Shown: positions 1 through 64,000 of the stretch, one piece after another | Numbering within the stretch: position 1 is the first letter of the stretch | Layout of the letters: every line of letters begins with the position of its first letter | Assembly (NCBI GenBank): GCA_029856105.1 | Contig: JAHQWH010000155.1 | Span: 1-64,000, forward strand | Direction of reading: 5' to 3' | Source: Promethearchaeia archaeon | Lineage (GTDB): Archaea; Asgardarchaeota; Lokiarchaeia; Sigyniarchaeales; SOKP01 | DNA: 64,000 nucleotides | Notes under the pieces: generated by a model | The model's database searches: none | What the model saw: the letters and a program-made list of their open reading frames with translations, nothing else | What the model was told of the DNA's origin: nothing | Made by a program: the position numbers and the translations under genes

Positions 1-2
1 TA

Positions 3-236
3 GCATGGATTAAGGGAATTGGCATAATCTCGGCGAGAAAAATAATAGAAAACGCAAATGAATTACTTCAGCTAGAGAAAAGCATCCAGAAAGTTTTAGA
101 TTCAATAAAAGAAAACTTTGTGAAAAACTGTCCAAAATGCAATGGTGCTATGGTGAGCAAATATATTATTCTTGGACCTGATAGGCGATTAAAAGCAAGA
201 CAGTGTACTATATGTAAATTTTATTTACCTGAATAA
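3..236 (+). CDS. C-terminal fragment of a helix-hairpin-helix / zinc-ribbon protein (5' truncated by window edge)
   Basis: Open frame from base 3: AWIKGIGIISARKIIENA...NCPKCNGAMV...RQCTICKFYLPE*; HhH-like GIG motif plus CxxC...CxxC. Confidence 0.6.
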   Translation, partial: AWIKGIGIISARKIIENANELLQLEKSIQKVLDSIKENFVKNCPKCNGAMVSKYIILGPDRRLKARQCTICKFYLPE

Positions 237-262
237 TCCTGTTTACTTAAAAAAGTCAAGGT

Positions 263-1222
263 TTACATTCCTAATCCAAATAGAAATACAAAAGCCATAA
301 GATAAAGGAATATAAAAAATACTCCAGATTTTTTGTCCATTTTTTTTCTGACTGCTACTACAACAATTACAATTAGACTAACAACGAGCGTATATAAAAC
401 CGTAGGTACTGCTAATTCTGCTGTAACTGCTTGAGGGAAGAGGACTTGGCCAATGCCTATAGATAAAGTAGAATCAACGATACAAGAACCAACTATATCT
501 CCAATTGCTATGGAATGATGACCGTGACGAAGGGCGTGTACATCAACGACGAGTTCTGGTAGCGATGTTCCTATTGAGAGGATAAAGAAACTGATGATAT
601 ATTCGTGAATACTTAGACGTTGCGATATAAAAATAACGGAATTTACGATGATATAGGAGCCAGCCGTGACGCCGACAAAACCAATTGCAGCAAACAAAAG
701 GAGAATTTTTTTACTCTTTGTTGGTTGCGTCGTTTCTATCAATTCTACTCTATGCAATATACTCTCTTTATTCGCGTTATATATTAACCAAAAATAAATT
801 ACAAGGCTGAAAACCATAAATAGCGCGTTCAAACGAGTAATGTATCCTTTCTCAACAATAGTAAAAATCAATAATAAAGACAGAACTTCGCAAGAACCTA
901 ATATTATTATGTCCTTTCTATTAACATGAAATGCACCACAAATTAGTGGTAGAAGTCCAAAAACTAAAGTGAGTTGCGTGAGATCTGAGCCAACAGAATC
1001 TCCTACATCAATATCTCCGTGACCTAAAGAACAGGAAATAATTGAATTAAAAATTTCAGAAATATCTGTTCCTATTGATACTAAAGTCACTCCAATTATT
1101 AACGGTGATATCCCTAAAGCTGTTGCAAGTAATGCTGAGTTTTTTACGGCAAAGCTACTAGAGAAGATTATAATAGCAACTCCCCCTATGAGAATAATAA
1201 ACGCTAAGATTATATCAATCAT
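263..1222 (-). CDS. Sodium/calcium exchanger (CaCA) family membrane protein
   Basis: 319 aa, multi-TM, two alpha-repeat-like segments (GTDISEIFNSI / GTSLPELVVDV). Confidence 0.85.
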   Translation of the reverse strand: MIDIILAFIILIGGVAIIIFSSSFAVKNSALLATALGISPLIIGVTLVSIGTDISEIFNSIISCSLGHGDIDVGDSVGSDLTQLTLVFGLLPLICGAFHVNRKDIIILGSCEVLSLLLIFTIVEKGYITRLNALFMVFSLVIYFWLIYNANKESILHRVELIETTQPTKSKKILLLFAAIGFVGVTAGSYIIVNSVIFISQRLSIHEYIISFFILSIGTSLPELVVDVHALRHGHHSIAIGDIVGSCIVDSTLSIGIGQVLFPQAVTAELAVPTVLYTLVVSLIVIVVVAVRKKMDKKSGVFFIFLYLMAFVFLFGLGM

Positions 1223-1512
1223 TAAATTACATCCTCTATATAATATACTCAGTTGTATCGTAAATCCCTAAATAGAATTAATCGAGAAATATTAGCCAAG
1301 ATTATCTGTCTAACTTGAATTAGTGTCTTAAAACCTTTTTGAATAATTGAAATCGCTGCTTAATTTTCGAGATTAATTGAATAAATACTCAAATTATTTG
1401 TACAATTCATCTATTTAACTGTAAATTATAAATATTATCTTTTTTCTTGGTAAAAATAACTTTATTAAAAATTAACTTTAATTTCAGTAAAAATTTCTCG
1501 ATTTTATTTCTT

Positions 1513-2265
1513 TCATAGTCTTTGGATTAATTCTGACATTAATTCTCCTCCGCTACCTCTTAAAAATATATCAGCTATATCATCCATTGCGGTACGCTCT
1601 CGATTTACGAAGATTACTTTTGCCCCACTTTCTTTCGCGATGGAAGGTAAAAAACTTGCGGGGGATACAGTTAAAGAGCTTCCTACCATCAGAAAACAAT
1701 CACAAGACCTACAGGCGTTCATTGCTCTTTCTATCACGCTTGAGCGCAATGGTTCTCCAAATAGCACTACTTTTGGTTTTATATATCCACTACATTCACA
1801 AACTGGATATTTTAAGTTCTTAGTCTCAACTTCCTCAAAAAGAAATTCTTTTTTACACCTAATACATTCTAACTTTTCATAAGAACCATGTAATTCGTAA
1901 ATTGGTATATTATTATAAGTTCCACTTCCCGCACGTTGATGTAGTGCGTCTATATTTTGAGTGATTATTGCAATCATTTTCCCAAGTTTTTCCAGCTCAA
2001 CAACCGCATAATGAATTGGATTCGGCTTCGCATTAACTACAATATCTACTAATTCGTTGTGCATGGTCCAGAACTTGCTCGGGTCTTCCAGAAAGTAGTG
2101 GTAGCTCGCATAAATTGAAGGATCGTAGCGAGACCACAAGCCTCCCTCGCTTCTAAAATCTGCGATCCCCGATTCAGTTGAAGCTCCTGCTCCCGTAAAC
2201 ACAACGATTTTCTCGGAATTCCTTACGATTTCAGTGGCTTCAATTAAATTTTTTTCATCAATCAT
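1513..2265 (-). CDS. NAD-dependent protein deacylase, Sir2 family
   Basis: GAGASTESGIADFRS, TQNIDALHQRAG, ELHGS, two CxxC pairs, VGSSLTVSPA. Confidence 0.95.
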   Translation of the reverse strand: MIDEKNLIEATEIVRNSEKIVVFTGAGASTESGIADFRSEGGLWSRYDPSIYASYHYFLEDPSKFWTMHNELVDIVVNAKPNPIHYAVVELEKLGKMIAIITQNIDALHQRAGSGTYNNIPIYELHGSYEKLECIRCKKEFLFEEVETKNLKYPVCECSGYIKPKVVLFGEPLRSSVIERAMNACRSCDCFLMVGSSLTVSPASFLPSIAKESGAKVIFVNRERTAMDDIADIFLRGSGGELMSELIQRL

Positions 2266-2283
2266 TAAATCATTATTAGTTAT

Positions 2284-2970
2284 CTAAAAGTTATAAAAAT
2301 TATTTTTATCTTTTAATTTGAAAGAACCAAACCGTTCTCTTCTTCTATTTCTTATAGCTAAACTTTGCCATTTCATATCATGCATAAAAAATTGAGTTTT
2401 ATGTAGTTTCAAAGCGTTATACACCTTAAATCTCAAATTCCCTATTCGTATTTTTACTAGATTTTCATCTTGAGCTTTTAAAGGATTATATAAAGCGTAT
2501 ACATAAAATTCCAGGCTTTTTAGATTCAGTTCTTCAGCTACTTTAACTGCAATTTCATAAGTTGCCTGATGATCTGGATGATTATTATTAGCACTGGGAA
2601 TTACAAATCTATCAGCATCTTCTAAAATATCTTTAATTTTATCAACCGCTTCTTCTATATACTTGCTTAATTCTTGATCAAAAAATTTCAAAAAGTGTCT
2701 ATTTTCCTTTTTAATTCCCAAAAACTCACCAGCAGCATCTGCCTCATCTAATCTCGTTTTAGCCAATTTATCTTCAGAGATTCTAGTAGCTTCACAATCT
2801 TCAAGATCACCAATGATTTTTGGTTTTCTATAACAAGCTCTACCATCCGTAAGCCAAATAATATGAACATTATGACCCTCATTAAGCCATGTCAGAATAG
2901 AGCCTCCTGCACCATAAGATTCATCATCAGGATGAGGTGCAAAAATAACTATCTTCAATATAAACTCCAA
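2284..2970 (-). CDS. PIG-L / LmbE family deacetylase
   Basis: IVIFAPHPDDESYGAGG motif, NHPDHQ. Confidence 0.9.
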   Translation of the reverse strand: MEFILKIVIFAPHPDDESYGAGGSILTWLNEGHNVHIIWLTDGRACYRKPKIIGDLEDCEATRISEDKLAKTRLDEADAAGEFLGIKKENRHFLKFFDQELSKYIEEAVDKIKDILEDADRFVIPSANNNHPDHQATYEIAVKVAEELNLKSLEFYVYALYNPLKAQDENLVKIRIGNLRFKVYNALKLHKTQFFMHDMKWQSLAIRNRRRERFGSFKLKDKNNFYNF

Positions 2971-3172
2971 ATTAAGTTTTAAATAGTACTTTGACTAAGA
3001 ATATAATTAAATTTGTAATAAAAGTTTTTAAAATTTCAACAATAGACAAGTACAAGAAAGTAAATTTCGAGGTTAATTAAACAATATTTAAAAATCTTTA
3101 AAGATATATTCAATAAACATTTTTTTTAAAAATTATTTTGAAGGGGATATTAAAAAATAGGAGAAATAAGAT

Positions 3173-4615
3173 ATGACAAAAGAATTAAAAGCTAGTAAAA
3201 AAAAGAAAAATGCAAACTCTAAAAAAATCATGGCTTCATATGGCTCCCGTGAATTACTTGCTCAATGGATTGTTGCTTCGTTCGGTTTCACGGTGTTCTT
3301 CTTTTATGAGAACGTTATAGGATTACCGACATTGATGGCGATGTGGGCTTTTGTGATTTATAGTATTTGGAATGCGATAAATGATCCTTTAGTTGGTTGG
3401 TTAATGGAAAAGATTCATATGCCATGGGAAAAAAAAGGATTGAAACGCTTTCCATGGATTATGATTGGTGTTATCCCTTGGTTAATTTCTTTTTTATTTA
3501 TATATTTAGTACCGACTGATTGGTATGGCTCAGCTTCAGTAGTTCAAGCGCACCAATTTCAAATTTTTGCGTGGTACGTCGTAACTTTATGTATTTATGA
3601 TACATGTTATACTCTATTTGATGTTAATGTAATATCTCTTTATCCTGACAAATTTAGCGAAGCAAAGGAGCGAAGAACTGTTCAAGGGTTTGGAACAATT
3701 TTAGGAATAACTGGACTTGTTCTCGCGTTTATTCTCCCATCGGTTTTATTCATTGATACTTTTGTAGCTGAAACTTATGTCCAAGCAGCAACATTCAGCA
3801 TCATAGTGGGGTTTGCTCTTTTTCTTCTCGTAATTCCAGGTGTAAGGGAAAATCAAAAACTTAAAGAACTATATGCAAAAAGAAAAGAAGCCGGAGAAGA
3901 ACAAGAGGTAGAACCATTCTTTAAGTCGACCGGACGGGTGCTTAGAGATCGAACATTTATGATGAAGGTAATTTTTTTTTTTGGATACCAAGTAGGTGCA
4001 GTAATGATTCAAACATCAGCATTATACATCTCCACATACATTTTAGGAATGTCAGATGAAGCTATTATATATCTTTTAGGATCTATGCTTTTAGGAGCAC
4101 TCGTTTCGACCCCATTATGGACATTTTTTGCTCATAAAATAGATGATAATAGAAAAATGAGCATAGTAGCAGGTATTCTTTTGTTTATTACATTCTTACC
4201 AATGATATTTATTTTGGAACTAATTCCTTGGATGATTGCTCTTTTTTTCTTTGGAATTGGAATTGGTGGCCACTGGTACATTGATCTACCAACAATGGGT
4301 GACGTTCTAGACGATATAGCCGTGAGGACAGGTAAAAGCCAGCAAGCGATATATTACGGTTTTCAATCGTTCTTTATTAAATTTGGTCAAACATTTATCT
4401 CAATATCAATAGCATTAAGTCATGTAATGACAGGTTATGTAGAAGGAGCGCCAACACAATCACCTTTAGCACTATTTGGGATAAGAATTCACACTGCAAT
4501 TGTTCCAGCTATTTTGGTTCTTATTACAGTACTTTTATTTTGGAAATTTTATAAATTAACTCCTGACAGAGTAGCTAAAAATAAGGAAAAATTAGCTGAA
4601 ATGGATCTTAGATAA
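3173..4615 (+). CDS. GPH-type (MelB-like) MFS sugar:cation symporter
   Basis: 480 aa, 12 TM-like; IWNAINDPLVGWLMEKIH typical of GPH family. Confidence 0.8.
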   Translation: MTKELKASKKKKNANSKKIMASYGSRELLAQWIVASFGFTVFFFYENVIGLPTLMAMWAFVIYSIWNAINDPLVGWLMEKIHMPWEKKGLKRFPWIMIGVIPWLISFLFIYLVPTDWYGSASVVQAHQFQIFAWYVVTLCIYDTCYTLFDVNVISLYPDKFSEAKERRTVQGFGTILGITGLVLAFILPSVLFIDTFVAETYVQAATFSIIVGFALFLLVIPGVRENQKLKELYAKRKEAGEEQEVEPFFKSTGRVLRDRTFMMKVIFFFGYQVGAVMIQTSALYISTYILGMSDEAIIYLLGSMLLGALVSTPLWTFFAHKIDDNRKMSIVAGILLFITFLPMIFILELIPWMIALFFFGIGIGGHWYIDLPTMGDVLDDIAVRTGKSQQAIYYGFQSFFIKFGQTFISISIALSHVMTGYVEGAPTQSPLALFGIRIHTAIVPAILVLITVLLFWKFYKLTPDRVAKNKEKLAEMDLR

Positions 4616-4752
4616 ATAATTTCATTTTATTTTTTTTTTTTTCATTAATTATGATTGATTTAATATAAGAATAAAAGTAATAAATAAAATTAGGGAAATA
4701 TAAATATATAAAAAAGAACTACAACATTGATATTTACATATTTCACGCTTTA

Positions 4753-4803
4753 GGAAGAAAAATCATACGAGGAGAGACTGGTAAAAAACTCTTACTTTCT
4801 TCC
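4753..4803 (+). ncRNA. Candidate structured leader RNA upstream of the glycyl radical enzyme gene
   Basis: Inverted repeat GGAAGAAA(4753-4760)/TTTCTTCC(4796-4803) enclosing a nested GAGAG(4772-4776)/CTCTT(4789-4793) stem; no family recognised. Confidence 0.25.
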
Positions 4804-4918
4804 AAAATAGCAAATTATTAATATTTCTAATTAATAGCTTTTAATTAATTCTATAACAATTTATGTAATATTTAGCAATTTCATAAAATTTCGATTCCCT
4901 AACAATTTATTTTAAGGT

Positions 4919-7513
4919 GTGATAAAAATTATTGAAATTATTGATAATGCAAGTGAGAGAATAAAAAGGATTAGAAGCAGATTCCTTGATGATGTTCCTA
5001 TAATTTCCATAGAGCGAGCTCAACTTTATACAGAAAAATGGAATGAAACTGAAAATAAGGGCTACCCTCTTGGTGTTAGAGTTGCTCTTTCAATGAAGAA
5101 TGTTCTTGAAAATATGACTATCTATATAGATCCTGATGATCGAATTGCAGGAAAATGGACAGAAAATTTTATCGGAATACCTATTGACATAGAACGTGGA
5201 ATATGGAACAATGTTTTTGAAGTTGAAATTGATGCAAAAACAATGAATAAGTATATGAAAGAAAGCAATAAGAACTATATGTCATATATGATAAATAAAA
5301 TTGGACCTGATGGTCTTCGTGAATTACTTGAAAATACTAAAAAAATTGGTGCTCCTATTACAACTCTTGGAACTGATACTCTTGATAAAAGAAAAATCAA
5401 TCCATATCAAATTCGAGAAGAAGATAAAAAAATTCTATTGGAAGAACTTATTCCTCATTGGAAAAATAAAACACTCTCTGATATTCTAGAGAAAGAGTAT
5501 GCTAATTCTGATGTATATACAGGTGAATCGTATGAATTTTTAACTCACCTACCTTTAAAAACAGCTCAAAATGATATAGTTATATCCCCCTGTGCGGTGA
5601 TTGCTGAATGGCAAGGCCATTTAGTTCTTGATTTTGAAACGGTCTTAAAAAAAGGACTCTTAAATATGCAGAAGGAAGTCCAGGATGAGATCGAAAAAAA
5701 TAAGGATTTAACCGATGAACAAAAAGATTTCTTAAGGTCTATTGAAATAACACTTGAGGCTGTATTGATTTTTTCGCGTAGATTGGCAGAAAAGGTAAAA
5801 GAAGAATTAAATAAGACTACCAATGTTGATCGAAAAAAGGTACTTTCAGATATGTATGAAACATGTAAAAGAATCCCAAATTTTCCTCCAACTACACTTC
5901 GTGAAGCAATACAAACGTTTTGGATTGTTAAATCAACTGTTGATTTAACCTTACCCTTTAATGTGCATGGTCCAGGTCGTTCAGATCAACTCTTTTATCC
6001 TTTTTACCAATCAGACATTGAAAAAGGTCTTATCACTCGAGAAGAAGCGCGTGAATTATTTGAAGAGTTAGTTCTGAATATAATGAGTCATAATATCCGT
6101 CCTTATTCTAACGCTGTGAGTGATTTTAGCCAGCGATTTGAAGGTTCAGAACCAGTGACAGTAGGGGGCTTAAATGAAGAGGGAGAAGATGCCACAAACG
6201 AACTCACTTATGTAATTTTAGAAGCAGCAGACAGATCAAAAGCCGCTCTTAATTTTGCGGTTCGTTTTCATGATAAAACTCCTGAAGAACTATATATGAA
6301 GGTTGCTGAAATCCAATACAATGGATATTCAAGTATATCTATATTAAATGATAATGTATGTATTGAAGCATTAAAGAAACGAGGAATTAGAGAAAAAGAT
6401 GCAAATGCTTATTCAATCACTGGATGTGTAGACATGTGCAGTCCAGGTAAAACAGGAGGAATTGGTTTTTCGGCTCTTTTACTGTGTAGAACTTTAGATA
6501 TGACTCTTCGAAATGGCAACTGCTTAACAATAGGGGGTTTAGTAAATGATGTAGGATTAAAGACAGGAAATCCAGATAACTTTAATACATTCGACGAATT
6601 TCTCGATGCTTTTTCCCAACAAATAAATTTTGTTATTAAGAAAATTGTAGAAGCCACTACTATACGTGATAAACTATTTGCCAATTCTTATCCAGCACCT
6701 TTCATATCTGCATTTATGCGAGGATGCTTTAAAAACAAAAAAGATGTAACTCAAGGAGGTGCTTTTTACGATGCGGAAGGAATTCTTATAATGAATAGTA
6801 TTGCAAATATGGTTGATTCATTATATGTAATAAAAAAACTCATCTTTGAGCAAAAAAAATTCAATTTTAAAGATTTGATACAAGCAATTGATAAAAATTT
6901 CACTGATAATTACCAATTAATCCATAAACTGATTTTGGACCTTGATGGAAAATGGGGGAATGGAAACCCAGAATGTGACGAACTTGCTCGAGAAGTTACC
7001 ACACGGATATTTGAAGAAACTTATAAGTATAAAACTTATAGAGGTGGAGTTTATGCTCCCTTTGTTATTTCAATGACTTCTCACACATATGATGGGCGAA
7101 TAGGTATCGCAACGCCAGATGGTAGACTTGCAGGAAAACCATTTGCAGCAAGCTGTAATCCATACAATGTTGAGAAAAATGGACCAACTGGCGTCATTCG
7201 ATCAGTAGCTGCTCTTGATTTTCAGCATGTTTGCGGTTGTGCAGTTAACATACGAATGCATCCGTCTGGGATTGGAAAAACAAGAGAAACTAGAAAAAAG
7301 TGGATTTCTCTTATAAAAACTTACTTTAGTTTAGGAGGTCAACAGCTTCAACCTACGGTTGTATCTACAGAAGTGTTAAAAGCAGCCCAGCAAAACCCAG
7401 TACCATATAGAAATATAGTTGTTAAAGTTGGAGGTTACTCCGCTTATTTCACTGACTTAGGAAAGGAAATTCAAGAGGAGATCATTTCTAGAACAGAACA
7501 TACTAGGGTTTAA
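4919..7513 (+). CDS. Glycyl radical enzyme (pyruvate formate-lyase / diol dehydratase superfamily)
   Basis: 864 aa; active-site Cys in SITGCVDMCSPGKTGG; C-terminal glycyl radical loop KVGGYSAYFTDLGKEIQEEIISRTEH; listed GTG start overlaps the SD, ATT at 4928 is an alternative. Confidence 0.93.
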   Translation: MIKIIEIIDNASERIKRIRSRFLDDVPIISIERAQLYTEKWNETENKGYPLGVRVALSMKNVLENMTIYIDPDDRIAGKWTENFIGIPIDIERGIWNNVFEVEIDAKTMNKYMKESNKNYMSYMINKIGPDGLRELLENTKKIGAPITTLGTDTLDKRKINPYQIREEDKKILLEELIPHWKNKTLSDILEKEYANSDVYTGESYEFLTHLPLKTAQNDIVISPCAVIAEWQGHLVLDFETVLKKGLLNMQKEVQDEIEKNKDLTDEQKDFLRSIEITLEAVLIFSRRLAEKVKEELNKTTNVDRKKVLSDMYETCKRIPNFPPTTLREAIQTFWIVKSTVDLTLPFNVHGPGRSDQLFYPFYQSDIEKGLITREEARELFEELVLNIMSHNIRPYSNAVSDFSQRFEGSEPVTVGGLNEEGEDATNELTYVILEAADRSKAALNFAVRFHDKTPEELYMKVAEIQYNGYSSISILNDNVCIEALKKRGIREKDANAYSITGCVDMCSPGKTGGIGFSALLLCRTLDMTLRNGNCLTIGGLVNDVGLKTGNPDNFNTFDEFLDAFSQQINFVIKKIVEATTIRDKLFANSYPAPFISAFMRGCFKNKKDVTQGGAFYDAEGILIMNSIANMVDSLYVIKKLIFEQKKFNFKDLIQAIDKNFTDNYQLIHKLILDLDGKWGNGNPECDELAREVTTRIFEETYKYKTYRGGVYAPFVISMTSHTYDGRIGIATPDGRLAGKPFAASCNPYNVEKNGPTGVIRSVAALDFQHVCGCAVNIRMHPSGIGKTRETRKKWISLIKTYFSLGGQQLQPTVVSTEVLKAAQQNPVPYRNIVVKVGGYSAYFTDLGKEIQEEIISRTEHTRV

Positions 7514-7521
7514 ACATTTAA

Positions 7522-8430
7522 ATGAAAGGTATAGTATTTGACATTCAAAATTATGCAATATATGATGGACCTGGTATTAGAACTATAATTTTTTTGAAAG
7601 GATGCCCTCTAAAGTGTGAGTGGTGCCAAAATCCAGAATCACAAAAACTTAATCCTCAAATATCTTATTTTAAAGAGAAATGTCAACTATGTGAAATTTG
7701 CATTAATGCGTGCCCTAATAATGCCCTTCAGTTATTAAATGACGAAATTAAGAGAGATAAAACCCTCTGTACTACATGTGGAATTTGCTCTGAAATGTGC
7801 CCGAACCAAGTGATGGAGATTATCGGTAGGAATATCTCCGTCGAAGAACTAGTAGAAATTGTATTAAGGGATAAACCCTTTTACGATAATTCTGGTGGAG
7901 GTGTAACTATTTCCGGGGGAGAACCTACGATGCAAATAAATTTTCTTTTAGAACTACTTAAAGTATTAAAAAAACAAGGGATACACACTGCAATAGAAAC
8001 ATGTGGGTATTTTAATGAAGATTTAATCGGCGAATTAGTTAAATACATAGATTTATTTCTATTTGATATCAAATTGATTGATAATGAAAAGCATAAGGAA
8101 TTTACTGATGTATCTAATGAAAAGATTCTCACAAATTTCTCTAAAATTCTCTCTAAAGTAGGGAGTGAAAGAATCATTCCTCGCATCCCTTTAATCCCGG
8201 GAGTTAATACAGATGTAAGTACAATTCAACATATAATAACCTTTTTACATGAAATTAATTATTATGGTCAAATACATTTAATGCCTTATAACAAATTAAC
8301 AAAAACAAAGTATCAGAAAGTTGGAATGGGAGATTTATATAAGGATATGGGAGATTTAAACGATGAAAATTTAAATGAAATCACTAAGCTGTTTGAACAA
8401 CATTCCTATGATGTTATTATAAATCATTAA
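7522..8430 (+). CDS. Glycyl radical enzyme activating enzyme (radical SAM)
   Basis: GCPLKCEWCQNPE radical SAM cluster plus two ferredoxin-type CxxCxxCxxxCP motifs; 8 nt downstream of the GRE. Confidence 0.95.
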   Translation: MKGIVFDIQNYAIYDGPGIRTIIFLKGCPLKCEWCQNPESQKLNPQISYFKEKCQLCEICINACPNNALQLLNDEIKRDKTLCTTCGICSEMCPNQVMEIIGRNISVEELVEIVLRDKPFYDNSGGGVTISGGEPTMQINFLLELLKVLKKQGIHTAIETCGYFNEDLIGELVKYIDLFLFDIKLIDNEKHKEFTDVSNEKILTNFSKILSKVGSERIIPRIPLIPGVNTDVSTIQHIITFLHEINYYGQIHLMPYNKLTKTKYQKVGMGDLYKDMGDLNDENLNEITKLFEQHSYDVIINH

Positions 8431-8460
8431 AATAAAAATAAATTAGTTTTTCTACTTCTT

Positions 8461-9507
8461 TTACCAACGCCAATAAATGTCTTCAGCGTGTCCTAACATC
8501 TTTTCAATACGAATCTTTTCTCCATTATCTAAAATTAAATCACCAGAATAAAAACCATGCATCAAAGATGAGTTAAGATAAATTAATCCAAAATTCATTT
8601 TTTCGCGATGTGATATGATAGGTTCCAAAACCATATTAAACCTATTATCGTTGCTCGTAAACTTCCAGGGCATTGTAGGATCTCTGTTTTTGTGATGAAA
8701 TATAACCTCATCAATTTTATGAGCTTTTCCATCGTAGAAAATGATGTTTTCCGTATGGGTTGCCCCTTCTTTACTACCGACTGAACCGAAACCATAGCCA
8801 ATGTTAAAAGCAACTGGTACTCCAGAGACAAGGCCGCAGCCAGAACCCCAGAGCCAATGCGTTTTATAAGGCCATATCCCGCGTCCCCAATCCATGAGGC
8901 CAAAAGATGTTTCAGGTTCAAAACCATATGATTTATCACCAATAGTAATAGAGCCTTCTGCAGGCATGTAGTTAATCTTATGGTTATAGTAAAACAACTT
9001 TGGGTCGTCATACCCAGTAACGACCACAGTATTATCCATTTTTTGGTCGTCATGGAGTGTAATTGAACCTTTTATCCCCTTATTTTGAAAGGAGGGGTCG
9101 TCAATAGTAAGAATTCGTTTATTGCCTTGTTTCGAGATAGTAGCGTTAAATTTTTTGGTTGGAAACTCAATCACGCTGTCTTCTAAAGAGTTTAAGGGAA
9201 GAACTTTAGATTTTGTAAAGAATTTAAACAAGCCTTTGCCATCTCTTTTAATGTTTTTAAAATCGAGCCATACATAACTCATTTGAGTCAAATACCCTAT
9301 ATCTCCTATAGTTAACTGAAATCCAAAGTCCTTGTTTAACACAGAAAAATGGTCCCATTCTTTTATTCTCGTCCAACCTTTACCTATTTTTTCCTTATTG
9401 TATTTTAATAAAGGTTTTCTTGCCCATCCGCGTTGAACAAGCGAACCATCGTCGTTAAATAGGTTTGAGGGTTCTATTATCTCATTTTGATTACCCATAT
9501 CTTTCAC
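8461..9507 (-). CDS. DUF2804-like protein
   Basis: 348 aa; NLFNDDGSLVQRGWARKPLLKYN N-terminus and SFGLMDWGRGIWPYKTHWLWGSGCG core resemble DUF2804. Confidence 0.75.
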   Translation of the reverse strand: MKDMGNQNEIIEPSNLFNDDGSLVQRGWARKPLLKYNKEKIGKGWTRIKEWDHFSVLNKDFGFQLTIGDIGYLTQMSYVWLDFKNIKRDGKGLFKFFTKSKVLPLNSLEDSVIEFPTKKFNATISKQGNKRILTIDDPSFQNKGIKGSITLHDDQKMDNTVVVTGYDDPKLFYYNHKINYMPAEGSITIGDKSYGFEPETSFGLMDWGRGIWPYKTHWLWGSGCGLVSGVPVAFNIGYGFGSVGSKEGATHTENIIFYDGKAHKIDEVIFHHKNRDPTMPWKFTSNDNRFNMVLEPIISHREKMNFGLIYLNSSLMHGFYSGDLILDNGEKIRIEKMLGHAEDIYWRW

Positions 9508-9620
9508 TTTAAATTTGTTTAAGAATATTAATATTTCGAGTTTCGAGAAAATAAAGTTTTTTGTTTGTGTGTTTTGTTTGTTTTTCCTACTGCTAAAAAT
9601 TGTAAAAAAATTATGTAATA

Positions 9621-11018
9621 TTATTCTATTTGCTGACAGATACGGTCTATTTTTTCGATTGTTCCGTCTACAATTTCGTCAGAGTGGAGAATACACATGT
9701 AAAATCTACTTCCAGCTACGGAAATTATTTCTTGATCCACTAAAGCGGCACCCATATATTCCATAAACTTTTTCCTTAACGGGAGTTGCCCTACCTGGTC
9801 AGAAATGTCAAAACTTAAACCAAAAAGGCACGAAGTATGAAAGTGAACTGTACCACCAAGATTATATGAAAACCACGGTAATTCATATTTAGCGAAAACT
9901 TCATTTAGTCCATTTGCTAATCGGGCTCCTGCCTTTCCAGCCTTTTCCGTTGCACCCGTTTCCTCAACTAACTTCATTGCATGATAAGCAGCGGCACATG
10001 TTAAAGGATTTGCTGCTATTGTCCCTCCACTATAAGCTCTTTTGCCACCACCTACTCCTGCTGCACAAAAGCGCATTATCTCTTCCTTTCCACCAATCGC
10101 GGCTGCAGAAGGATATCCATGTCCTACAATTTTCCCAAAAACAGACAAATCAGGAGTATAACCGTAATATGCTTGACCCCCACCCATATGCAACCTAAAA
10201 GCGCACACAACTTCGTCTGAAATCAATAATGCTCCATTTTCATGGCACAATTCTTCTATTTCTTTATTGAAACCAGGTCTTACGGGATTGGCTCCTGACT
10301 CGCCCCCCATAGGTTCGATGATTACGGCAGCTACTTTGCGCTTCTCCTTAAACATCTTGCGCAATACATCAATGTCGTTGGGAGGGCAGGAATCCATCCA
10401 TTTATATATAGATTTTGGAATCCCATGTGATTCTAATAATTTTGTACCGGGCACATGCATGTCGTAAACCAATTGATCTGACCATCCGTGATAACTGCCA
10501 CCTATTTTAATAACCCATTTACGATTTGTAGCAACTCTGGCAATCCTTATAGCAAGCATATCAGCTTCTGTTCCTGTTTGGAGCCATCTTATAACTTCAC
10601 AAGATGGAAAATGTTTCTGAAGTTCTTCAGCAGCAAGATATTCGTATTCGTTAGTTATTCCATGACATGGTCCAATATCCCTAATAACTTCGATAACCTT
10701 TTCCGTCAAAACCGGATGATTATGACCAAGGATAATTGGTCCTCCGTCCATTAAATAGTCAGTTAGAACGATATCATCAACAGTCTCCATGTAACAGTCA
10801 AAAACGCGCTTACTAGCTAAGGGAAAGGGATAATTAAAAGCGAGATTATGTTCAACCCCTCCGGGTATGATTTTCCTAGCTCTTTCAAAAGCCTCTTTAG
10901 ATTTCTTGTGATTTTTTTCGTATCTCTCAACGATTCCCTTCAATTCATCGGGTTTAAATTTGCTAATAGGCAAATCAACAATATTTTTAATTTTAGCTAT
11001 TTTTTCCTCATATTCCAT
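9621..11018 (-). CDS. Class III PLP aminotransferase, glutamate-1-semialdehyde aminomutase-like
   Basis: GGPIILGHNHP, QTGTEADMLAIRIAR, ISDEVVCAFR, FGKIVGHGYPSAA (PLP Lys). Confidence 0.88.
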   Translation of the reverse strand: MEYEEKIAKIKNIVDLPISKFKPDELKGIVERYEKNHKKSKEAFERARKIIPGGVEHNLAFNYPFPLASKRVFDCYMETVDDIVLTDYLMDGGPIILGHNHPVLTEKVIEVIRDIGPCHGITNEYEYLAAEELQKHFPSCEVIRWLQTGTEADMLAIRIARVATNRKWVIKIGGSYHGWSDQLVYDMHVPGTKLLESHGIPKSIYKWMDSCPPNDIDVLRKMFKEKRKVAAVIIEPMGGESGANPVRPGFNKEIEELCHENGALLISDEVVCAFRLHMGGGQAYYGYTPDLSVFGKIVGHGYPSAAAIGGKEEIMRFCAAGVGGGKRAYSGGTIAANPLTCAAAYHAMKLVEETGATEKAGKAGARLANGLNEVFAKYELPWFSYNLGGTVHFHTSCLFGLSFDISDQVGQLPLRKKFMEYMGAALVDQEIISVAGSRFYMCILHSDEIVDGTIEKIDRICQQIE

Positions 11019-11141
11019 AAAAGATCCCCAATAAAATTCTTTAAATTATTAACTGGTATAGTCAATTAAAAAGACTTAATTTAGAAAGGAAAGCCTTCCA
11101 TAAAAAAATCTTTATTTACTTTAAAAACATTTATATTTAAT

Positions 11142-12767
11142 ATGTCAGACTCAGAAAAAAAATACATACTTGCAATTGATCATGGTACAGGTGGACCTAA
11201 GACGGCCATAGTATCAACCCATGGAGAAGTAATTGATTGGGCATTTCAAGAAGTTCCCTTACACGTAGAAAAGGGAGGTGGAGTTGAGCAAGATCCAAAC
11301 GATTGGTGGAATGCCATTCTTAAGACAGCTAAACAAGTGATTGATAACGGAAAAGTCTCAGCTAATGACATAGTGGGTGTTTGTAATTCGAGTCAATGGA
11401 GTGGTACTGTGGCTCTAGATAAAGATGGAGATCATTTAATGAATTCTATAATATGGATGGACACTCGAGGCGCACCTTATATGAAGAAATTCCATAAAAG
11501 TTTAATCCAAGTAAGTGGATATTCTGTCCTTAAAATGAGAAAATTAGTTAAGGTTACAGGTGGAGGCGCAAGTTTATCCGGAAAGGATCCTCTTGCCCAT
11601 ATTTTATGGATAAAAGATTGCCGTCCAGAAATTTACGATAAAACTTTTATGTTTTTGGAACCCCACGATTATGTAAATTTAAAATTTACGGGCAAATTTG
11701 CTGCCTCTTACGCTTCCATTCACATGCATTTTTTAACAGACATTCGAGATATCAACGATATCAAGTATTACAATAAATTAATGAAAATGGTTAAAGTCGA
11801 CCCAAATAAATTCCCTACAGATTTAAGATGGTCTACAGAAGTTTTGGGACCAATTAGAGACGAAATTGCTGACGAACTTGGTTTAAAAAAAGGTATTAAA
11901 ATGATCATGGGCGCGCCAGATCTACAAACAGCAACTATTGGATCAGGAGCGGTTAGAGATTACGAAGGACACATTTACATAGGAACGTCTGACTGGTTGT
12001 TATGTCATGTACCATATAAAAAAACAGATATCTTTCATAATATGGCTAGCTTCCCATCAGCAATAAAAGGGCGGTATTTTGTAGCAAACGAACAAGAAAT
12101 AGCGGGTGGAGCTTTATCGTTTCTAAGAGATAAAATTCTATATCATAAGGATGAACTATTAAGAGAGGAACAAGTTCCAGATGTTTATAAAATATTCGAT
12201 CGAATTGTAGAAAAAGTTCCAGCAGGTTCTAATAATTTAATTTTTACGCCGTGGCTTATCGGAGAAAGAGCTCCCGTTGACGACCATGCCGTTCGTGGTG
12301 GGTTTTACAACTTATCGTTAGAGATGTCCCGAGAACATCTAATAAGAGCAATCTTTGAGGGTGTTGCTTATAACGTAAAGTGGCTTCTTCAATATGTTGA
12401 AAAATTCATCCAAAAATGGAAAATGAAAGAAAATCCGGGAATGACGAAAAAAGACGTTGTAATGCCCGAGCTTAACATAATTGGCGGTGGCGCGACTAGT
12501 AATATTTGGTGTCAGATTTTTGCCGATGTTCTTAATAGGACAATTAAACAAGTTAAAGACCCAATACAAGCAAATGCTCGTGGAGCCGCATTTATCGCGT
12601 CAGTTGGGTTGGGGTACCTTATTTGGGACCAAATCCCCGGACTAATCCAATATTCAAATGTCTTCAAACCAAATCCAGAGAACAGAGCTATATACGACAA
12701 GCTTTTTAGCGAATACACCAATATATATAAAATTATGAAAAAAACATATAAACGCTTAAACGAGTAA
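11142..12767 (+). CDS. FGGY-family carbohydrate kinase (xylulokinase-like)
   Basis: AIDHGTGGPKTAIVS, IWMDTRGA, IGGGATSNIWCQIFADVLNRTI. Confidence 0.88.
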   Translation: MSDSEKKYILAIDHGTGGPKTAIVSTHGEVIDWAFQEVPLHVEKGGGVEQDPNDWWNAILKTAKQVIDNGKVSANDIVGVCNSSQWSGTVALDKDGDHLMNSIIWMDTRGAPYMKKFHKSLIQVSGYSVLKMRKLVKVTGGGASLSGKDPLAHILWIKDCRPEIYDKTFMFLEPHDYVNLKFTGKFAASYASIHMHFLTDIRDINDIKYYNKLMKMVKVDPNKFPTDLRWSTEVLGPIRDEIADELGLKKGIKMIMGAPDLQTATIGSGAVRDYEGHIYIGTSDWLLCHVPYKKTDIFHNMASFPSAIKGRYFVANEQEIAGGALSFLRDKILYHKDELLREEQVPDVYKIFDRIVEKVPAGSNNLIFTPWLIGERAPVDDHAVRGGFYNLSLEMSREHLIRAIFEGVAYNVKWLLQYVEKFIQKWKMKENPGMTKKDVVMPELNIIGGGATSNIWCQIFADVLNRTIKQVKDPIQANARGAAFIASVGLGYLIWDQIPGLIQYSNVFKPNPENRAIYDKLFSEYTNIYKIMKKTYKRLNE

Positions 12768-12789
12768 AATTAAAAAAATAATAAAAAAA

Positions 12790-14655
12790 TTAACCTTTTA
12801 TTTCTTTTCCGCTTTCCATTTTTGTTATATCTTTTTCTTGGAGTTCTCTTCTCTGTACTTTTCCTGTTATTGACACGGGAAGTTTTCGAGCGACCTCAAT
12901 TAGTCTTGGGCTCTTCCATTTCGCCATATTTTCCAAGCACCATTTCTTAATATCTTCAACTTCGATATTCTTTCCAACTTTGAACCCTTTCTTTAATACG
13001 ACCCATGCTTTCACCTTTTCACCAGAGCTTTCATCTGGCAATCCCGCTACAGCGACTTGATCTATCGCAGGATGGTGTCCCATTAAATCCTCGACTTCTT
13101 TTGGATATACAGAATGGCCAGAAACTTTAATTAGCGACTTCTTCCTATCTCTTATTTCACAGAAACCGTGCTCGTCCATAAATCCAATATCTCCCGTAAG
13201 TAGCCAGCGTTTTCCACCCCACATTTTAAGGTTATCTTCCTGTTCCTTTTGTTTTCCCAAATAACCCAGCATGACTTGAGGTCCTGCAACACAGATTTCA
13301 CCCGTATGTTCTACGCCAAAATTATTTCTTTCAAGAGTTCCATCGCAAATTGGTCCAGCTTCAAAATTATCGGAATCGAAAATAGCCCAATCGGTACCCG
13401 GGAGGGGTAATCCTAACTTTCCAGATTTATTTGGGCCCCAAAATGGTGCTACACTTACTACAGGAGATGTTTCGGTTAACCCATAACCAACTCGTATCGG
13501 GCAGAAGATTTCTTCGAAGGAAATGCGAATATTATCGTGTAGAGGTCCCGCTCCTTGCGTAGCATATTTTAGTTTTTTCGTAAAATCGTACTTCTTGTTA
13601 TACTCCTCAACGCCCATTTCATTTACATAATCAGTCAATCTCTTAAATAGCATTTCAACGCCAGTATACATAATACCTTGAGGGGCATCTAGTTTATTTA
13701 TTGCCTCGGATAAAACATCGTCTGAAGGGGGCTTTGGAAATAGAAGCATTTGCATTCCTAAAGATAAAGCGCCCGACATAACACATGTTAACCCAAAGCT
13801 ATGAAAGAAAGGTATACTGCCAATTGTTACCATACCTGGTTGGAGATTTGTCCACGGTTTAATCATATATAAGTTTGAGATGAGGTTAGCATGACTAAGC
13901 ATAGCAACTTTAGGTAACCCCGTTGTTCCACCAGTCATAAGATATACTGCGGGATCGGTCCATGGGTCTATATCTACGGTAAAATCTTTTGGTTCGGTTT
14001 CTTCGATTATTTGTTTCATCCAATAAATCTTATAATCTTCTGTTTCACTAGGAATTTTATCTTTTGCACTTGGAATTCCAAGTTGTTGTACAGTTTCCTC
14101 GTCAGCAGTGAAAAAATCGGTAAAATTCGAAGGTATTAAATACTTAACGCTAGTCTTTGGAAGGATAGTAGCAGGTCCAGCGATATATAACATATCCATT
14201 AGTACTAAAACTTTCGCCTTCGTCATAGTTAGAGCATGTAATAACTCCATAGGTTTATAAGTAGGATTGATTCCTTGTACAATTGCACCAATATATTGAC
14301 AACCCATATAGGCAACAACAAAATTTATGGAATTAGGAAGATCAATTGCTACGACATCTCCTTTTCTGATACCTAACGTATGGTAAAGGAACGTACCAAA
14401 TTTTTTTCCGTATTCGAATAATTTTCTTAGTTTAACTTTTTCCATGTAGGAACCATAAGCAAATACACAAATATCATTATCCCATATTCCAAAATCATCA
14501 GCAGACTTAATAAATCCCTTCCACAGCGGGGTTATATCAATACCATCCACGTCTTTAAGTTGTTTTGGAACGCCTTCAGGCCAATAATCCCCGAACCATA
14601 CTTTATTTTCGTCGACTAAAAATTCTTTATCATTTAAACTTGTCATTTTATCCAC
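12790..14655 (-). CDS. AMP-forming acyl-CoA synthetase/ligase
   Basis: MTGGTTGLPKVAMLSH, GYGLTETSPVVS, LLTGDIGFMDEHG, GKVQRRELQ. Confidence 0.93.
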   Translation of the reverse strand: MDKMTSLNDKEFLVDENKVWFGDYWPEGVPKQLKDVDGIDITPLWKGFIKSADDFGIWDNDICVFAYGSYMEKVKLRKLFEYGKKFGTFLYHTLGIRKGDVVAIDLPNSINFVVAYMGCQYIGAIVQGINPTYKPMELLHALTMTKAKVLVLMDMLYIAGPATILPKTSVKYLIPSNFTDFFTADEETVQQLGIPSAKDKIPSETEDYKIYWMKQIIEETEPKDFTVDIDPWTDPAVYLMTGGTTGLPKVAMLSHANLISNLYMIKPWTNLQPGMVTIGSIPFFHSFGLTCVMSGALSLGMQMLLFPKPPSDDVLSEAINKLDAPQGIMYTGVEMLFKRLTDYVNEMGVEEYNKKYDFTKKLKYATQGAGPLHDNIRISFEEIFCPIRVGYGLTETSPVVSVAPFWGPNKSGKLGLPLPGTDWAIFDSDNFEAGPICDGTLERNNFGVEHTGEICVAGPQVMLGYLGKQKEQEDNLKMWGGKRWLLTGDIGFMDEHGFCEIRDRKKSLIKVSGHSVYPKEVEDLMGHHPAIDQVAVAGLPDESSGEKVKAWVVLKKGFKVGKNIEVEDIKKWCLENMAKWKSPRLIEVARKLPVSITGKVQRRELQEKDITKMESGKEIKG

Positions 14656-14793
14656 TAATCTTTCAGTATCATATTTTATATTTAGATAATAGAAATTTTT
14701 CTATTATTATAATATCTTTGATATACTATTATATAATAATTTAACTTGATTTGGTTTAAGTTTCAATTTATTAATTGACAATTTTGAACATTT

Positions 14794-15651
14794 ATGGGAT
14801 TTAAAGAAAACTTTAAGGAAAAGTTAAGAGAAATACTGAGCGACGAAGAATTATCCGTACTTCCGCGGGGTTTCCAAACTATAGGTAGAGTAATAATAAT
14901 AAGATTAAATCCCGTATTGCTGGAGAAAAAAATCCTTATTGCAAAAAAGTATATGGAACTTTTACCGAGTACTAGATCCGTTTATTTAAACACGGGCAGA
15001 ATTAAAGGAAAATATAGAACGCCAGAAAATATTATATTTTTAGTGGGAGAAGATAATCCAATTGTGGAACATAAAGAACACGGAGTTATCTATAGATTCG
15101 ATTTTACTAAGATAATGTTTAGTATGGGAAATCTGAACGAAAGAAAATTTTTAGCAACATTAGTGAAAGAAAATGAAGTAATTGTTGACATGTTCGCGGG
15201 TATTGGATACTTTTCTTTGCCAATCGCGAAACATTCGAAGCCAAAAATAATATATAGTATAGAACTCAACCTTGAATCCTTTAAATTTTTAACTGAAAAT
15301 ATCAAAATTAATCATCTCGATGATATTATTGTCCCCATTAATGGCGATAGTAAGAAGGAAGTTATTAAATTGAGTAAATCTGGAGTGAGAGCTGACCGAG
15401 TGATTATGGGTGTTTTTCCAGCTCCAAAAGACTTTATTAAAGAGGCTTTAACTTTAACAAAGGAGATTGGAACAACCTTTCATTATGAAGGTGTCACTAC
15501 GAAAGAAAATTTCCTAAGTTTGTTCAATGAATTTAAAGAAATTGCGGAAACAAGTAATTATAAATGCAAGTTATTATCAAAAAGATTAGTAAAAAGTTAT
15601 GGTCCACATTTATACCATGTCGTTATCGATATCTTAGTAAATAAAGATTGA
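14794..15651 (+). CDS. taw2: tRNA(Phe) wybutosine-pathway aminocarboxypropyltransferase Taw2-like (Trm5/TYW2 family)
   Basis: VDMFAGIGYFSLPIAKHS...IYSIELN; RVIMG motif and HYEGV as in Taw2 rather than the NPP of Trm5. Confidence 0.75.
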   Translation: MGFKENFKEKLREILSDEELSVLPRGFQTIGRVIIIRLNPVLLEKKILIAKKYMELLPSTRSVYLNTGRIKGKYRTPENIIFLVGEDNPIVEHKEHGVIYRFDFTKIMFSMGNLNERKFLATLVKENEVIVDMFAGIGYFSLPIAKHSKPKIIYSIELNLESFKFLTENIKINHLDDIIVPINGDSKKEVIKLSKSGVRADRVIMGVFPAPKDFIKEALTLTKEIGTTFHYEGVTTKENFLSLFNEFKEIAETSNYKCKLLSKRLVKSYGPHLYHVVIDILVNKD

Positions 15652-15657
15652 GACGCT

Positions 15658-17112
15658 TTATTCGTTTCTTCCTTCTTGATCTGTTATCAAGAGCGCTCTC
15701 TTTTTCATAGTTTCATTTATTTCTTTATAATCTTTTTCAGCCGTAAAGAAAAGTGGAACCCAAAAGCAAATAGAAATTAGTCCAAAAATTAGCGTGGACC
15801 AAAAAATCGTAGCAGAAAAACTACCTGTCATAGTAACCACGAAACCACCAATAACGGCGCCTGATGCGCGCCCTATAGTATCAATAAAGGAGCCCACCGC
15901 AATCATGGTACCTCGATTTTCGGGGAAATTTACATCAATAAGAGAACTATACCAGTTAGGACCAATACCCATTGTAAAAGCAAGCCCAAGACCTATAAAC
16001 ACGCAATAAATTAACCATAAAACCCAAAATGCGATGTCGTTGAGGATTAGAGCGCCAAAAAAGAAAGTTGAGCTTGTTACATTAGGCGACATAGCAAATG
16101 CGAATAGGAGAAATGGTAGAGTTAAAATTGAACAAATTACTGCCACCTTCACCCTACCAGAAAGATCTCCATTTTGAACTTTTTTATCTCCCCAATGTGC
16201 AAGTCCAAATTGACCTATAATTAATCCTAACAACACCGCAAACAATAATAATATAATAACTTTGATATCAACGACATTTACACCGATTTCAAGTTGAATA
16301 TAAGGAAATATATAAGCTACTAATAGTCCGGAAGCAATAACATCGAAAAAATTAAACATTAAAAAGAAGTTTGACTTTCTTTTAAAAACAAACTTTAAAT
16401 CTGAAAATTTAATTTTATATGAATAGCGCATGTCTTCGTCTGTTAAAACATTTTCTAAAGATTTCTCTTTTGCCGCTCTTTTAGGTTCTACGGTAATAAA
16501 AGAATTCAAAATAGTAAAAACAAGCGCAATAATTCCCAGGAAAAAGTACGGTAACCGCCATGTGTATAAAAAATCGGGATAATTTATTGTAATATAATTA
16601 ATCTTCTCAGGAATGGTTAACAAATTAATTGCTTCATAGTCAATCGCGTTAAACGCTAAAGCAATTGCTCCAGCAACGAGACTTCCAATAGATGATATTA
16701 AACCCCAGAAGGCGAAAGACTTTGAACGAGAATCTGATGAGATTATATCAGCTAAATAAGAAATTACAAGTGGAGTTGTTACGCTTACAGCAATAGCAGC
16801 AATAATTCTAGCAAGGATTAATTGCCAAAACTCTTCTACAAATATGTGTAATATCGCTGTTATTGACCATAAACACCCAGCAAAAATTAAAATCTTTTTT
16901 CTTTGTATCAAATCGGTCAAATAACCAAACATTAGTACCGAAACGCCATTAACGATCGTATAGACGCTAATGATAATCCCTATACTATCAAAATATATAC
17001 CTAAATCTGCAGCAATTAAAACTTCATTAGGAAGGAATAAAGCACTGTCCATCAAAATGATTAAGATTAAAGATAAAAAGAAAAATAACGAAATTATCTC
17101 CCGTTTCTTCAT
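15658..17112 (-). CDS. MFS transporter
   Basis: 484 aa, 12 TM-like; GYLTDLIQRKKIL loop 2-3 motif. Confidence 0.85.
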   Translation of the reverse strand: MKKREIISLFFFLSLILIILMDSALFLPNEVLIAADLGIYFDSIGIIISVYTIVNGVSVLMFGYLTDLIQRKKILIFAGCLWSITAILHIFVEEFWQLILARIIAAIAVSVTTPLVISYLADIISSDSRSKSFAFWGLISSIGSLVAGAIALAFNAIDYEAINLLTIPEKINYITINYPDFLYTWRLPYFFLGIIALVFTILNSFITVEPKRAAKEKSLENVLTDEDMRYSYKIKFSDLKFVFKRKSNFFLMFNFFDVIASGLLVAYIFPYIQLEIGVNVVDIKVIILLLFAVLLGLIIGQFGLAHWGDKKVQNGDLSGRVKVAVICSILTLPFLLFAFAMSPNVTSSTFFFGALILNDIAFWVLWLIYCVFIGLGLAFTMGIGPNWYSSLIDVNFPENRGTMIAVGSFIDTIGRASGAVIGGFVVTMTGSFSATIFWSTLIFGLISICFWVPLFFTAEKDYKEINETMKKRALLITDQEGRNE

Positions 17113-17276
17113 ATTTAGCTCACATGTATTAAAATTATAAATTTAAATTTAATTCGTCGCAATCTTATAATAAGCTTTTCTTTTTTCTAAAGCGATATTT
17201 TTAAATTCACATCGATCAAAACTAATAATTACAGTATTTTTTTTTAGATTTTTATAATATAGATCGAAAAAAATGA

Positions 17277-18374
17277 TTGAAAATGTCTGAAGAAAAAATT
17301 GAAGTAGAACCAAAAAGAAAGGAACATTTACATAAGCGATATGAGTGGTTAGATCAGTTTCGAGGTTTAATAATAATTTTTCTCATTATTTCAGTAATCA
17401 CATGGCCGTTATCAGGTGATTTTGTAGGTTATATTACTCCAATAGGGCCTCCTCTCTTAAATCATGGATTTCAATATTACAAAGGATATCCCGCGATAAT
17501 CACAATTATAGATATTGGACAGCAAATTTTTATGTTTATACTAGGATATGTTGGCTTTATCGCATTTACCAGTAGAAGAGAGAAGAAAGGCGTTGGCGCT
17601 GCATGGAAGCATGGTCTGATAAGGGTTGCAGTTCTATATGCTTTGGCCTTTTTAGATGATGGATTAATAGGAGGTCTACTTTTTGGTGATGGTATCCCAT
17701 GGGATGAAGTATTATGGTATGGCACTTTAGCAAATTTAGCGATAGGAAGTTTTGCTGCTTATCTGTTTACATATTTAATTCCTAAGAACGCAGATAAAAG
17801 ATTATTTGTATGCATTGGAATAATGATTGTTCACGCAATACTATATGCAACTCCTATATTCGAGCATAAGGGACTTGGTGGAACCGGTACTCTTACTTTT
17901 CCTTTTAATGCGTTGAATCATGCAGCTATTGCTATTGCTGGGACTTGTTTCTCTCAATGGTATAAAATGGATTCTAGTGATCCTGATGTTGGGTTTAAAA
18001 AGAGAATATTGCCAGTAGCAACGATTTTTATAATTATATTCTATTGCTTGGATTGGATACAACCCGCAGAACACCATGACGCTACAACTTCCCTTGCTTT
18101 TCTCGCAATCGCAGCTTCTGGTTTTTTAATTGCAGTATTTTATGGGTTTGAGAAAATGAATTTTAAAGTACCGGTACTTTCCGAAATGGGAAAAAATATG
18201 CTACTTTTGTTTATTATAGCATTTGTTTTTGATGTATATGTCGGTCTTCTAGATAGAGATTTTCTTATAGCAAACCCTATACTCACTATGATTCTGGTTG
18301 GCGTTTTACCAATTGTTATAGAAGCAGGAATCGCAATGTTACTAGCAAGAAAAAACATTGTTGTAAAAATCTAA
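17277..18374 (+). CDS. Multi-TM acyltransferase-like protein (heparan-alpha-glucosaminide N-acetyltransferase-like)
   Basis: YEWLDQFRGLIIIFLII N-terminus, multiple TM segments; ATG at 17283 is the likelier start. Confidence 0.6.
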   Translation: MKMSEEKIEVEPKRKEHLHKRYEWLDQFRGLIIIFLIISVITWPLSGDFVGYITPIGPPLLNHGFQYYKGYPAIITIIDIGQQIFMFILGYVGFIAFTSRREKKGVGAAWKHGLIRVAVLYALAFLDDGLIGGLLFGDGIPWDEVLWYGTLANLAIGSFAAYLFTYLIPKNADKRLFVCIGIMIVHAILYATPIFEHKGLGGTGTLTFPFNALNHAAIAIAGTCFSQWYKMDSSDPDVGFKKRILPVATIFIIIFYCLDWIQPAEHHDATTSLAFLAIAASGFLIAVFYGFEKMNFKVPVLSEMGKNMLLLFIIAFVFDVYVGLLDRDFLIANPILTMILVGVLPIVIEAGIAMLLARKNIVVKI

Positions 18375-18570
18375 TCTTTATTTAACTTTTTTTCTTTTAT
18401 TTTTTGAACAAATTAAACATTTTACATTTTTATAAAATGGAAATATTACTTGGTTTTATTATTCTCTTTAAGTGAGTAAAAAAATAATAATTATACTGTA
18501 AAATATATAAAAGTATAAATTTATTATATTTTTGAATAAAATTTAAAATTACTATAAAGAAGTATTTTTT

Positions 18571-19854
18571 ATGAAAAACACAAAAATTGGTTTAGACTAT
18601 AGTCATGGTGGTATGCTTACTTTAGAAGCTTCTAGCTATTCGGATTTCACTCAGTTCTTATTTGCATCTGCTTATAAATTAGGAAAGATCGAGGCTGGTT
18701 TTTACGCGTTAGAGAAAGCACGAATTTACGATGCAGTAATTATTTCTATACCTAAGAACATTAACTTAAAACCGGAAGAAATAGAAGTTTTAGAGGAATA
18801 CGTAAGAACTGGCGGAAGTTTACTTATTATTGGCTCCCGAGGTGGAGAATATTTAAATAGGACCAATATAAATGAATTAACAAAGAAATTTGGATTTGAA
18901 TTCCAAACAGATGAAGTTAATGATTCAGTGAATTACGTTAATTTGCAAAAAAGACCGTTATTAACAGATTTTAAACCGCATTATATCACCGAAAACATAA
19001 AAAAGATAGTTCTATCAAGCACTTGTTCGTTAGCAACCTTAGGCTTTGTAGAAGACGAAAAAAATATACAGGTTGAGGTGTTAGTAAGAGGCGGTTTAAA
19101 CTGCTGGAGGGGTAGGTTCGAAGAACAGAAATGGATTGAAGATGATAGTCCTAAGATTCCCTTGCTTGTTGCCGTTAATTACTACAAAGGTAAAGTCGTC
19201 GCTTTTGGGACGTTATCTATATTTTCGTCTCTTGGAAGAGAATACGGGTTTTCTGCTTTTGATAATGATATAATAATTGCAAACATATTAAGATGGCTGA
19301 CTTTAGACGTTAATTCCGAAGGACAAGTAATTACTATCGATTTACAAAAGGATTTATTCTTTTGGGCAGATTCTATTGTTAAAGAAAAAAGGTGGGAAAA
19401 TTTCTCTGATTTAGTTAATGTTAGTCTAAAACATTTTAAAGATAATTATAGTTCAATAATGAAGGAATTAAAAGAAATTCAAAAAGAAAGATATCAGAGA
19501 AAACAAGAGTATAAAGAAGCTGAAAAAGAAGAAGAAGAAGAAGAAGAAGAGGAAAAAGTTATAGATTTGATACCGAAAAGGAAGAAAGAAGATTTAGAAG
19601 ACATTATAAGCGCAATTGAAAGCGCTACAGGAGAGACATTTGATCGCTCGTTTGCGCCAGATGAGGAGGATGTTACCGAAGAAACTAATAAAAACGCACC
19701 AGAAGTTTTCTCTGAAGAATTACCAGACGATCTTAACAGTTTAACCGTGAAAGAATTGAAAAGTTATTGTAAAAAGCACGATATTAACCTCCCAGCTAAA
19801 GCTCGAAAAGCAGATATTATTAAAATTGTTAATTACGTTTTAGACGAAGATTAA
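18571..19854 (+). CDS. GATase1/GIFT-like N-terminal domain plus acidic linker plus SAP domain
   Basis: EEYVRTGGSLLIIGSRGGEYLN fold-like segment; EKEEEEEEEEEK linker; C-terminal LNSLTVKELKSYCKKHDINLPAKARKADIIKIVNYV. Confidence 0.6.
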   Translation: MKNTKIGLDYSHGGMLTLEASSYSDFTQFLFASAYKLGKIEAGFYALEKARIYDAVIISIPKNINLKPEEIEVLEEYVRTGGSLLIIGSRGGEYLNRTNINELTKKFGFEFQTDEVNDSVNYVNLQKRPLLTDFKPHYITENIKKIVLSSTCSLATLGFVEDEKNIQVEVLVRGGLNCWRGRFEEQKWIEDDSPKIPLLVAVNYYKGKVVAFGTLSIFSSLGREYGFSAFDNDIIIANILRWLTLDVNSEGQVITIDLQKDLFFWADSIVKEKRWENFSDLVNVSLKHFKDNYSSIMKELKEIQKERYQRKQEYKEAEKEEEEEEEEEKVIDLIPKRKKEDLEDIISAIESATGETFDRSFAPDEEDVTEETNKNAPEVFSEELPDDLNSLTVKELKSYCKKHDINLPAKARKADIIKIVNYVLDED

Positions 19855-19939
19855 TCTTAACTTAACCTAAAAATAAAAATAAGATGCTTCTTTTTCAAAA
19901 TCATTGTAAACTATTTATAATTAACAAATAGGTTTTTTT

Positions 19940-21343
19940 TTGAATAGGTTTTTATTTGTTTTAGGCTCAAATTGGCAATTGTCTTTGGCTGAACTTGACA
20001 ATCTTTTAAAGAATTCGCAATTCAGAGGAAAAATAACCGACTATTCGGCAAACATCGCGATAGTTGAGTTTGAATCGCTGCAAAAGAGCAGGTATTACGT
20101 AAACGATTTAATGACAATTCAATATATTTTAGGAGGTTGCCAGAAAATTGCTGAAATCTACGATTTTATCGATATCCAAACTATAAATGACGGCTTTCCG
20201 AAAACAGTTGAGAAATTCAAAAAGATTGACTTTACTAGAAAGGGAATTTTGAAGGTTATAAACTTCACGCTCAATAAAATATTCCCAAGGATACAAAATG
20301 AAAGTATATTTTACGCAGTATCCATCTATCCAAACCTATTTGATGATGATTATTATTCTGATGTGTTGGTAAAACATTTTCTACCTTTTTTGAATAAATC
20401 CATTATGAGCTTGTTAAAAGAGAAGGGTGCTGAAAAATCTTTATATTATAAATACCCCGAAGAAAATATTAAAGCGGGTAATTTAAATCCAATTTTCCCC
20501 CATCACTTGATAAAATATGGCTTATTCAATAAAGATCGAGCAGAAATAATCTTTGGTTTTACAGAAGAAGGAGTGTATATCGCGCGTACTTTTACGGCTG
20601 ACGATCCGAATTTTAAAAAAAAAATTGACGAAGAAAGGCCATTTAAAGAGTTTAAAAGTAGCATTTCGCCAAAATTGGCTATTATTATGCTAAATTTTTT
20701 AAATTTATTTGAAGAAAGAGAAAATAACCTAATTCTTGATCCATTTGTGGGAAATGGTACTGTTCTTTTATTTGCATTAATAGAAGATTTTCAAATTTAC
20801 GGTTCTGATATTGATGGTACCAAAATTAAGAATACTTTGCGTAATTTAAATTGGTTATTAAATGAGCTTGAGGAACCAATTCCACTTTTGTTAAATGAAA
20901 GGGTTAAAAAAGCAGACGTTAAGAAATTGTCATCTTCTTTTAGCAAAGAATATTTTGATGGTATATGTACAGAACCAGAATTGGGCCCTTTTTACAAACA
21001 AAAACCCTACTACACAGAGGCCAAAGAGCTTATTGATTCAAAACTAAACTCGATTTACGAAGCTACTTTTAGAGAAGGTTATAAAGTTTTAAAACCTAAG
21101 TGTAGAATATGTATCGTATTACCGATCTTTAATACAATTGATGGCGGCGAAGTTCAATTAAAAATTGAAGAAATAGCTCGGAAGCACAACTTTGAACTAG
21201 TGCCAATGTTAGACCTAAATAGAATAGTAAATAAATCGAACCGGAAGCTTCAATTTAAGAAAGGGCAAGTTAGAGCTATAATCGATGCCAAAAAGAATCA
21301 AATAATAAAAAGAAAACTTTATGTTTTCGAAAAGATGAGCTGA
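19940..21343 (+). CDS. Trm-G10/Trm11-like RNA methyltransferase
   Basis: FDPFVGNG-type motif (LDPFVGNGTVLLFAL), YGSDIDGTKIKNTLRNL; motif IV TEPELGPF; TTG start. Confidence 0.75.
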   Translation: MNRFLFVLGSNWQLSLAELDNLLKNSQFRGKITDYSANIAIVEFESLQKSRYYVNDLMTIQYILGGCQKIAEIYDFIDIQTINDGFPKTVEKFKKIDFTRKGILKVINFTLNKIFPRIQNESIFYAVSIYPNLFDDDYYSDVLVKHFLPFLNKSIMSLLKEKGAEKSLYYKYPEENIKAGNLNPIFPHHLIKYGLFNKDRAEIIFGFTEEGVYIARTFTADDPNFKKKIDEERPFKEFKSSISPKLAIIMLNFLNLFEERENNLILDPFVGNGTVLLFALIEDFQIYGSDIDGTKIKNTLRNLNWLLNELEEPIPLLLNERVKKADVKKLSSSFSKEYFDGICTEPELGPFYKQKPYYTEAKELIDSKLNSIYEATFREGYKVLKPKCRICIVLPIFNTIDGGEVQLKIEEIARKHNFELVPMLDLNRIVNKSNRKLQFKKGQVRAIIDAKKNQIIKRKLYVFEKMS

Positions 21344-21355
21344 TCCGGTTAAAAT

Positions 21356-22024
21356 ATGAATCACATCAAAATTTTAGACCAAATTGAACAAGCCTTAGAA
21401 GGAGAAGCTCACCTTGACGAGTTAGCTAGAAAAAAACAAGATCCATTTAAAATCTTAATATCTACGATATTATCTGCAAGATCTAGAGATTCAAATACTA
21501 GAGAAGCTACAAATAGTTTATTTATAAAATATAAAACTCCAAAAGAAATCGCAGAAGCGAGCGTAGAAGATTTAGAGATGTTGGTTTTTAAATCAGGCTT
21601 TTATAAGGTTAAAGCGGCTCGCATTAAAGAAGTTTCTCGAATAATAAAAGAAGATTATCAAGGAATTGTGCCAAAAGACTTTGAAGAGTTAGTTTCTCTA
21701 CCTGGAGTAGGTGCTAAAACAGCTAATTGCGTATTAGTATACGCCTTTAAGATTCCCGCAATACCAGTGGATGTTCACGTTCATAGAATCCCTAATAGAT
21801 TAGGTTGGATAAAAACAACTAAACCAGGGCAAACAGAAGAAGAATTAAAGAGAATTATTCCTCGAGAGCAATGGATTAGAGTGAATCGATTATTTGTGCG
21901 GTTTGGGCAAGAAATTTGCCTGCCAATTCGTCCCAAATGCGATATTTGCCCTTTAAACGACATTTGTTCTAAGGATTTTTCGATGGAAATAGCTATGAGA
22001 AATAAAAAAAAGAAAAAGAAATGA
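21356..22024 (+). CDS. nth: Endonuclease III (HhH-GPD DNA glycosylase)
   Basis: LPGVGAKTANCVLVYAF...VDVHVHRIPNRLG; FeS motif CLPIRPKCDICPLNDIC. Confidence 0.95.
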   Translation: MNHIKILDQIEQALEGEAHLDELARKKQDPFKILISTILSARSRDSNTREATNSLFIKYKTPKEIAEASVEDLEMLVFKSGFYKVKAARIKEVSRIIKEDYQGIVPKDFEELVSLPGVGAKTANCVLVYAFKIPAIPVDVHVHRIPNRLGWIKTTKPGQTEEELKRIIPREQWIRVNRLFVRFGQEICLPIRPKCDICPLNDICSKDFSMEIAMRNKKKKKK

Positions 22025-22026
22025 TT

Positions 22027-22605
22027 TTAATAAGTTTCAAAGGATTTTTTCTTCCTTTTAAGAGCATAGCCCGCTAAAAATCCTCCTAATAAGCCAAAAA
22101 TATGAGCAAAATAGTTGATTCCGGGCGAAAACGAGGAAAATACGAAATAAAACACATAAAATAAGCCTACAATTATTAAGGGAGTGTCCCTTTCCACGAT
22201 TGTTAACGATAAAGTAGCTCCAATCAACCCGAAAATTGCACCAGATGCGCCTAGGCTTATTACATTAAAAGGTAACAAAAATAATGAAAACACATTTCCA
22301 ATTAATCCTGAAATTAAGTATATCAATAAGAATTCGAATTTAGAAAAAGTGAGCTCGACATAGGTTCCAAAAAGCAAGAGTGCTATCATATTAGAGAAAA
22401 GGTGCATAGCGTCACCGTGTAAAAACATTGAAGTAAAAAGTCGCCAAATTTCAAGTTCGACAAAGACTTTATTATTGATTTGAACCAATTGATAAAATAA
22501 ATCCTCGAAAGCTAAAGAGAAAAAAATGTACAAAAGTACATTTGTAGAAATCAGAAATATTGTTATCCTAGCTTCCTTAAAATTTGATGCGTCTAAAACA
22601 TACAT
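22027..22605 (-). CDS. Rhomboid family intramembrane serine protease
   Basis: FLHGDAMHLFSNM, SLGASGAIFGLIGA, GINYFAHIFGLLGGFLAGY. Confidence 0.93.
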   Translation of the reverse strand: MYVLDASNFKEARITIFLISTNVLLYIFFSLAFEDLFYQLVQINNKVFVELEIWRLFTSMFLHGDAMHLFSNMIALLLFGTYVELTFSKFEFLLIYLISGLIGNVFSLFLLPFNVISLGASGAIFGLIGATLSLTIVERDTPLIIVGLFYVFYFVFSSFSPGINYFAHIFGLLGGFLAGYALKRKKKSFETY

Positions 22606-22704
22606 AACTTAATTATCCCAACAGATTTGACAATTAGTATTTTATAATATTTTAATATAAATAGATATAATAATTATAATATTTATCAATATTTTGTAGA
22701 CAAA

Positions 22705-23841
22705 ATGGAAAATCGTAAATTATTTCGTTCAAAAATACAGTTGTTATTTACGCTATATTTTAATGGCTATTTGAGAGATATTAGGCTATTTAAGGCATTT
22801 TTAGACGTTCCTCTAAAAGAATTTATACCAAAAGAAATACAGGATCAAGTTAGAATTTACAACGATGCCCCAGTTCTATTTTACTTCAATAAAGAGCGAC
22901 CAGATACACTTAGAACGATCTCTGCTCCCCATATGATTTCGATCATGTTACAAGAATTAATTTTGAATGTTAATGACGATTTACTTATTTTAGGAGCAAA
23001 GAGTGGATATATCGCTGCGTTAGCTCATAAATTAGCTCCAAATGGTAGAATTGTAATAATAGAAGCAAATCCAAAGATTGCAAATGTTACTTTAGAAAAT
23101 TTAAGAAAAGCTAATCTACTTGAGAAAGTTGAAGTTATCGTAGGAAACCCATTATTTGGATTTAATGAACGATATCCTTGGCAAAAAATCCTCGTAACTG
23201 GTGCTATAAAAGAAGATCGAATATCTACATTATTACAACAACTCGATCCGAACGAAGGCGTTTTGTTCGCTCCAATTGGCGAAGATTTGATTCAAACATA
23301 CACCCAAATAATTCGTTATGAGGAGAATTTTTATGGAAAGAAGCATTTACAAGTAAGGTTTACTCCACTAATGACTCAAGTTGAATTAGACGAATTAAAA
23401 TTGGATATTGATTATGAAGAATTGGATGTAACAATCAACCAATCAGAAGCAGATAATTTTATTGGCACTCCTTATACGAAAAATATGTCCGTTAACTATG
23501 AATCTAATATATTAGATGAAGTAAGGCTAGAACCTTATTCAAAAAGTCAATCTTACGATATAAAACCTGAGAATATCTTTTATGCTTTTCTACAGCATAA
23601 GGACCAAACAATCAATTCGGCAAATAATAAGGAAAACCTAGAATATTTAGAAAATATAATTAATTCTTTAGAACAAATAAAAACATATAATGACTTCATT
23701 AGAAAAGAAATTGAAAAAAGGAAATCTTCTGATTCCTCATTATTTGATAAAAAAATTAAAGTAATTGATAAATACCAACTTGAAGTCAATAGCATACAAA
23801 AAAGAATAAAGAAAGAGATAAATAAAATCCAAAAACAATAA
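22705..23841 (+). CDS. Protein-L-isoaspartate O-methyltransferase-like protein with charged C-terminal extension
   Basis: ISAPHMISIMLQELIL, LGAKSGYIAALAHKLAPNGRIVIIE, C-terminal ~110 aa coiled-coil-like. Confidence 0.8.
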   Translation: MENRKLFRSKIQLLFTLYFNGYLRDIRLFKAFLDVPLKEFIPKEIQDQVRIYNDAPVLFYFNKERPDTLRTISAPHMISIMLQELILNVNDDLLILGAKSGYIAALAHKLAPNGRIVIIEANPKIANVTLENLRKANLLEKVEVIVGNPLFGFNERYPWQKILVTGAIKEDRISTLLQQLDPNEGVLFAPIGEDLIQTYTQIIRYEENFYGKKHLQVRFTPLMTQVELDELKLDIDYEELDVTINQSEADNFIGTPYTKNMSVNYESNILDEVRLEPYSKSQSYDIKPENIFYAFLQHKDQTINSANNKENLEYLENIINSLEQIKTYNDFIRKEIEKRKSSDSSLFDKKIKVIDKYQLEVNSIQKRIKKEINKIQKQ

Positions 23842-23865
23842 GATTACATTAAAAACTGCTCATTA

Positions 23866-24948
23866 TTAGCAATTATATTTTCCATACTTTATTGCAGCAT
23901 TAACGAATGTTCTCACATTTTCTATTGGAATTTCTTTAAATATAACCGTACTAGGACCTATGATAAAGCGTCTATTTTCTTTCAAAGCGGTCATTAATTC
24001 TTTTACGTGAGATTCAATTTGATCTTGAGTTCCATATGGAAGTGTATAGGATACGTCCCCAAAACCGACTATTACAAAATCCGGATGGTGTTCATTTACA
24101 TAAAAAGGGTCACATCCTCCTTCAAACCCTTGTAATCCTTGGAATCCAGCTTTCTTAAAAGATGAGATTAATTCTGTGACATCTCCATCAGTATGAATTT
24201 GAGAAATCATACTGGCATCCGAAATAAGCGAATTTAATTCTTTGTAATAGGGCATAAAATCCGTTTCCCACCTTTTAGGTGAAATCATTGAACGATCTTT
24301 ATATGCAACATCGTCTAAAATAGTGATGACTTTACCTCTTTTTCCTGTTGCGTTTATTAAACCTCTCAGATTAGTTTGTGTAAAATGAGCGTAAAATTTA
24401 ATTAATTCTCTGTAAAGGGTTGTGTTCTTTTTGAAATGATAACTAAAATTTGACATACCCATACTTCTCCACACTCGATCGAAGATACCGTCTACAGTTA
24501 AAACAGGAAAAATGTAGGGTGATATCTTTTCATAACGAGTTATAGTCTTTTTAATTATTTCACTATTGTCTATTTCCTTTAGATTAGCACTGAGTTCATT
24601 TAAGAGGTCTAAATTATTTATGTATCCGCCTTCATAATACGAAGTTTTGCGTCTCGTTGATTGTCCATCTTCTTTTATTCTAACGATTTTTCCCGTCCCA
24701 TCGTACACTTTAACGCTTTTTATTTTAAAACTTAAGGGAAATGGGGCAAAAACAGAATCAAACTTTAAAGCAAAAGGAATGTCGAAATAGAGGTTATTAA
24801 ATAATCTCTCATTATGACTGTTTAATATTTTTTCTTTATTTTGCGTGATAAATTCTTCTCTAATGTATTGAACATGTGTAGGAACTCTATCTAGCTTTTT
24901 CCGCTCATTATCGTCGTAAACTGCTAAATAACGCTCGCACGAATTCAT
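23866..24948 (-). CDS. Uroporphyrinogen decarboxylase (URO-D)-family protein / methyltransferase-like
   Basis: TVDGIFDRVWRSMG, IHTDGDVTELISSFKKAGFQGLQGFEGGCD. Confidence 0.7.
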   Translation of the reverse strand: MNSCERYLAVYDDNERKKLDRVPTHVQYIREEFITQNKEKILNSHNERLFNNLYFDIPFALKFDSVFAPFPLSFKIKSVKVYDGTGKIVRIKEDGQSTRRKTSYYEGGYINNLDLLNELSANLKEIDNSEIIKKTITRYEKISPYIFPVLTVDGIFDRVWRSMGMSNFSYHFKKNTTLYRELIKFYAHFTQTNLRGLINATGKRGKVITILDDVAYKDRSMISPKRWETDFMPYYKELNSLISDASMISQIHTDGDVTELISSFKKAGFQGLQGFEGGCDPFYVNEHHPDFVIVGFGDVSYTLPYGTQDQIESHVKELMTALKENRRFIIGPSTVIFKEIPIENVRTFVNAAIKYGKYNC

Positions 24949-25044
24949 ATACTTATAATAATGAAATTTTACTATAAAATTGTTATTTAATGATGATTCT
25001 GTTTTAAATAAAGAATAAAAAAATAGGTTAATAAAAAAGATTTT

Positions 25045-27150
25045 TTAAGTATATTTTTCTTTAAACTCCTTTAACTTTGCTAGTACTTCGTCTCTTAAAG
25101 AACCAACGACTAATTTATCTGTTTTGATATCTTTAGCAAACTGCATAAATTGATGTAAAACAAGCCCCGGGGGAAATTGGTCCCTCATATCTTCTATGAA
25201 AGCGCCTAAGACATTTCCGGTTATGGTTTGATCTATTTTCTTAAAAACATTTGAAAAAAGATCGTTAATAAGAGCACTTTTCCCTGTACTTATTGAAGTA
25301 ATAGAACCCTTAACAGTTTGAGCGGGAGCCCCTACTTGATTATCAGATGATTGAGTTAATTCAGAGCCCTCACGGCCTTGAACAATGATCTCTGGCTCAT
25401 ATCTTGGATAATCACCCTGTCCAGAACAAGTGTAATTAAGATTTAACGATTCATTTCCCTTCAATTCAGCAATCTTGACTTGCAATTCAGATTCTTCCCC
25501 AATTTTCACAACATTATAGTCATCGATGTTAATATTAGTTAAATTAAAACCTCTAGGGATTTTATCCTTGACAATAATATTTTCTAATTCTACATTTCCT
25601 TTATTTTGAATTCTAAGGCTAATGGAGAATTCTCCTTCAGACGTTCCAGGTTTTATGCTTTTAAGCGTTTTCAGTTTACGCTTAACGTATTTCACTTTGA
25701 TCTCTGGTTCCATATCTGGAGATTTAATAAATAAATTTCCTTCAACTGGGCTATTTATTTCTATATTTACAGGAGTTTTATAAAGCGTTTCTGTAGGTGG
25801 TCTTGGATTCCTTGCTTTAAGTGGGTATGAGACAATTAATTTGGCGCCTTGGATAAATTCGCTAGATAGATTGAAAAGTTCGATAATAATTTGGTGTTTT
25901 GAGTCTGGACTTTGGTCATTCGGTGCAAGCTCAAGTTTTTTAGTAAAATCAGTCCGAGAACTAATATCTATGTTTCCTAGCGTAACTTTAACTTGATTTA
26001 TTAATGGTGGTACAAAATCTTGGGGAATTTCATCAAGAATGTTAATTGCTCCTATAATTGAAGTACCATTATTAACAATTGTATTTTCTATTACCATGTC
26101 TGTATTCGCGTAGGCATCAACCTCGGGAGGGTTAATAGATTTATTTACATTAGCTCTTAAAACGGGGTAAACGGTGGACTCCTTATTGATTTCACCAACA
26201 ACTCTGGTAAGCACTACAAATAACGTTGTAAATTCGATCGAGGAACTTAATTCAGGAACGTCTTTAGATTCAACTTGAAAATCATAATCCCACGATTGTT
26301 CAGGATTAAGTAACCGATTAGGGGCTTGAGATACGACGTTTTCGGTTCCCGTAGTAATTTTTTGTAACACCTTAACGTTTTCTATTCTCACTTGAAACTC
26401 TGACTCGTTAATAAATTCAACACTACAATCCCACATTCCCGGTTGAGATCCTTCGTCTCTATCAATTCCAGACATCGAATCAGTGAGCCCTCGAACTTCT
26501 GGATTAAGCATTGTTAGTTTATAATTATTGATTAAGTAAGTAACATCTAAAGTTCCTAATGCTTTTACATCGTTATCTTTCAAATTTACCGCACAAGTTA
26601 ATTCTAACTCAGCTTTTTGTTGTCCATCTAACGAAACAATATCCCAACTCAAAAATCTTAATTCTGACTCTTCAATTATACCAGCAACACCGATATTAGG
26701 ATTAAGAATCTCAATTTCTTGGAAGAACGAGGGTATTTCTCTTTTCACTTTAATGTTTGAAATAGGTATGTCTAAGGGATTCGTTAGTACTAACTTCAAT
26801 TTGCATTTATTTTCTGTTTCAAACAGAAACGCGTTATTTACTTTATCTGAAATTGATGTAGTAGTATCGAAAATATCGACAACTTTAAGTGAAGGTTCTT
26901 TTAAATTTTGAACTTCGTATTCGCTTTTATGTTCTTGAGTAGGGTTTAAAATTCCCACATCCAATTCTCTCGAACTAATTGTTGTGTTAACAATTTCTTT
27001 TAAATCGCATCCTAAATTCCATAGCCGACTTTTCTGGGAAGGGTTCTTTATTAAAATTTTTCCGTTTCCTTTTATTTCTTTTTGGTTTAATTGCCCATCT
27101 AAAAGAGTTTTTTCATTTTCTGTAATATCAACGATTATTAAATCAGACAT
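25045..27150 (-). CDS. Large beta-rich protein with repeated DUF11/CARDB-like segments; function unknown
   Basis: 701 aa, no signal peptide or TM; repeats such as SISLRIQNKGNVELENIIVKDKIPRGF and LVLTNPLDIPISNIKVKREIPSFF; helical C-terminus. Confidence 0.6.
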   Translation of the reverse strand: MSDLIIVDITENEKTLLDGQLNQKEIKGNGKILIKNPSQKSRLWNLGCDLKEIVNTTISSRELDVGILNPTQEHKSEYEVQNLKEPSLKVVDIFDTTTSISDKVNNAFLFETENKCKLKLVLTNPLDIPISNIKVKREIPSFFQEIEILNPNIGVAGIIEESELRFLSWDIVSLDGQQKAELELTCAVNLKDNDVKALGTLDVTYLINNYKLTMLNPEVRGLTDSMSGIDRDEGSQPGMWDCSVEFINESEFQVRIENVKVLQKITTGTENVVSQAPNRLLNPEQSWDYDFQVESKDVPELSSSIEFTTLFVVLTRVVGEINKESTVYPVLRANVNKSINPPEVDAYANTDMVIENTIVNNGTSIIGAINILDEIPQDFVPPLINQVKVTLGNIDISSRTDFTKKLELAPNDQSPDSKHQIIIELFNLSSEFIQGAKLIVSYPLKARNPRPPTETLYKTPVNIEINSPVEGNLFIKSPDMEPEIKVKYVKRKLKTLKSIKPGTSEGEFSISLRIQNKGNVELENIIVKDKIPRGFNLTNINIDDYNVVKIGEESELQVKIAELKGNESLNLNYTCSGQGDYPRYEPEIIVQGREGSELTQSSDNQVGAPAQTVKGSITSISTGKSALINDLFSNVFKKIDQTITGNVLGAFIEDMRDQFPPGLVLHQFMQFAKDIKTDKLVVGSLRDEVLAKLKEFKEKYT

Positions 27151-27276
27151 TTTCTCTGCTTCCTTACCTTTTATTGATTTATTGACAATTTTTTAACAAT
27201 AAAAAAATAAAGTTCAAAAATATAAATTTTAGGAAATAGAGAATTTTTTAATCAAAATTAGGATTATTTAATTAAG

Positions 27277-28131
27277 TTGAAAGATCAAAATAATTTTTAC
27301 TTTTGGCAGATTATCGCGCAATTTAACGATTTAATGAAATCTGCCATTGAAGGACCTAATTGTACAGATCCTCAAATTTGTAAAGGAGATTGTTGTTCTA
27401 TCAAAATTGATGTTCCAAAAATTCTAGCTGAGGAATATATTAAAAGAGGACATGCCAATAGGAGAGATTTCATTAGAAGCAACATATTTACTTTTCAGTT
27501 AAGGTTTAATGAAAAAACAGGAAAATGTTTTTTATTTGATAAAGAATTAAATGGATGTTTGATTCACAAATCTCGAATTAAACCACCCCAATGTTGGATT
27601 TATCCTACAGGATTCTCAAATCCAAATAATATTGAAATTAATTGTAAGAAAAGCTCTGGATGGAAAATAATTGATGTTGCGAAGGCAAAAGAAGCCGAAG
27701 AGCTTTTGCAAAAATACATTTTTCTATGTAATATTGAAGCTAAAAAAGAATTAAGATTAATTAGAGAGAGATTAGGTTATAAGGATAGTAGAAATTCAAA
27801 ATTAAAGTTTAAACTTTTAAAAGAAGAGCTTATGAGTATTGCTCCAAGTAACTTAGGAGGGTTTAAAGATTTATGGGAAAATTTCGGACTTTTACCTGCT
27901 GAAGGTTTGTCTTTACAAATGAAAAAATTTTGCTTTATTCACAATAGTAAATGCAATTTTCTCTCTGATAATTTCTTGAGTTGTAATAAAATCTGTGAAG
28001 TGGTAGCAAACAAATTAATCCAATTCCTACGACTTAATTTATATCCATACATTAAAAAAAATAGTTCGGATATCTGCGGCGATTATCCTTTATTTAAATT
28101 GTTCAACCACAGCAATTTATTCTCTGGTTAA
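27277..28131 (+). CDS. YkgJ-like cysteine-cluster protein
   Basis: CTDPQICKGDCCSIK...GKCFLFDKELNGCLIHKSRIKPPQCWIYP; TTG start. Confidence 0.65.
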   Translation: MKDQNNFYFWQIIAQFNDLMKSAIEGPNCTDPQICKGDCCSIKIDVPKILAEEYIKRGHANRRDFIRSNIFTFQLRFNEKTGKCFLFDKELNGCLIHKSRIKPPQCWIYPTGFSNPNNIEINCKKSSGWKIIDVAKAKEAEELLQKYIFLCNIEAKKELRLIRERLGYKDSRNSKLKFKLLKEELMSIAPSNLGGFKDLWENFGLLPAEGLSLQMKKFCFIHNSKCNFLSDNFLSCNKICEVVANKLIQFLRLNLYPYIKKNSSDICGDYPLFKLFNHSNLFSG

Positions 28132-28313
28132 TAATGTTGCGTCATTAAGGATTTTTGTCGGATAGTAAAATAGTTATTAATCTTAATACATCTTGAATAT
28201 TCCGAAGATAATATCTATGTATTACTTATTTTTAAGATTATTATCTTTATCTGTTTAAATAAGATTTATATATTAGATAGGAAATATATTTAATTAAAAA
28301 TTAATGTGATTTA

Positions 28314-28682
28314 ATGTCATTTGGAGATAAAAAATTATCTGAACTTACCGAAAAGGTTTTTAGTGAGAAATATGAATTTGTTGATGGACCGCAAAAAATA
28401 AAAGGGCAATCCGGTAAATATTGGACGTTTAACGCGGTTATTAATAACGGGAAACATGGTAGATATGGAGTATTTATTCGAGATTGGAAAAGAGAAATAT
28501 CCATTACACAATTAAGACAACTACATAAAGCATGCGTTGATATCCCCGAGATAGAAGGGGGAATTATGATTTGTAATATTGCCACAGATTTTTCGCGTGA
28601 TTACAGTACTCAATTTGGAATTCAGCTTCTATCAAGAGGGCATTTGGTCTCCAAATTGAGGAATAGAGAATTCCAATTTTAA
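28314..28682 (+). CDS. Small protein resembling the Mrr/PD-(D/E)XK restriction-endonuclease core
   Basis: 122 aa; YGVFIRDWKREISITQLRQLHKACVDIPEIEGGIMICNIATDFSRD; ATG 3 nt after GTGAT. Confidence 0.45.
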   Translation: MSFGDKKLSELTEKVFSEKYEFVDGPQKIKGQSGKYWTFNAVINNGKHGRYGVFIRDWKREISITQLRQLHKACVDIPEIEGGIMICNIATDFSRDYSTQFGIQLLSRGHLVSKLRNREFQF

Positions 28683-28785
28683 AAATTTTTATTTCTTTTT
28701 GGCACACACTCAAGAATTCACCATTCTTAAGAAAGTAAATTTATTTAATTCTCATTCTATTTACTTAAGTGTAATATATTAATTA

Positions 28786-29997
28786 ATGATTAAACCTACA
28801 AAGTGGAATATTGTGCTTACAAATAGAGTAAAAGGTGTTGATTATGCCATAAGAGAAATAGCTGCTGTTGCCCATGAAGTAGCTAAAAGTGGTAAAAAAG
28901 TTTATCATTTAAATATTGGAGATCCAGTTGCCTACGACTTTCCTACTCCAGAATTTATTTCAGATGCTTTATTTAAAGCTAGTCGCGAGGGTAAAAATAA
29001 TTATGTCAATTCACTAGGTGTTATTGAACTACGAGAAGAAATTAGTAGAATTCTTTATGAAAAACAAAACCTCAAAATTGGAATCGACGATATTCTGGTT
29101 ACTTCAGGAGTTACTGAAGGAATTTATTTTATTATAGCGAGCTTAATCGAAAATGGTAAAGAATTACTTATACCAGGTCCATCGTATCCATTATATATTA
29201 ATTATGCAAAATTTTTTGATGGAAAACCAGTTGAATATGCTCTTAACGAGGATGAGGATTGGGAGCCTGACATTGAAGATTTAAGGAAAAAAATTACAAC
29301 TAAAACTCAAGCAATATTAATATGCTCTCCAAATAATCCAACTGGGGCTATGTACGGAGAGAAAAAAATTAAAGAAATAATTAATTTAGCAGGAGAATAT
29401 GATTTACCTATTTTATCTGATGAAATTTACGATCAAATTACATATGATAAGCCGTATGTCTGTCCCGCCTCCTTAACCAAAGACGTCCCCATTATTGGCT
29501 TAAACGGTTTTTCAAAAACGCATTTAGTAACTGGGTGGAGGCTCGGATATCTTTATTACCATGATCCTGAAAACAAACTCGACGAATTAAAGAATGGCAT
29601 AGCAAAAATGGCGAGAGCGCGTCTATCTGCTAATTCTGTTGCTCAGTTCGCAGCAATAGATATTTTAAGAACTCCAAGCAATCACACCGTAGAAATGGTA
29701 CAGAAATTAAAAGAACGACGAGATTATTCGTACAATAGATTGCGAAAAATTGAGGGAATTAGTTGCGTTAAACCTAATGGTGCGTTTTACCTCTTCCCAA
29801 AATTAGATCTTAAAGAATTAGGAAAATGGAAAGACGATAAGGAGTTAGTAGTGGATTTACTTAAAGAGACTGGGGTCTGTATCGTTTATGGTTCTGGCTT
29901 TGGAGATTATGGAAAAGACCATATGCGAATAACTTTTTTACCAAAAGTAGAAATCCTTGATAAAGTATATAACCTAATTGAAGGATTCTTAAAGTAA
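28786..29997 (+). CDS. Class I/II PLP aminotransferase (alanine/aspartate aminotransferase-like)
   Basis: NIGDPVAYDFPTP, SPNNPTGAMYG, SDEIYDQITYD, GFSKTHLVTGWRLGY. Confidence 0.93.
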   Translation: MIKPTKWNIVLTNRVKGVDYAIREIAAVAHEVAKSGKKVYHLNIGDPVAYDFPTPEFISDALFKASREGKNNYVNSLGVIELREEISRILYEKQNLKIGIDDILVTSGVTEGIYFIIASLIENGKELLIPGPSYPLYINYAKFFDGKPVEYALNEDEDWEPDIEDLRKKITTKTQAILICSPNNPTGAMYGEKKIKEIINLAGEYDLPILSDEIYDQITYDKPYVCPASLTKDVPIIGLNGFSKTHLVTGWRLGYLYYHDPENKLDELKNGIAKMARARLSANSVAQFAAIDILRTPSNHTVEMVQKLKERRDYSYNRLRKIEGISCVKPNGAFYLFPKLDLKELGKWKDDKELVVDLLKETGVCIVYGSGFGDYGKDHMRITFLPKVEILDKVYNLIEGFLK

Positions 29998-30235
29998 AGA
30001 TTTATTCTAACAAAATTTTTGATTTTTCAATATCTTTCATTAATTTCATATTAGCCACTTAACATTCGTTCTAAAAACTATTAAATTTTAAAAGTCCTTG
30101 AAGTTTAAAAATGGTGAAGGCTAATAATTTTAAAAGAACAAATAATCTCTTAGCCAAGGATTAATACAATTTTTTATTTATATTGATAGAATAATTAATA
30201 TATTAATTAAAAATGAAATGTAATGGTTTTATACT

Positions 30236-31984
30236 ATGATTATTAAAATCAATTCGTTAGAGAGTACAATTGAAATTTTTTATGAAAATTACATACATCT
30301 TCACGGCTTTTTAAAATTAAAAGCAAAAGATGAAAAAAATAACAAGGAATATATTATTATCGTTCAGATCCTTAATGAACAAACAATTTTGGATTATGTA
30401 TTAACGCGTCAAAAATTAAGAAACGTTAAAATGACAGAATATATTAAATCAGAATTAGAAATGGAATTGCAATATGTCATTCAAGGTCGTCCTATTATTT
30501 TTGTAGAAAAAGATAAAAAATCTAAAAAAGAAATTCCTCATGTAATAAATGTCTTTTTTGAAATTGAAGATTTAATGGAAAGTAAAGTACTCACACCTCA
30601 TTCCATGGAAATCCCAGAAGATCAGAGCGATGTTCACGAATACTTAAAACATATTTTCCCCCCCGATGGAATTTTTATGGGATATTTAGCATCTGAAAAA
30701 AAAGTGGAGGTATACTTTCCTTTTAAATATTTAATGTATCATTTTTTTATAGCTGGTGCTACAGGAATGGGAAAATCAAACTTAAACCAGGTGTTTATCG
30801 ATGGATTGCTCCAACATAATGCTCAAATAATACTTGGCGGCAAAGGAAATAGAATATCAATGCTAGCAATAGATATGCACGACGAATATGCTTTAGGTTG
30901 TATTAAATATGGTGTAAACGATATTTGCAAAGCTGTAAATTACAATAAAGAGTTAATAGGGTCGTGGTTTTACCTTTATCCAAATAAAGGAATACCGCCA
31001 ACAGAATTAAGAAGCGTTGCGGAGCCTTGTCTGATTAATTACCAAGAGATAAAGCCCGAAGATCTTTTTGCAACTGGTTCATTCAATGATTTACAAGTAG
31101 GAGCTATTTTTTCAGCTTATAGAAGCGATCAGGAAGATTATATTGAAAATCTATTGACAGACGGATATCGCCCTCCTGGCGGTCACGATGAAAAAACGAT
31201 GGCTGCAATAAGGAGAAGAATGCATTGGTTAGAATATTCGGAGATGTTTCAATCTAATGCTGCAAGCAAATTACCAGAAATCGTAAAAAAATTGGAAACA
31301 GGAGGAGTGATTGTTTTTAATGCGTCGATGATTTCAGATTTAGAACAATTTCTTTTTAACAGCGTTTTGGCCAGAACATTGTTTGATTTACGTAAATCGC
31401 TCAAATCTTCCTCAGATATAGCTACTTTGGAAAAAAAATTAGACCAAACATTACCTAAGAATTTTTATCAAAATTATAAAAATAATCTAAAGGACTTATA
31501 CGTTAAAACTGGAACAATTGTTAAAGATCCATCAGAAATGCCAATAATTATCTTTACAATTGAGGAAGCTCCTAGCATATTGCGCCCGGAAATGATGAGA
31601 TATAATAACGTATTTAAAGATATTTCACGTCAAGGAAGAAAGTTCAATTTGGGATTAGAAGTAATATCCCAACAGTATTCCCCCATAGATGATACTATTT
31701 TATCAAATATGAATACGGTAATTAACTTACCTTTAAGGTCTGAAAAAGAAAAAGCAGTAGCGGCTAAGACTTTAGGAGGGGGAATTCAACATAGCGATTT
31801 GGAATCATTAACTGGAACGAGAGGTATCGCGTTAATATCTGGAATTTGGCTAACTAACTTTCAAAAATTAAAAATACCTTTATACGATGAATACTTTGAG
31901 CGTCATTCGAAAAAGTTTTACGAAGATTTCTCGAAAAAAATAGCTTCTTTAGGGATATCTCCTCCCCCCACTTCGCTTTCATAA
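30236..31984 (+). CDS. herA: HerA-type DNA translocase/helicase
   Basis: AGATGMGKSNLNQVFIDGL Walker A, IIIFTIEEAPSIL Walker B, DISRQGRKFNLGLEVISQQYSPID; followed by nurA, mre11, rad50. Confidence 0.92.
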   Translation: MIIKINSLESTIEIFYENYIHLHGFLKLKAKDEKNNKEYIIIVQILNEQTILDYVLTRQKLRNVKMTEYIKSELEMELQYVIQGRPIIFVEKDKKSKKEIPHVINVFFEIEDLMESKVLTPHSMEIPEDQSDVHEYLKHIFPPDGIFMGYLASEKKVEVYFPFKYLMYHFFIAGATGMGKSNLNQVFIDGLLQHNAQIILGGKGNRISMLAIDMHDEYALGCIKYGVNDICKAVNYNKELIGSWFYLYPNKGIPPTELRSVAEPCLINYQEIKPEDLFATGSFNDLQVGAIFSAYRSDQEDYIENLLTDGYRPPGGHDEKTMAAIRRRMHWLEYSEMFQSNAASKLPEIVKKLETGGVIVFNASMISDLEQFLFNSVLARTLFDLRKSLKSSSDIATLEKKLDQTLPKNFYQNYKNNLKDLYVKTGTIVKDPSEMPIIIFTIEEAPSILRPEMMRYNNVFKDISRQGRKFNLGLEVISQQYSPIDDTILSNMNTVINLPLRSEKEKAVAAKTLGGGIQHSDLESLTGTRGIALISGIWLTNFQKLKIPLYDEYFERHSKKFYEDFSKKIASLGISPPPTSLS

Positions 31985-32015
31985 TAATATAATTAAAATT
32001 TTTAGGTGAATAATA

Positions 32016-33212
32016 ATTTCTTTTAATTTCGAATTAATCTCGTTAGAAAAATCTTTTGAAGAAAGACCAGAAATATCTATAGATGAAGATGTTAAAAAAT
32101 TTAAAGAATTCATTAAAGAAAGAAGAGCTAAATGGACTGAAGAAGAAAAGATCGAACTTGAAACAGACAAATTTGATAACGATGAGAGTTTAAGAAACAC
32201 AAATTCATTATTTAGTGAGATGAACCATCGACCATTAAAGGGTGAATTGTTCGATTATATAAATAACGATTGTAAAATAATTGGTTTTGATGAGAGTTCA
32301 AATACACTCAGTGGAACTTATGCTAGATTAGCTTCTTTCAAATTTGGAGAATGTCAAGTAACTTTTAAAGATGGAAAATATCACAAAGAAAAGATTATGT
32401 ATAAACCTATTACAACCTACATTGAAGATAACGAACATAAGCTTATTATATATAAGACTGTAATTGAAAATTTCGTAAAAACAATAAAACGGAATTTTTA
32501 CAAAAGTAATTTGAAAGATAAAGTTGATAAATTAGAAGAGTGGTACGAGTCGACATATAAAAAAAAGATTGAAGAGCATATCAGTGCACACTCTTACTAT
32601 TACCCAACAATGGGACATGTAGTAGATAGGATAAGAACTGCTGATGAAATTTTAAAATCTTTAGTTAGGATTAAAGAAGAAAGTAATTGGGGGAAAAATA
32701 AAAATGTTGTATTTCTTGGAGATGGCATTCAAATGTTTCGCCAACATATTTTTCCTCCTGTCGCATTCACGGAATTCTTTTATAGGTTCATTCAATCGTA
32801 TGAAATTAATTACTATAGTTTTTCGAAGACATGTCGCTTAAGGGATGCTCAAGGTAATTTTTTATTGCCAATATGGTCAGAGATATATGAGGATAACTTC
32901 TTAGTTGAATTACCGGATCTTTCTAAGTATACTAAAAGTAAAGCATATCTTACGAGGTTGCAAAAAGATAGCTCAGCTCTTAGATTTGATATCTGCGATG
33001 ATTTAGATACAAAAGACGCAAAGTATATTTTAAAGAATTTGATTCCATATTCTCCACAAGGGTATCCCCTTAGTTTGGTGGGGGCACACGAAGCAAGTAC
33101 TTTATTGGTGTCGGAATATAATAAGTTTGATGCGGCTTTCATGGAACTTCAATACGATAAAAAAACAAAAAAATACGCTCAAAAATGGAGACAAAAAGTA
33201 TTAGGAAAATAA
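32016..33212 (+). CDS. nurA: NurA nuclease; proposed start ATT at 32016 (or ATA 32010/32013) rather than ATG 32220
   Basis: Operon position between herA and mre11; motif VVFLGDGIQMF; frame open from 32010 with no ATG/GTG/TTG before 32220; SD AGGTGA at 32004-32009. Confidence 0.75.
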   Translation: MSFNFELISLEKSFEERPEISIDEDVKKFKEFIKERRAKWTEEEKIELETDKFDNDESLRNTNSLFSEMNHRPLKGELFDYINNDCKIIGFDESSNTLSGTYARLASFKFGECQVTFKDGKYHKEKIMYKPITTYIEDNEHKLIIYKTVIENFVKTIKRNFYKSNLKDKVDKLEEWYESTYKKKIEEHISAHSYYYPTMGHVVDRIRTADEILKSLVRIKEESNWGKNKNVVFLGDGIQMFRQHIFPPVAFTEFFYRFIQSYEINYYSFSKTCRLRDAQGNFLLPIWSEIYEDNFLVELPDLSKYTKSKAYLTRLQKDSSALRFDICDDLDTKDAKYILKNLIPYSPQGYPLSLVGAHEASTLLVSEYNKFDAAFMELQYDKKTKKYAQKWRQKVLGK

Positions 33213-33251
33213 ATGTTTTTAATATAAATGATTTTAGGATAAGGGATTTAA

Positions 33252-34562
33252 ATGATTAAAATTGTACACATATCTGATTCTCATCTAGGTTATAGAACAA
33301 GAAGAGGTACAACAAATAAATGGGCAATACAAAATTATTCTAAACCTTACGAGCAAGAAATTTACGATTTGTTTCTAAAGGTTATGGAAGATATTTCTAA
33401 GATTAAAGATTTGGACTTTTTAATTCATTGTGGTGACATGTTCCACAATCCTTCTTTATTTAGCTCATATCCTCCACCAGAGCCCGCAAGAAGAACTTTT
33501 AAAGAGGGTTTAGAAATTTTTTTTAAAAACACTAAAAATCAAACCCCTTTCATTTATGTTGAAGGAAATCATGGAGTCTTTAGAGGTTATGAGTATACGC
33601 CGTTTGAATCCCATATACAAAAAGATGAATACCCAAATCTTCATTATTTTAAAGGTCAAGATTTAACTAATGCCATTAATAATAACCAACCTTTAAAGTT
33701 AGAATTTCCCTTAAAAGAAGTGAGATTTTACTTGTTCCCTTTTTTTGAATTTAAATATTTTGAGACATATGAAGCCGCATACGATAAATGGGTAGAACTA
33801 CAGCGACCAAATAAAAACGACGATTTTATTAATATTGCGGTTGCGCACGGTTCAATTGCCGACGGCACTTTACATAGAAAAGTCAATTCTGATGATTTTG
33901 GATATGATTATGTAGCTCTTGGGCATGAACACGGATTAAAAAAGGTTTCCAAGAATCACTATTATTCAGGAAGCTTGCTCCCAATGAATTTTAAAGAAGC
34001 TTACGAAAAACAAGGGTATCTAAATGTAGAAATAGATAAAAAAGCTAAAATCTTAAATATTGAAGAAATCTCTACAAGTGAGTTACTCAAAAGAACTTTT
34101 GAGATTATCCAAATTGACGCTAGCCCTCAACATACTTCCGCAGATTTAGAAGTTCTCATCAGAAATGAATTGAATCCGTTCATCTCTGCCGATGGATTTG
34201 ACCCCAAAACTGCTGCTAGGCTGAAATTCAATTTTAAAGGGGAAATAACATTCAAAAAAAATTGGCAAATTAACGATTTAATGACGAAAATCCGGAGCGA
34301 ATCTTTTTCTCAATCTGATAAGTTTAATATTCTTCAAATAATCTGGAAGATTTTCGATAGATCTGAGGATGCTGAGAACGACCTTAGCGCTGGCTTAATT
34401 CAGGATTATATATTAGAACACCCCGATGAAGAGTTTAAGGCTTTTGTTAAAGAAAAATTAACTGAGGATAAATCCCAGTTTGATGTAGACAAGCTAACTC
34501 AATTCGGAATGAAAGCTTTAAAAAAAGCGTTAAAATTCATGGAAAGAGAAAAAGAGGTGTAA
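33252..34562 (+). CDS. mre11: Mre11 nuclease
   Basis: HISDSHLGYRTRRG, HCGDMFHNP, VEGNHG, VAHGS, LGHEHG. Confidence 0.95.
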   Translation: MIKIVHISDSHLGYRTRRGTTNKWAIQNYSKPYEQEIYDLFLKVMEDISKIKDLDFLIHCGDMFHNPSLFSSYPPPEPARRTFKEGLEIFFKNTKNQTPFIYVEGNHGVFRGYEYTPFESHIQKDEYPNLHYFKGQDLTNAINNNQPLKLEFPLKEVRFYLFPFFEFKYFETYEAAYDKWVELQRPNKNDDFINIAVAHGSIADGTLHRKVNSDDFGYDYVALGHEHGLKKVSKNHYYSGSLLPMNFKEAYEKQGYLNVEIDKKAKILNIEEISTSELLKRTFEIIQIDASPQHTSADLEVLIRNELNPFISADGFDPKTAARLKFNFKGEITFKKNWQINDLMTKIRSESFSQSDKFNILQIIWKIFDRSEDAENDLSAGLIQDYILEHPDEEFKAFVKEKLTEDKSQFDVDKLTQFGMKALKKALKFMEREKEV

Positions 34563-34565
34563 AAA

Positions 34566-36659
34566 ATGTACATTACAAAGCTTACATTTAAGAATTTCAT
34601 GGGATATAAGCAATTGAGCCTTCCTAAAAGTATTGAGGAATTTCCTAAAGGGCTAATACTCGTTAGTGGTAAAAATTCCTACGGTAAATCGAGCATTTTC
34701 GAAGGAATTGTGTTTGCCTTCTTTGGACCTAAAATATTTAAAGGTCGAAATGCCGCTTCCTTTATTACTTATGGGGAATCTAAAGCGGAGCTTACAATAT
34801 TTTTTACTTTAGACAACAAAAAATATAATATTTTTCGTAGATGGGGCAGAACCGGAGCTACAACTACAAAATTGTTTGAATGGGACAAATCTACTTACCG
34901 CGAAATAAAGAATTTTAACATTGAAAAATTTTTTGAAATTTCTTCCGAGCAAGCTTTAAGTACTGTATTTGTAAGGCAAGGGGAAGTGGAAGAATTGGCA
35001 AATAAAAAAGGTGCCGATTTAAGGGAAATGATAATTGACCTTTTTAGGTTAGATCTCATAGATGATGCGCTAAATTTTCTGGATGTCGAATCTAAAAAGA
35101 AAAGATTTAGTAAGGAAAATTTAGAAAGGAACAAAGTCCCAATTGAGCGAATTGAAGAAGATATTAATCGCATTACTCTTGAAAATGCAAACTTTGAAAA
35201 GGTTGTTAAGGAAAAAAAGAAAAAAGAAGAAGAATATGGACAAAAAATTAAAAAATATCCCTCAGATGAATTAATTACTAATTTGGAAAAGCTGTACAGT
35301 CAAAAAAATGTTGTTAACGATAAGTTTCTTTCGTATAGAAAGGATTTTGAAGAAAAGATTAAAAGTACAAAATTACACATTGAGGATTTTAAACATTTAA
35401 AAAAAATCGTAGAAAAAATTGAGAATAGTCTAAAAGAAAAGAAAGAATTAACCCTAGAAAAAGAACTTATAGAGAAAAGAAGAGAAGCTACTATTAGGGG
35501 TCTAGGAAAAACAAAAGGAAAAATTGAAGATAGTAAAAGGAAAATAAAAAAAATGGAAGATAGCTTAAAATTTACAACAAGAGAAGGGGGATTAGAAAGC
35601 GCTCAATGCCCCACTTGCCAAAACGAATTAACAAAAGAGCATTTTGACCAGATGATACTGGAATTTAATAAGGATCTAAAGATAAATGATGAAAAAGTTA
35701 AATCTATTACAAAAATAATAGATAATTTTGATGTAGAAATTAATTCGTGTCAAAACAAGTTAGAAAAAAGTAATGAAAGTGTTATAAGAATACAAGGTTT
35801 AAAGGACGACTTTGAAAATTACCAGAGATATGAATCAGAACTAAGGAAAGTTCAAGAAGAATTAGACGGTTTCCTTACGAAATATAAGTCAAAATTCGCT
35901 GATACTAAACCAGAAAAAATTAAATTACTCTCTATAGAAAAAGAAAAGCTTTACATCGAATTGAATGCAATTACAGTGGATATTAAAGAAAAACAAAATA
36001 ATATTAAGAAAAATATCGATAGGATTGTAGATTTACGTAGTGAGATTAATCATATGAAGAAACTGGAAAAAAAAATTGGAGAATTTGAAATTGATATTGA
36101 TCACATTAGTAAAGCAAAAGAATTCGTAAGGAGGTTTGTAACTGAATATATGGTCGTGAAGCGATTAGTAAAAAATATCGCATCAACTACAAATAAATAT
36201 ATTAAAGATTTTACTTCAGGTCAATATAGCGATCTAACTATTGACTTGTTCGGTACAAAAAAGACGGGATTATCGCTAAAAATCATGGATAATTTCAATG
36301 GCGTTCCTGAGTCAATAGAAGTCCTCTCTGGAGGAGACAAAACCGCTTTGGGAATGGCCTTACGTTTAGCAATATCCGAATTAATGAGCAAAATTCGACC
36401 TACGAAGGAATCACCAAAGAAAAATCCAAAGATTGACATTTTACTTTTGGACGAACCTTTAGCTGCGCTCGATGAGACCAGAAGAGAGCGAATTCTTAAA
36501 CACCTAATAAAATCAAAAACATTTTCACAAATTTTCCTTATTACCCATACAGCTATCCCATCAGATTTCAATACACATAAAATTATAGTTAATAAAGATC
36601 ATTCTACGGGCATAAGCACTGCAAGATTCGAGGAAGAGACAGCTCAAATTCTTTATTAA
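34566..36659 (+). CDS. rad50: Rad50 ATPase
   Basis: GKNSYGKSSIFEG Walker A; zinc hook QCPTCQNEL; LSGGDKTALGMALRLA signature; LLLDEPLAALDE; SD GAGGTG before ATG. Confidence 0.96.
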   Translation: MYITKLTFKNFMGYKQLSLPKSIEEFPKGLILVSGKNSYGKSSIFEGIVFAFFGPKIFKGRNAASFITYGESKAELTIFFTLDNKKYNIFRRWGRTGATTTKLFEWDKSTYREIKNFNIEKFFEISSEQALSTVFVRQGEVEELANKKGADLREMIIDLFRLDLIDDALNFLDVESKKKRFSKENLERNKVPIERIEEDINRITLENANFEKVVKEKKKKEEEYGQKIKKYPSDELITNLEKLYSQKNVVNDKFLSYRKDFEEKIKSTKLHIEDFKHLKKIVEKIENSLKEKKELTLEKELIEKRREATIRGLGKTKGKIEDSKRKIKKMEDSLKFTTREGGLESAQCPTCQNELTKEHFDQMILEFNKDLKINDEKVKSITKIIDNFDVEINSCQNKLEKSNESVIRIQGLKDDFENYQRYESELRKVQEELDGFLTKYKSKFADTKPEKIKLLSIEKEKLYIELNAITVDIKEKQNNIKKNIDRIVDLRSEINHMKKLEKKIGEFEIDIDHISKAKEFVRRFVTEYMVVKRLVKNIASTTNKYIKDFTSGQYSDLTIDLFGTKKTGLSLKIMDNFNGVPESIEVLSGGDKTALGMALRLAISELMSKIRPTKESPKKNPKIDILLLDEPLAALDETRRERILKHLIKSKTFSQIFLITHTAIPSDFNTHKIIVNKDHSTGISTARFEEETAQILY

Positions 36660-36783
36660 TCTCTAATTCCTATTATAAAGGAAAATAATCTAATATTAGT
36701 TAAAATCCTAATTTTTTAAATGCATTAACATGAACATCAAGGAATAATAAAAAAAGAAAAATGGAAATTTAATATGAATTTGT

Positions 36784-36972
36784 TTATAAATCTCGTGCCT
36801 TAACGGTTTTTCTTCCATTTGCTTTAGCACGCCGAATAGCGTTGTCAATTATCTTTATTATTATAGCATTAAATGTATCTCCATCAAGCACGCCTGAGCT
36901 TGTGTTACAATCCTTTGCTTTTATATACTCTCGAACTTTAGATTTTACATATAGGGGTTCTACCTTAGCCAT
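36784..36972 (-). CDS. Histone-fold protein, alpha-3 truncated
   Basis: 62 aa: VKSKVREYIKAKDCNTSSGVLDGDTFNAIIIKIIDNAIRRAKANGRKTVKARDL*. Confidence 0.9.
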   Translation of the reverse strand: MAKVEPLYVKSKVREYIKAKDCNTSSGVLDGDTFNAIIIKIIDNAIRRAKANGRKTVKARDL

Positions 36973-37285
36973 TTTTTTTCTTCCTCTTCTTATAATTCTT
37001 ATAAAGTATTAAAAAATCAGATTATAATTGATTTTTTATTAATATTAATTTTGCCATCTGAGTTTTTAAATGTTTTGTCATATCTTAATAATCTTCCAAA
37101 TAATTTTCTAAATACTACATTATTTGAACCACTATGGGACTTAAGAAATTAATCGTAAATGTGCTATTTTATTGATGTAGAGTAAAAAAAATGAAATCCT
37201 ATTAACAAATCAAAACATTACGATTGAACTAAGAGGGGTAAATTAAGAAAAAAAAGAGTGGTTTTTTGGTATTTTGTTTTAGCGA

Positions 37286-37307
37286 AGAGAAATTTATTTT
37301 TTTCTCT
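37286..37307 (-). terminator. Hairpin at the 3' end of the alba gene
   Basis: Perfect inverted repeat AGAGAAA(37286-37292)/TTTCTCT(37301-37307) overlapping the stop codon on the minus strand. Confidence 0.35.
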
Positions 37308-37629
37308 ATTTTGGAGGAGCAAGCACGATTTCAATGCTTGATACGTTGTTAGTTTGCCCACTTTCGCCTTCGAGCTGCTCTGTACTGAGGGTAATTCCTT
37401 TATATTCAGTTCCTTTTAAGAATCTATTTCTTAAAATCTCACATACATCAACCGCATGAGAAATAGCTCTACCTCTGGCCTTAACTGTGCAATCCACTCC
37501 TTTATTAAGGATCATCATAGTGGCCATAACATAATTCATAGTGGGACGTCTGCCAACGAAAACGCTGTTTTCCTCTTTTCGGGGCATTCGTTTTTTTACA
37601 TCCTTTACTTCCGTATTTTCTTCAGGCAT
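37306..37629 (-). CDS. alba: Alba family DNA/RNA-binding protein
   Basis: VFVGRRPTMNYVMATMMILNKGVDCTVKARGRAISHAVDVCEILRNRF. Confidence 0.95.
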   Translation of the reverse strand: MPEENTEVKDVKKRMPRKEENSVFVGRRPTMNYVMATMMILNKGVDCTVKARGRAISHAVDVCEILRNRFLKGTEYKGITLSTEQLEGESGQTNNVSSIEIVLAPPK

Positions 37630-37896
37630 TTTTTTTTCACTATTTTGTTTTGTATTTTTTGTATACTGTATCGTTGTATCTCGTAATTTTTTTATTACGA
37701 TTTAAACTACATTTTTTAAAATATTTTTCTTCATAAAAATTTTATTATCTTACTAATAATGTGATTTAATATTCGATACTCAGATTTTCAACTCATTTAA
37801 AGGTATTTTAGCGATCTGCTTTTCTAAAACAATTTTCAAAAAGATTTAAAATATAGTTTTTAGATTAAAAAAAAAATCAAAATAAATTATAAAAAA

Positions 37897-38121
37897 TTAC
37901 AAACTTTCTAATTTTAGTCCAAGAAACATTAACCACCATGCGAGAAACATTAGTATCGTTCCTATAATGCCCCAGGTTTCCGTGTGATTATATGTCCCAA
38001 GAGCTAGAGGGGGTAGTAGATCTGGAGTTACAAAGAATAAATTAGTTAATACATAAAATCCCCCTGCGAATAGGAAGGACGATAAAATTACAGTAAATTT
38101 CGTTATTGGAGTCCAAGCCAT
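37897..38121 (-). CDS. 74-aa two-TM membrane protein, copy A
   Basis: MAWTPITKFTVILSSFLFAGGFYVLTNLFF...ETWGIIGTILMFLAWWLMFLGLKLESL; paralogue at 38525-38749. Confidence 0.75.
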   Translation of the reverse strand: MAWTPITKFTVILSSFLFAGGFYVLTNLFFVTPDLLPPLALGTYNHTETWGIIGTILMFLAWWLMFLGLKLESL

Positions 38122-38222
38122 TTAATATCACCTAATTTATCAAAGTAAAATGTGTAATTAATATTTATTAATTATTCCTAAATAAAAGTTTAATTTTTTT
38201 AAACAAGAAGTTCATATTTGAT

Positions 38223-38404
38223 TTAATCTAGTTCATTTGTTTTTGAGGGTTGTTTCTTAAAATTTGCTTGGTTTTTATCAATAGTTTTCTTTTGATCTTC
38301 ATCTTCATCTTGAAAAATATCCTGAATTATGCTTATCAGGAAGAACACTGATATTTTGACGAGTAAAGGAATTAATAACCCAGACTCCGTCAAAAGAACC
38401 TTTA
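38223..38404 (-). pseudogene. 3' fragment of the signal peptidase I gene (duplication remnant, frame still open)
   Basis: My minus-strand translation: SIKVLLTESGLLIPLLVKISVFFLISIIQDIFQDEDEDQKKTIDKNQANFKKQPSKTNELD*, versus intact C-terminus WVKIVLTESGLLIPLLVIISAFLVISIIRDIYQDEDEDQKKKNDKNQEDFEKQPQKTNKLN. Confidence 0.85.
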
Positions 38405-38406
38405 TT

Positions 38407-39033
38407 GATACTCAGATTTTCAACTCATTTAAAGAAGTTTTAGCAATCTGCTTCTCTAAAATAATTTTTAAAAAGATTTAAAATATAGCTTTTAGATAAT
38501 TAAAAAAAAAAATAATATGATAAATTACATACCTTTTAATCTTACTCCAAGAAACATTAGAAACCAAGCGAAAAAAACTAATCCCATTCCTATAATGCCC
38601 CAAGTTTCGTTGGAGCTGAAGGTTCCAAGAGCTAAAATGGGCAGTACACCTGTAAGTCCAAAGAATAATTCAGTTAATACAAACAATCCTCCCGCTAATA
38701 CGAGGAAGGAGAAAATTACGGTCCATTTTGTTGGTGGAGTCCAAGCCATTTAATATCAACTAATTTTTTAAAATAAATTGTGTAATTAATATTTACTAAT
38801 TATTGATATTTAAAAGTTTAATATTTATAAATTAAAAAGTAAATATTTGATTTAATTTAATTTATTTGTTTTTTGGGGTTGCTTCTCAAAATCTTCTTGG
38901 TTTTTATCATTTTTTTTCTTTTGATCTTCATCTTCATCTTGATAAATATCCCGAATTATGCTTATTACGAGGAACGCTGATATTATGACAAGTAAAGGAA
39001 TTAATAACCCAGATTCTGTTAAAACAATCTTTA
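38407..39033. repeat. Tandem segmental duplication, copy B
   Basis: Direct repeat of 37775-38404; similarity stops inside the intact signal peptidase gene. Confidence 0.85.
38525..38749 (-). CDS. 74-aa two-TM membrane protein, copy B
   Basis: MAWTPPTKWTVIFSFLVLAGGLFVLTELFF...ETWGIIGMGLVFFAWFLMFLGVRLKGM. Confidence 0.75.
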   Translation of the reverse strand: MAWTPPTKWTVIFSFLVLAGGLFVLTELFFGLTGVLPILALGTFSSNETWGIIGMGLVFFAWFLMFLGVRLKGM

Positions 39034-39517
39034 CCCATCCAATATATGGTATTCCACCTATTACTACTCCTATTATTCGGGACTCTGGGACAGGTGCTTG
39101 ATCAGGTAGCGAGTTAGCGTCCCCTTTAGTCTGGAAATACCATGTATCCCCTACTAAATACTTGTCAACTACACGATGGACAATGGGTTCTTCAGGAGCA
39201 CCCGCCCATAATCCACGAGCGTCAAATACTATAACATCTCCATTTTTATCTTCAGCTGTACCATTTACTATATCCTCAGGATTGGCCCCCGCTACGAATA
39301 ATAAGTCTCCTTCGCGAATACTAGGCTCCATAGAGCCAGAAACTACGATAACTATAGGAGCCTCAGTATTAAGAGCAACTTGTAAACTAAAATAGAGTAA
39401 AAAGGAGCCGAAGAACGCAATACATATCATTACAACAGCAATAATTACTTTTTTGTGAGATATGGGCTTTTTTTCTTTTTCTTTTTTTTCTGAGTTCTTC
39501 AGATTATTCGTATTCAT
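38852..39517 (-). CDS. Signal peptidase I (S26, archaeal/ER-like Ser-His type)
   Basis: VVSGSMEPSIREGDLLFV, EEPIVHRVVDKY, TKGDANSLPDQAPVPESRIIGVV; N- and C-terminal TM. Confidence 0.92.
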   Translation of the reverse strand: MNTNNLKNSEKKEKEKKPISHKKVIIAVVMICIAFFGSFLLYFSLQVALNTEAPIVIVVSGSMEPSIREGDLLFVAGANPEDIVNGTAEDKNGDVIVFDARGLWAGAPEEPIVHRVVDKYLVGDTWYFQTKGDANSLPDQAPVPESRIIGVVIGGIPYIGWVKIVLTESGLLIPLLVIISAFLVISIIRDIYQDEDEDQKKKNDKNQEDFEKQPQKTNKLN

Positions 39518-39642
39518 TTTTTAAAAATCTCCTTTCTCTTGTCTAAATAAATAAAGAAGCGAATATATATTTTGTTCTAACATTTATATGAGATTCAAAA
39601 TATCGAATCGAGTTATTTGATATACTTTTTTAATCTTTTTTA

Positions 39643-39660
39643 TCTAGAAATAATTCTAGA
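39643..39660. promoter_or_regulatory. Inverted repeat in the divergent intergenic region
   Basis: TCTAGAA-ATAA-TTCTAGA, 7-bp perfect arms. Confidence 0.25.
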
Positions 39661-39740
39661 GATAGTATTTTATAGAATAGCATCTTAAAATATTTGTATT
39701 AAACTAATTAAAACATTAAACATCTTAAAAACTCATATGG

Positions 39741-40271
39741 TTGAGGCTTAACTACATGTTTTTAGAAGATCCGGTCTTAAAAGAATATATTGTTGATGAT
39801 ATTGTTAGAGAAGTTAATCAAAAAGGATTGAATATCGAAAAGATTTACGTAGAGAGTTTTATCGACAATTTTCTTGGCGAATACGAACGATTACCAAAAA
39901 GAAGTGAGATTAATCCTATTGTTTCAAGTTATATTAAAATGATCGAAGATAGCACACCAATAATTGAAATATCTCAAAATTCTGATGAATTTAATTCAAA
40001 GACAAATGTGATTGAACCAGTTGTAAAAAGTTTTATCCAGAAAAAAAACTTAATTAACTCAATTAAAAGTGAAGGGCTTTTCTGTCGCACAGGAGAAATG
40101 TTAGTTATTCCAAAACCAGAGGGGCGCAGATTATGTCCAATATGCGATAACGAAAACTGGTACAAAATCCATGAAACAATCGATCGAACGGATATTATTT
40201 GCGATTATCCTAAAATTTACGGAAAGAAATATACGTGTAGCGGTTGCGGAACTGTTTGGAAAGAGAAGTAA
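39741..40271 (+). CDS. Hypothetical protein with C-terminal zinc ribbon
   Basis: CPICDNENWYKIHETIDRTDIICDYPKIYGKKYTCSGCGTVWKEK; TTG at 39741 or ATG at 39756. Confidence 0.6.
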   Translation: MRLNYMFLEDPVLKEYIVDDIVREVNQKGLNIEKIYVESFIDNFLGEYERLPKRSEINPIVSSYIKMIEDSTPIIEISQNSDEFNSKTNVIEPVVKSFIQKKNLINSIKSEGLFCRTGEMLVIPKPEGRRLCPICDNENWYKIHETIDRTDIICDYPKIYGKKYTCSGCGTVWKEK

Positions 40272-40460
40272 ATTCTGCAAGATAAACGTTACAAGTCTTA
40301 ATGATTAAGATAAGTTGCGTTCCTTTCCCTCAATAAAGCGTTCAACTTTGAGGAAAATCTGATTATATTTCATAAGTTTTATAACTATAAATTTTAAATA
40401 GTTCAATGTTTAAAGTTAAACTAAAATAAAAAATTGAGTTTCTTTTATTAAAAATCAAGC

Positions 40461-41429
40461 GTGTTAATTATGGAAGCAGATTATGCGATAATTTATAATC
40501 CTGTTGCTGGAAAACCAGAACAGACTGAAAAAGATATAGAATATGCAAAAAAGTGTTTAGATGATTTAAACATTTCTTACAAGTTATTCAAAACAGAATT
40601 TGCAGGACATGCTATTAGTTTGGCTAACCAGTTAGCAAAAGAAGGGTATCGAGTCATTGGAGCTGGTGGAGATGGAACTTGCAATGAGGTTTTTCACGGT
40701 GTTATTAGCTCCAATTCAGGAGCTTTATGCGGGTTTATCCCAATGGGCTCTGGAAACGACATCCCTGCCGCAATTGGAATCACACCTGACATTAAAAGAG
40801 CGTGCGAAATTATAGCAGAAAATCATACTAGTAAATCAGATATTGGGTTTGCCAAAACGGACGAAGGAGTAGAGCGGTACTTTCTGGGCATTGGAAGTCA
40901 AGGATTTGACGCTGAAGTTGCGAGAAGATCAAATGAAAATAAAGAAAAAAATTATAATGCGATTATTCTAAAAACTTTATTCTCGTGGAAAAGTAGAGAG
41001 ATAAGGGTCACAATGGATAACGATACTTACGAAGGAATGGCAAACTTAGCAGCAGTAGGTAATGGAGGGGCTTATGGGGGCGGAATGTATGTATGTCAAA
41101 AAGCAAAAGTTGATGATGGGTTATTTGATATAAGCGTAGTAGATATTGGAAAATTTAAACTTCTTCTTCAATTTAAAAGGATGTATAACGCATCGCTTTT
41201 ACCCCATCCTAATATTTCTGAATATCAAAGCAAAAAAGTGAGAATTGAAATGAAAAATCCTGAAGATGAGCCTTACAACTGTCAAGTTGACGGCGAGGTT
41301 TTAGGACCCCTTCCAGTTACATATGAAAGTATTAAAGACGGCTATGAATTCATTCGTCCCAAAATTGACGAAGTCGCAGAAGCATTTAAAGAGAAGTATG
41401 GAAGATACTTCTATATATGTGAACATTAA
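40461..41429 (+). CDS. Diacylglycerol kinase-family lipid kinase
   Basis: IYNPVAGKPEQ, GAGGDGTCNEVFHGV, GFIPMGSGNDIPAAIG; ATG at 40470 likely. Confidence 0.9.
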   Translation: MLIMEADYAIIYNPVAGKPEQTEKDIEYAKKCLDDLNISYKLFKTEFAGHAISLANQLAKEGYRVIGAGGDGTCNEVFHGVISSNSGALCGFIPMGSGNDIPAAIGITPDIKRACEIIAENHTSKSDIGFAKTDEGVERYFLGIGSQGFDAEVARRSNENKEKNYNAIILKTLFSWKSREIRVTMDNDTYEGMANLAAVGNGGAYGGGMYVCQKAKVDDGLFDISVVDIGKFKLLLQFKRMYNASLLPHPNISEYQSKKVRIEMKNPEDEPYNCQVDGEVLGPLPVTYESIKDGYEFIRPKIDEVAEAFKEKYGRYFYICEH

Positions 41430-41446
41430 ATAATATTTTTTTTCTT

Positions 41447-42100
41447 TTGAGAATTAAATACATAAGTATTGATATGCCTGACTGGGACGATATATTCACA
41501 AAACGAGGTAAAGTCTTTACAAATCCACATCAAGATATGGAAAGGTTAACCAAAATCTTTAAAGAAAATGGCGTTCAACGAATTTTAGATTTAGGATGTG
41601 GAACTGGCCGGCATCTATTGTTTTTCTCAAAGAAAGAGTTTGATGTTTACGGTATCGATAAATCGCAAAAAGGTTTAGACATTGCTAAAAATTGGTTAGA
41701 CGAAGAAAAATTATCAGCAGAACTAACACATCAGAGAATTGATCAAAGATTTCCTTATGAGAATGATTTTTTTGATGTTGTTATCTCAATTCAAGTAATT
41801 CATCATAATTTAATGAAAAAAATACTCTTTTCCGTTAAAGAAATTGAGCGAGTCTTAAAACCAAAAGGATTTATTTTTATCACAGTTCCTTTTCCTCAAG
41901 CTTTTAACGTAAAAAACAGTAAGTGGAAATTGAAGAAAGTCGAAAAGAGAACATATATCCCTCAATCAGGTCCAGAGGAGGGGCTTCCTCATCATTTCTT
42001 TACAATAGCAGAACTAAAACGTGTTTTTAGCGCTTTTGAATTGTTAGAAATATATATTGACAAAACCAATCATCGCGCAATGTTAGGAAAAAAGAAATAA
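41447..42100 (+). CDS. Class I SAM-dependent methyltransferase
   Basis: RILDLGCGTGRHLLFFSKKEFDVYGIDKS. Confidence 0.88.
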   Translation: MRIKYISIDMPDWDDIFTKRGKVFTNPHQDMERLTKIFKENGVQRILDLGCGTGRHLLFFSKKEFDVYGIDKSQKGLDIAKNWLDEEKLSAELTHQRIDQRFPYENDFFDVVISIQVIHHNLMKKILFSVKEIERVLKPKGFIFITVPFPQAFNVKNSKWKLKKVEKRTYIPQSGPEEGLPHHFFTIAELKRVFSAFELLEIYIDKTNHRAMLGKKK

Positions 42101-42114
42101 AATGTAATATTCGT

Positions 42115-43299
42115 TTAAACTGAATTTTTAGGTTTGATCAACCTTGAACGAACGATTAATAAAACAGATGCTATACCGATGATTGGTAAAAAAATCACAA
42201 TTAAAATCAATAAATCAGAATCAGGAAGGTTAAAATCGTCGTTCCACGGAAAATTTCCTTGAAATTGGTTGTTAACTTCTAAGTAATTATTACAAATAAA
42301 TTGCTCTACTGTTTTTCCCGTTACTTCGAGACTATAATTTGAAATATGAGATAAATTATCTTCGGTCGTGTGATGGTAAGGCCAAGCGGGGTTATCCCAA
42401 AAGTTAATGATTAAATCTGCTGAGGGAATTCCATAATTTACAAATGGCACGTGGTCATCAGTAATGGAATTGATTATTGGATCAGAAGGAAATTGGTAAG
42501 TATATCCTAATTCTCTACCAGTCTCAAATAATTCGTTCAATAACGAGGAGGTTGAGTGTTGTTCGTTAATAAATTTTAAATTTGCTCCTCCAACCATATC
42601 TAATAATATCATCGCATCAAAATGCTCTTCAGAAGAGTAATAGAAGTTTTCGATGTCTTGTACAAATTTTGTAGAACCTTCGCACCAGTCCCAACCTAAA
42701 ATTCCATGGCTATAATCATAACCTTGATCTTCCGCATCAAAAAACAAAAACCAAATTTGAACAGACAGATTTTGTCTTCTGTCACATAAAACTTTAGCAA
42801 GTTCTATTAAAACAGCGCTACCACTTGCACCATCGTTGGCTCCTGGAACGGGTGAGTTCTGATTTACGCTATCCTTTGTGGCTCTGGCCCTTGAGTCGTA
42901 ATGAGCGCTTAAAATCAAAATATGTGTATAGTTTTCGTTCATTTTAAACAACACATTTTGGCAGTCTACCGAGTGAATTGTAAAGTTATGCAGTGTGTAG
43001 TTGATCGAAGGATCGATTTCTTGAAATTTTGAGACGAAGTATTTCGCACAATCTTCCCTACCTTGAGTTCCCGGCGTTCTATAATGCGTTGTATTAATAT
43101 TTAACTGATCTTCTACATATGTATACGCATTATCACCGTTAAAATATAAATCAACATCTAAATTTGTGAATGTTTTACTATTCGATAAGAAAATAATTGA
43201 GATAGTAATCGGTATTACCACGATTAGCACAATCGATATAATTAAGATTATTTTGTGAGATTTTTTTATATGGATCCACCGATGATAAGATACATTCAA
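42115..43299 (-). CDS. M28 family metallopeptidase, membrane anchored
   Basis: LSAHYDSRA, GANDGASGSAVLIELA, FFDAEDQG, SIT-DDHVPF, N- and C-terminal TM. Confidence 0.9.
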   Translation of the reverse strand: MNVSYHRWIHIKKSHKIILIISIVLIVVIPITISIIFLSNSKTFTNLDVDLYFNGDNAYTYVEDQLNINTTHYRTPGTQGREDCAKYFVSKFQEIDPSINYTLHNFTIHSVDCQNVLFKMNENYTHILILSAHYDSRARATKDSVNQNSPVPGANDGASGSAVLIELAKVLCDRRQNLSVQIWFLFFDAEDQGYDYSHGILGWDWCEGSTKFVQDIENFYYSSEEHFDAMILLDMVGGANLKFINEQHSTSSLLNELFETGRELGYTYQFPSDPIINSITDDHVPFVNYGIPSADLIINFWDNPAWPYHHTTEDNLSHISNYSLEVTGKTVEQFICNNYLEVNNQFQGNFPWNDDFNLPDSDLLILIVIFLPIIGIASVLLIVRSRLIKPKNSV

Positions 43300-43351
43300 A
43301 TGACTTTATATTATTAATAAAAATTAAAAATAAAAAATATATTTATTTAGT

Positions 43352-43786
43352 TTAGAGTGGTTCAAAACCTAAATCTATTTTTGTTTCGCCTTTTATTTCC
43401 GTCTCCAAAAATGTAGATTTTACGGGCATACCTACGCTAATTGTTTCTGGTTTACTTTCATCCACACCTACTAATTGACCACTAACCATTGGTCCTTCGT
43501 CGAGCTTAATAACCGAGAAACAATAAGGTTTATTTCTACCATAACCTTTCTCTACAAAAAAAGGAGTACCTACAGTAATGCTTGTAAAGGCAGCAATTTT
43601 ACCTTTTCCTGACATCTCAACCCATTCCATATTAGTTGAATTACATTTCGTGCATAATCTTCTAACAGGAACATATTGCTCGCCACAATCTTTGCATTTT
43701 GAACCCATTAACTTTTTATTACGAATATAATCCAAATAACTTTCTATTGTAAAATCTTTATCTGCTTCTGTCATTTTTCTTTTCAC
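43352..43786 (-). CDS. DUF35 / Zn-ribbon OB-fold thiolase-associated protein
   Basis: GSKCKDCGEQYVPVRRLCTKCNSTNMEW; adjacent to thiolase. Confidence 0.9.
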   Translation of the reverse strand: MKRKMTEADKDFTIESYLDYIRNKKLMGSKCKDCGEQYVPVRRLCTKCNSTNMEWVEMSGKGKIAAFTSITVGTPFFVEKGYGRNKPYCFSVIKLDEGPMVSGQLVGVDESKPETISVGMPVKSTFLETEIKGETKIDLGFEPL

Positions 43787-43788
43787 CT

Positions 43789-45048
43789 CTATTTTTCATA
43801 AATATGAACCACGCATGTACCACCAGATCCACCTAAATTATGTGTCATAGCTCTTTCAACATCAAATTTTACTTGTCTGTTTCTCTCAGCAATGCCTCGC
43901 ATCTGCTTAAAAGTTTCTACAGCATGAGCCGCCCCAGTAGCGCCTACTGGATGCCCTTTTGACTTAAGTCCCCCAGAAGTGTTAATTGGGAGCCTTCCAT
44001 CTAGTTTAGTTTCTCCATTTTTTATAGCTTCAACAGCTTTACCTTTCTCGTAAAATCCTAAATCCTCCATCGCGAGTATCTCTGCAATCGTGAAACAATC
44101 GTGTACCTCACAGATTTGAATATCTTTTGGTTTCAGACCGGACATTTCGTAGGCTTGCCTTGCTGCTTCTCTTGTAGCTATAAAACTCGTTAGACTATCT
44201 CTATCATGTAATGATAAGGCAGCACTTCCTTGACCAGTACCAGTTATCCAAATTGGAGTATCAGTAAATTTTTTTGCTACATCGCCAGCCACTAGAAATA
44301 GACATGCCGCACCATCTGTAATCAATGAACAATCAAATAATCTTAAAGGAGATGCTATGAATGGGTTCGAAGAACTTTTAAGAAAATCAAATTCATCTTT
44401 CCAATCGGGAACATCTCTACCTTGTTCTTTATATCTAACTATTTTACTAGCCATCATTTCTTTTATCGATTGTTGCATTTGAGCAAAGGGGTTCTCCTTC
44501 CCATTTTCATGGTTTTTTATTCCAACTCTCATCAAATCTTCCGCCGTAGTCCCATATTTATGGAAATGTGCCGAAGCAATTGCCGCATAAAGCCCTGGAA
44601 ATGTTGCCCCCGCGGGATATTCGAAAATAGAATCGGAAGCTGTGGCTAAAGTGTCGGTGACTAAAGTTGTTGATACTTCCGTCATACATTCTACCCCGCC
44701 TACTGCAATTACATCATGTACGCCTGAAGCAATAGCAATAACCGCTTGTCTTAAGGCAATGCCGCTACTAGCGCACGCACCTTCAAATCTAGGTGCAGGT
44801 TTTGGAGTTAGTCCGACCAAATTTGCCATCTGAGGACCTAAATGTCCTTGGTGGTTAAATAAATCTGAGGAATAATTACCGATATAGCACGCGTCAATAT
44901 CTTTCGGTTCAATACCATTATCTACTGTTTTGACAGCATTTAACCACGCTTCAACCCACATGTCGGGATTTCTTTGAAGTGGGAAATTTCTACCAAATTT
45001 ACACATCCCAGCACCAACAAGTGCGACTTTCCTTGCTAATTTTCCCAT
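43789..45048 (-). CDS. Thiolase / acetyl-CoA acetyltransferase
   Basis: EGACASSGIALRQAV, EVHDCFTIAEI, GHPVGATGAAHAVE, NLGGSGGTCVVHIY. Confidence 0.94.
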   Translation of the reverse strand: MGKLARKVALVGAGMCKFGRNFPLQRNPDMWVEAWLNAVKTVDNGIEPKDIDACYIGNYSSDLFNHQGHLGPQMANLVGLTPKPAPRFEGACASSGIALRQAVIAIASGVHDVIAVGGVECMTEVSTTLVTDTLATASDSIFEYPAGATFPGLYAAIASAHFHKYGTTAEDLMRVGIKNHENGKENPFAQMQQSIKEMMASKIVRYKEQGRDVPDWKDEFDFLKSSSNPFIASPLRLFDCSLITDGAACLFLVAGDVAKKFTDTPIWITGTGQGSAALSLHDRDSLTSFIATREAARQAYEMSGLKPKDIQICEVHDCFTIAEILAMEDLGFYEKGKAVEAIKNGETKLDGRLPINTSGGLKSKGHPVGATGAAHAVETFKQMRGIAERNRQVKFDVERAMTHNLGGSGGTCVVHIYEK

Positions 45049-45233
45049 TTTTTAAACCTCTAATTGATTTTTATATTAAATTTTAAATTTTTAAAACTAA
45101 TAGATTGAATTTTCGACTTATTTTATTTCTTATTCTTTGGTTTTTATCTAAATTCAATAAAATTATTATTGCATATAATTTTTTTTTATATTTTTAGTCA
45201 ATATTTTTAGCTACCATTTCATTAAATGAGATT

Positions 45234-45677
45234 ATGAATAATTCAAAATTAGAGCCAGTTAAATTTGATGATTATAAGGTAGGTGATTCTGCGAAATTCA
45301 CAAAAACGATCACTGAAGAAGATGTTATGAAATTTGCAGAAGTTTCTGGTGATTACAACCCTATACACGTGAATCCAGAATATGCAAAGACTCAAATGTT
45401 TGGTAAACAAGTCGCTCATGGAGTTATCAGCGTGGGTTTAATTTCAGCATCACTAGGCGTAGAATTATTTGGCCCAGGTATACTTTATGGTGAACAAACC
45501 GTTAGATTCATTAATCCCGTATTTTTTGGAGATGTTCTAACCGCTGTAGCAACAGTAAAGGAAAAATTTACCAAAAAAGACGGTAAGTTAAAGTTTATTC
45601 GATGTGATACTAAGGTTTATAATCAAAACGACGAAATTGTAACCGATGGTGAAGCTGTCGTTTTACTCTTGAATTAA
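45234..45677 (+). CDS. MaoC-family (R)-enoyl-CoA hydratase
   Basis: FAEVSGDYNPIHVNPEYAKTQMFGKQVAHGV. Confidence 0.92.
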   Translation: MNNSKLEPVKFDDYKVGDSAKFTKTITEEDVMKFAEVSGDYNPIHVNPEYAKTQMFGKQVAHGVISVGLISASLGVELFGPGILYGEQTVRFINPVFFGDVLTAVATVKEKFTKKDGKLKFIRCDTKVYNQNDEIVTDGEAVVLLLN

Positions 45678-45790
45678 TTATCTTTTTATTATTATTAACT
45701 TAAGTGAAACATTTTAATCATCTTGTTTCATCTCTTTTTTTATTTTTTTAATGAATAAACACAAAAGTAAACAAGAACAAATTTAAATAT

Positions 45791-47014
45791 TTGAAGAATA
45801 TAACTTTATTAATAACTACAGTGGTTAAGAAAAGAGAACATAAAATGGAACATGAAGATAAAAATTATTGTAAAATAAAATGCAACCACTGTGGATATGT
45901 TTTTGTACCGCCTTATCAAGATGATTGTACCTGTAGAAATTGTAATCTTTTTTCGATAAAACTTTTTCGTTTTATATATGGGAAGAACAATTTTGTTAAT
46001 AAAGTAGAATCTAAAGAAGTTAAAAGCATATCGAGTAAAAATATTAAAGGAGCCGAAGAGAAAAAGATTTCAAAGATTGCTAAGAGCCTATATTTTTACG
46101 GAATTGTTTCAAAAGAGAGAATTCCTATATTTTATAACGATAAAAAATGGAAGTATTTTTTAGAGTTAACAAATAATTTAGATTATGTTTCTACGAGAAC
46201 TTTATCTGGAACGCTTGACAAAATGTTGATAATTATAGGAAACGAGGGCGAAGTAGAAGAAAATAAGTTAATCGCTCGTTTTTTTGAGAAAAATGGAGTC
46301 ATACACATTCTCATAGGAAATTTTTCAGATAAAGACAGCTATTGGATATTTAATCAGGTTTCAATGTTTTTCAACGATATAGTACAAAAGGATAAAATCA
46401 ATATTAAAAAATTGACGAAAAATGAAAAACGTGAGATTTCATTTAAAATGAATATATTCTTAAATAATATAGAAGAAGCAGTCGATTTAAAAGTTAAATT
46501 CGAGAAACCAAATTTTATTTATATAGATAATTGGCTCAGACTGCATTATTTTGGATTATCATCTGAATCGGTTGGTGTTATTTCACTTCTTTTAGATAAA
46601 GAGAATATTCTAAAATTTGGAGAGCAAAAACACTTTGAGCCTGATTCTGAAAACGATATTTCTCGATTAGTTAAAAAAATTATTGATTTTGGAGAATCAG
46701 TCTTAACTGCAAAAATTGAAGCGATTTTAGTAAGTATTCTTGCAAACATGAAAGGTTATCCAAGATGGATTTCAGTAAAATCAGGTTTCCAAAAATATCG
46801 TTTTTTTTCGATTAAAAAACTCGAAAATCAGTTCTATTTATATTGTATTACAGAAGGTAATATAGAAAATCTGGAATCGTTGGAATCATTTCTTTATATG
46901 TATTTAAAAGATGGAGTATCGAATAAATTTACCAGTTCACTAAAGATTTTTAATGAAATAAAAAATAAAATTCAAGGCATTATAGAAACTATTCCAGAAA
47001 GAAAGTTTTATTAA
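45791..47014 (+). CDS. Hypothetical protein with N-terminal zinc finger
   Basis: CKIKCNHCGYVFVPPYQDDCTCRNC; ATG at 45845 probable start; rest unrecognised. Confidence 0.55.
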   Translation: MKNITLLITTVVKKREHKMEHEDKNYCKIKCNHCGYVFVPPYQDDCTCRNCNLFSIKLFRFIYGKNNFVNKVESKEVKSISSKNIKGAEEKKISKIAKSLYFYGIVSKERIPIFYNDKKWKYFLELTNNLDYVSTRTLSGTLDKMLIIIGNEGEVEENKLIARFFEKNGVIHILIGNFSDKDSYWIFNQVSMFFNDIVQKDKINIKKLTKNEKREISFKMNIFLNNIEEAVDLKVKFEKPNFIYIDNWLRLHYFGLSSESVGVISLLLDKENILKFGEQKHFEPDSENDISRLVKKIIDFGESVLTAKIEAILVSILANMKGYPRWISVKSGFQKYRFFSIKKLENQFYLYCITEGNIENLESLESFLYMYLKDGVSNKFTSSLKIFNEIKNKIQGIIETIPERKFY

Positions 47015-47151
47015 AACTCATGCTTATATTTTTCTCTATTTCTAAAATTACTAGTTCTTTATTTTATACTCTTGCGCATCCTTTCTTGAAATTTTTCTTA
47101 TTTAAAAAAGAATTAGAAAAGAATAAAAAGTAGAACTCTCTACTTATTAAT

Positions 47152-47418
47152 ATGGCAAATGTAAAATTAAATAATAAAAGCCTATTAGAGAAATTACAAG
47201 CAAAAGTCACTCTAAAATTAGGAAAAAAAATCTCTCAACAAGAGATATTAGATAATAGTATTGAATTTGCGTATAACCGACTTGACGAATTCATTTCTGA
47301 AAAGATTGATCATCCTCCAATCACTGACGATTTAATTAAGAAGATAAAAGAAAATGCAATTGATGCGCCTTTAATGCATCCGGAAAAATCTGATGACGAA
47401 TTAATATACGGGTTATGA
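47152..47418 (+). CDS. vapB: Antitoxin, VapB-like
   Basis: 88 aa, directly upstream of a PIN-domain gene. Confidence 0.6.
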   Translation: MANVKLNNKSLLEKLQAKVTLKLGKKISQQEILDNSIEFAYNRLDEFISEKIDHPPITDDLIKKIKENAIDAPLMHPEKSDDELIYGL

Positions 47419-47449
47419 AAAAAGAATTAAGACATTTATAGGGTAAACA

Positions 47450-47866
47450 ATGACAATCATAATTGATTCAAATTATTTATTTGCTTTAAAATCGAAAAAA
47501 GATAGAAATCACAAAAGAGCATTTGAATTATTCAAAGAACTTAAAAAAGATTCTATAAAACCATTAATTACCAATAATTTAGTCGTAAGTGAAATCTTTA
47601 CTTTAACCAATTCAAGATATAAAGGAAATATTTATTATTTAGATAAATATTATGAATTAATTTGGGGGCAAGAAAATTTTTTCAAGATTATTCAATTAAA
47701 ATCTGAAGAATTTAAAGATGTTTATAAAATATTAAAAAAATATACAACTCCTAAACGGTTATTAAGTTTTGTGGATGCTTCTTTAATATTTTTATATAAA
47801 AAATTCAATGCTAAAGCAATTTTATCCTTTGATAATCATTTCGATGGGATTATTTTACGATTATAG
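47450..47866 (+). CDS. vapC: PIN-domain ribonuclease toxin, VapC-like
   Basis: TIIIDSNYLFAL...NLVVSEIFTL...FVDASLIFLYKKFNAKAILSFDNHFD. Confidence 0.8.
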   Translation: MTIIIDSNYLFALKSKKDRNHKRAFELFKELKKDSIKPLITNNLVVSEIFTLTNSRYKGNIYYLDKYYELIWGQENFFKIIQLKSEEFKDVYKILKKYTTPKRLLSFVDASLIFLYKKFNAKAILSFDNHFDGIILRL

Positions 47867-47887
47867 TTTTATATGTTCTTTCATATC

Positions 47888-48271
47888 TTAAAGATTTTGT
47901 AAAGCATTGGTATATCCTTCACTTTTTTTCGCCCAATCTATTAATCTAATACATGGGAATTCTTTACACTCATAACAAAATTCTAATTTCTTTTTAAATA
48001 CACAACAATCCCGAATCCAACACTCTTTTGTCCAACATTTTGTTAGATCCCCTCTACAAGTGCTACAATGGAAATCTGTGGTTTTTACATCGTCCCACAT
48101 GCCATCAAATCGTTTAACTAATTTTTTAGCAATTACGGGATTACTTGGAGCAAGATAAATGTCACATTCACCGCAATTCAGACCACATATAGCTATTAGT
48201 TTAAAAGTTTTATCAATTTTTTTACTATTCATAGTATTTATCACTTTCTGTGTATTATAAAAGAGAAACAT
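47888..48271 (-). CDS. DUF3795 cysteine-rich protein
   Basis: LIAICGLNCGECDIYLA ... CSTCRGDLTKCW...CYECKEFPC. Confidence 0.8.
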   Translation of the reverse strand: MFLFYNTQKVINTMNSKKIDKTFKLIAICGLNCGECDIYLAPSNPVIAKKLVKRFDGMWDDVKTTDFHCSTCRGDLTKCWTKECWIRDCCVFKKKLEFCYECKEFPCIRLIDWAKKSEGYTNALQNL

Positions 48272-48290
48272 TATGAAAAATTATTTTGAT

Positions 48291-49451
48291 TTATATCCTA
48301 TACCAATACGATTGAATTCTAATATTATCATTATCAATAATATCTATGTTAGCAGTCCATTTGTAAATTTTTAACCATAATTTTCCTGGAAATGGATGCC
48401 ATCCTTTAATTGGTTGAATGTTAAGTGAAATTATATCACCTACACGATTTATATAATATTCTCCTGCAAAAATTCCCTTTTTATCATCAATACAACAAGA
48501 GAATTTACCTTTAATTTTCATATTACTTTTTAGGGTAATTAAATTAGGAATTGCGGGAGAGAATTCAAAAGAAATCGTATGACCTACTTCATTCTTTCCA
48601 GAAATCTTTTCTATCTCGTAAAAACCTTCATTGTTAAAAATTTCATAAGTTAAATTTTCGTTAATTACATTTAAATTAGACGAATTTATAAGCATTGGAT
48701 TTAAGTTTCCACTAAAAGAATTATTCCAATTTCCAATAATCGGTTCTAAGGAGTAGTGTGCTGAATAAAAATTCATACCGTTCATTCGAACTGGCATTTC
48801 AACTGGTTTCCTTAAAAATCCATGAATTTTTATAATAATTTCAGTATCTTTTTTGATTACCATACCAAACTCGTTGAGATATACTATTGGAAAATACTGT
48901 GGCTTTTTACTAGCGGTAACGATTGGAGTTAACATCGCAGTTAATTCTCTTCCAGGCGTATTTTCCTTAATTTTTAATTCGATGTCTTTTTCTAACTTGT
49001 CTTTCAAAAATAGATAAGCATCTAAACCCATATCATCTGTTTGAAATCTAAAATCGATTACTTCAAGTTGGTTAAACGAAACATTTGTCCCCATGTCCTC
49101 GAATAATTTCTTCCTAAACTCGATAATTGCTTCATTTGTATAATAGATGTCCATCAAGTCATCTTTTCTATACATGATTACCATAGGCAATTTTTCACCA
49201 GCTATACGAAAAATCTGGAGTTCAATTGCATAGTAAATAGGGTCTTCTTCGAAATTAATTAGCATTAAACGATCTATATGATCAGTAGTTATGTTAAATG
49301 GTGAATAAATCATATTTTTAGGCGTAGATTCGTAAATTTTTAGCGAATTATTTTTTTTACCAAGGTATTTGTGGTGATCTATAACGATATCTTTTATCTT
49401 CACATTATTCCGCTTTAAAAATGTTGACAATAATCTCTTTATAACGCCCAT
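48291..49451 (-). CDS. Hypothetical protein, 386 aa
   Basis: Long ORF with coding-like composition; no family recognised. Confidence 0.5.
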   Translation of the reverse strand: MGVIKRLLSTFLKRNNVKIKDIVIDHHKYLGKKNNSLKIYESTPKNMIYSPFNITTDHIDRLMLINFEEDPIYYAIELQIFRIAGEKLPMVIMYRKDDLMDIYYTNEAIIEFRKKLFEDMGTNVSFNQLEVIDFRFQTDDMGLDAYLFLKDKLEKDIELKIKENTPGRELTAMLTPIVTASKKPQYFPIVYLNEFGMVIKKDTEIIIKIHGFLRKPVEMPVRMNGMNFYSAHYSLEPIIGNWNNSFSGNLNPMLINSSNLNVINENLTYEIFNNEGFYEIEKISGKNEVGHTISFEFSPAIPNLITLKSNMKIKGKFSCCIDDKKGIFAGEYYINRVGDIISLNIQPIKGWHPFPGKLWLKIYKWTANIDIIDNDNIRIQSYWYRI

Positions 49452-49468
49452 TATTATTTCTTCTTTTC

Positions 49469-49957
49469 TTAATATTCAATACCAAGACGAGCTTTAATCC
49501 CTTTTGAAGAGTAGTAATGTTTAATCATTCTCATTTCAGTGAGTAAATCTGCACGCTCTTTAATTTTAGGATGCATCTTAGGTCCACCAGTTATAATTAA
49601 TTCAACTTTTTCAGGTTTATTATCAATCAATTTTAATACTTCGTCAAGTTTTACGATTCCATATTCGACAGCAACACCAATTTCGTCAAGAATAACGACA
49701 TCGTATTCGTCGCCCATAATCACCTTCTCTGCAAACTTCACGCCTTTTTTTCCTTCTTCAAAGTCAATTTCTCCAGGAGTTGCGATTAAATCTGGCGTTC
49801 CAAACTGTTTCAATTCGAAATTTGGAACCCCTTTTACAGCCGTAACTTCCCCATATTGAGGGTATCCTTTCATAAATTGAATCATATATACTTTATATCC
49901 ATGACCCGTAGCCCGAAAGCCTTGTCCTAAAGCCGCAGTGGTCTTGCCTATAGGCAT
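49469..49957 (-). CDS. cobA: Corrinoid adenosyltransferase (CobA/BtuR type), main ORF lacking N-terminal beta-1/P-loop half
   Basis: GKTTAALGQGFRATGHGYKVYMIQFMKG...VVILDEIGVAVEYG...KHYYSSKGIKARLGIEY. Confidence 0.85.
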   Translation of the reverse strand: MPIGKTTAALGQGFRATGHGYKVYMIQFMKGYPQYGEVTAVKGVPNFELKQFGTPDLIATPGEIDFEEGKKGVKFAEKVIMGDEYDVVILDEIGVAVEYGIVKLDEVLKLIDNKPEKVELIITGGPKMHPKIKERADLLTEMRMIKHYYSSKGIKARLGIEY

Positions 49958-49959
49958 TA

Positions 49960-50037
49960 CTATTTTTTTATAGCAATTTTACCCCGACCAAAATAAACTT
50001 GTACAAGGCCAACATTTAATCTTTTTCTTTCGACCAT
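49960..50037 (-). CDS. 25-codon upstream ORF encoding the missing N-terminus of CobA
   Basis: Minus-strand translation MVERKRLNVGLVQVYFGRGKIAIKK*; first 20 codons match the expected CobA N-terminus up to GxGK of the P-loop. Confidence 0.6.
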   Translation of the reverse strand: MVERKRLNVGLVQVYFGRGKIAIKK

Positions 50038-50222
50038 AATTATCAAGTTCCTTTAATTAATCTATAAAAATAAACTTGCACAAATCCTTAGTTTAATCTT
50101 TTTTAAATAATAAACAACCTTTTATTTTTTACATTAGAATATATTTTATACCATTAAGATATTCTTTAACTAGTTGTTTTGATAATTTTCAATATTAAGA
50201 TTAATGTAAAAAAATTAAGGGA

Positions 50223-51353
50223 ATGATTATGAGTTTAAACAACGAAAACATAGACCTGTATCGAAAATTACAGGAGCATCTTGATAAAATGCCATTAGGC
50301 TTTCCTTCAACAAAATCAGGATCTGATATTAAGTTATTAAAACGTCTATTCGCGCCCCAAGAAGCTAAAATTGCTACATTTTTAAAGTTTGGATGGGAGA
50401 GAGACCTTGAACCTTTATATACCATTTACGAACGTGCGAAAGAGACTGGAATCTCAAAAGAAGAATTAGAACAAGCTTTAGATAAAATGGTTCAAAAAGG
50501 ACTTCTTATGTTTAAAAGGAAGGCAGAAGAGAAATATTACGGTAATGCTTTACTCATGATTGGAATGTTTGAGTTCCAAGTAAACAAGCTCACAAAGGAA
50601 TTTATAGAAGATTTTCACGATTATTTTGGTAAAAAATGGCTTGCGGAAACTATAAAAGTGAAGGGTGCTCAATTACGGGTAATTCCAGTTGAGCAAAGTA
50701 TAGAATCCGGTCATAATGTTAGTACTTACGATGATGTCATAAAGCTTCTTGATACAACCGATGGACCATACATGGTAACTAATTGTCTTTGCAGGCAAAT
50801 AAAGGACATCTTAGAACAACCTTGTAAAGCGACTTCTAGGAGAGAATTATGTTTAGCTTTTGGATTTGCAGCAGAACTATATATAGAACAAGGATGGGGG
50901 CGTTCTATAAGTAAAGATGAAGTTCTTGAAATTCTACGAAAAAATGAGGAAGAAGGATTAGTGCTTCAACCTGACAACTCACAAAATTTAACAGTTATTT
51001 GTAGCTGCTGTAGTTGCTGTTGTGAAGGCTTATCAAAAATTAAATTATTACCAAATCCCGGAGATTTTACAATAACTAACTTTTACGCTGATGTGGAACC
51101 TGATCTATGCTCAGGTTGTGGAACTTGCGTTGAGATTTGCCCAATGGAGGCAATAACGCTCATTGATGATATATCCTCGATCGAGCGGAAACGTTGTATA
51201 GGATGTGGAAATTGTGTTATTAAATGTCCCTCTGAAGCAATTAAACTCCATAAAAGAAAAAGACAATTTATTCCATATCCGACAATGGATGATTTATTCG
51301 ATAAAATAATGGAAAGAAAAGTAAAACTTAAAGAAAAAGCTTTAGAAAGATAA
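50223..51353 (+). CDS. Ferredoxin-domain protein (2x 4Fe-4S) with Cys-rich motif
   Basis: CSCCSCCCEGLSKIKLLPNPGDF; CSGCGTCVEICPMEAI; CIGCGNCVIKCPSEAI. Confidence 0.85.
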   Translation: MIMSLNNENIDLYRKLQEHLDKMPLGFPSTKSGSDIKLLKRLFAPQEAKIATFLKFGWERDLEPLYTIYERAKETGISKEELEQALDKMVQKGLLMFKRKAEEKYYGNALLMIGMFEFQVNKLTKEFIEDFHDYFGKKWLAETIKVKGAQLRVIPVEQSIESGHNVSTYDDVIKLLDTTDGPYMVTNCLCRQIKDILEQPCKATSRRELCLAFGFAAELYIEQGWGRSISKDEVLEILRKNEEEGLVLQPDNSQNLTVICSCCSCCCEGLSKIKLLPNPGDFTITNFYADVEPDLCSGCGTCVEICPMEAITLIDDISSIERKRCIGCGNCVIKCPSEAIKLHKRKRQFIPYPTMDDLFDKIMERKVKLKEKALER

Positions 51354-51414
51354 GTAATTTTATATAAAATAAAATTTCTATGTTTTCTTAAAAATATTTA
51401 AGTTCAATTATTTT

Positions 51415-51978
51415 TTATTTCTTTTTTAATATTATGTAAAGAGAATCATCATCATGTGTTTCTTTATATGTTTTAATCTCTACTATTTCATAATCATTTT
51501 CAACTAAATTTATTAAAGATTCTTTAGAATAATATACAAAAAGCAAATCTCCATATCTCTCCTCTTTATCTCCCCTCCATAATGAATGGAAAAGAATTCC
51601 ATTTTCATTAAGCAAATCTTTTTGTTTTTTTAACGATGTTTTAAATTCACTTTTAGTAAGATGTTGAAGAACTTTATTGGAATATATACAATCAAAACTT
51701 CTATTTGTATCTAATTCTCTAGCATCTAATACAAAAACATCTGCATCTTCATGCTTTTTCTTATATAAATCGACAAAGAGAGATGAAATATCTGTTCCAG
51801 TTTCTTTAAAAATTTCGCTTAGAATATCTAAATCTTTTCCCTCTCCCATTCCTAGCTCTAACACTGTTGATCCCGCAGGGAGATGAGTTTTTAAAATTTC
51901 AATTAATTCTTTCCCTTCATAACCCTCAGACATCTTGATATATTCCCTTATATTTTTTTCGTCATCCCAATATCCCAC
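51415..51978 (-). CDS. Class I SAM-dependent methyltransferase
   Basis: STVLELGMGEGKDLDILSE, FDCIYSNKVLQHL. Confidence 0.85.
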   Translation of the reverse strand: MGYWDDEKNIREYIKMSEGYEGKELIEILKTHLPAGSTVLELGMGEGKDLDILSEIFKETGTDISSLFVDLYKKKHEDADVFVLDARELDTNRSFDCIYSNKVLQHLTKSEFKTSLKKQKDLLNENGILFHSLWRGDKEERYGDLLFVYYSKESLINLVENDYEIVEIKTYKETHDDDSLYIILKKK

Positions 51979-52108
51979 AAAAAATCATCCCTTTGAACAA
52001 ATAATAATCTAATACATATTAAAAATATAATTCTTAAATATGAGAATAAATGTTTAAAAACAGTTAAGTTCAATTATAGTATGTATTTGTATTAAATTTT
52101 AATGTGAT

Positions 52109-53254
52109 ATTAATATATATTCAAAACCAAAAAAAATAGGTCCAATAGAGATTAAAAATCGATTTGTAAGATCGGCTACATTTGAAGGAATGGCAACTGA
52201 AGATGGTTATGTTACTGATCAGCACATCGAACTTTATAAAACTTTAGCTAAAGGAGGAGTAGGTTTAATAATTACGGGTTATGCATATGTTCAAGAGAGT
52301 GGTAAAGCATTCGAAAAACAAACTGGAGTTAGTAGAGATGATTATATACCGGGTTTAAGTAGAATTGCTGAAACAGTTCATAAAAATGGAGATAATTGCA
52401 AAGTTGCTTTACAAATTGCACATTGTGGACATCAATCTCGTTATCTTGAAAATACAATAGCCCCTTCTGCTCAGGAGGAAAAGTTAACCAGAAAGATACC
52501 GCGCGAAATGACTAGAGAAGAAATAAGAGATACTATTGATGCTTTCTCCCAAGCGATCAGAAGAGCAAAAGAAGCTGGTTTCGACGCTGTGCAGTTACAT
52601 GGAGCTCATGGATATATCATAACTCAATTTCTTTCTCCTTATATAAACAAAAGAACGGATGATTATGGGGGAAGCATAGAGAATAGAACTAGGTTCCTTG
52701 AAGAAATTTACAATAAAAGTGTTGAGTTGGTTGGAAAGGAATTTCCAATCTTTATAAAAATGAATGGTGTTGATTTTATAGAGGGAGGAACTACTATAAG
52801 TGAATCTACTGAGGTTGCTAAAAGGTTAGAAAATATAGGGTATGCCGCAATTGAAGTCAGTGCAGGAATATGGGAAGTTGCAAAATTAAAAAAGAAAGAT
52901 CTTGGTTGGAAATCAACATTTTTACCAGAAAGTCGAATCTTTATTGGAACGATGAATGAACCTGCTTATAATCTAGCTTATGCAAAAGAATTCAAGAAAG
53001 TTCTTGATATACCCGTTATTCTAATTGGAGGTATTAACTCCCTCGATCTAGTAGAACAAATATTATCTAATGAAAGTGCTGACTTCGTGTCATTTTCTAG
53101 ACCCTTAATCCGAGAACCAGATCTTCCTAATAGATGGATGAAAGGTATTGGAAACCAAAAAGTAGATTGTATATTCTGCAATGGTTGTTTAGCTACGACA
53201 GTTACTCCAGGCTTACGATGTGCTAAATTACATGAGTCTAGTGCAGGTAATTAA
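52109..53254 (+). CDS. Old yellow enzyme family NADH:flavin oxidoreductase; start must be non-ATG (ATT 52109 or ATA 52115)
   Basis: Conserved N-terminus YSKPKKIGPIEIKNRFVRSATFEG lies in frame upstream of first ATG (52190); frame opens after TAA at 52100-52102. Confidence 0.88.
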   Translation: MNIYSKPKKIGPIEIKNRFVRSATFEGMATEDGYVTDQHIELYKTLAKGGVGLIITGYAYVQESGKAFEKQTGVSRDDYIPGLSRIAETVHKNGDNCKVALQIAHCGHQSRYLENTIAPSAQEEKLTRKIPREMTREEIRDTIDAFSQAIRRAKEAGFDAVQLHGAHGYIITQFLSPYINKRTDDYGGSIENRTRFLEEIYNKSVELVGKEFPIFIKMNGVDFIEGGTTISESTEVAKRLENIGYAAIEVSAGIWEVAKLKKKDLGWKSTFLPESRIFIGTMNEPAYNLAYAKEFKKVLDIPVILIGGINSLDLVEQILSNESADFVSFSRPLIREPDLPNRWMKGIGNQKVDCIFCNGCLATTVTPGLRCAKLHESSAGN

Positions 53255-53283
53255 TTAAAATCCGTAAAAATGGTAGAAGAAAT

Positions 53284-54051
53284 ATGAGTAAATACGAAAA
53301 AACAGATGAGAAACTAAACAAATATCTTCGGTTAGCTACTTTCCCCGTTGCCGTAAAATTACTACAGAATCCCGAAGAATTAAATGGTATTAAATTTTTA
53401 AAAAAAACCGAAAAAAAAATTGCGCTTTGTCAAATATTCAGTTATGCGAGGTATTACGGATGGACAATGGGGTGTGTAAAGGAGGATAATTTATGTCCAC
53501 TAGCCGAAATAAGTCTCGGATTTGAAAAATCAAATAAACTTTTCGAAGAGGGTGCTTTTTTTGTAGGAAGATACAATGAGACAAAAGAAGCGGCTAAGAA
53601 AACCACTGCTACAATGCCTAAATTACCATTTGGCCAATATTCTGCGGTTGTTTCTGGCGCTTTAAGTCGCGTTGATTTTGATCCCGATTTGATTCTAATT
53701 TGGGGGAATTCTGCCCAGATTATGAGAATAATCCAGGGATCTTTGTGGAAAAAAGGAGGGAGGGTTTCAATGTCAACTTTTTGTGATGGAGTTTGTGCAG
53801 ATACTATTTCAAATGCCATTCTTACGGGTGAACTACAAGTTGCATTTCCATGTCTTGGCGATCGCCGTTTTGGTATGGCAACTGATACGGATTTAATTGC
53901 CTCAATACCTATGGGAATTGTTGAAGAAATAATAGAAGGTATGGAAAAAACCCACAGAGCCGGAACTAGATACCCTGTACCTTTTCAATTATCTACTCCT
54001 GAATTTTTTGTAAAACTAAAAAAACAATTAGATAAAGCTAAGAAAAACTAA
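53284..54051 (+). CDS. DUF169 family protein
   Basis: LATFPVAVKLL...ALCQIFSYARYYGWTMGCVKEDNLCPLAEISLGFE. Confidence 0.85.
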   Translation: MSKYEKTDEKLNKYLRLATFPVAVKLLQNPEELNGIKFLKKTEKKIALCQIFSYARYYGWTMGCVKEDNLCPLAEISLGFEKSNKLFEEGAFFVGRYNETKEAAKKTTATMPKLPFGQYSAVVSGALSRVDFDPDLILIWGNSAQIMRIIQGSLWKKGGRVSMSTFCDGVCADTISNAILTGELQVAFPCLGDRRFGMATDTDLIASIPMGIVEEIIEGMEKTHRAGTRYPVPFQLSTPEFFVKLKKQLDKAKKN

Positions 54052-54156
54052 AAAAGAAATCAATTTTGCAAAAATCAGATATAAATTATAAGATTTTTAA
54101 CTGAACATTTATTTATCCTAAATATTATATAAAATTCTTATAAAAATTAGATTATT

Positions 54157-54897
54157 ATGACAATTCAAGCCCTTGATATTACTAATGGTATTGTTCTCAT
54201 AATTTTTTGCGCTCTTAATATTTATGTAGGTACTAGAATATCTTTGAAATATTTTAAATATAAACAGAGAGAATTATTATTGGTTGGCTTAGTATGGATA
54301 TTTTTGACTTGTCCATGGTATCCTGCGTCTATCTCATTTATATTATACCTTTTAACTGGAAATTCTTTAACGAATATTCCTTATTTTATAATCGGAAATA
54401 TTTTTATACCGATAGCGGTCATTTTTTGGATGATTACCTTAAAATATTTTATATTTAAAGAGAGAAAGAAGTTAATAATGATATTGTCAGGTGTTTATGG
54501 ATTAATTTTTTATATAATATTTTTTCTTCTATTAGGTATTAATCCTAATCTGATAGGTCAATTGAAAGGATTAACTGATGTTCAATATGGCATGTTTATT
54601 GTGGTTTATGTTCTTTCAATCTTAATAATATTAATGGGGACTGGATTTTTATTTACTCGAGAATCATTAAAGTCAGAAGATCTCGAAATTCGATTAAAAG
54701 GTAAACTAATATTTATTGCTTTTATCCTATTTACTATAGGTAGTGGTTTAGATACTTCAATTCCGTTAAATTTTGTGACTCTTCCGATAATTCGAGGGTT
54801 TGAGATAGCAAGTGCTATAGTATTTTACTTTGGCTTTTTTTTACCGAAATGGTTTAAGAATTTTATAAAAAAAGAAGGATCTCTAAAAGAAGATTAA
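54157..54897 (+). CDS. Multi-TM membrane protein (7TM-like), unknown function
   Basis: 246 aa, about 7 hydrophobic segments. Confidence 0.6.
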   Translation: MTIQALDITNGIVLIIFCALNIYVGTRISLKYFKYKQRELLLVGLVWIFLTCPWYPASISFILYLLTGNSLTNIPYFIIGNIFIPIAVIFWMITLKYFIFKERKKLIMILSGVYGLIFYIIFFLLLGINPNLIGQLKGLTDVQYGMFIVVYVLSILIILMGTGFLFTRESLKSEDLEIRLKGKLIFIAFILFTIGSGLDTSIPLNFVTLPIIRGFEIASAIVFYFGFFLPKWFKNFIKKEGSLKED

Positions 54898-55057
54898 TTA
54901 TTTAACTATCTATTTTTAATATGATTCGGGGTATTTTTTTTTACATTTATTATTAAAATAGATTTTTATTAGGAGTATTTTTAATTTAAGAAAAATTGTT
55001 CCTAAATATTGTATTAATCTCTAAAATTCAATATTCTATGAAGTGAGGAGATCAAAA

Positions 55058-55918
55058 ATTCGAAAAAGTAAATTAATAACCTTAGATGATGCAATTTCTA
55101 CTTACGTTCAAGATGGTGATCTAGTTGGTTTTGGGGGACTTTCGTTTTGGAGAAAACCGATAGAAGCATGTAGAGAGATAATTAGACAAGACAAAAAGGA
55201 CTTATCTCTTTGCACTTTTGTTGGAGGGATCGAAATTGATATGCTTGTAGCTGCAGGTTGTGCGTCTCAAGTGAGAGCCTGTTTCGTAGGAATGGAAATT
55301 TTTGGTATGGCTCCAAATTATAGGAAAGCTGTTGAGTCCGGATCAATAAAGATTTCTGAAGAAAGCGAAGCTTCTATTGCTTTAGGATTAAGAGCATCCT
55401 ATTTGAAAGTGCCTTTCATGCCTTTAAAAGGTATTATAGGAACTGATATGCCAAAAGTAAGGAATGATATTAAACAATTTAAAGATCCCTTGGGCTCAGA
55501 TACAGAGTTAATGGCATTGCCCAAAATAGATTTGGATGTGGCTATCTTACACGTTCCTTATGCAGATGAATATGGAAATGGAAATATTGCTGGAGCTGTT
55601 TGGATGGATGACGATATGGCAAAAACCGCTAAAAAAACGATTATAATAACGGAAAAATTAGTCGAAACAGAGGATATTAGGTATTTACCAGGGAAAGCGC
55701 AATTACCAATGCAAACAACAACCGCGGTAGTTAAGATCCCTTACGGGGCACACCCTACAAGTTGTTATCCCTTCTATACATTCGATCCTCTTCACATTCA
55801 AGCATATTTAAAAGCAGATTTTAAAAATTATAAAGAGAAATTTATTTCTGGAAAAAATTCCGTTCAGTATTTAGAGGAAGCTGGAGGAGTTCAAACTATT
55901 TTAAATATATTATTATAG
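55058..55918 (+). CDS. CoA-transferase subunit A (glutaconate CoA-transferase-like); proposed ATT start
   Basis: RKSKLITLDDAISTYVQDGDLVGFGGLSFWRKP; listed GTG 55043 lies inside the SD GTGAGGAGAT; ATT 55058 is 7 nt after GAGGAG. Confidence 0.85.
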   Translation: MRKSKLITLDDAISTYVQDGDLVGFGGLSFWRKPIEACREIIRQDKKDLSLCTFVGGIEIDMLVAAGCASQVRACFVGMEIFGMAPNYRKAVESGSIKISEESEASIALGLRASYLKVPFMPLKGIIGTDMPKVRNDIKQFKDPLGSDTELMALPKIDLDVAILHVPYADEYGNGNIAGAVWMDDDMAKTAKKTIIITEKLVETEDIRYLPGKAQLPMQTTTAVVKIPYGAHPTSCYPFYTFDPLHIQAYLKADFKNYKEKFISGKNSVQYLEEAGGVQTILNILL

Positions 55919-55929
55919 GAGGTAAAAGT

Positions 55930-56814
55930 ATGACTGAATTTTCAAAAGAGTATACTATAGATGAATTAATGACAGTTTTAATGGCGAGAGAAGTCAGAAA
56001 TGATGATGTTATGATCGTAGGGGTGGCAACACCCATGGTCTGGGCAGCTTTTACTCTAGCAAAATTAACACATGCCCCTGATGCAATTTATCATTATATT
56101 ATGGGAAATACTTTTGTTATAGAACCACGACAGGTTTCTCTTCTTTATTTAGAAATGAATACAGCACGAGCGTATAGATTCCAAAATTCTGTTGAATGTA
56201 CCTTGGAGTCACTTCCTTCCGAAAAATTGACGACCATAGAATTTTTTCGACCCGCTCAAATAGACCAATTTGGAAATTCTAATAATGTATGTATAGGAGA
56301 TTGGAAAAGTCCGAAAATAAGGCTACCTGGGGCCGCAGGAATTTTAGATTTTAGTATGTTCTACAAAAGAGGATCTTTTTTATATACACCCCGACACGAT
56401 TCAAGAACTTTTGTTTCAACAGAAAGGCTCTTCTTCATCTCCGGAGTAGGATTCCCTGAAGGAAAACCATCGATATGTGGAGGATCTGGTCCTCAATGCG
56501 TCATAACTAATCTAGCATATTTAGATTTTGATGGAAAAAGCAAAAGAATGAGGTTGGCATCAATTCATCCAGGTGTCGTTATAGATACCGTTAAAGACTC
56601 AACAGGATTTGATTTGATTATTCCGAATGATTTAAAAGAAACAAAACCTCCTACCGTTAAAGAAATAGACCTATTAAGAGAGAATGTTGATCCTTTAAAG
56701 ATAAGAAAATTAGAAGTTCTTTCAGGCAATGAACGAGAAGAGCTATTAGATGAAATAATTCAAAAAGAATTAGCAAAGGAAAATAAGTTTCCAAAACTGT
56801 TAAAATGTAATTAA
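55930..56814 (+). CDS. CoA-transferase subunit B
   Basis: Adjacent to subunit A; VISGVGFPEG-like ISGVGFPEGKPSICGGSGPQCVITNLAYLDFD; SD GGAGGT 6 nt before ATG. Confidence 0.88.
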   Translation: MTEFSKEYTIDELMTVLMAREVRNDDVMIVGVATPMVWAAFTLAKLTHAPDAIYHYIMGNTFVIEPRQVSLLYLEMNTARAYRFQNSVECTLESLPSEKLTTIEFFRPAQIDQFGNSNNVCIGDWKSPKIRLPGAAGILDFSMFYKRGSFLYTPRHDSRTFVSTERLFFISGVGFPEGKPSICGGSGPQCVITNLAYLDFDGKSKRMRLASIHPGVVIDTVKDSTGFDLIIPNDLKETKPPTVKEIDLLRENVDPLKIRKLEVLSGNEREELLDEIIQKELAKENKFPKLLKCN

Positions 56815-56836
56815 TAAGTATTAATGTGAATTTCTT

Positions 56837-57625
56837 ATGGATGAAAAAAATCAAAAAAATCAAACTATAGAGCTAATTAAGAATAGAAGAACGATTCGCA
56901 CATATGATCCAAAACCACTAACTCAAGATGAGATTGATGCAATCGTTCAAGGCGCAATGAGGGCTCCTACAGCCGGAAATCTGATGATGTATTCGATTAT
57001 TCAAGTAAGTGATCAAAAATTAAAAGATAAATTAGTAAAAACTTGCGATAATCAACCCCTTATAGCTAAAGCGCCGTTGGTCCTATTGTTTTTAGCGGAC
57101 ATGCAAAGATGGTGGGATTTCTTTAGAGTTAGCAATGTCAAGGAAAAATGCAATGAAATAGGTAGGGAGTTCCAAACGCCTCAAGAGTCTGATTTACTTC
57201 TCGCTTGTTGCGATGCATTAATTGCTGCCCAAAATTCTGTAATTACCGCTGAAGCTTTAGATATTGGTTCGTGCTATATTGGAGATATAATGGAGAACTA
57301 TGAAATTCACCGTGAGATGTTTAACCTTCCCAAATGGGTGTTTCCTATAACTTTGTTATGTTATGGACGCCCCAAAGGAGATAAAAACAAAATTCCTCTT
57401 TTAACACGCTTTCCTAAAAAATATATCCAGTTTACAAACCAGTATTCAAGGTTATCTATGAATGATTTCAACAATATGCTTGAAAATGACCCGAGAAAAA
57501 TAGTAGTTAAAGAAGCAGAAAATATGGGACAACAGCTATATCTTGGTAAACTAGGAGCAGAATTTACGGTGGAAATGCGTCGTTCTGTTAAGGTTGCACT
57601 CAAAGAATGGCTTAGAAAAGACTAG
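56837..57625 (+). CDS. Nitroreductase family protein
   Basis: IKNRRTIRTYDPKPLTQDEIDAIVQGAMRAPTAGN; SCYIGDIMEN. Confidence 0.92.
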   Translation: MDEKNQKNQTIELIKNRRTIRTYDPKPLTQDEIDAIVQGAMRAPTAGNLMMYSIIQVSDQKLKDKLVKTCDNQPLIAKAPLVLLFLADMQRWWDFFRVSNVKEKCNEIGREFQTPQESDLLLACCDALIAAQNSVITAEALDIGSCYIGDIMENYEIHREMFNLPKWVFPITLLCYGRPKGDKNKIPLLTRFPKKYIQFTNQYSRLSMNDFNNMLENDPRKIVVKEAENMGQQLYLGKLGAEFTVEMRRSVKVALKEWLRKD

Positions 57626-57663
57626 GAATTAATAATTAATGAAAAAAAAATTATGAGACTAAA

Positions 57664-59163
57664 CTAAATAATATCATCCCAAGCAGCTCGTTCTTTATCG
57701 AGAAATTTTTCAGCTACTTTAAATTCCTTACCTATTAGCATTGTCGATCTTTTCTCAATATCGTAAGCGGGCCATTTAGGAATGCCATCGTGGTTAGGAT
57801 TTCCAGTACGAGCAAATGCAATCCAAGCATCCATTATTTTGTTGCTAATGGCTTCAGTTTCAGGATTATTACCGGCAAAATCCGCCATACCAGGAACATC
57901 AAGCGAATTAAAAACGAATGGTATTTCGAGAGCGTGACAAGCTCCTAATTTTCCATCGAATACGGGGGATGACCAAGTAAACAAGTAATTGTATGTATTA
58001 ACCTGATGCGTACTCTGCGCTTCAAGCAATTTAATCGTTGAAATGCGAAAAATATAATCGGTCATAAGAGCGTTCATTATCTCTTTAGGTTCTGTGGAAA
58101 ATTCACTTTCCCTCGCTTTTCTGTAAGTATCGATCATTACTTTGCTCTTATTCATATCAATGCCTAATCTGCTTAAAAATCCGACTAGGAGTTTTTCCCC
58201 CCCAGCATCACTCATTTTGCTTATTTCCGGACTAAGAGCTGTAAACAACTTAGCCTCATCCAAATTAGTGCCTATCATAAATTCAATATTCCCAAAATTA
58301 CCGTTTTGAAATGCTTTTAACGGATGTATGGGTAGTGTATCACCATCAATTAAAGGTCGAAAAGCAAGGAGATTGGTAGGGTCTTCTGCAAGAAGCTTGT
58401 TTTGTGCTTCAATAATTTTTTCGGGAGATATTTCACGCAAAGCATTAAGATCTCCTTTTTGAATTCCTAACATACGCATTAATCGTTTTGTAGGTTTCTT
58501 GGTTACCTTTGGATCAATAGCAGGGGCACTTTGAGCAATAACACGGCGAAAAAGTCCTTTAGTAGCTGGCATTGCGGGTAACGTAACAACTGCATAACCT
58601 CCAGCAGATTCACCAAAAATCGTAACATTAGAGGGATCACCACCAAATAATTCGATATTCTCCTGGACCCATTCTAGAGCTAAAATTTGATCAAGTTGTC
58701 CTACATTGGCAGTAACATCAGGAAGATATAGATAACCTAAAGCGCCTAACCGATAATTAATAGTAACCACTACAATATCCCCACGCTGTGCTAAGGTTGA
58801 ACCATTATACATAGGGTCGATCCCGCCTCCCATAATAAAAGCACCACCATGTATCCAGAACATTACTGGGCGTTTGTTATTATCTGCGGCGGGCGTCCAA
58901 ATATTAAGAGTTAAACAATCCTCACTTTCGGGTTTAAGTTTGCCAGTAAGTTCTTCGAGCTGAGTATATCCTTGAAAAGCACAATGTCCATATTTGGTAG
59001 TATCAAGCACATCATCCCAATTTCTTTTTGCAATGGGAGGAGTGAATCGTAGATCGCCTATAGGAGGCTCTCCATAAGGAATTCCTTTAAATATATCTAA
59101 TCCTTTTTCCTTATAACCTTGGATTTTACCAGATTTAGTTTTAATAACAACCATTTTATTCAT
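57664..59163 (-). CDS. Type-B carboxylesterase
   Basis: FKGIPYGEPPIGDLRF, EDCLTLNIWTP, FGESAGGYAV, GTNLDEAKLF, GACHALEIPFVF. Confidence 0.94.
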   Translation of the reverse strand: MNKMVVIKTKSGKIQGYKEKGLDIFKGIPYGEPPIGDLRFTPPIAKRNWDDVLDTTKYGHCAFQGYTQLEELTGKLKPESEDCLTLNIWTPAADNNKRPVMFWIHGGAFIMGGGIDPMYNGSTLAQRGDIVVVTINYRLGALGYLYLPDVTANVGQLDQILALEWVQENIELFGGDPSNVTIFGESAGGYAVVTLPAMPATKGLFRRVIAQSAPAIDPKVTKKPTKRLMRMLGIQKGDLNALREISPEKIIEAQNKLLAEDPTNLLAFRPLIDGDTLPIHPLKAFQNGNFGNIEFMIGTNLDEAKLFTALSPEISKMSDAGGEKLLVGFLSRLGIDMNKSKVMIDTYRKARESEFSTEPKEIMNALMTDYIFRISTIKLLEAQSTHQVNTYNYLFTWSSPVFDGKLGACHALEIPFVFNSLDVPGMADFAGNNPETEAISNKIMDAWIAFARTGNPNHDGIPKWPAYDIEKRSTMLIGKEFKVAEKFLDKERAAWDDII

Positions 59164-59282
59164 AATCTTTCATTATTTTTATTATAATTATTTTATATTA
59201 GTTGAAAAATAATAAAAATATGTTTTTTATGAAGTATCTTTTCTTAGAAGAAAAAAAAATCTTGAATTAACTAAGACTATTT

Positions 59283-60023
59283 TTAGCTAAAATTTCTGTT
59301 AGGAAATAATTCGATTTTACGTCCTTTATGTTTAAATAAAATCAAATCTTTTTTTTTTAATTTATCAATGTGATACTTCACTGTACTTCGATTTAAATGT
59401 AGTTGAAGAGCAATTGCACTGGAATTAATTCCAGGGTTCTTTTCAATTAAATCCAATACTTTTAAGGAAGTTTTAGATTTTCCAATAAGTAATCGGGAAT
59501 ATTGATTTTGATCTTTGGTCATCTTTATAGGAAAAAAAACGCTAAACTGTCCTACTTTTTCCTTTTTTATAATTCCATATTGCATTAACACATATAGATG
59601 CCATTGTAATTGTCCTTTTTGCAAATTACATTGGCGAAGGAGCTCATTATTATGAATCCCTGGTTCTTGAAGAATACTGGTGATTATTTTTTTGCGATTT
59701 TCATTTTCAAAGATATCGTTGTAAGATAAGATGTGGTGTCCTTTAGTTGAAAAATCTTTTCCTTTGAAATACATCTTATATTCTTTAACTGTTAACGAAA
59801 GAAAAACCGATATTAAACCTAAAATCAGAACAGAAATAAATGCTATAAATGCCCATTTGATGGTATTATCTTCTGAGAAGAAATTTTCTTCAATTATTGA
59901 TATATATATCTGATAATCAACGAACGATAGAAGAATAATGAGTAATAGTACAAATCCTAATTTAAAATAAAAAGATATTTTGGTATGTTTAAATTTTTTA
60001 TCAAAATTACTCATAGTTTTCAA
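59283..60023 (-). CDS. Membrane-anchored winged-helix transcriptional regulator
   Basis: Two N-terminal TM segments, then PGIHNNELLRQCNLQKGQLQWHLYVLMQYGIIKKE and PGINSSAIALQLHLNRSTVKYHIDKLKKKDLI. Confidence 0.8.
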   Translation of the reverse strand: MKTMSNFDKKFKHTKISFYFKLGFVLLLIILLSFVDYQIYISIIEENFFSEDNTIKWAFIAFISVLILGLISVFLSLTVKEYKMYFKGKDFSTKGHHILSYNDIFENENRKKIITSILQEPGIHNNELLRQCNLQKGQLQWHLYVLMQYGIIKKEKVGQFSVFFPIKMTKDQNQYSRLLIGKSKTSLKVLDLIEKNPGINSSAIALQLHLNRSTVKYHIDKLKKKDLILFKHKGRKIELFPNRNFS

Positions 60024-60064
60024 ATTTTCCCTTGATTACATATATGTAAAATTTACCGCTAGTT

Positions 60065-60661
60065 TTATGAACTTATCCTTTTTAGTTTATCTTTTTTTTT
60101 AAGTTTCAAAAAAGGAATCATAAAAGCCACCGTATTTTTGTATTCTAAATAATCTCCTTTATATTTCGATTTTAAGTATAAATCTTCAATTCCAGCTAAC
60201 AGAAGATAAGTTAACGCTTCAATAATCCAAATAGATACAACCCACGTTAACTCGTTACTTAATTCATGTATAAATGGAAAGACTGGACTTGTATTTAAGC
60301 ATATCATAGTAAGTCCAAAAGTCATAATAATTATTCCAAGATATTGTGGATGCCTTACATACTTATATGGTCCCTTTTGAATTAATCCCTTCCAATGAGT
60401 TAATTGATAAACTAAAGAAATTAAAAAGATCACCCCGCCTAACAAAGCTACATAAGTCCCAGGGTATCCAAAAAAGAATTTAAAATCAAATAAAAGAATA
60501 TCAGGATAGCTCAAAAAATTAATGAAATAAGAGATCAAAGGCAAACTCATTATTCCGAACCATATAGATGCACACGGGACAAACTGGAAAAATGGGATCA
60601 TCACAGCTGAAGAGTTTAATGCAATAGCTTTTATTTTATCAAAATACCGATTTAAATTCAT
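60065..60661 (-). CDS. Isoprenylcysteine carboxyl methyltransferase (ICMT)/PEMT-like membrane methyltransferase
   Basis: GPYKYVRHPQYLGIIIMTFGL; EDLYLKSKYKGDYLEYKNTV. Confidence 0.85.
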   Translation of the reverse strand: MNLNRYFDKIKAIALNSSAVMIPFFQFVPCASIWFGIMSLPLISYFINFLSYPDILLFDFKFFFGYPGTYVALLGGVIFLISLVYQLTHWKGLIQKGPYKYVRHPQYLGIIIMTFGLTMICLNTSPVFPFIHELSNELTWVVSIWIIEALTYLLLAGIEDLYLKSKYKGDYLEYKNTVAFMIPFLKLKKKDKLKRISS

Positions 60662-60779
60662 TTTATTTCTTCTTTTTTTATTATGTTTTTTTATAATTCT
60701 ATAACTAAAAAATTAGAAGAAATTTAGTTAAAAAAGGTTTGAGGTGCACTTTTTAAACATTTCTATAAATAAAAAAGAT

Positions 60780-61757
60780 TTAACTATTTTTTTTTATTTC
60801 TAAGGTTATTTTATCAAAAATTTTATGAATAGAGCTATAAATATTGAATTTACCGTCTTCCAAAGCGTTTTTTACAATATTAGTTACTTCGTTTTCGTCT
60901 ACAAAATTTTCCATGATAAGCTTTTCAACTTTAGAAAAAAGAAGTTCCTTAATTTTGTAAGAAAATCGATTTTTTTTCTTTTCGTTGATATTTCCTGAAA
61001 GTTCAACATGTTCTTTATGATCCCAAATACTTTGGAGAAGTTCGTCGATACCCTCGCCACTGATTGCATCAGTCAATACAACTGGGGGCCGATACCCGCT
61101 CTGAAATATCGTATCGTCAAGCATCATTTCAATTTGTACGGCTATGTCTTCTCCTCCTAAATCTTTTTTGTTAACATCGTAAATATCTCCTATTTCAATA
61201 ATCCCTGCTTTTTGCATTTGAATAACGTCTCCATAACCAGGAACTAAAATTACAACAACAGTATATACTAAATTGTACACATCGAATTCAGCTTGTCCGA
61301 CGCCAACAGTTTCAATAATGATTATATCCATGCCAAAAGCTTCGTATAGCATGCTAATATCAAAAACTGCTCTTGAAATTCCTCCTTGATACCCTCTCGA
61401 TGCAAGACTACGCATGAAAACGTTAGGGTGTAAGCAGATATTAGTCATTCTAACCCTATCCCCTAAAAAAGCACCTCCACTAAAAGGAGACGTTGGATCT
61501 ACAGAAATAATACCTACAGTTTTTCCTTCGTCTAACATTTTTTGAGCTATTGCCCCGGTTAAAGTGCTCTTTCCAACGCCAGGAGAACCTGTAAGTCCAA
61601 TAATATAAGAGTCGTGATTTATATTTTCAAAATGCTTGAAAATCTTAGAAGCCTTCTCAGGTTCGTTTTCAACAATTGTTATTAATCTAGCTAAAGCAAT
61701 TTTATCTTTCTTTTTAACTCTGTTAACTAAAGATTCTATAATGTCGTCATTCGTCAA
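60780..61757 (-). CDS. meaB: MeaB/ArgK-type GTPase of methylmalonyl-CoA mutase
   Basis: GLTGSPGVGKSTLTGAIA, SVDPTSPFSGGAFLGDRVRM, SRGYQGGIS, ETVGVGQAE. Confidence 0.95.
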   Translation of the reverse strand: MTNDDIIESLVNRVKKKDKIALARLITIVENEPEKASKIFKHFENINHDSYIIGLTGSPGVGKSTLTGAIAQKMLDEGKTVGIISVDPTSPFSGGAFLGDRVRMTNICLHPNVFMRSLASRGYQGGISRAVFDISMLYEAFGMDIIIIETVGVGQAEFDVYNLVYTVVVILVPGYGDVIQMQKAGIIEIGDIYDVNKKDLGGEDIAVQIEMMLDDTIFQSGYRPPVVLTDAISGEGIDELLQSIWDHKEHVELSGNINEKKKNRFSYKIKELLFSKVEKLIMENFVDENEVTNIVKNALEDGKFNIYSSIHKIFDKITLEIKKNS

Positions 61758-61826
61758 TAAAATACATCCTCAGATAAATTTTTGATATGAAATATTAATT
61801 AGATAAAAAAATTAAACATGTTTATT

Positions 61827-62225
61827 TTATTTTTTGAGATGAGTTCTAATAAACTCAACAATGTCAGAAGTCATGCTTCCTGGGCCATAAATGTTAGCTA
61901 CACCCATCTCTTTTAATTTTGTAAAATCTTGAGCGGGAATAACTCCTCCTACTAAGACGAGAATGTCGTTGAGCACTCCTTTTTCCTTTAAAAGATCAAT
62001 TACTTGTTTTGTATATGCGAAATGAGCCCCACTGTGTATGGATAAACCAAGAACATCGACATCCTCTTGAATTGCTGCTTCTACGATCTGTTTTGCATTC
62101 TGAAAACCTCCAAAAATGAGTTCCATGCCAGCATCTCTTAAGGCTCTTGATACTACGATCCCGCCCCTCCAATGACCATCAATTCCTGGTTTAGACATTA
62201 ATACTCTAATCTTTTTCTCACTCAT
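61827..62225 (-). CDS. mcmA2: Methylmalonyl-CoA mutase cobalamin-binding subunit
   Basis: RVLMSKPGIDGHWRGGIVVSRALRDAGMELIFGG; ATG at 62225 preceded by SD AAGGTG (listed ORF extends to 62273). Confidence 0.95.
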   Translation of the reverse strand: MSEKKIRVLMSKPGIDGHWRGGIVVSRALRDAGMELIFGGFQNAKQIVEAAIQEDVDVLGLSIHSGAHFAYTKQVIDLLKEKGVLNDILVLVGGVIPAQDFTKLKEMGVANIYGPGSMTSDIVEFIRTHLKK

Positions 62226-62239
62226 ATTTAACACCTTAA

Positions 62240-63925
62240 TTAAATTGCTAACGGAGGTTCCCAAATACCCCATATTTCTCTGTAAATATCACATATTTCA
62301 CCTATTGTTGCCCCTTCTTTTGTAGCTTCCATTATTATAGGCATCACATTTTCTTCTTTTTCGCAGACACTTCTTAGTTTGTCTAAAATCCTCTCTAACT
62401 TGGCGTTGTCTCTCCGTGCTTTTAACTTGTTAATCCGAGCAACTTCAATATCTATGGCTTTTTGCGATGTTCTAAAGACATCTGTGACTGTGTCGTATGG
62501 AACTTGATATTTATTGATACCTAACATGATTTCTTCCCCTTTTTCAATGCGTACCCTTCTCTTATGGAACGCGTCTCTCATTTCTTTGTAGAGCCAACCC
62601 GTAGATAAAGCTTTATCTATGGAACCAACCTTTTGAATTTTGTCCATATATTTCCATACTCTTTCTTCAACCTCATCAGTTAACCACTCCACATAATAAC
62701 TCCCTGCTAATGGATCTATTGTGTTAGTTATTCTAGTTTCATCTGCGATTACTTGTTGAGTTCTTAACGCAACTAATGCCGCTTCTTCTGAAGGCAGGCA
62801 TATAGCTTCGTCGTAGGAATTTGTATGGAGCGATTGACAGCCACCTATGTTAGCTTCTAAGCCTTGAATTGCTGTACGAACGATATTAATCAGAGGTAAT
62901 TGCGCCGTTAAAGAGCTTCCAGCGGTCTGGACATGAAAGCGGAAGCCAAAATTCTTTGGGTCTTTTGCTTCATATTTATCTTTCATCAATTTATACCATA
63001 TTCTTCTCGCTGCTCGATATTTAGCTATCTCTTCAAAAAAATCCTTGTGTGCAGCTAAATGAAAGGCTAATCTACCCACAAAATCATCAATCTTCCATCC
63101 CCGCTCAATTAAATTATCAATATGGGAACAAGCACTTGCAAATACGAACCCAAGCTCCTGAACGGCATCTATGCCCCCTTCGCGGTAATTATAACCCGTG
63201 AAATTAATTGGATGCCATTTAGGAACATTCTTTTGAGCTACTGTCCATTCAATAAAATCACATGCTATTCGTAATAAGTGGTTTGGTGGAGAGTTTTTAT
63301 AAGGGATATAGCCAACTGTCATCGTTAGAATATCATTTTGTGTCGTACCCATTAAATCTTTTATGTCATATCCGCGCATTTTTGCCATGTTAAAATACAT
63401 TGCACACACAGGAGCACAAGTAAAGGGTTCAACAACTAAAGCTACGCTAATTTTATCTATGGGTATGTCTTCTGTAAGCGCAAAAAGGCTGTCAATGCAG
63501 TAAAGCGGAACACCAGATGTACCAACCTCTGGTGCAGCATCGGAGTTTGTAGGGTCAATTCCGTTAAAAGTAAGCGCATCAACGGCAGCACTGAACCCTG
63601 TTTCACCATTCTCGTACAAATATTTCCATCGTAGATTAGTCTCTTCTGGAGTTCCATGGCCTGAGAATAACCTCATAGTCCATAATTTTCCGCGATACAT
63701 GGTAGGATAAACTCCTCTTGTATAAGGTTCTTGTCCAGGAAAGTTAATTTTATCTAAATAATCTCCTTTTACATCTAATGGAGTGTACAGCTTTTTTATT
63801 GGAATCTCAGAGTCGGTTACGAATTTGACATCGCGTTCTTTTGACTCTTTTATTTTTTCTTCCCATTTTTCTTTTTCTAATCTAATTTTTTCTAAATAAT
63901 CTTTATCAAACATATTTAAAATCAC
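62240..63925 (-). CDS. mcmA1: Methylmalonyl-CoA mutase large (catalytic) subunit
   Basis: GQEPYTRGVYPTMYRGKLWTMRLFSGHGTPEETN; ANIGGCQSLHTNSYDEAICLPSEEAALVALRTQQ; DPLAGSYYVE. Confidence 0.96.
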   Translation of the reverse strand: MILNMFDKDYLEKIRLEKEKWEEKIKESKERDVKFVTDSEIPIKKLYTPLDVKGDYLDKINFPGQEPYTRGVYPTMYRGKLWTMRLFSGHGTPEETNLRWKYLYENGETGFSAAVDALTFNGIDPTNSDAAPEVGTSGVPLYCIDSLFALTEDIPIDKISVALVVEPFTCAPVCAMYFNMAKMRGYDIKDLMGTTQNDILTMTVGYIPYKNSPPNHLLRIACDFIEWTVAQKNVPKWHPINFTGYNYREGGIDAVQELGFVFASACSHIDNLIERGWKIDDFVGRLAFHLAAHKDFFEEIAKYRAARRIWYKLMKDKYEAKDPKNFGFRFHVQTAGSSLTAQLPLINIVRTAIQGLEANIGGCQSLHTNSYDEAICLPSEEAALVALRTQQVIADETRITNTIDPLAGSYYVEWLTDEVEERVWKYMDKIQKVGSIDKALSTGWLYKEMRDAFHKRRVRIEKGEEIMLGINKYQVPYDTVTDVFRTSQKAIDIEVARINKLKARRDNAKLERILDKLRSVCEKEENVMPIIMEATKEGATIGEICDIYREIWGIWEPPLAI

Positions 63926-64000
63926 GTTTTATTTAGCTATGTAATGTTAAACTTTCATTCAATTTAAAATTTGAAAAAAATCAGTAGAAGAAGCAATTTT

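Follow-up and report, generated by a model that had tools for sequence, protein, structure and literature searches.

The corrinoid adenosyltransferase gene cobA/btuR in the window, a 64,000-nucleotide stretch of DNA from a Lokiarchaeal MAG (3.66 Mb, 238 contigs, 92% complete), is interrupted within its P-loop codons by a short insert that is, with high probability, a relaxed bulge-helix-bulge (BHB) pre-mRNA intron in a functional gene. The tRNA-splicing enzyme of the cell very probably removes this 29-base piece from the mRNA. The minus-strand ATG at 50037 starts the frame MVERKRLNVGLVQVYFGRGK, which stays open to GGT AAA (49978). The following nucleotides, 49977-49949, read ATTGCTATAAAAAAATAGTAATGCCTATA and lead into the codons GGC AAG ACC ACT, so that the GKTTAALG frame restarts 29 nt downstream and ends with a stop codon at 49469; the downstream ORF (49957-49469, minus strand) encodes 162 aa. 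This split of the cobA P-loop is present just as the initial annotation had described it. The length given there, 29 nt, also holds, but the position shifts by 1 nt. The window copy by itself leaves the boundary uncertain by 1 nt; comparison of copies settles on 49978-49950 (AATTGC...CCTAT) for the intron and on A49949 as the first base of exon 2. The features of the locus are as follows (a slash marks a predicted cut).

49979-50037, minus strand: cobA exon 1, MVERKRLNVGLVQVYFGRG plus AA, the first two bases of the Lys codon; dN/dS about 0.1
49950-49978, minus strand: predicted BHB intron, 29 nt, AATTGCTATAAAAAAATAGTAATGCCTAT; site in 17 genomes, covariation, cut fixed by locus L085
49469-49949, minus strand: cobA exon 2, A (third Lys base) and GKTTAALG... 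to the stop; PF02572
49981-49984, minus strand: central helix H, 5' strand GGGU (exon 1), pairing with 49952-49955
49952-49955, minus strand: central helix H, 3' strand GCCU (intron), from the fold alignment
49978-49980, minus strand: 5' bulge AA/A, predicted 5' splice site between 49979 and 49978
49949-49951, minus strand: 3' splice-site bulge AU/A, predicted cut between 49950 and 49949
49970-49977, minus strand: inner stem, 5' strand AUUGCUAU; 5/8 pairs compensatory
49956-49963, minus strand: inner stem, 3' strand AUAGUAAU; covariation

The gene product is a CobA/CobO/BtuR corrinoid adenosyltransferase according to its PF02572 profile match. The unspliced core scores 162 bits and matches from profile position 14, whereas the spliced protein reaches 184 bits over positions 3-172, a full-length match with a complete P-loop (G-x-G-K-G-K-T-T) that aligns with the CobA of 1g5r without a gap through this motif. 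In the copies that carry the intron, the spliced frame has a dN/dS of about 0.07, as does the core, and exon 1 has 0.10; none of this exceeds what intronless copies show. The window copy gives 0.24-0.29 against its three nearest relatives, above most other pairs, and a mild relaxation of this copy alone is possible. An adenosyltransferase is expected because the window holds an apparent methylmalonyl-CoA mutase (ORF 62240-63925) and a MeaB-like chaperone of that mutase (ORF 60780-61757), both named by our own reading. The initial annotation had proposed looking for a second intact cobA; no other adenosyltransferase gene was found in the same genome, which has one PF02572 gene only, and the PduO-type family PF01923 was found in none of 25 genomes of the genus. 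A distant second PF02572-like homologue, with a TAG and a TAA within the match, was seen at G068:C317:9372-9869. Elsewhere in the window (47152-47866), two small adjacent ORFs of 88 and 138 aa resemble, by eye, an antitoxin/PIN-domain toxin pair.

Searches of the genus, family, class and phylum (232 Asgard genomes) and of GTDB contigs revealed an insert at the identical P-loop codon in 17 of the 232 Asgard genomes, all from four genera of one family (13 from the window's genus, two from g8 and one each from g2 and g4). The comparison of orthologues suggested at the outset thus turned up both states, as about 40 orthologues, close relatives included, have an uninterrupted GRGKGKTT. Chance is far from explaining why 17 genomes share an interruption at one and the same codon. 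Insert lengths of 29, 30 and 31 nt occur, so that no remainder modulo 3 is missing, and an in-frame stop, at a position that differs among copies, lies within each insert; even the eight 30-nt inserts, which keep the frame of exon 2, have one. The universal stops are less telling than they seem, given that 45-74% of the shuffled versions of any one insert also contain a stop and that the copies are related to one another. The conserved stop may reflect selection against translation of the unspliced mRNA. In all 17 genomes an in-frame NTG (ATG, GTG or TTG, never CTG) precedes exon 2 (window 49957-49955); its UG is explained by base pairing. A hunt for further introns with covariance models R1 (class and phylum) and R2 (genus) returned one site per genome, cobA, and none of ten weak extra matches that we checked interrupts a reading frame. 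A mobile multi-copy element thus found no support. Group I and group II introns possess a catalytic core of hundreds of nucleotides and are ruled out for inserts of just 29-31 nt.

The fold of the RNA emerges from an alignment of 16 distinct intron-bearing sequences. With no structure supplied, RNAalifold returned a 4-bp helix (columns 10-13/41-44), a 3-nt 5' bulge and an 8-bp stem (17-24/33-40); 96.9% of cells are paired. The central helix has four of four pairs in 16/16 sequences, and all four vary on one side; the 5' strand is exon, and coding therefore limits it. Compensatory changes occur at five of the eight pairs of the inner stem, which is the inverted repeat TTGCTAT/ATAGTAA of the initial annotation. 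Covariation amounts to 0.387, compared with 0.227 ± 0.020 for shuffled alignments (0/500 as high), a test inflated by sequence relatedness, and with at most 0.124 in the slide control, which is free of this inflation. As supporting evidence only, since relatedness is ignored in the Fisher test, the exon-side helix strand RGGY is found in 16/16 intron-bearing but 20/39 intronless copies. A 3-nt bulge AAN thus lies at the 5' splice site beside a 4-bp central helix, as in a BHB motif, whereas the canonical symmetrical hBHBh' form with an outer helix and a 3-nt 3' bulge is absent. Where there is outer pairing (UGGUC/GACCA or GGUAG/CUACC), an open loop of 8-10 nt remains on the 3' side; the register of this pairing varies between groups, and loci L081 and L085 lack it. 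With an open loop on the 3' side and an irregular outer helix, the motif is therefore of the relaxed BHB/BHL type.

The archaeal splicing endonuclease cuts between nucleotides 2 and 3 of each bulge (PMC2738675). Applied to the alignment, this rule gives AA/N on the 5' side and NN/R on the 3' side, and the joined AA+R is always a Lys codon, by which GRGKGKTT is restored in every copy at offset 0. Most copies tolerate at least one neighbouring boundary through shared letters. In L085, where the exon ends in GGTAAT, GRGKGKTT results only from the bulge-rule cut. That an RNA rule and a protein requirement agree independently weighs more than any other single argument for the predicted intron.

Two tRNA-endonuclease genes and an RtcB gene were found in the same genome. 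The alpha gene (L119:1171-1773) is closest to chain 3p1z_B of a crenarchaeal enzyme, which we take to be the Aeropyrum pernix endonuclease. Its catalytic Tyr, His and Lys are all preserved, and it has K-P-R at the positions of K44-P45-R46 of A. pernix, a loop that has been linked to the cleavage of relaxed substrates (PMC12397907). The beta gene (L120:1210-1815) aligns without the catalytic His. The predicted enzyme is of the crenarchaeal-type (alpha-beta)2 pattern, and (alpha-beta)2 endonucleases have been associated with pre-mRNA splicing in Crenarchaeota. As far as sequence alone can tell, the host thus possesses enzymes fit for relaxed motifs together with a ligase, and we infer that they carry out cleavage and ligation in the cell. 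The pre-mRNA would fold with GGGU, which comprises the last base of the Arg codon and the whole Gly codon, paired to GCCU close to the 3' end of the intron; inside this central helix would stack the 8-bp stem of the intron itself, leaving the 3-nt 5' bulge AA/A and the 3' site AU/A. The heterotetrameric tRNA-splicing endonuclease would then cut between bulge nucleotides 2 and 3, and RtcB would ligate the exons. The joined AA+A would supply the P-loop Lys codon (GRGK-GKTT) of a 179-aa adenosyltransferase.

Of the three options that the initial annotation had listed without ranking, removal at the RNA level is the one that conservation and covariation bear out, in the form of a BHB intron. Another was a split gene: coupled re-initiation at the NTG (ATGCCTATAGGC) would yield a 162-aa core that joins a short N-terminal peptide in a two-piece enzyme. 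The in-frame ATG, GTG or TTG directly before exon 2 and the upstream stop in all copies speak for it, but we consider it very unlikely, as the P-loop itself would be cut in two (GRGK/GKTT) and variable residues (MPI, MLR, VLK and others) would stand ahead of GKTT. Moreover, the UG of the NTG is already needed by pairs 17-40 and 13-41, and the N tracks its pairing partner in most copies. Re-initiation also leaves unexplained both the central helix with exon 1 and the exact restoration of L085 at the bulge-rule cut.

Bypass or frameshifting by the ribosome across the insert could draw on the stem directly after the exon and on the A7 run of the window copy, but seems barely credible. A fixed frameshift is excluded because lengths of 29, 30 and 31 nt, covering all residues modulo 3, would demand different frame changes and no copy is free of in-frame stops. 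Because the A7 run is not conserved (AAATCAA, AAATAAA), we also rejected a -1 frameshift there, by which ten residues would be added. A hop from GGY to GGN would drop GK from the P-loop, and most copies offer ATA, AGA or ACA where a hop from AAA would need AAA/AAG to land on; no matching take-off and landing codons exist for a full P-loop, with L085 ending in GGT AAT. Recent pseudogenisation and assembly error, both raised in the initial annotation, are similarly improbable. The elevated dN/dS of the window copy in three pairs and its stable competing hairpin would fit decay, but the recurrence of this insert in 17 genomes assembled independently of one another contradicts both proposals for the family, and the low dN/dS of the spliced frame and the lack of any other adenosyltransferase gene found in the genome argue against a pseudogene.

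The competing hairpin, UGCC-UAUA-GGCA, is predicted over UGCCUAUAGGCA in the window copy and beats the predicted BHB form by about 4 kcal/mol in ViennaRNA calculations, which assign the BHB form a probability of about 0.007. Among the distinct copies, roughly half have the BHB form as their optimum or give it more than one fifth of the ensemble, and in the others it is a minor form. The palindrome TGCCTATAGGCA (window 49945-49956) lies at the 3' splice site, and its hairpin competes where exon 2 has GGC rather than GGT. The initial annotation had correctly noted this palindrome, the GCC of which is part of the central helix; as a conserved element it does not stand, since several copies have GGT instead of GGC. 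The hairpin could be a regulatory alternative, and its predominance in the modelled window copy may reflect noise, such a regulatory alternative or the onset of decay.

On the CobA tree, intron presence and absence require eight changes, at least five of them forced by well-supported branches, and the sister pairs L027/L099, L081/L087 and L074/L026 differ in intron presence. Since the introns at the shared site resemble each other across genera, the pattern suggests one old gain with several precise losses, or spread of an intron-bearing allele. In L027 and L099 (genomes G027 and G067), one with and one without the intron, the outer flanks are identical and the codons beside the intron site differ (GGTAGAGGC vs GGACGGGGT), as if a short piece of exon had been exchanged when the intron was lost or gained.

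Protein-coding genes of archaea with introns are almost unknown. A 2020 paper names the crenarchaeal cbf5 intron as the one archaeal mRNA intron of BHB type known at the time, apart from the 5' UTR example that the paper itself describes (PMC7714728). The cbf5 intron of Desulfurococcales and Sulfolobales is likewise short (16-44 nt, compared with 29-31 nt in cobA), has a relaxed BHB and follows the same cut rule, splits a catalytically essential site, shows patchy losses and occurs in hosts with a heterotetrameric endonuclease, as the genes alone predict for the cobA host (PMC2738675). The cobA intron differs in gene, phylum (Asgard/Promethearchaeota) and site, and its splicing is predicted from sequence, whereas that of cbf5 was shown by cDNA (PMC2738675). 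HVO_1309 of Haloferax is also an mRNA substrate of the archaeal splicing endonuclease, but its BHB intron lies in the 5' UTR, outside the coding sequence (PMC7714728), whereas the cobA reading frame depends on removal. Introns at non-canonical tRNA positions are common in Atabeyarchaeia and Freyarchaeia (PMC11291895). The same machinery is expected to act on them, and they too lie off the canonical tRNA position, but their host is a tRNA and not an mRNA. In the open-licence literature we found no report of protein-gene introns in Asgard archaea, and the best reading of the cobA insert is a BHB pre-mRNA intron in a new gene and a new phylum.

A bolder proposal, that the conserved in-frame stop and the competing hairpin make the intron a regulated splice switch controlling coenzyme B12 production and that Lokiarchaea splice protein-coding mRNAs with tRNA-splicing machinery more generally, appears unlikely to us. 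Asgard archaea are the archaea closest to eukaryotes. If real, the cobA intron would be the second BHB intron known within a coding sequence, this time that of a central-metabolic enzyme from this group. Annotation pipelines would split such genes into false pseudogenes. The cobA intron offers a defined RNA substrate that is open to direct testing. Intron-containing protein genes would then occur outside Crenarchaeota, and the Asgard lineage would have a crenarchaeal-type splicing endonuclease with mRNA substrates.

Follow-up and report, generated by a model that had tools for sequence, protein, structure and literature searches.

The gene of an old yellow enzyme (OYE)-family flavin oxidoreductase in a Lokiarchaeial MAG is probably translated from an AUA codon, judging by the comparison with related genomes, and would represent one instance of AUH starts (AUA, AUU or AUC) occurring across the lineage. 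The best reading of the sequences compared is that this lineage may tolerate a mismatch in the third position of the start codon (AUA/AUU/AUC) in SD-led genes. Somewhat less firmly, it can be supposed that the Lokiarchaeial genus, and partly its family, has relaxed third-position discrimination of starts, so that AUH codons are regular in SD-led genes and have long been kept by selection even in ribosomal protein genes, possibly setting or regulating expression, with the initiator tRNA unchanged.

The window is the whole stretch of DNA that was analysed, 64,000 nucleotides in length. The genome to which it belongs is labelled G000 and the related genomes G001 and onwards; siblings of G000 are recorded as Candidatus Lokiarchaeota. 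Orthologues were searched for in 97 related genomes, and the survey of starts covered about 1.65 Mb of stretches in which G000 and its relatives were compared. The 3′ end of the 16S rRNA of G000 itself, GGATCACCTCCT, was used as the anti-SD.

The OYE gene and the position of its start

The frame of the OYE gene follows the in-frame stop TAA at positions 52100–52102 of the plus strand, continues with the codons TGT GAT ATT AAT ATA TAT TCA AAA CCA and remains open to TAA 53252–53254, with no internal stop or indel. The sequence-only reading had stated that this frame contains no ATG, GTG or TTG before position 52190 and that an SD-like GTGAT lies at 52104–52108, and both observations were confirmed. 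The first canonical codon is ATG 52190, which is codon +25 from ATA 52115, and GTGAT, a 5-nt match to the anti-SD, is located 6 nt before this ATA. With the proposed start codon ATA at 52115–52117, the gene occupies positions 52115–53254 of the plus strand and encodes 379 amino acids plus stop.

The protein gives a full-length match to the Pfam family PF00724 (Oxidored_FMN; E 6.7e-69, profile positions 4–339 of 342). Since the match starts at residue 8 of the protein (profile position 4), the N-terminus encoded upstream of 52190 is part of the OYE domain, as had been thought earlier. The N-terminal flavin-binding segment YSKPKKIG.IEIKNRF.RSAT is in frame and aligns without gaps to the orthologues, and the C-terminal part carries a CxxCxxxC...C cysteine motif, like 2,4-dienoyl-CoA reductase. 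In the domain, the N-terminal segment and the cysteine motif the protein is similar to the N-terminal domain of OYE and 2,4-dienoyl-CoA reductase (PF00724; PDB 3kru, 1ps9), and it has no clear oddity with respect to known OYEs except the start codon. The matches to the NamA, mycofactocin OYE and BaiCD models were partial, and all of them were under the cut-offs.

Six close orthologues were found in the same genus (identity 96% for G001, 94% for G014, 93% for G010, 85% for G008 and 81% for G007; G016, partial). The alignment of orthologues, which the sequence-only reading had suggested as a check, placed an ATG at the codon corresponding to ATA 52115 in all six, followed by TAT TCA AAA CCA in five of them and by TAT TCG TCA CCT in G007. 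Position 52115 is therefore the ancestral start, from which G000 differs by a single G-to-A change, and the sequences are best read as a recent AUG-to-AUA switch on the branch of G000 itself. The SD is AGGTGAT in G001 and G016, and G010 possesses the same GTGAT as G000, with ATG. Of the two codons considered earlier as the start, ATT 52109 and ATA 52115, the second was retained, being aligned with the ATG of the six orthologues and located 6 nt behind GTGAT. ATT 52109 was rejected: it abuts the SD-like motif, and its counterpart in the orthologues is a non-start codon or belongs to the spacer.

Several other OYE genes were considered as AUH cases and set aside. The paralogues of G034, G037, G049 and G078 have ATA, ATT or CTG at the start column and are ambiguous due to an in-frame GTG three codons upstream, inside the SD-like motif; such GTGs may be SDs and not starts. 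The OYE genes of G019, G059, G046 and G057 start at an ATG located one to a few codons upstream.

The surroundings of the gene differ as well. In G001, the OYE gene is located close behind a ferredoxin-domain gene (window 50223–51353), and in G000 a minus-strand methyltransferase gene (51415–51978) sits between the two. The DNA directly upstream of OYE is common to G000, G010 and G014. The difference in spacing between the ferredoxin-domain and OYE genes (window 51354–52114) was read as an insertion or deletion altering the operon.

AUH starts in other genes

The OYE start had been treated as an isolated case; however, further AUH starts were found in the genes of uS4, uS11, a Ras-like GTPase and a CoA-transferase, and in a second gene of the window. 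This second gene (32016–33209 of the plus strand, within ORF 32010–33209) encodes a conserved protein to which the Pfam search assigned no family. It starts at ATT 32016–32018 behind the SD AGGTGA (32004–32009), and in G000 no ATG, GTG or TTG occurs for 68 codons after the ATT. Across 14 species the codon is ATT in 12, which span two genera (g1, plus G026 of g4), ATA in G002 and ATG in G020, where the counterpart of the protein begins M-SFNFELISLEK. The SD match varies between species from 5 to 7 nt. In G003, G013 and G016 a stop is located two codons upstream, with one codon between. In the same three genomes and in G007–G009 and G021 a canonical codon is present 6–9 codons downstream, so for these seven the case depends on sequence conservation and on where the SD lies.

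The most extensive series concerns uS4, whose N-terminus MGDPRRLKKK is nearly invariant. Its only possible start is ATC (directly before GGA GAT/C CC.) in nine species of this genus: G000, G002, G003, G004, G007, G008, G010, G014 and G017. All nine have an in-frame stop one or two codons upstream with no ATG, GTG or TTG in between, the next canonical codon is found 22–43 codons downstream, and the GTG within the SD stands in another frame. In each of the nine, AGGTGA(T), an SD match of 6–7 nt, is located 5–6 nt before the ATC, and the spacer sequences vary between species. The repetition of ATC in nine assemblies rules out a sequencing error for uS4. The gene starts with ATG or TTG in 20 other genomes (ATG in G005, G011 and the sampled other genera; TTG in G080). 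The uS4 of G023, with ATA, was not accepted as a clear AUH case, since an in-frame GTG lies nine nt upstream. SD matches of 6 nt or more were found in 10 of 10 AUH uS4 genomes, G023 counted, versus 11 of the 20 remaining genomes (Fisher p = 0.013, which is nominal because the genomes are related). In several species uS4 comes directly after the stop codon of a preceding frame, taken for uS13 on the basis of sequence only, and thus re-initiation may help.

Some 183-aa ORFs near uS4 turned out to be HdrA fragments bounded by in-frame TGA and were excluded as evidence. In these HdrA-like genes (L214:14606–15154, L216:4864–5412 and orthologues), the in-frame TGA mimics start-less ORFs; the context VCR(TGA)GVNI suggests that it encodes selenocysteine.

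The uS11 gene starts with ATT in G014 and with ATG in the others, and the gene of the Ras-like GTPase starts with ATT in G002 and G008 and with ATG in G010, G014 and G026. The CoA-transferase gene of G008 has ATT behind GAGGAG and a canonical start in the relatives. Further AUH codons, supported by an SD but not by the ATG of an orthologue, were found in the genes of an AAA ATPase, a GNAT protein, a helicase, a radical SAM protein, an amidohydrolase, a DNA methylase (the same in G000 and G014) and a pyruvate formate-lyase-like (PFL-like) glycyl radical enzyme (window 4928; G010). The candidate start of the PFL-like gene is ATT 4928–4930 of the plus strand, preceded by the SD AGGTG at 4915–4919. 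The sole nearby canonical codon, GTG 4919–4921, overlaps the SD (AAGGTGTGATAAAAATT, window 4913–4933) and is replaced by GGG in G010.

Among SD-led ORFs without a canonical start, AUH codons accounted for 19 of the 58 codons in frame at SD distance, compared with a background of 11.6% (p = 1.7e-5). When an SD hexamer was not followed by a canonical start, an in-frame AUH followed in 16 of 21 cases, the share with permuted motifs being 30% (odds ratio 7.6, p = 1.5e-5); this test used 1,332 ORFs, with the regions fetched for uS4 left out. The raw count of ORFs with SD and AUH was not above that of permuted motifs, being reached by 33 of 300, and only the proportion stands out. The surveyed ORFs include some false positives and a few mutual orthologues, and the related genomes are not independent. 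For these reasons, the weight was put on individual genes. When missing starts were sought without requiring an orthologue start at the same column, mostly conserved non-coding leaders came up, and this approach was abandoned.

Constraint on the OYE frame and alternative explanations

The dN/dS of OYE is 0.135 for the pair G000–G001 and 0.11–0.12 for G000 compared with G007 and G008. The private substitutions comprise 12 synonymous and six non-synonymous ones in G000, and 11 and five in G001. As these values are similar to those of the relatives, the frame is not visibly decaying. By its substitution pattern the frame has been constrained during most of the branch, which does not date the ATA.

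The alternative that survives best, though it seems unlikely, is a loss of the start: after the G-to-A change OYE would be translated hardly or not at all and would have become a pseudogene very recently in this population. Such a loss would be compatible with the change being present in one genome only, with the 5-nt SD match, which is weaker than most conserved AUH cases and weaker than in G001 and G016 (GTGAT versus AGGTGAT), and with three private residues, S10P, R106H and L120Q, none of which is listed at these sites for 53 homologues. The three odd residues give a faint hint of relaxed selection, yet G010, whose gene starts with ATG, is similar. In its OYE, private amino-acid changes are in excess (seven non-synonymous versus five synonymous), partly at otherwise conserved sites (R130C, E136V, K179I). 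The pseudogene explanation is countered by the lack in G000 of any stop, any indel and any surplus of amino-acid changes, by a dN/dS like that of the relatives and by the AUH starts kept in other conserved genes of the lineage.

Still less probable is that base 52117 is a sequencing or consensus error or represents a minority variant. This would account for a single-base difference occurring in one MAG; against this, per-base errors are rare, and the start codons of G000 that were compared with those of the relatives numbered only about 80. Furthermore, the uS4 and 32016 cases, repeated across many assemblies, would be left unexplained. Translation from ATG 52190, the first canonical start codon, with the upstream part untranslated, can be practically discounted, as the OYE domain would lose 25 conserved residues that are present in all orthologues, each of the six starting upstream, at the position of 52115, and not at 52190, as the sequence-only reading had allowed for.

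Comparison with known systems

Isolated AUH starts are already known, and archaeal ones have been proposed singly, for L12ae and atubA. A review names AUG, GUG and UUG as archaeal start codons and describes SDs as not prevalent in one Lokiarchaeote (PMC7531240; also PMC12993045). No report of regular or lineage-wide AUH starts in Lokiarchaeia was found in the open-access literature searched.

In S. aureus, AUA and AUU starts behind extended SDs give about 10–30% of the AUG level (PMC13009471). The genes infC, ccpN, cvfC1 and citZ likewise have AUA or AUU behind a strong SD, some of them conserved, and the AUA start of citZ is lineage-specific, like that of OYE (PMC13009471). The staphylococcal cases are bacterial, concern a handful of genes and were measured (PMC13009471), whereas the Lokiarchaeal ones are archaeal, comprise more genes, include AUC and a ribosomal protein, and are deduced from DNA sequence. 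Among archaea, the gene of the ribosomal protein L12ae of Staphylothermus marinus likewise lacks a canonical start, and an ATC start was proposed for it through alignment (PMC2678158). This concerns one gene in one genome of another phylum, while the Lokiarchaeal ATC of uS4 has persisted in nine species. For atubA of Kariarchaeaceae, likewise Asgard, N-terminal conservation and RBS spacing pointed to ATT, preceded by an RBS, as the likely start (PMC13394414); this was a single gene outside Lokiarchaeia, treated as a rarity and not accompanied by a survey. In 36 groups of bacteria and archaea, one of 61,358 ancestral AUG starts changed to AUU, and no change to AUA or AUC was reported (PMC5622118). 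Against this background, an AUC kept in a ribosomal protein gene through nine species is unusual.

Common gene callers accept ATG, GTG and TTG only and so would truncate or miss such Lokiarchaeial genes, uS4 included. Missed starts matter here because the gene content of Lokiarchaeia, relatives of eukaryotes, is read most closely. The cases also make it testable which part of archaeal initiation (aIF1, rRNA, the tails of uS9 and uS13) sets the fidelity of start codons. The lineage is close to eukaryotes, in which SD-led initiation gave way to AUG scanning.

Initiator tRNA and a possible mechanism

The initiator tRNA has the anticodon CAU in all 12 genomes, including G000 (C34:34650–34711), as well as the acceptor ends AGC...GCT (A1-U72) and the anticodon arm GGG-CTCAT. 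A changed anticodon was thereby rejected as the explanation; it is conceivable that a base is modified or that there is a further, unusual initiator. In all alternative starts the first two bases, A1 and U2, are retained, and only position 3 varies. Most simply, the CAU anticodon may pair with AUA, AUU and AUC by a third-position mismatch stabilised by SD pairing, and AUH codons would then serve as starts in a minority of SD-led genes of this genus, some of them essential and long conserved. For OYE, the usual initiator tRNA would start translation at ATA 52115, positioned by the SD, and the first residue would be Met. The output of OYE is likely to be lowered, not abolished, as its AUA is recent and its SD is weaker than in long-established cases; the analogy with S. 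aureus also leads one to expect a lower output.

The initiator tRNA genes contain intron-like insertions in several places: beside the anticodon in G003, G005, G008 and G017, before the T arm in G007 and G026, and in the T arm in G000, G004, G005, G007, G010, G014 and G026. Those of G002 and G029 have no such insertions.
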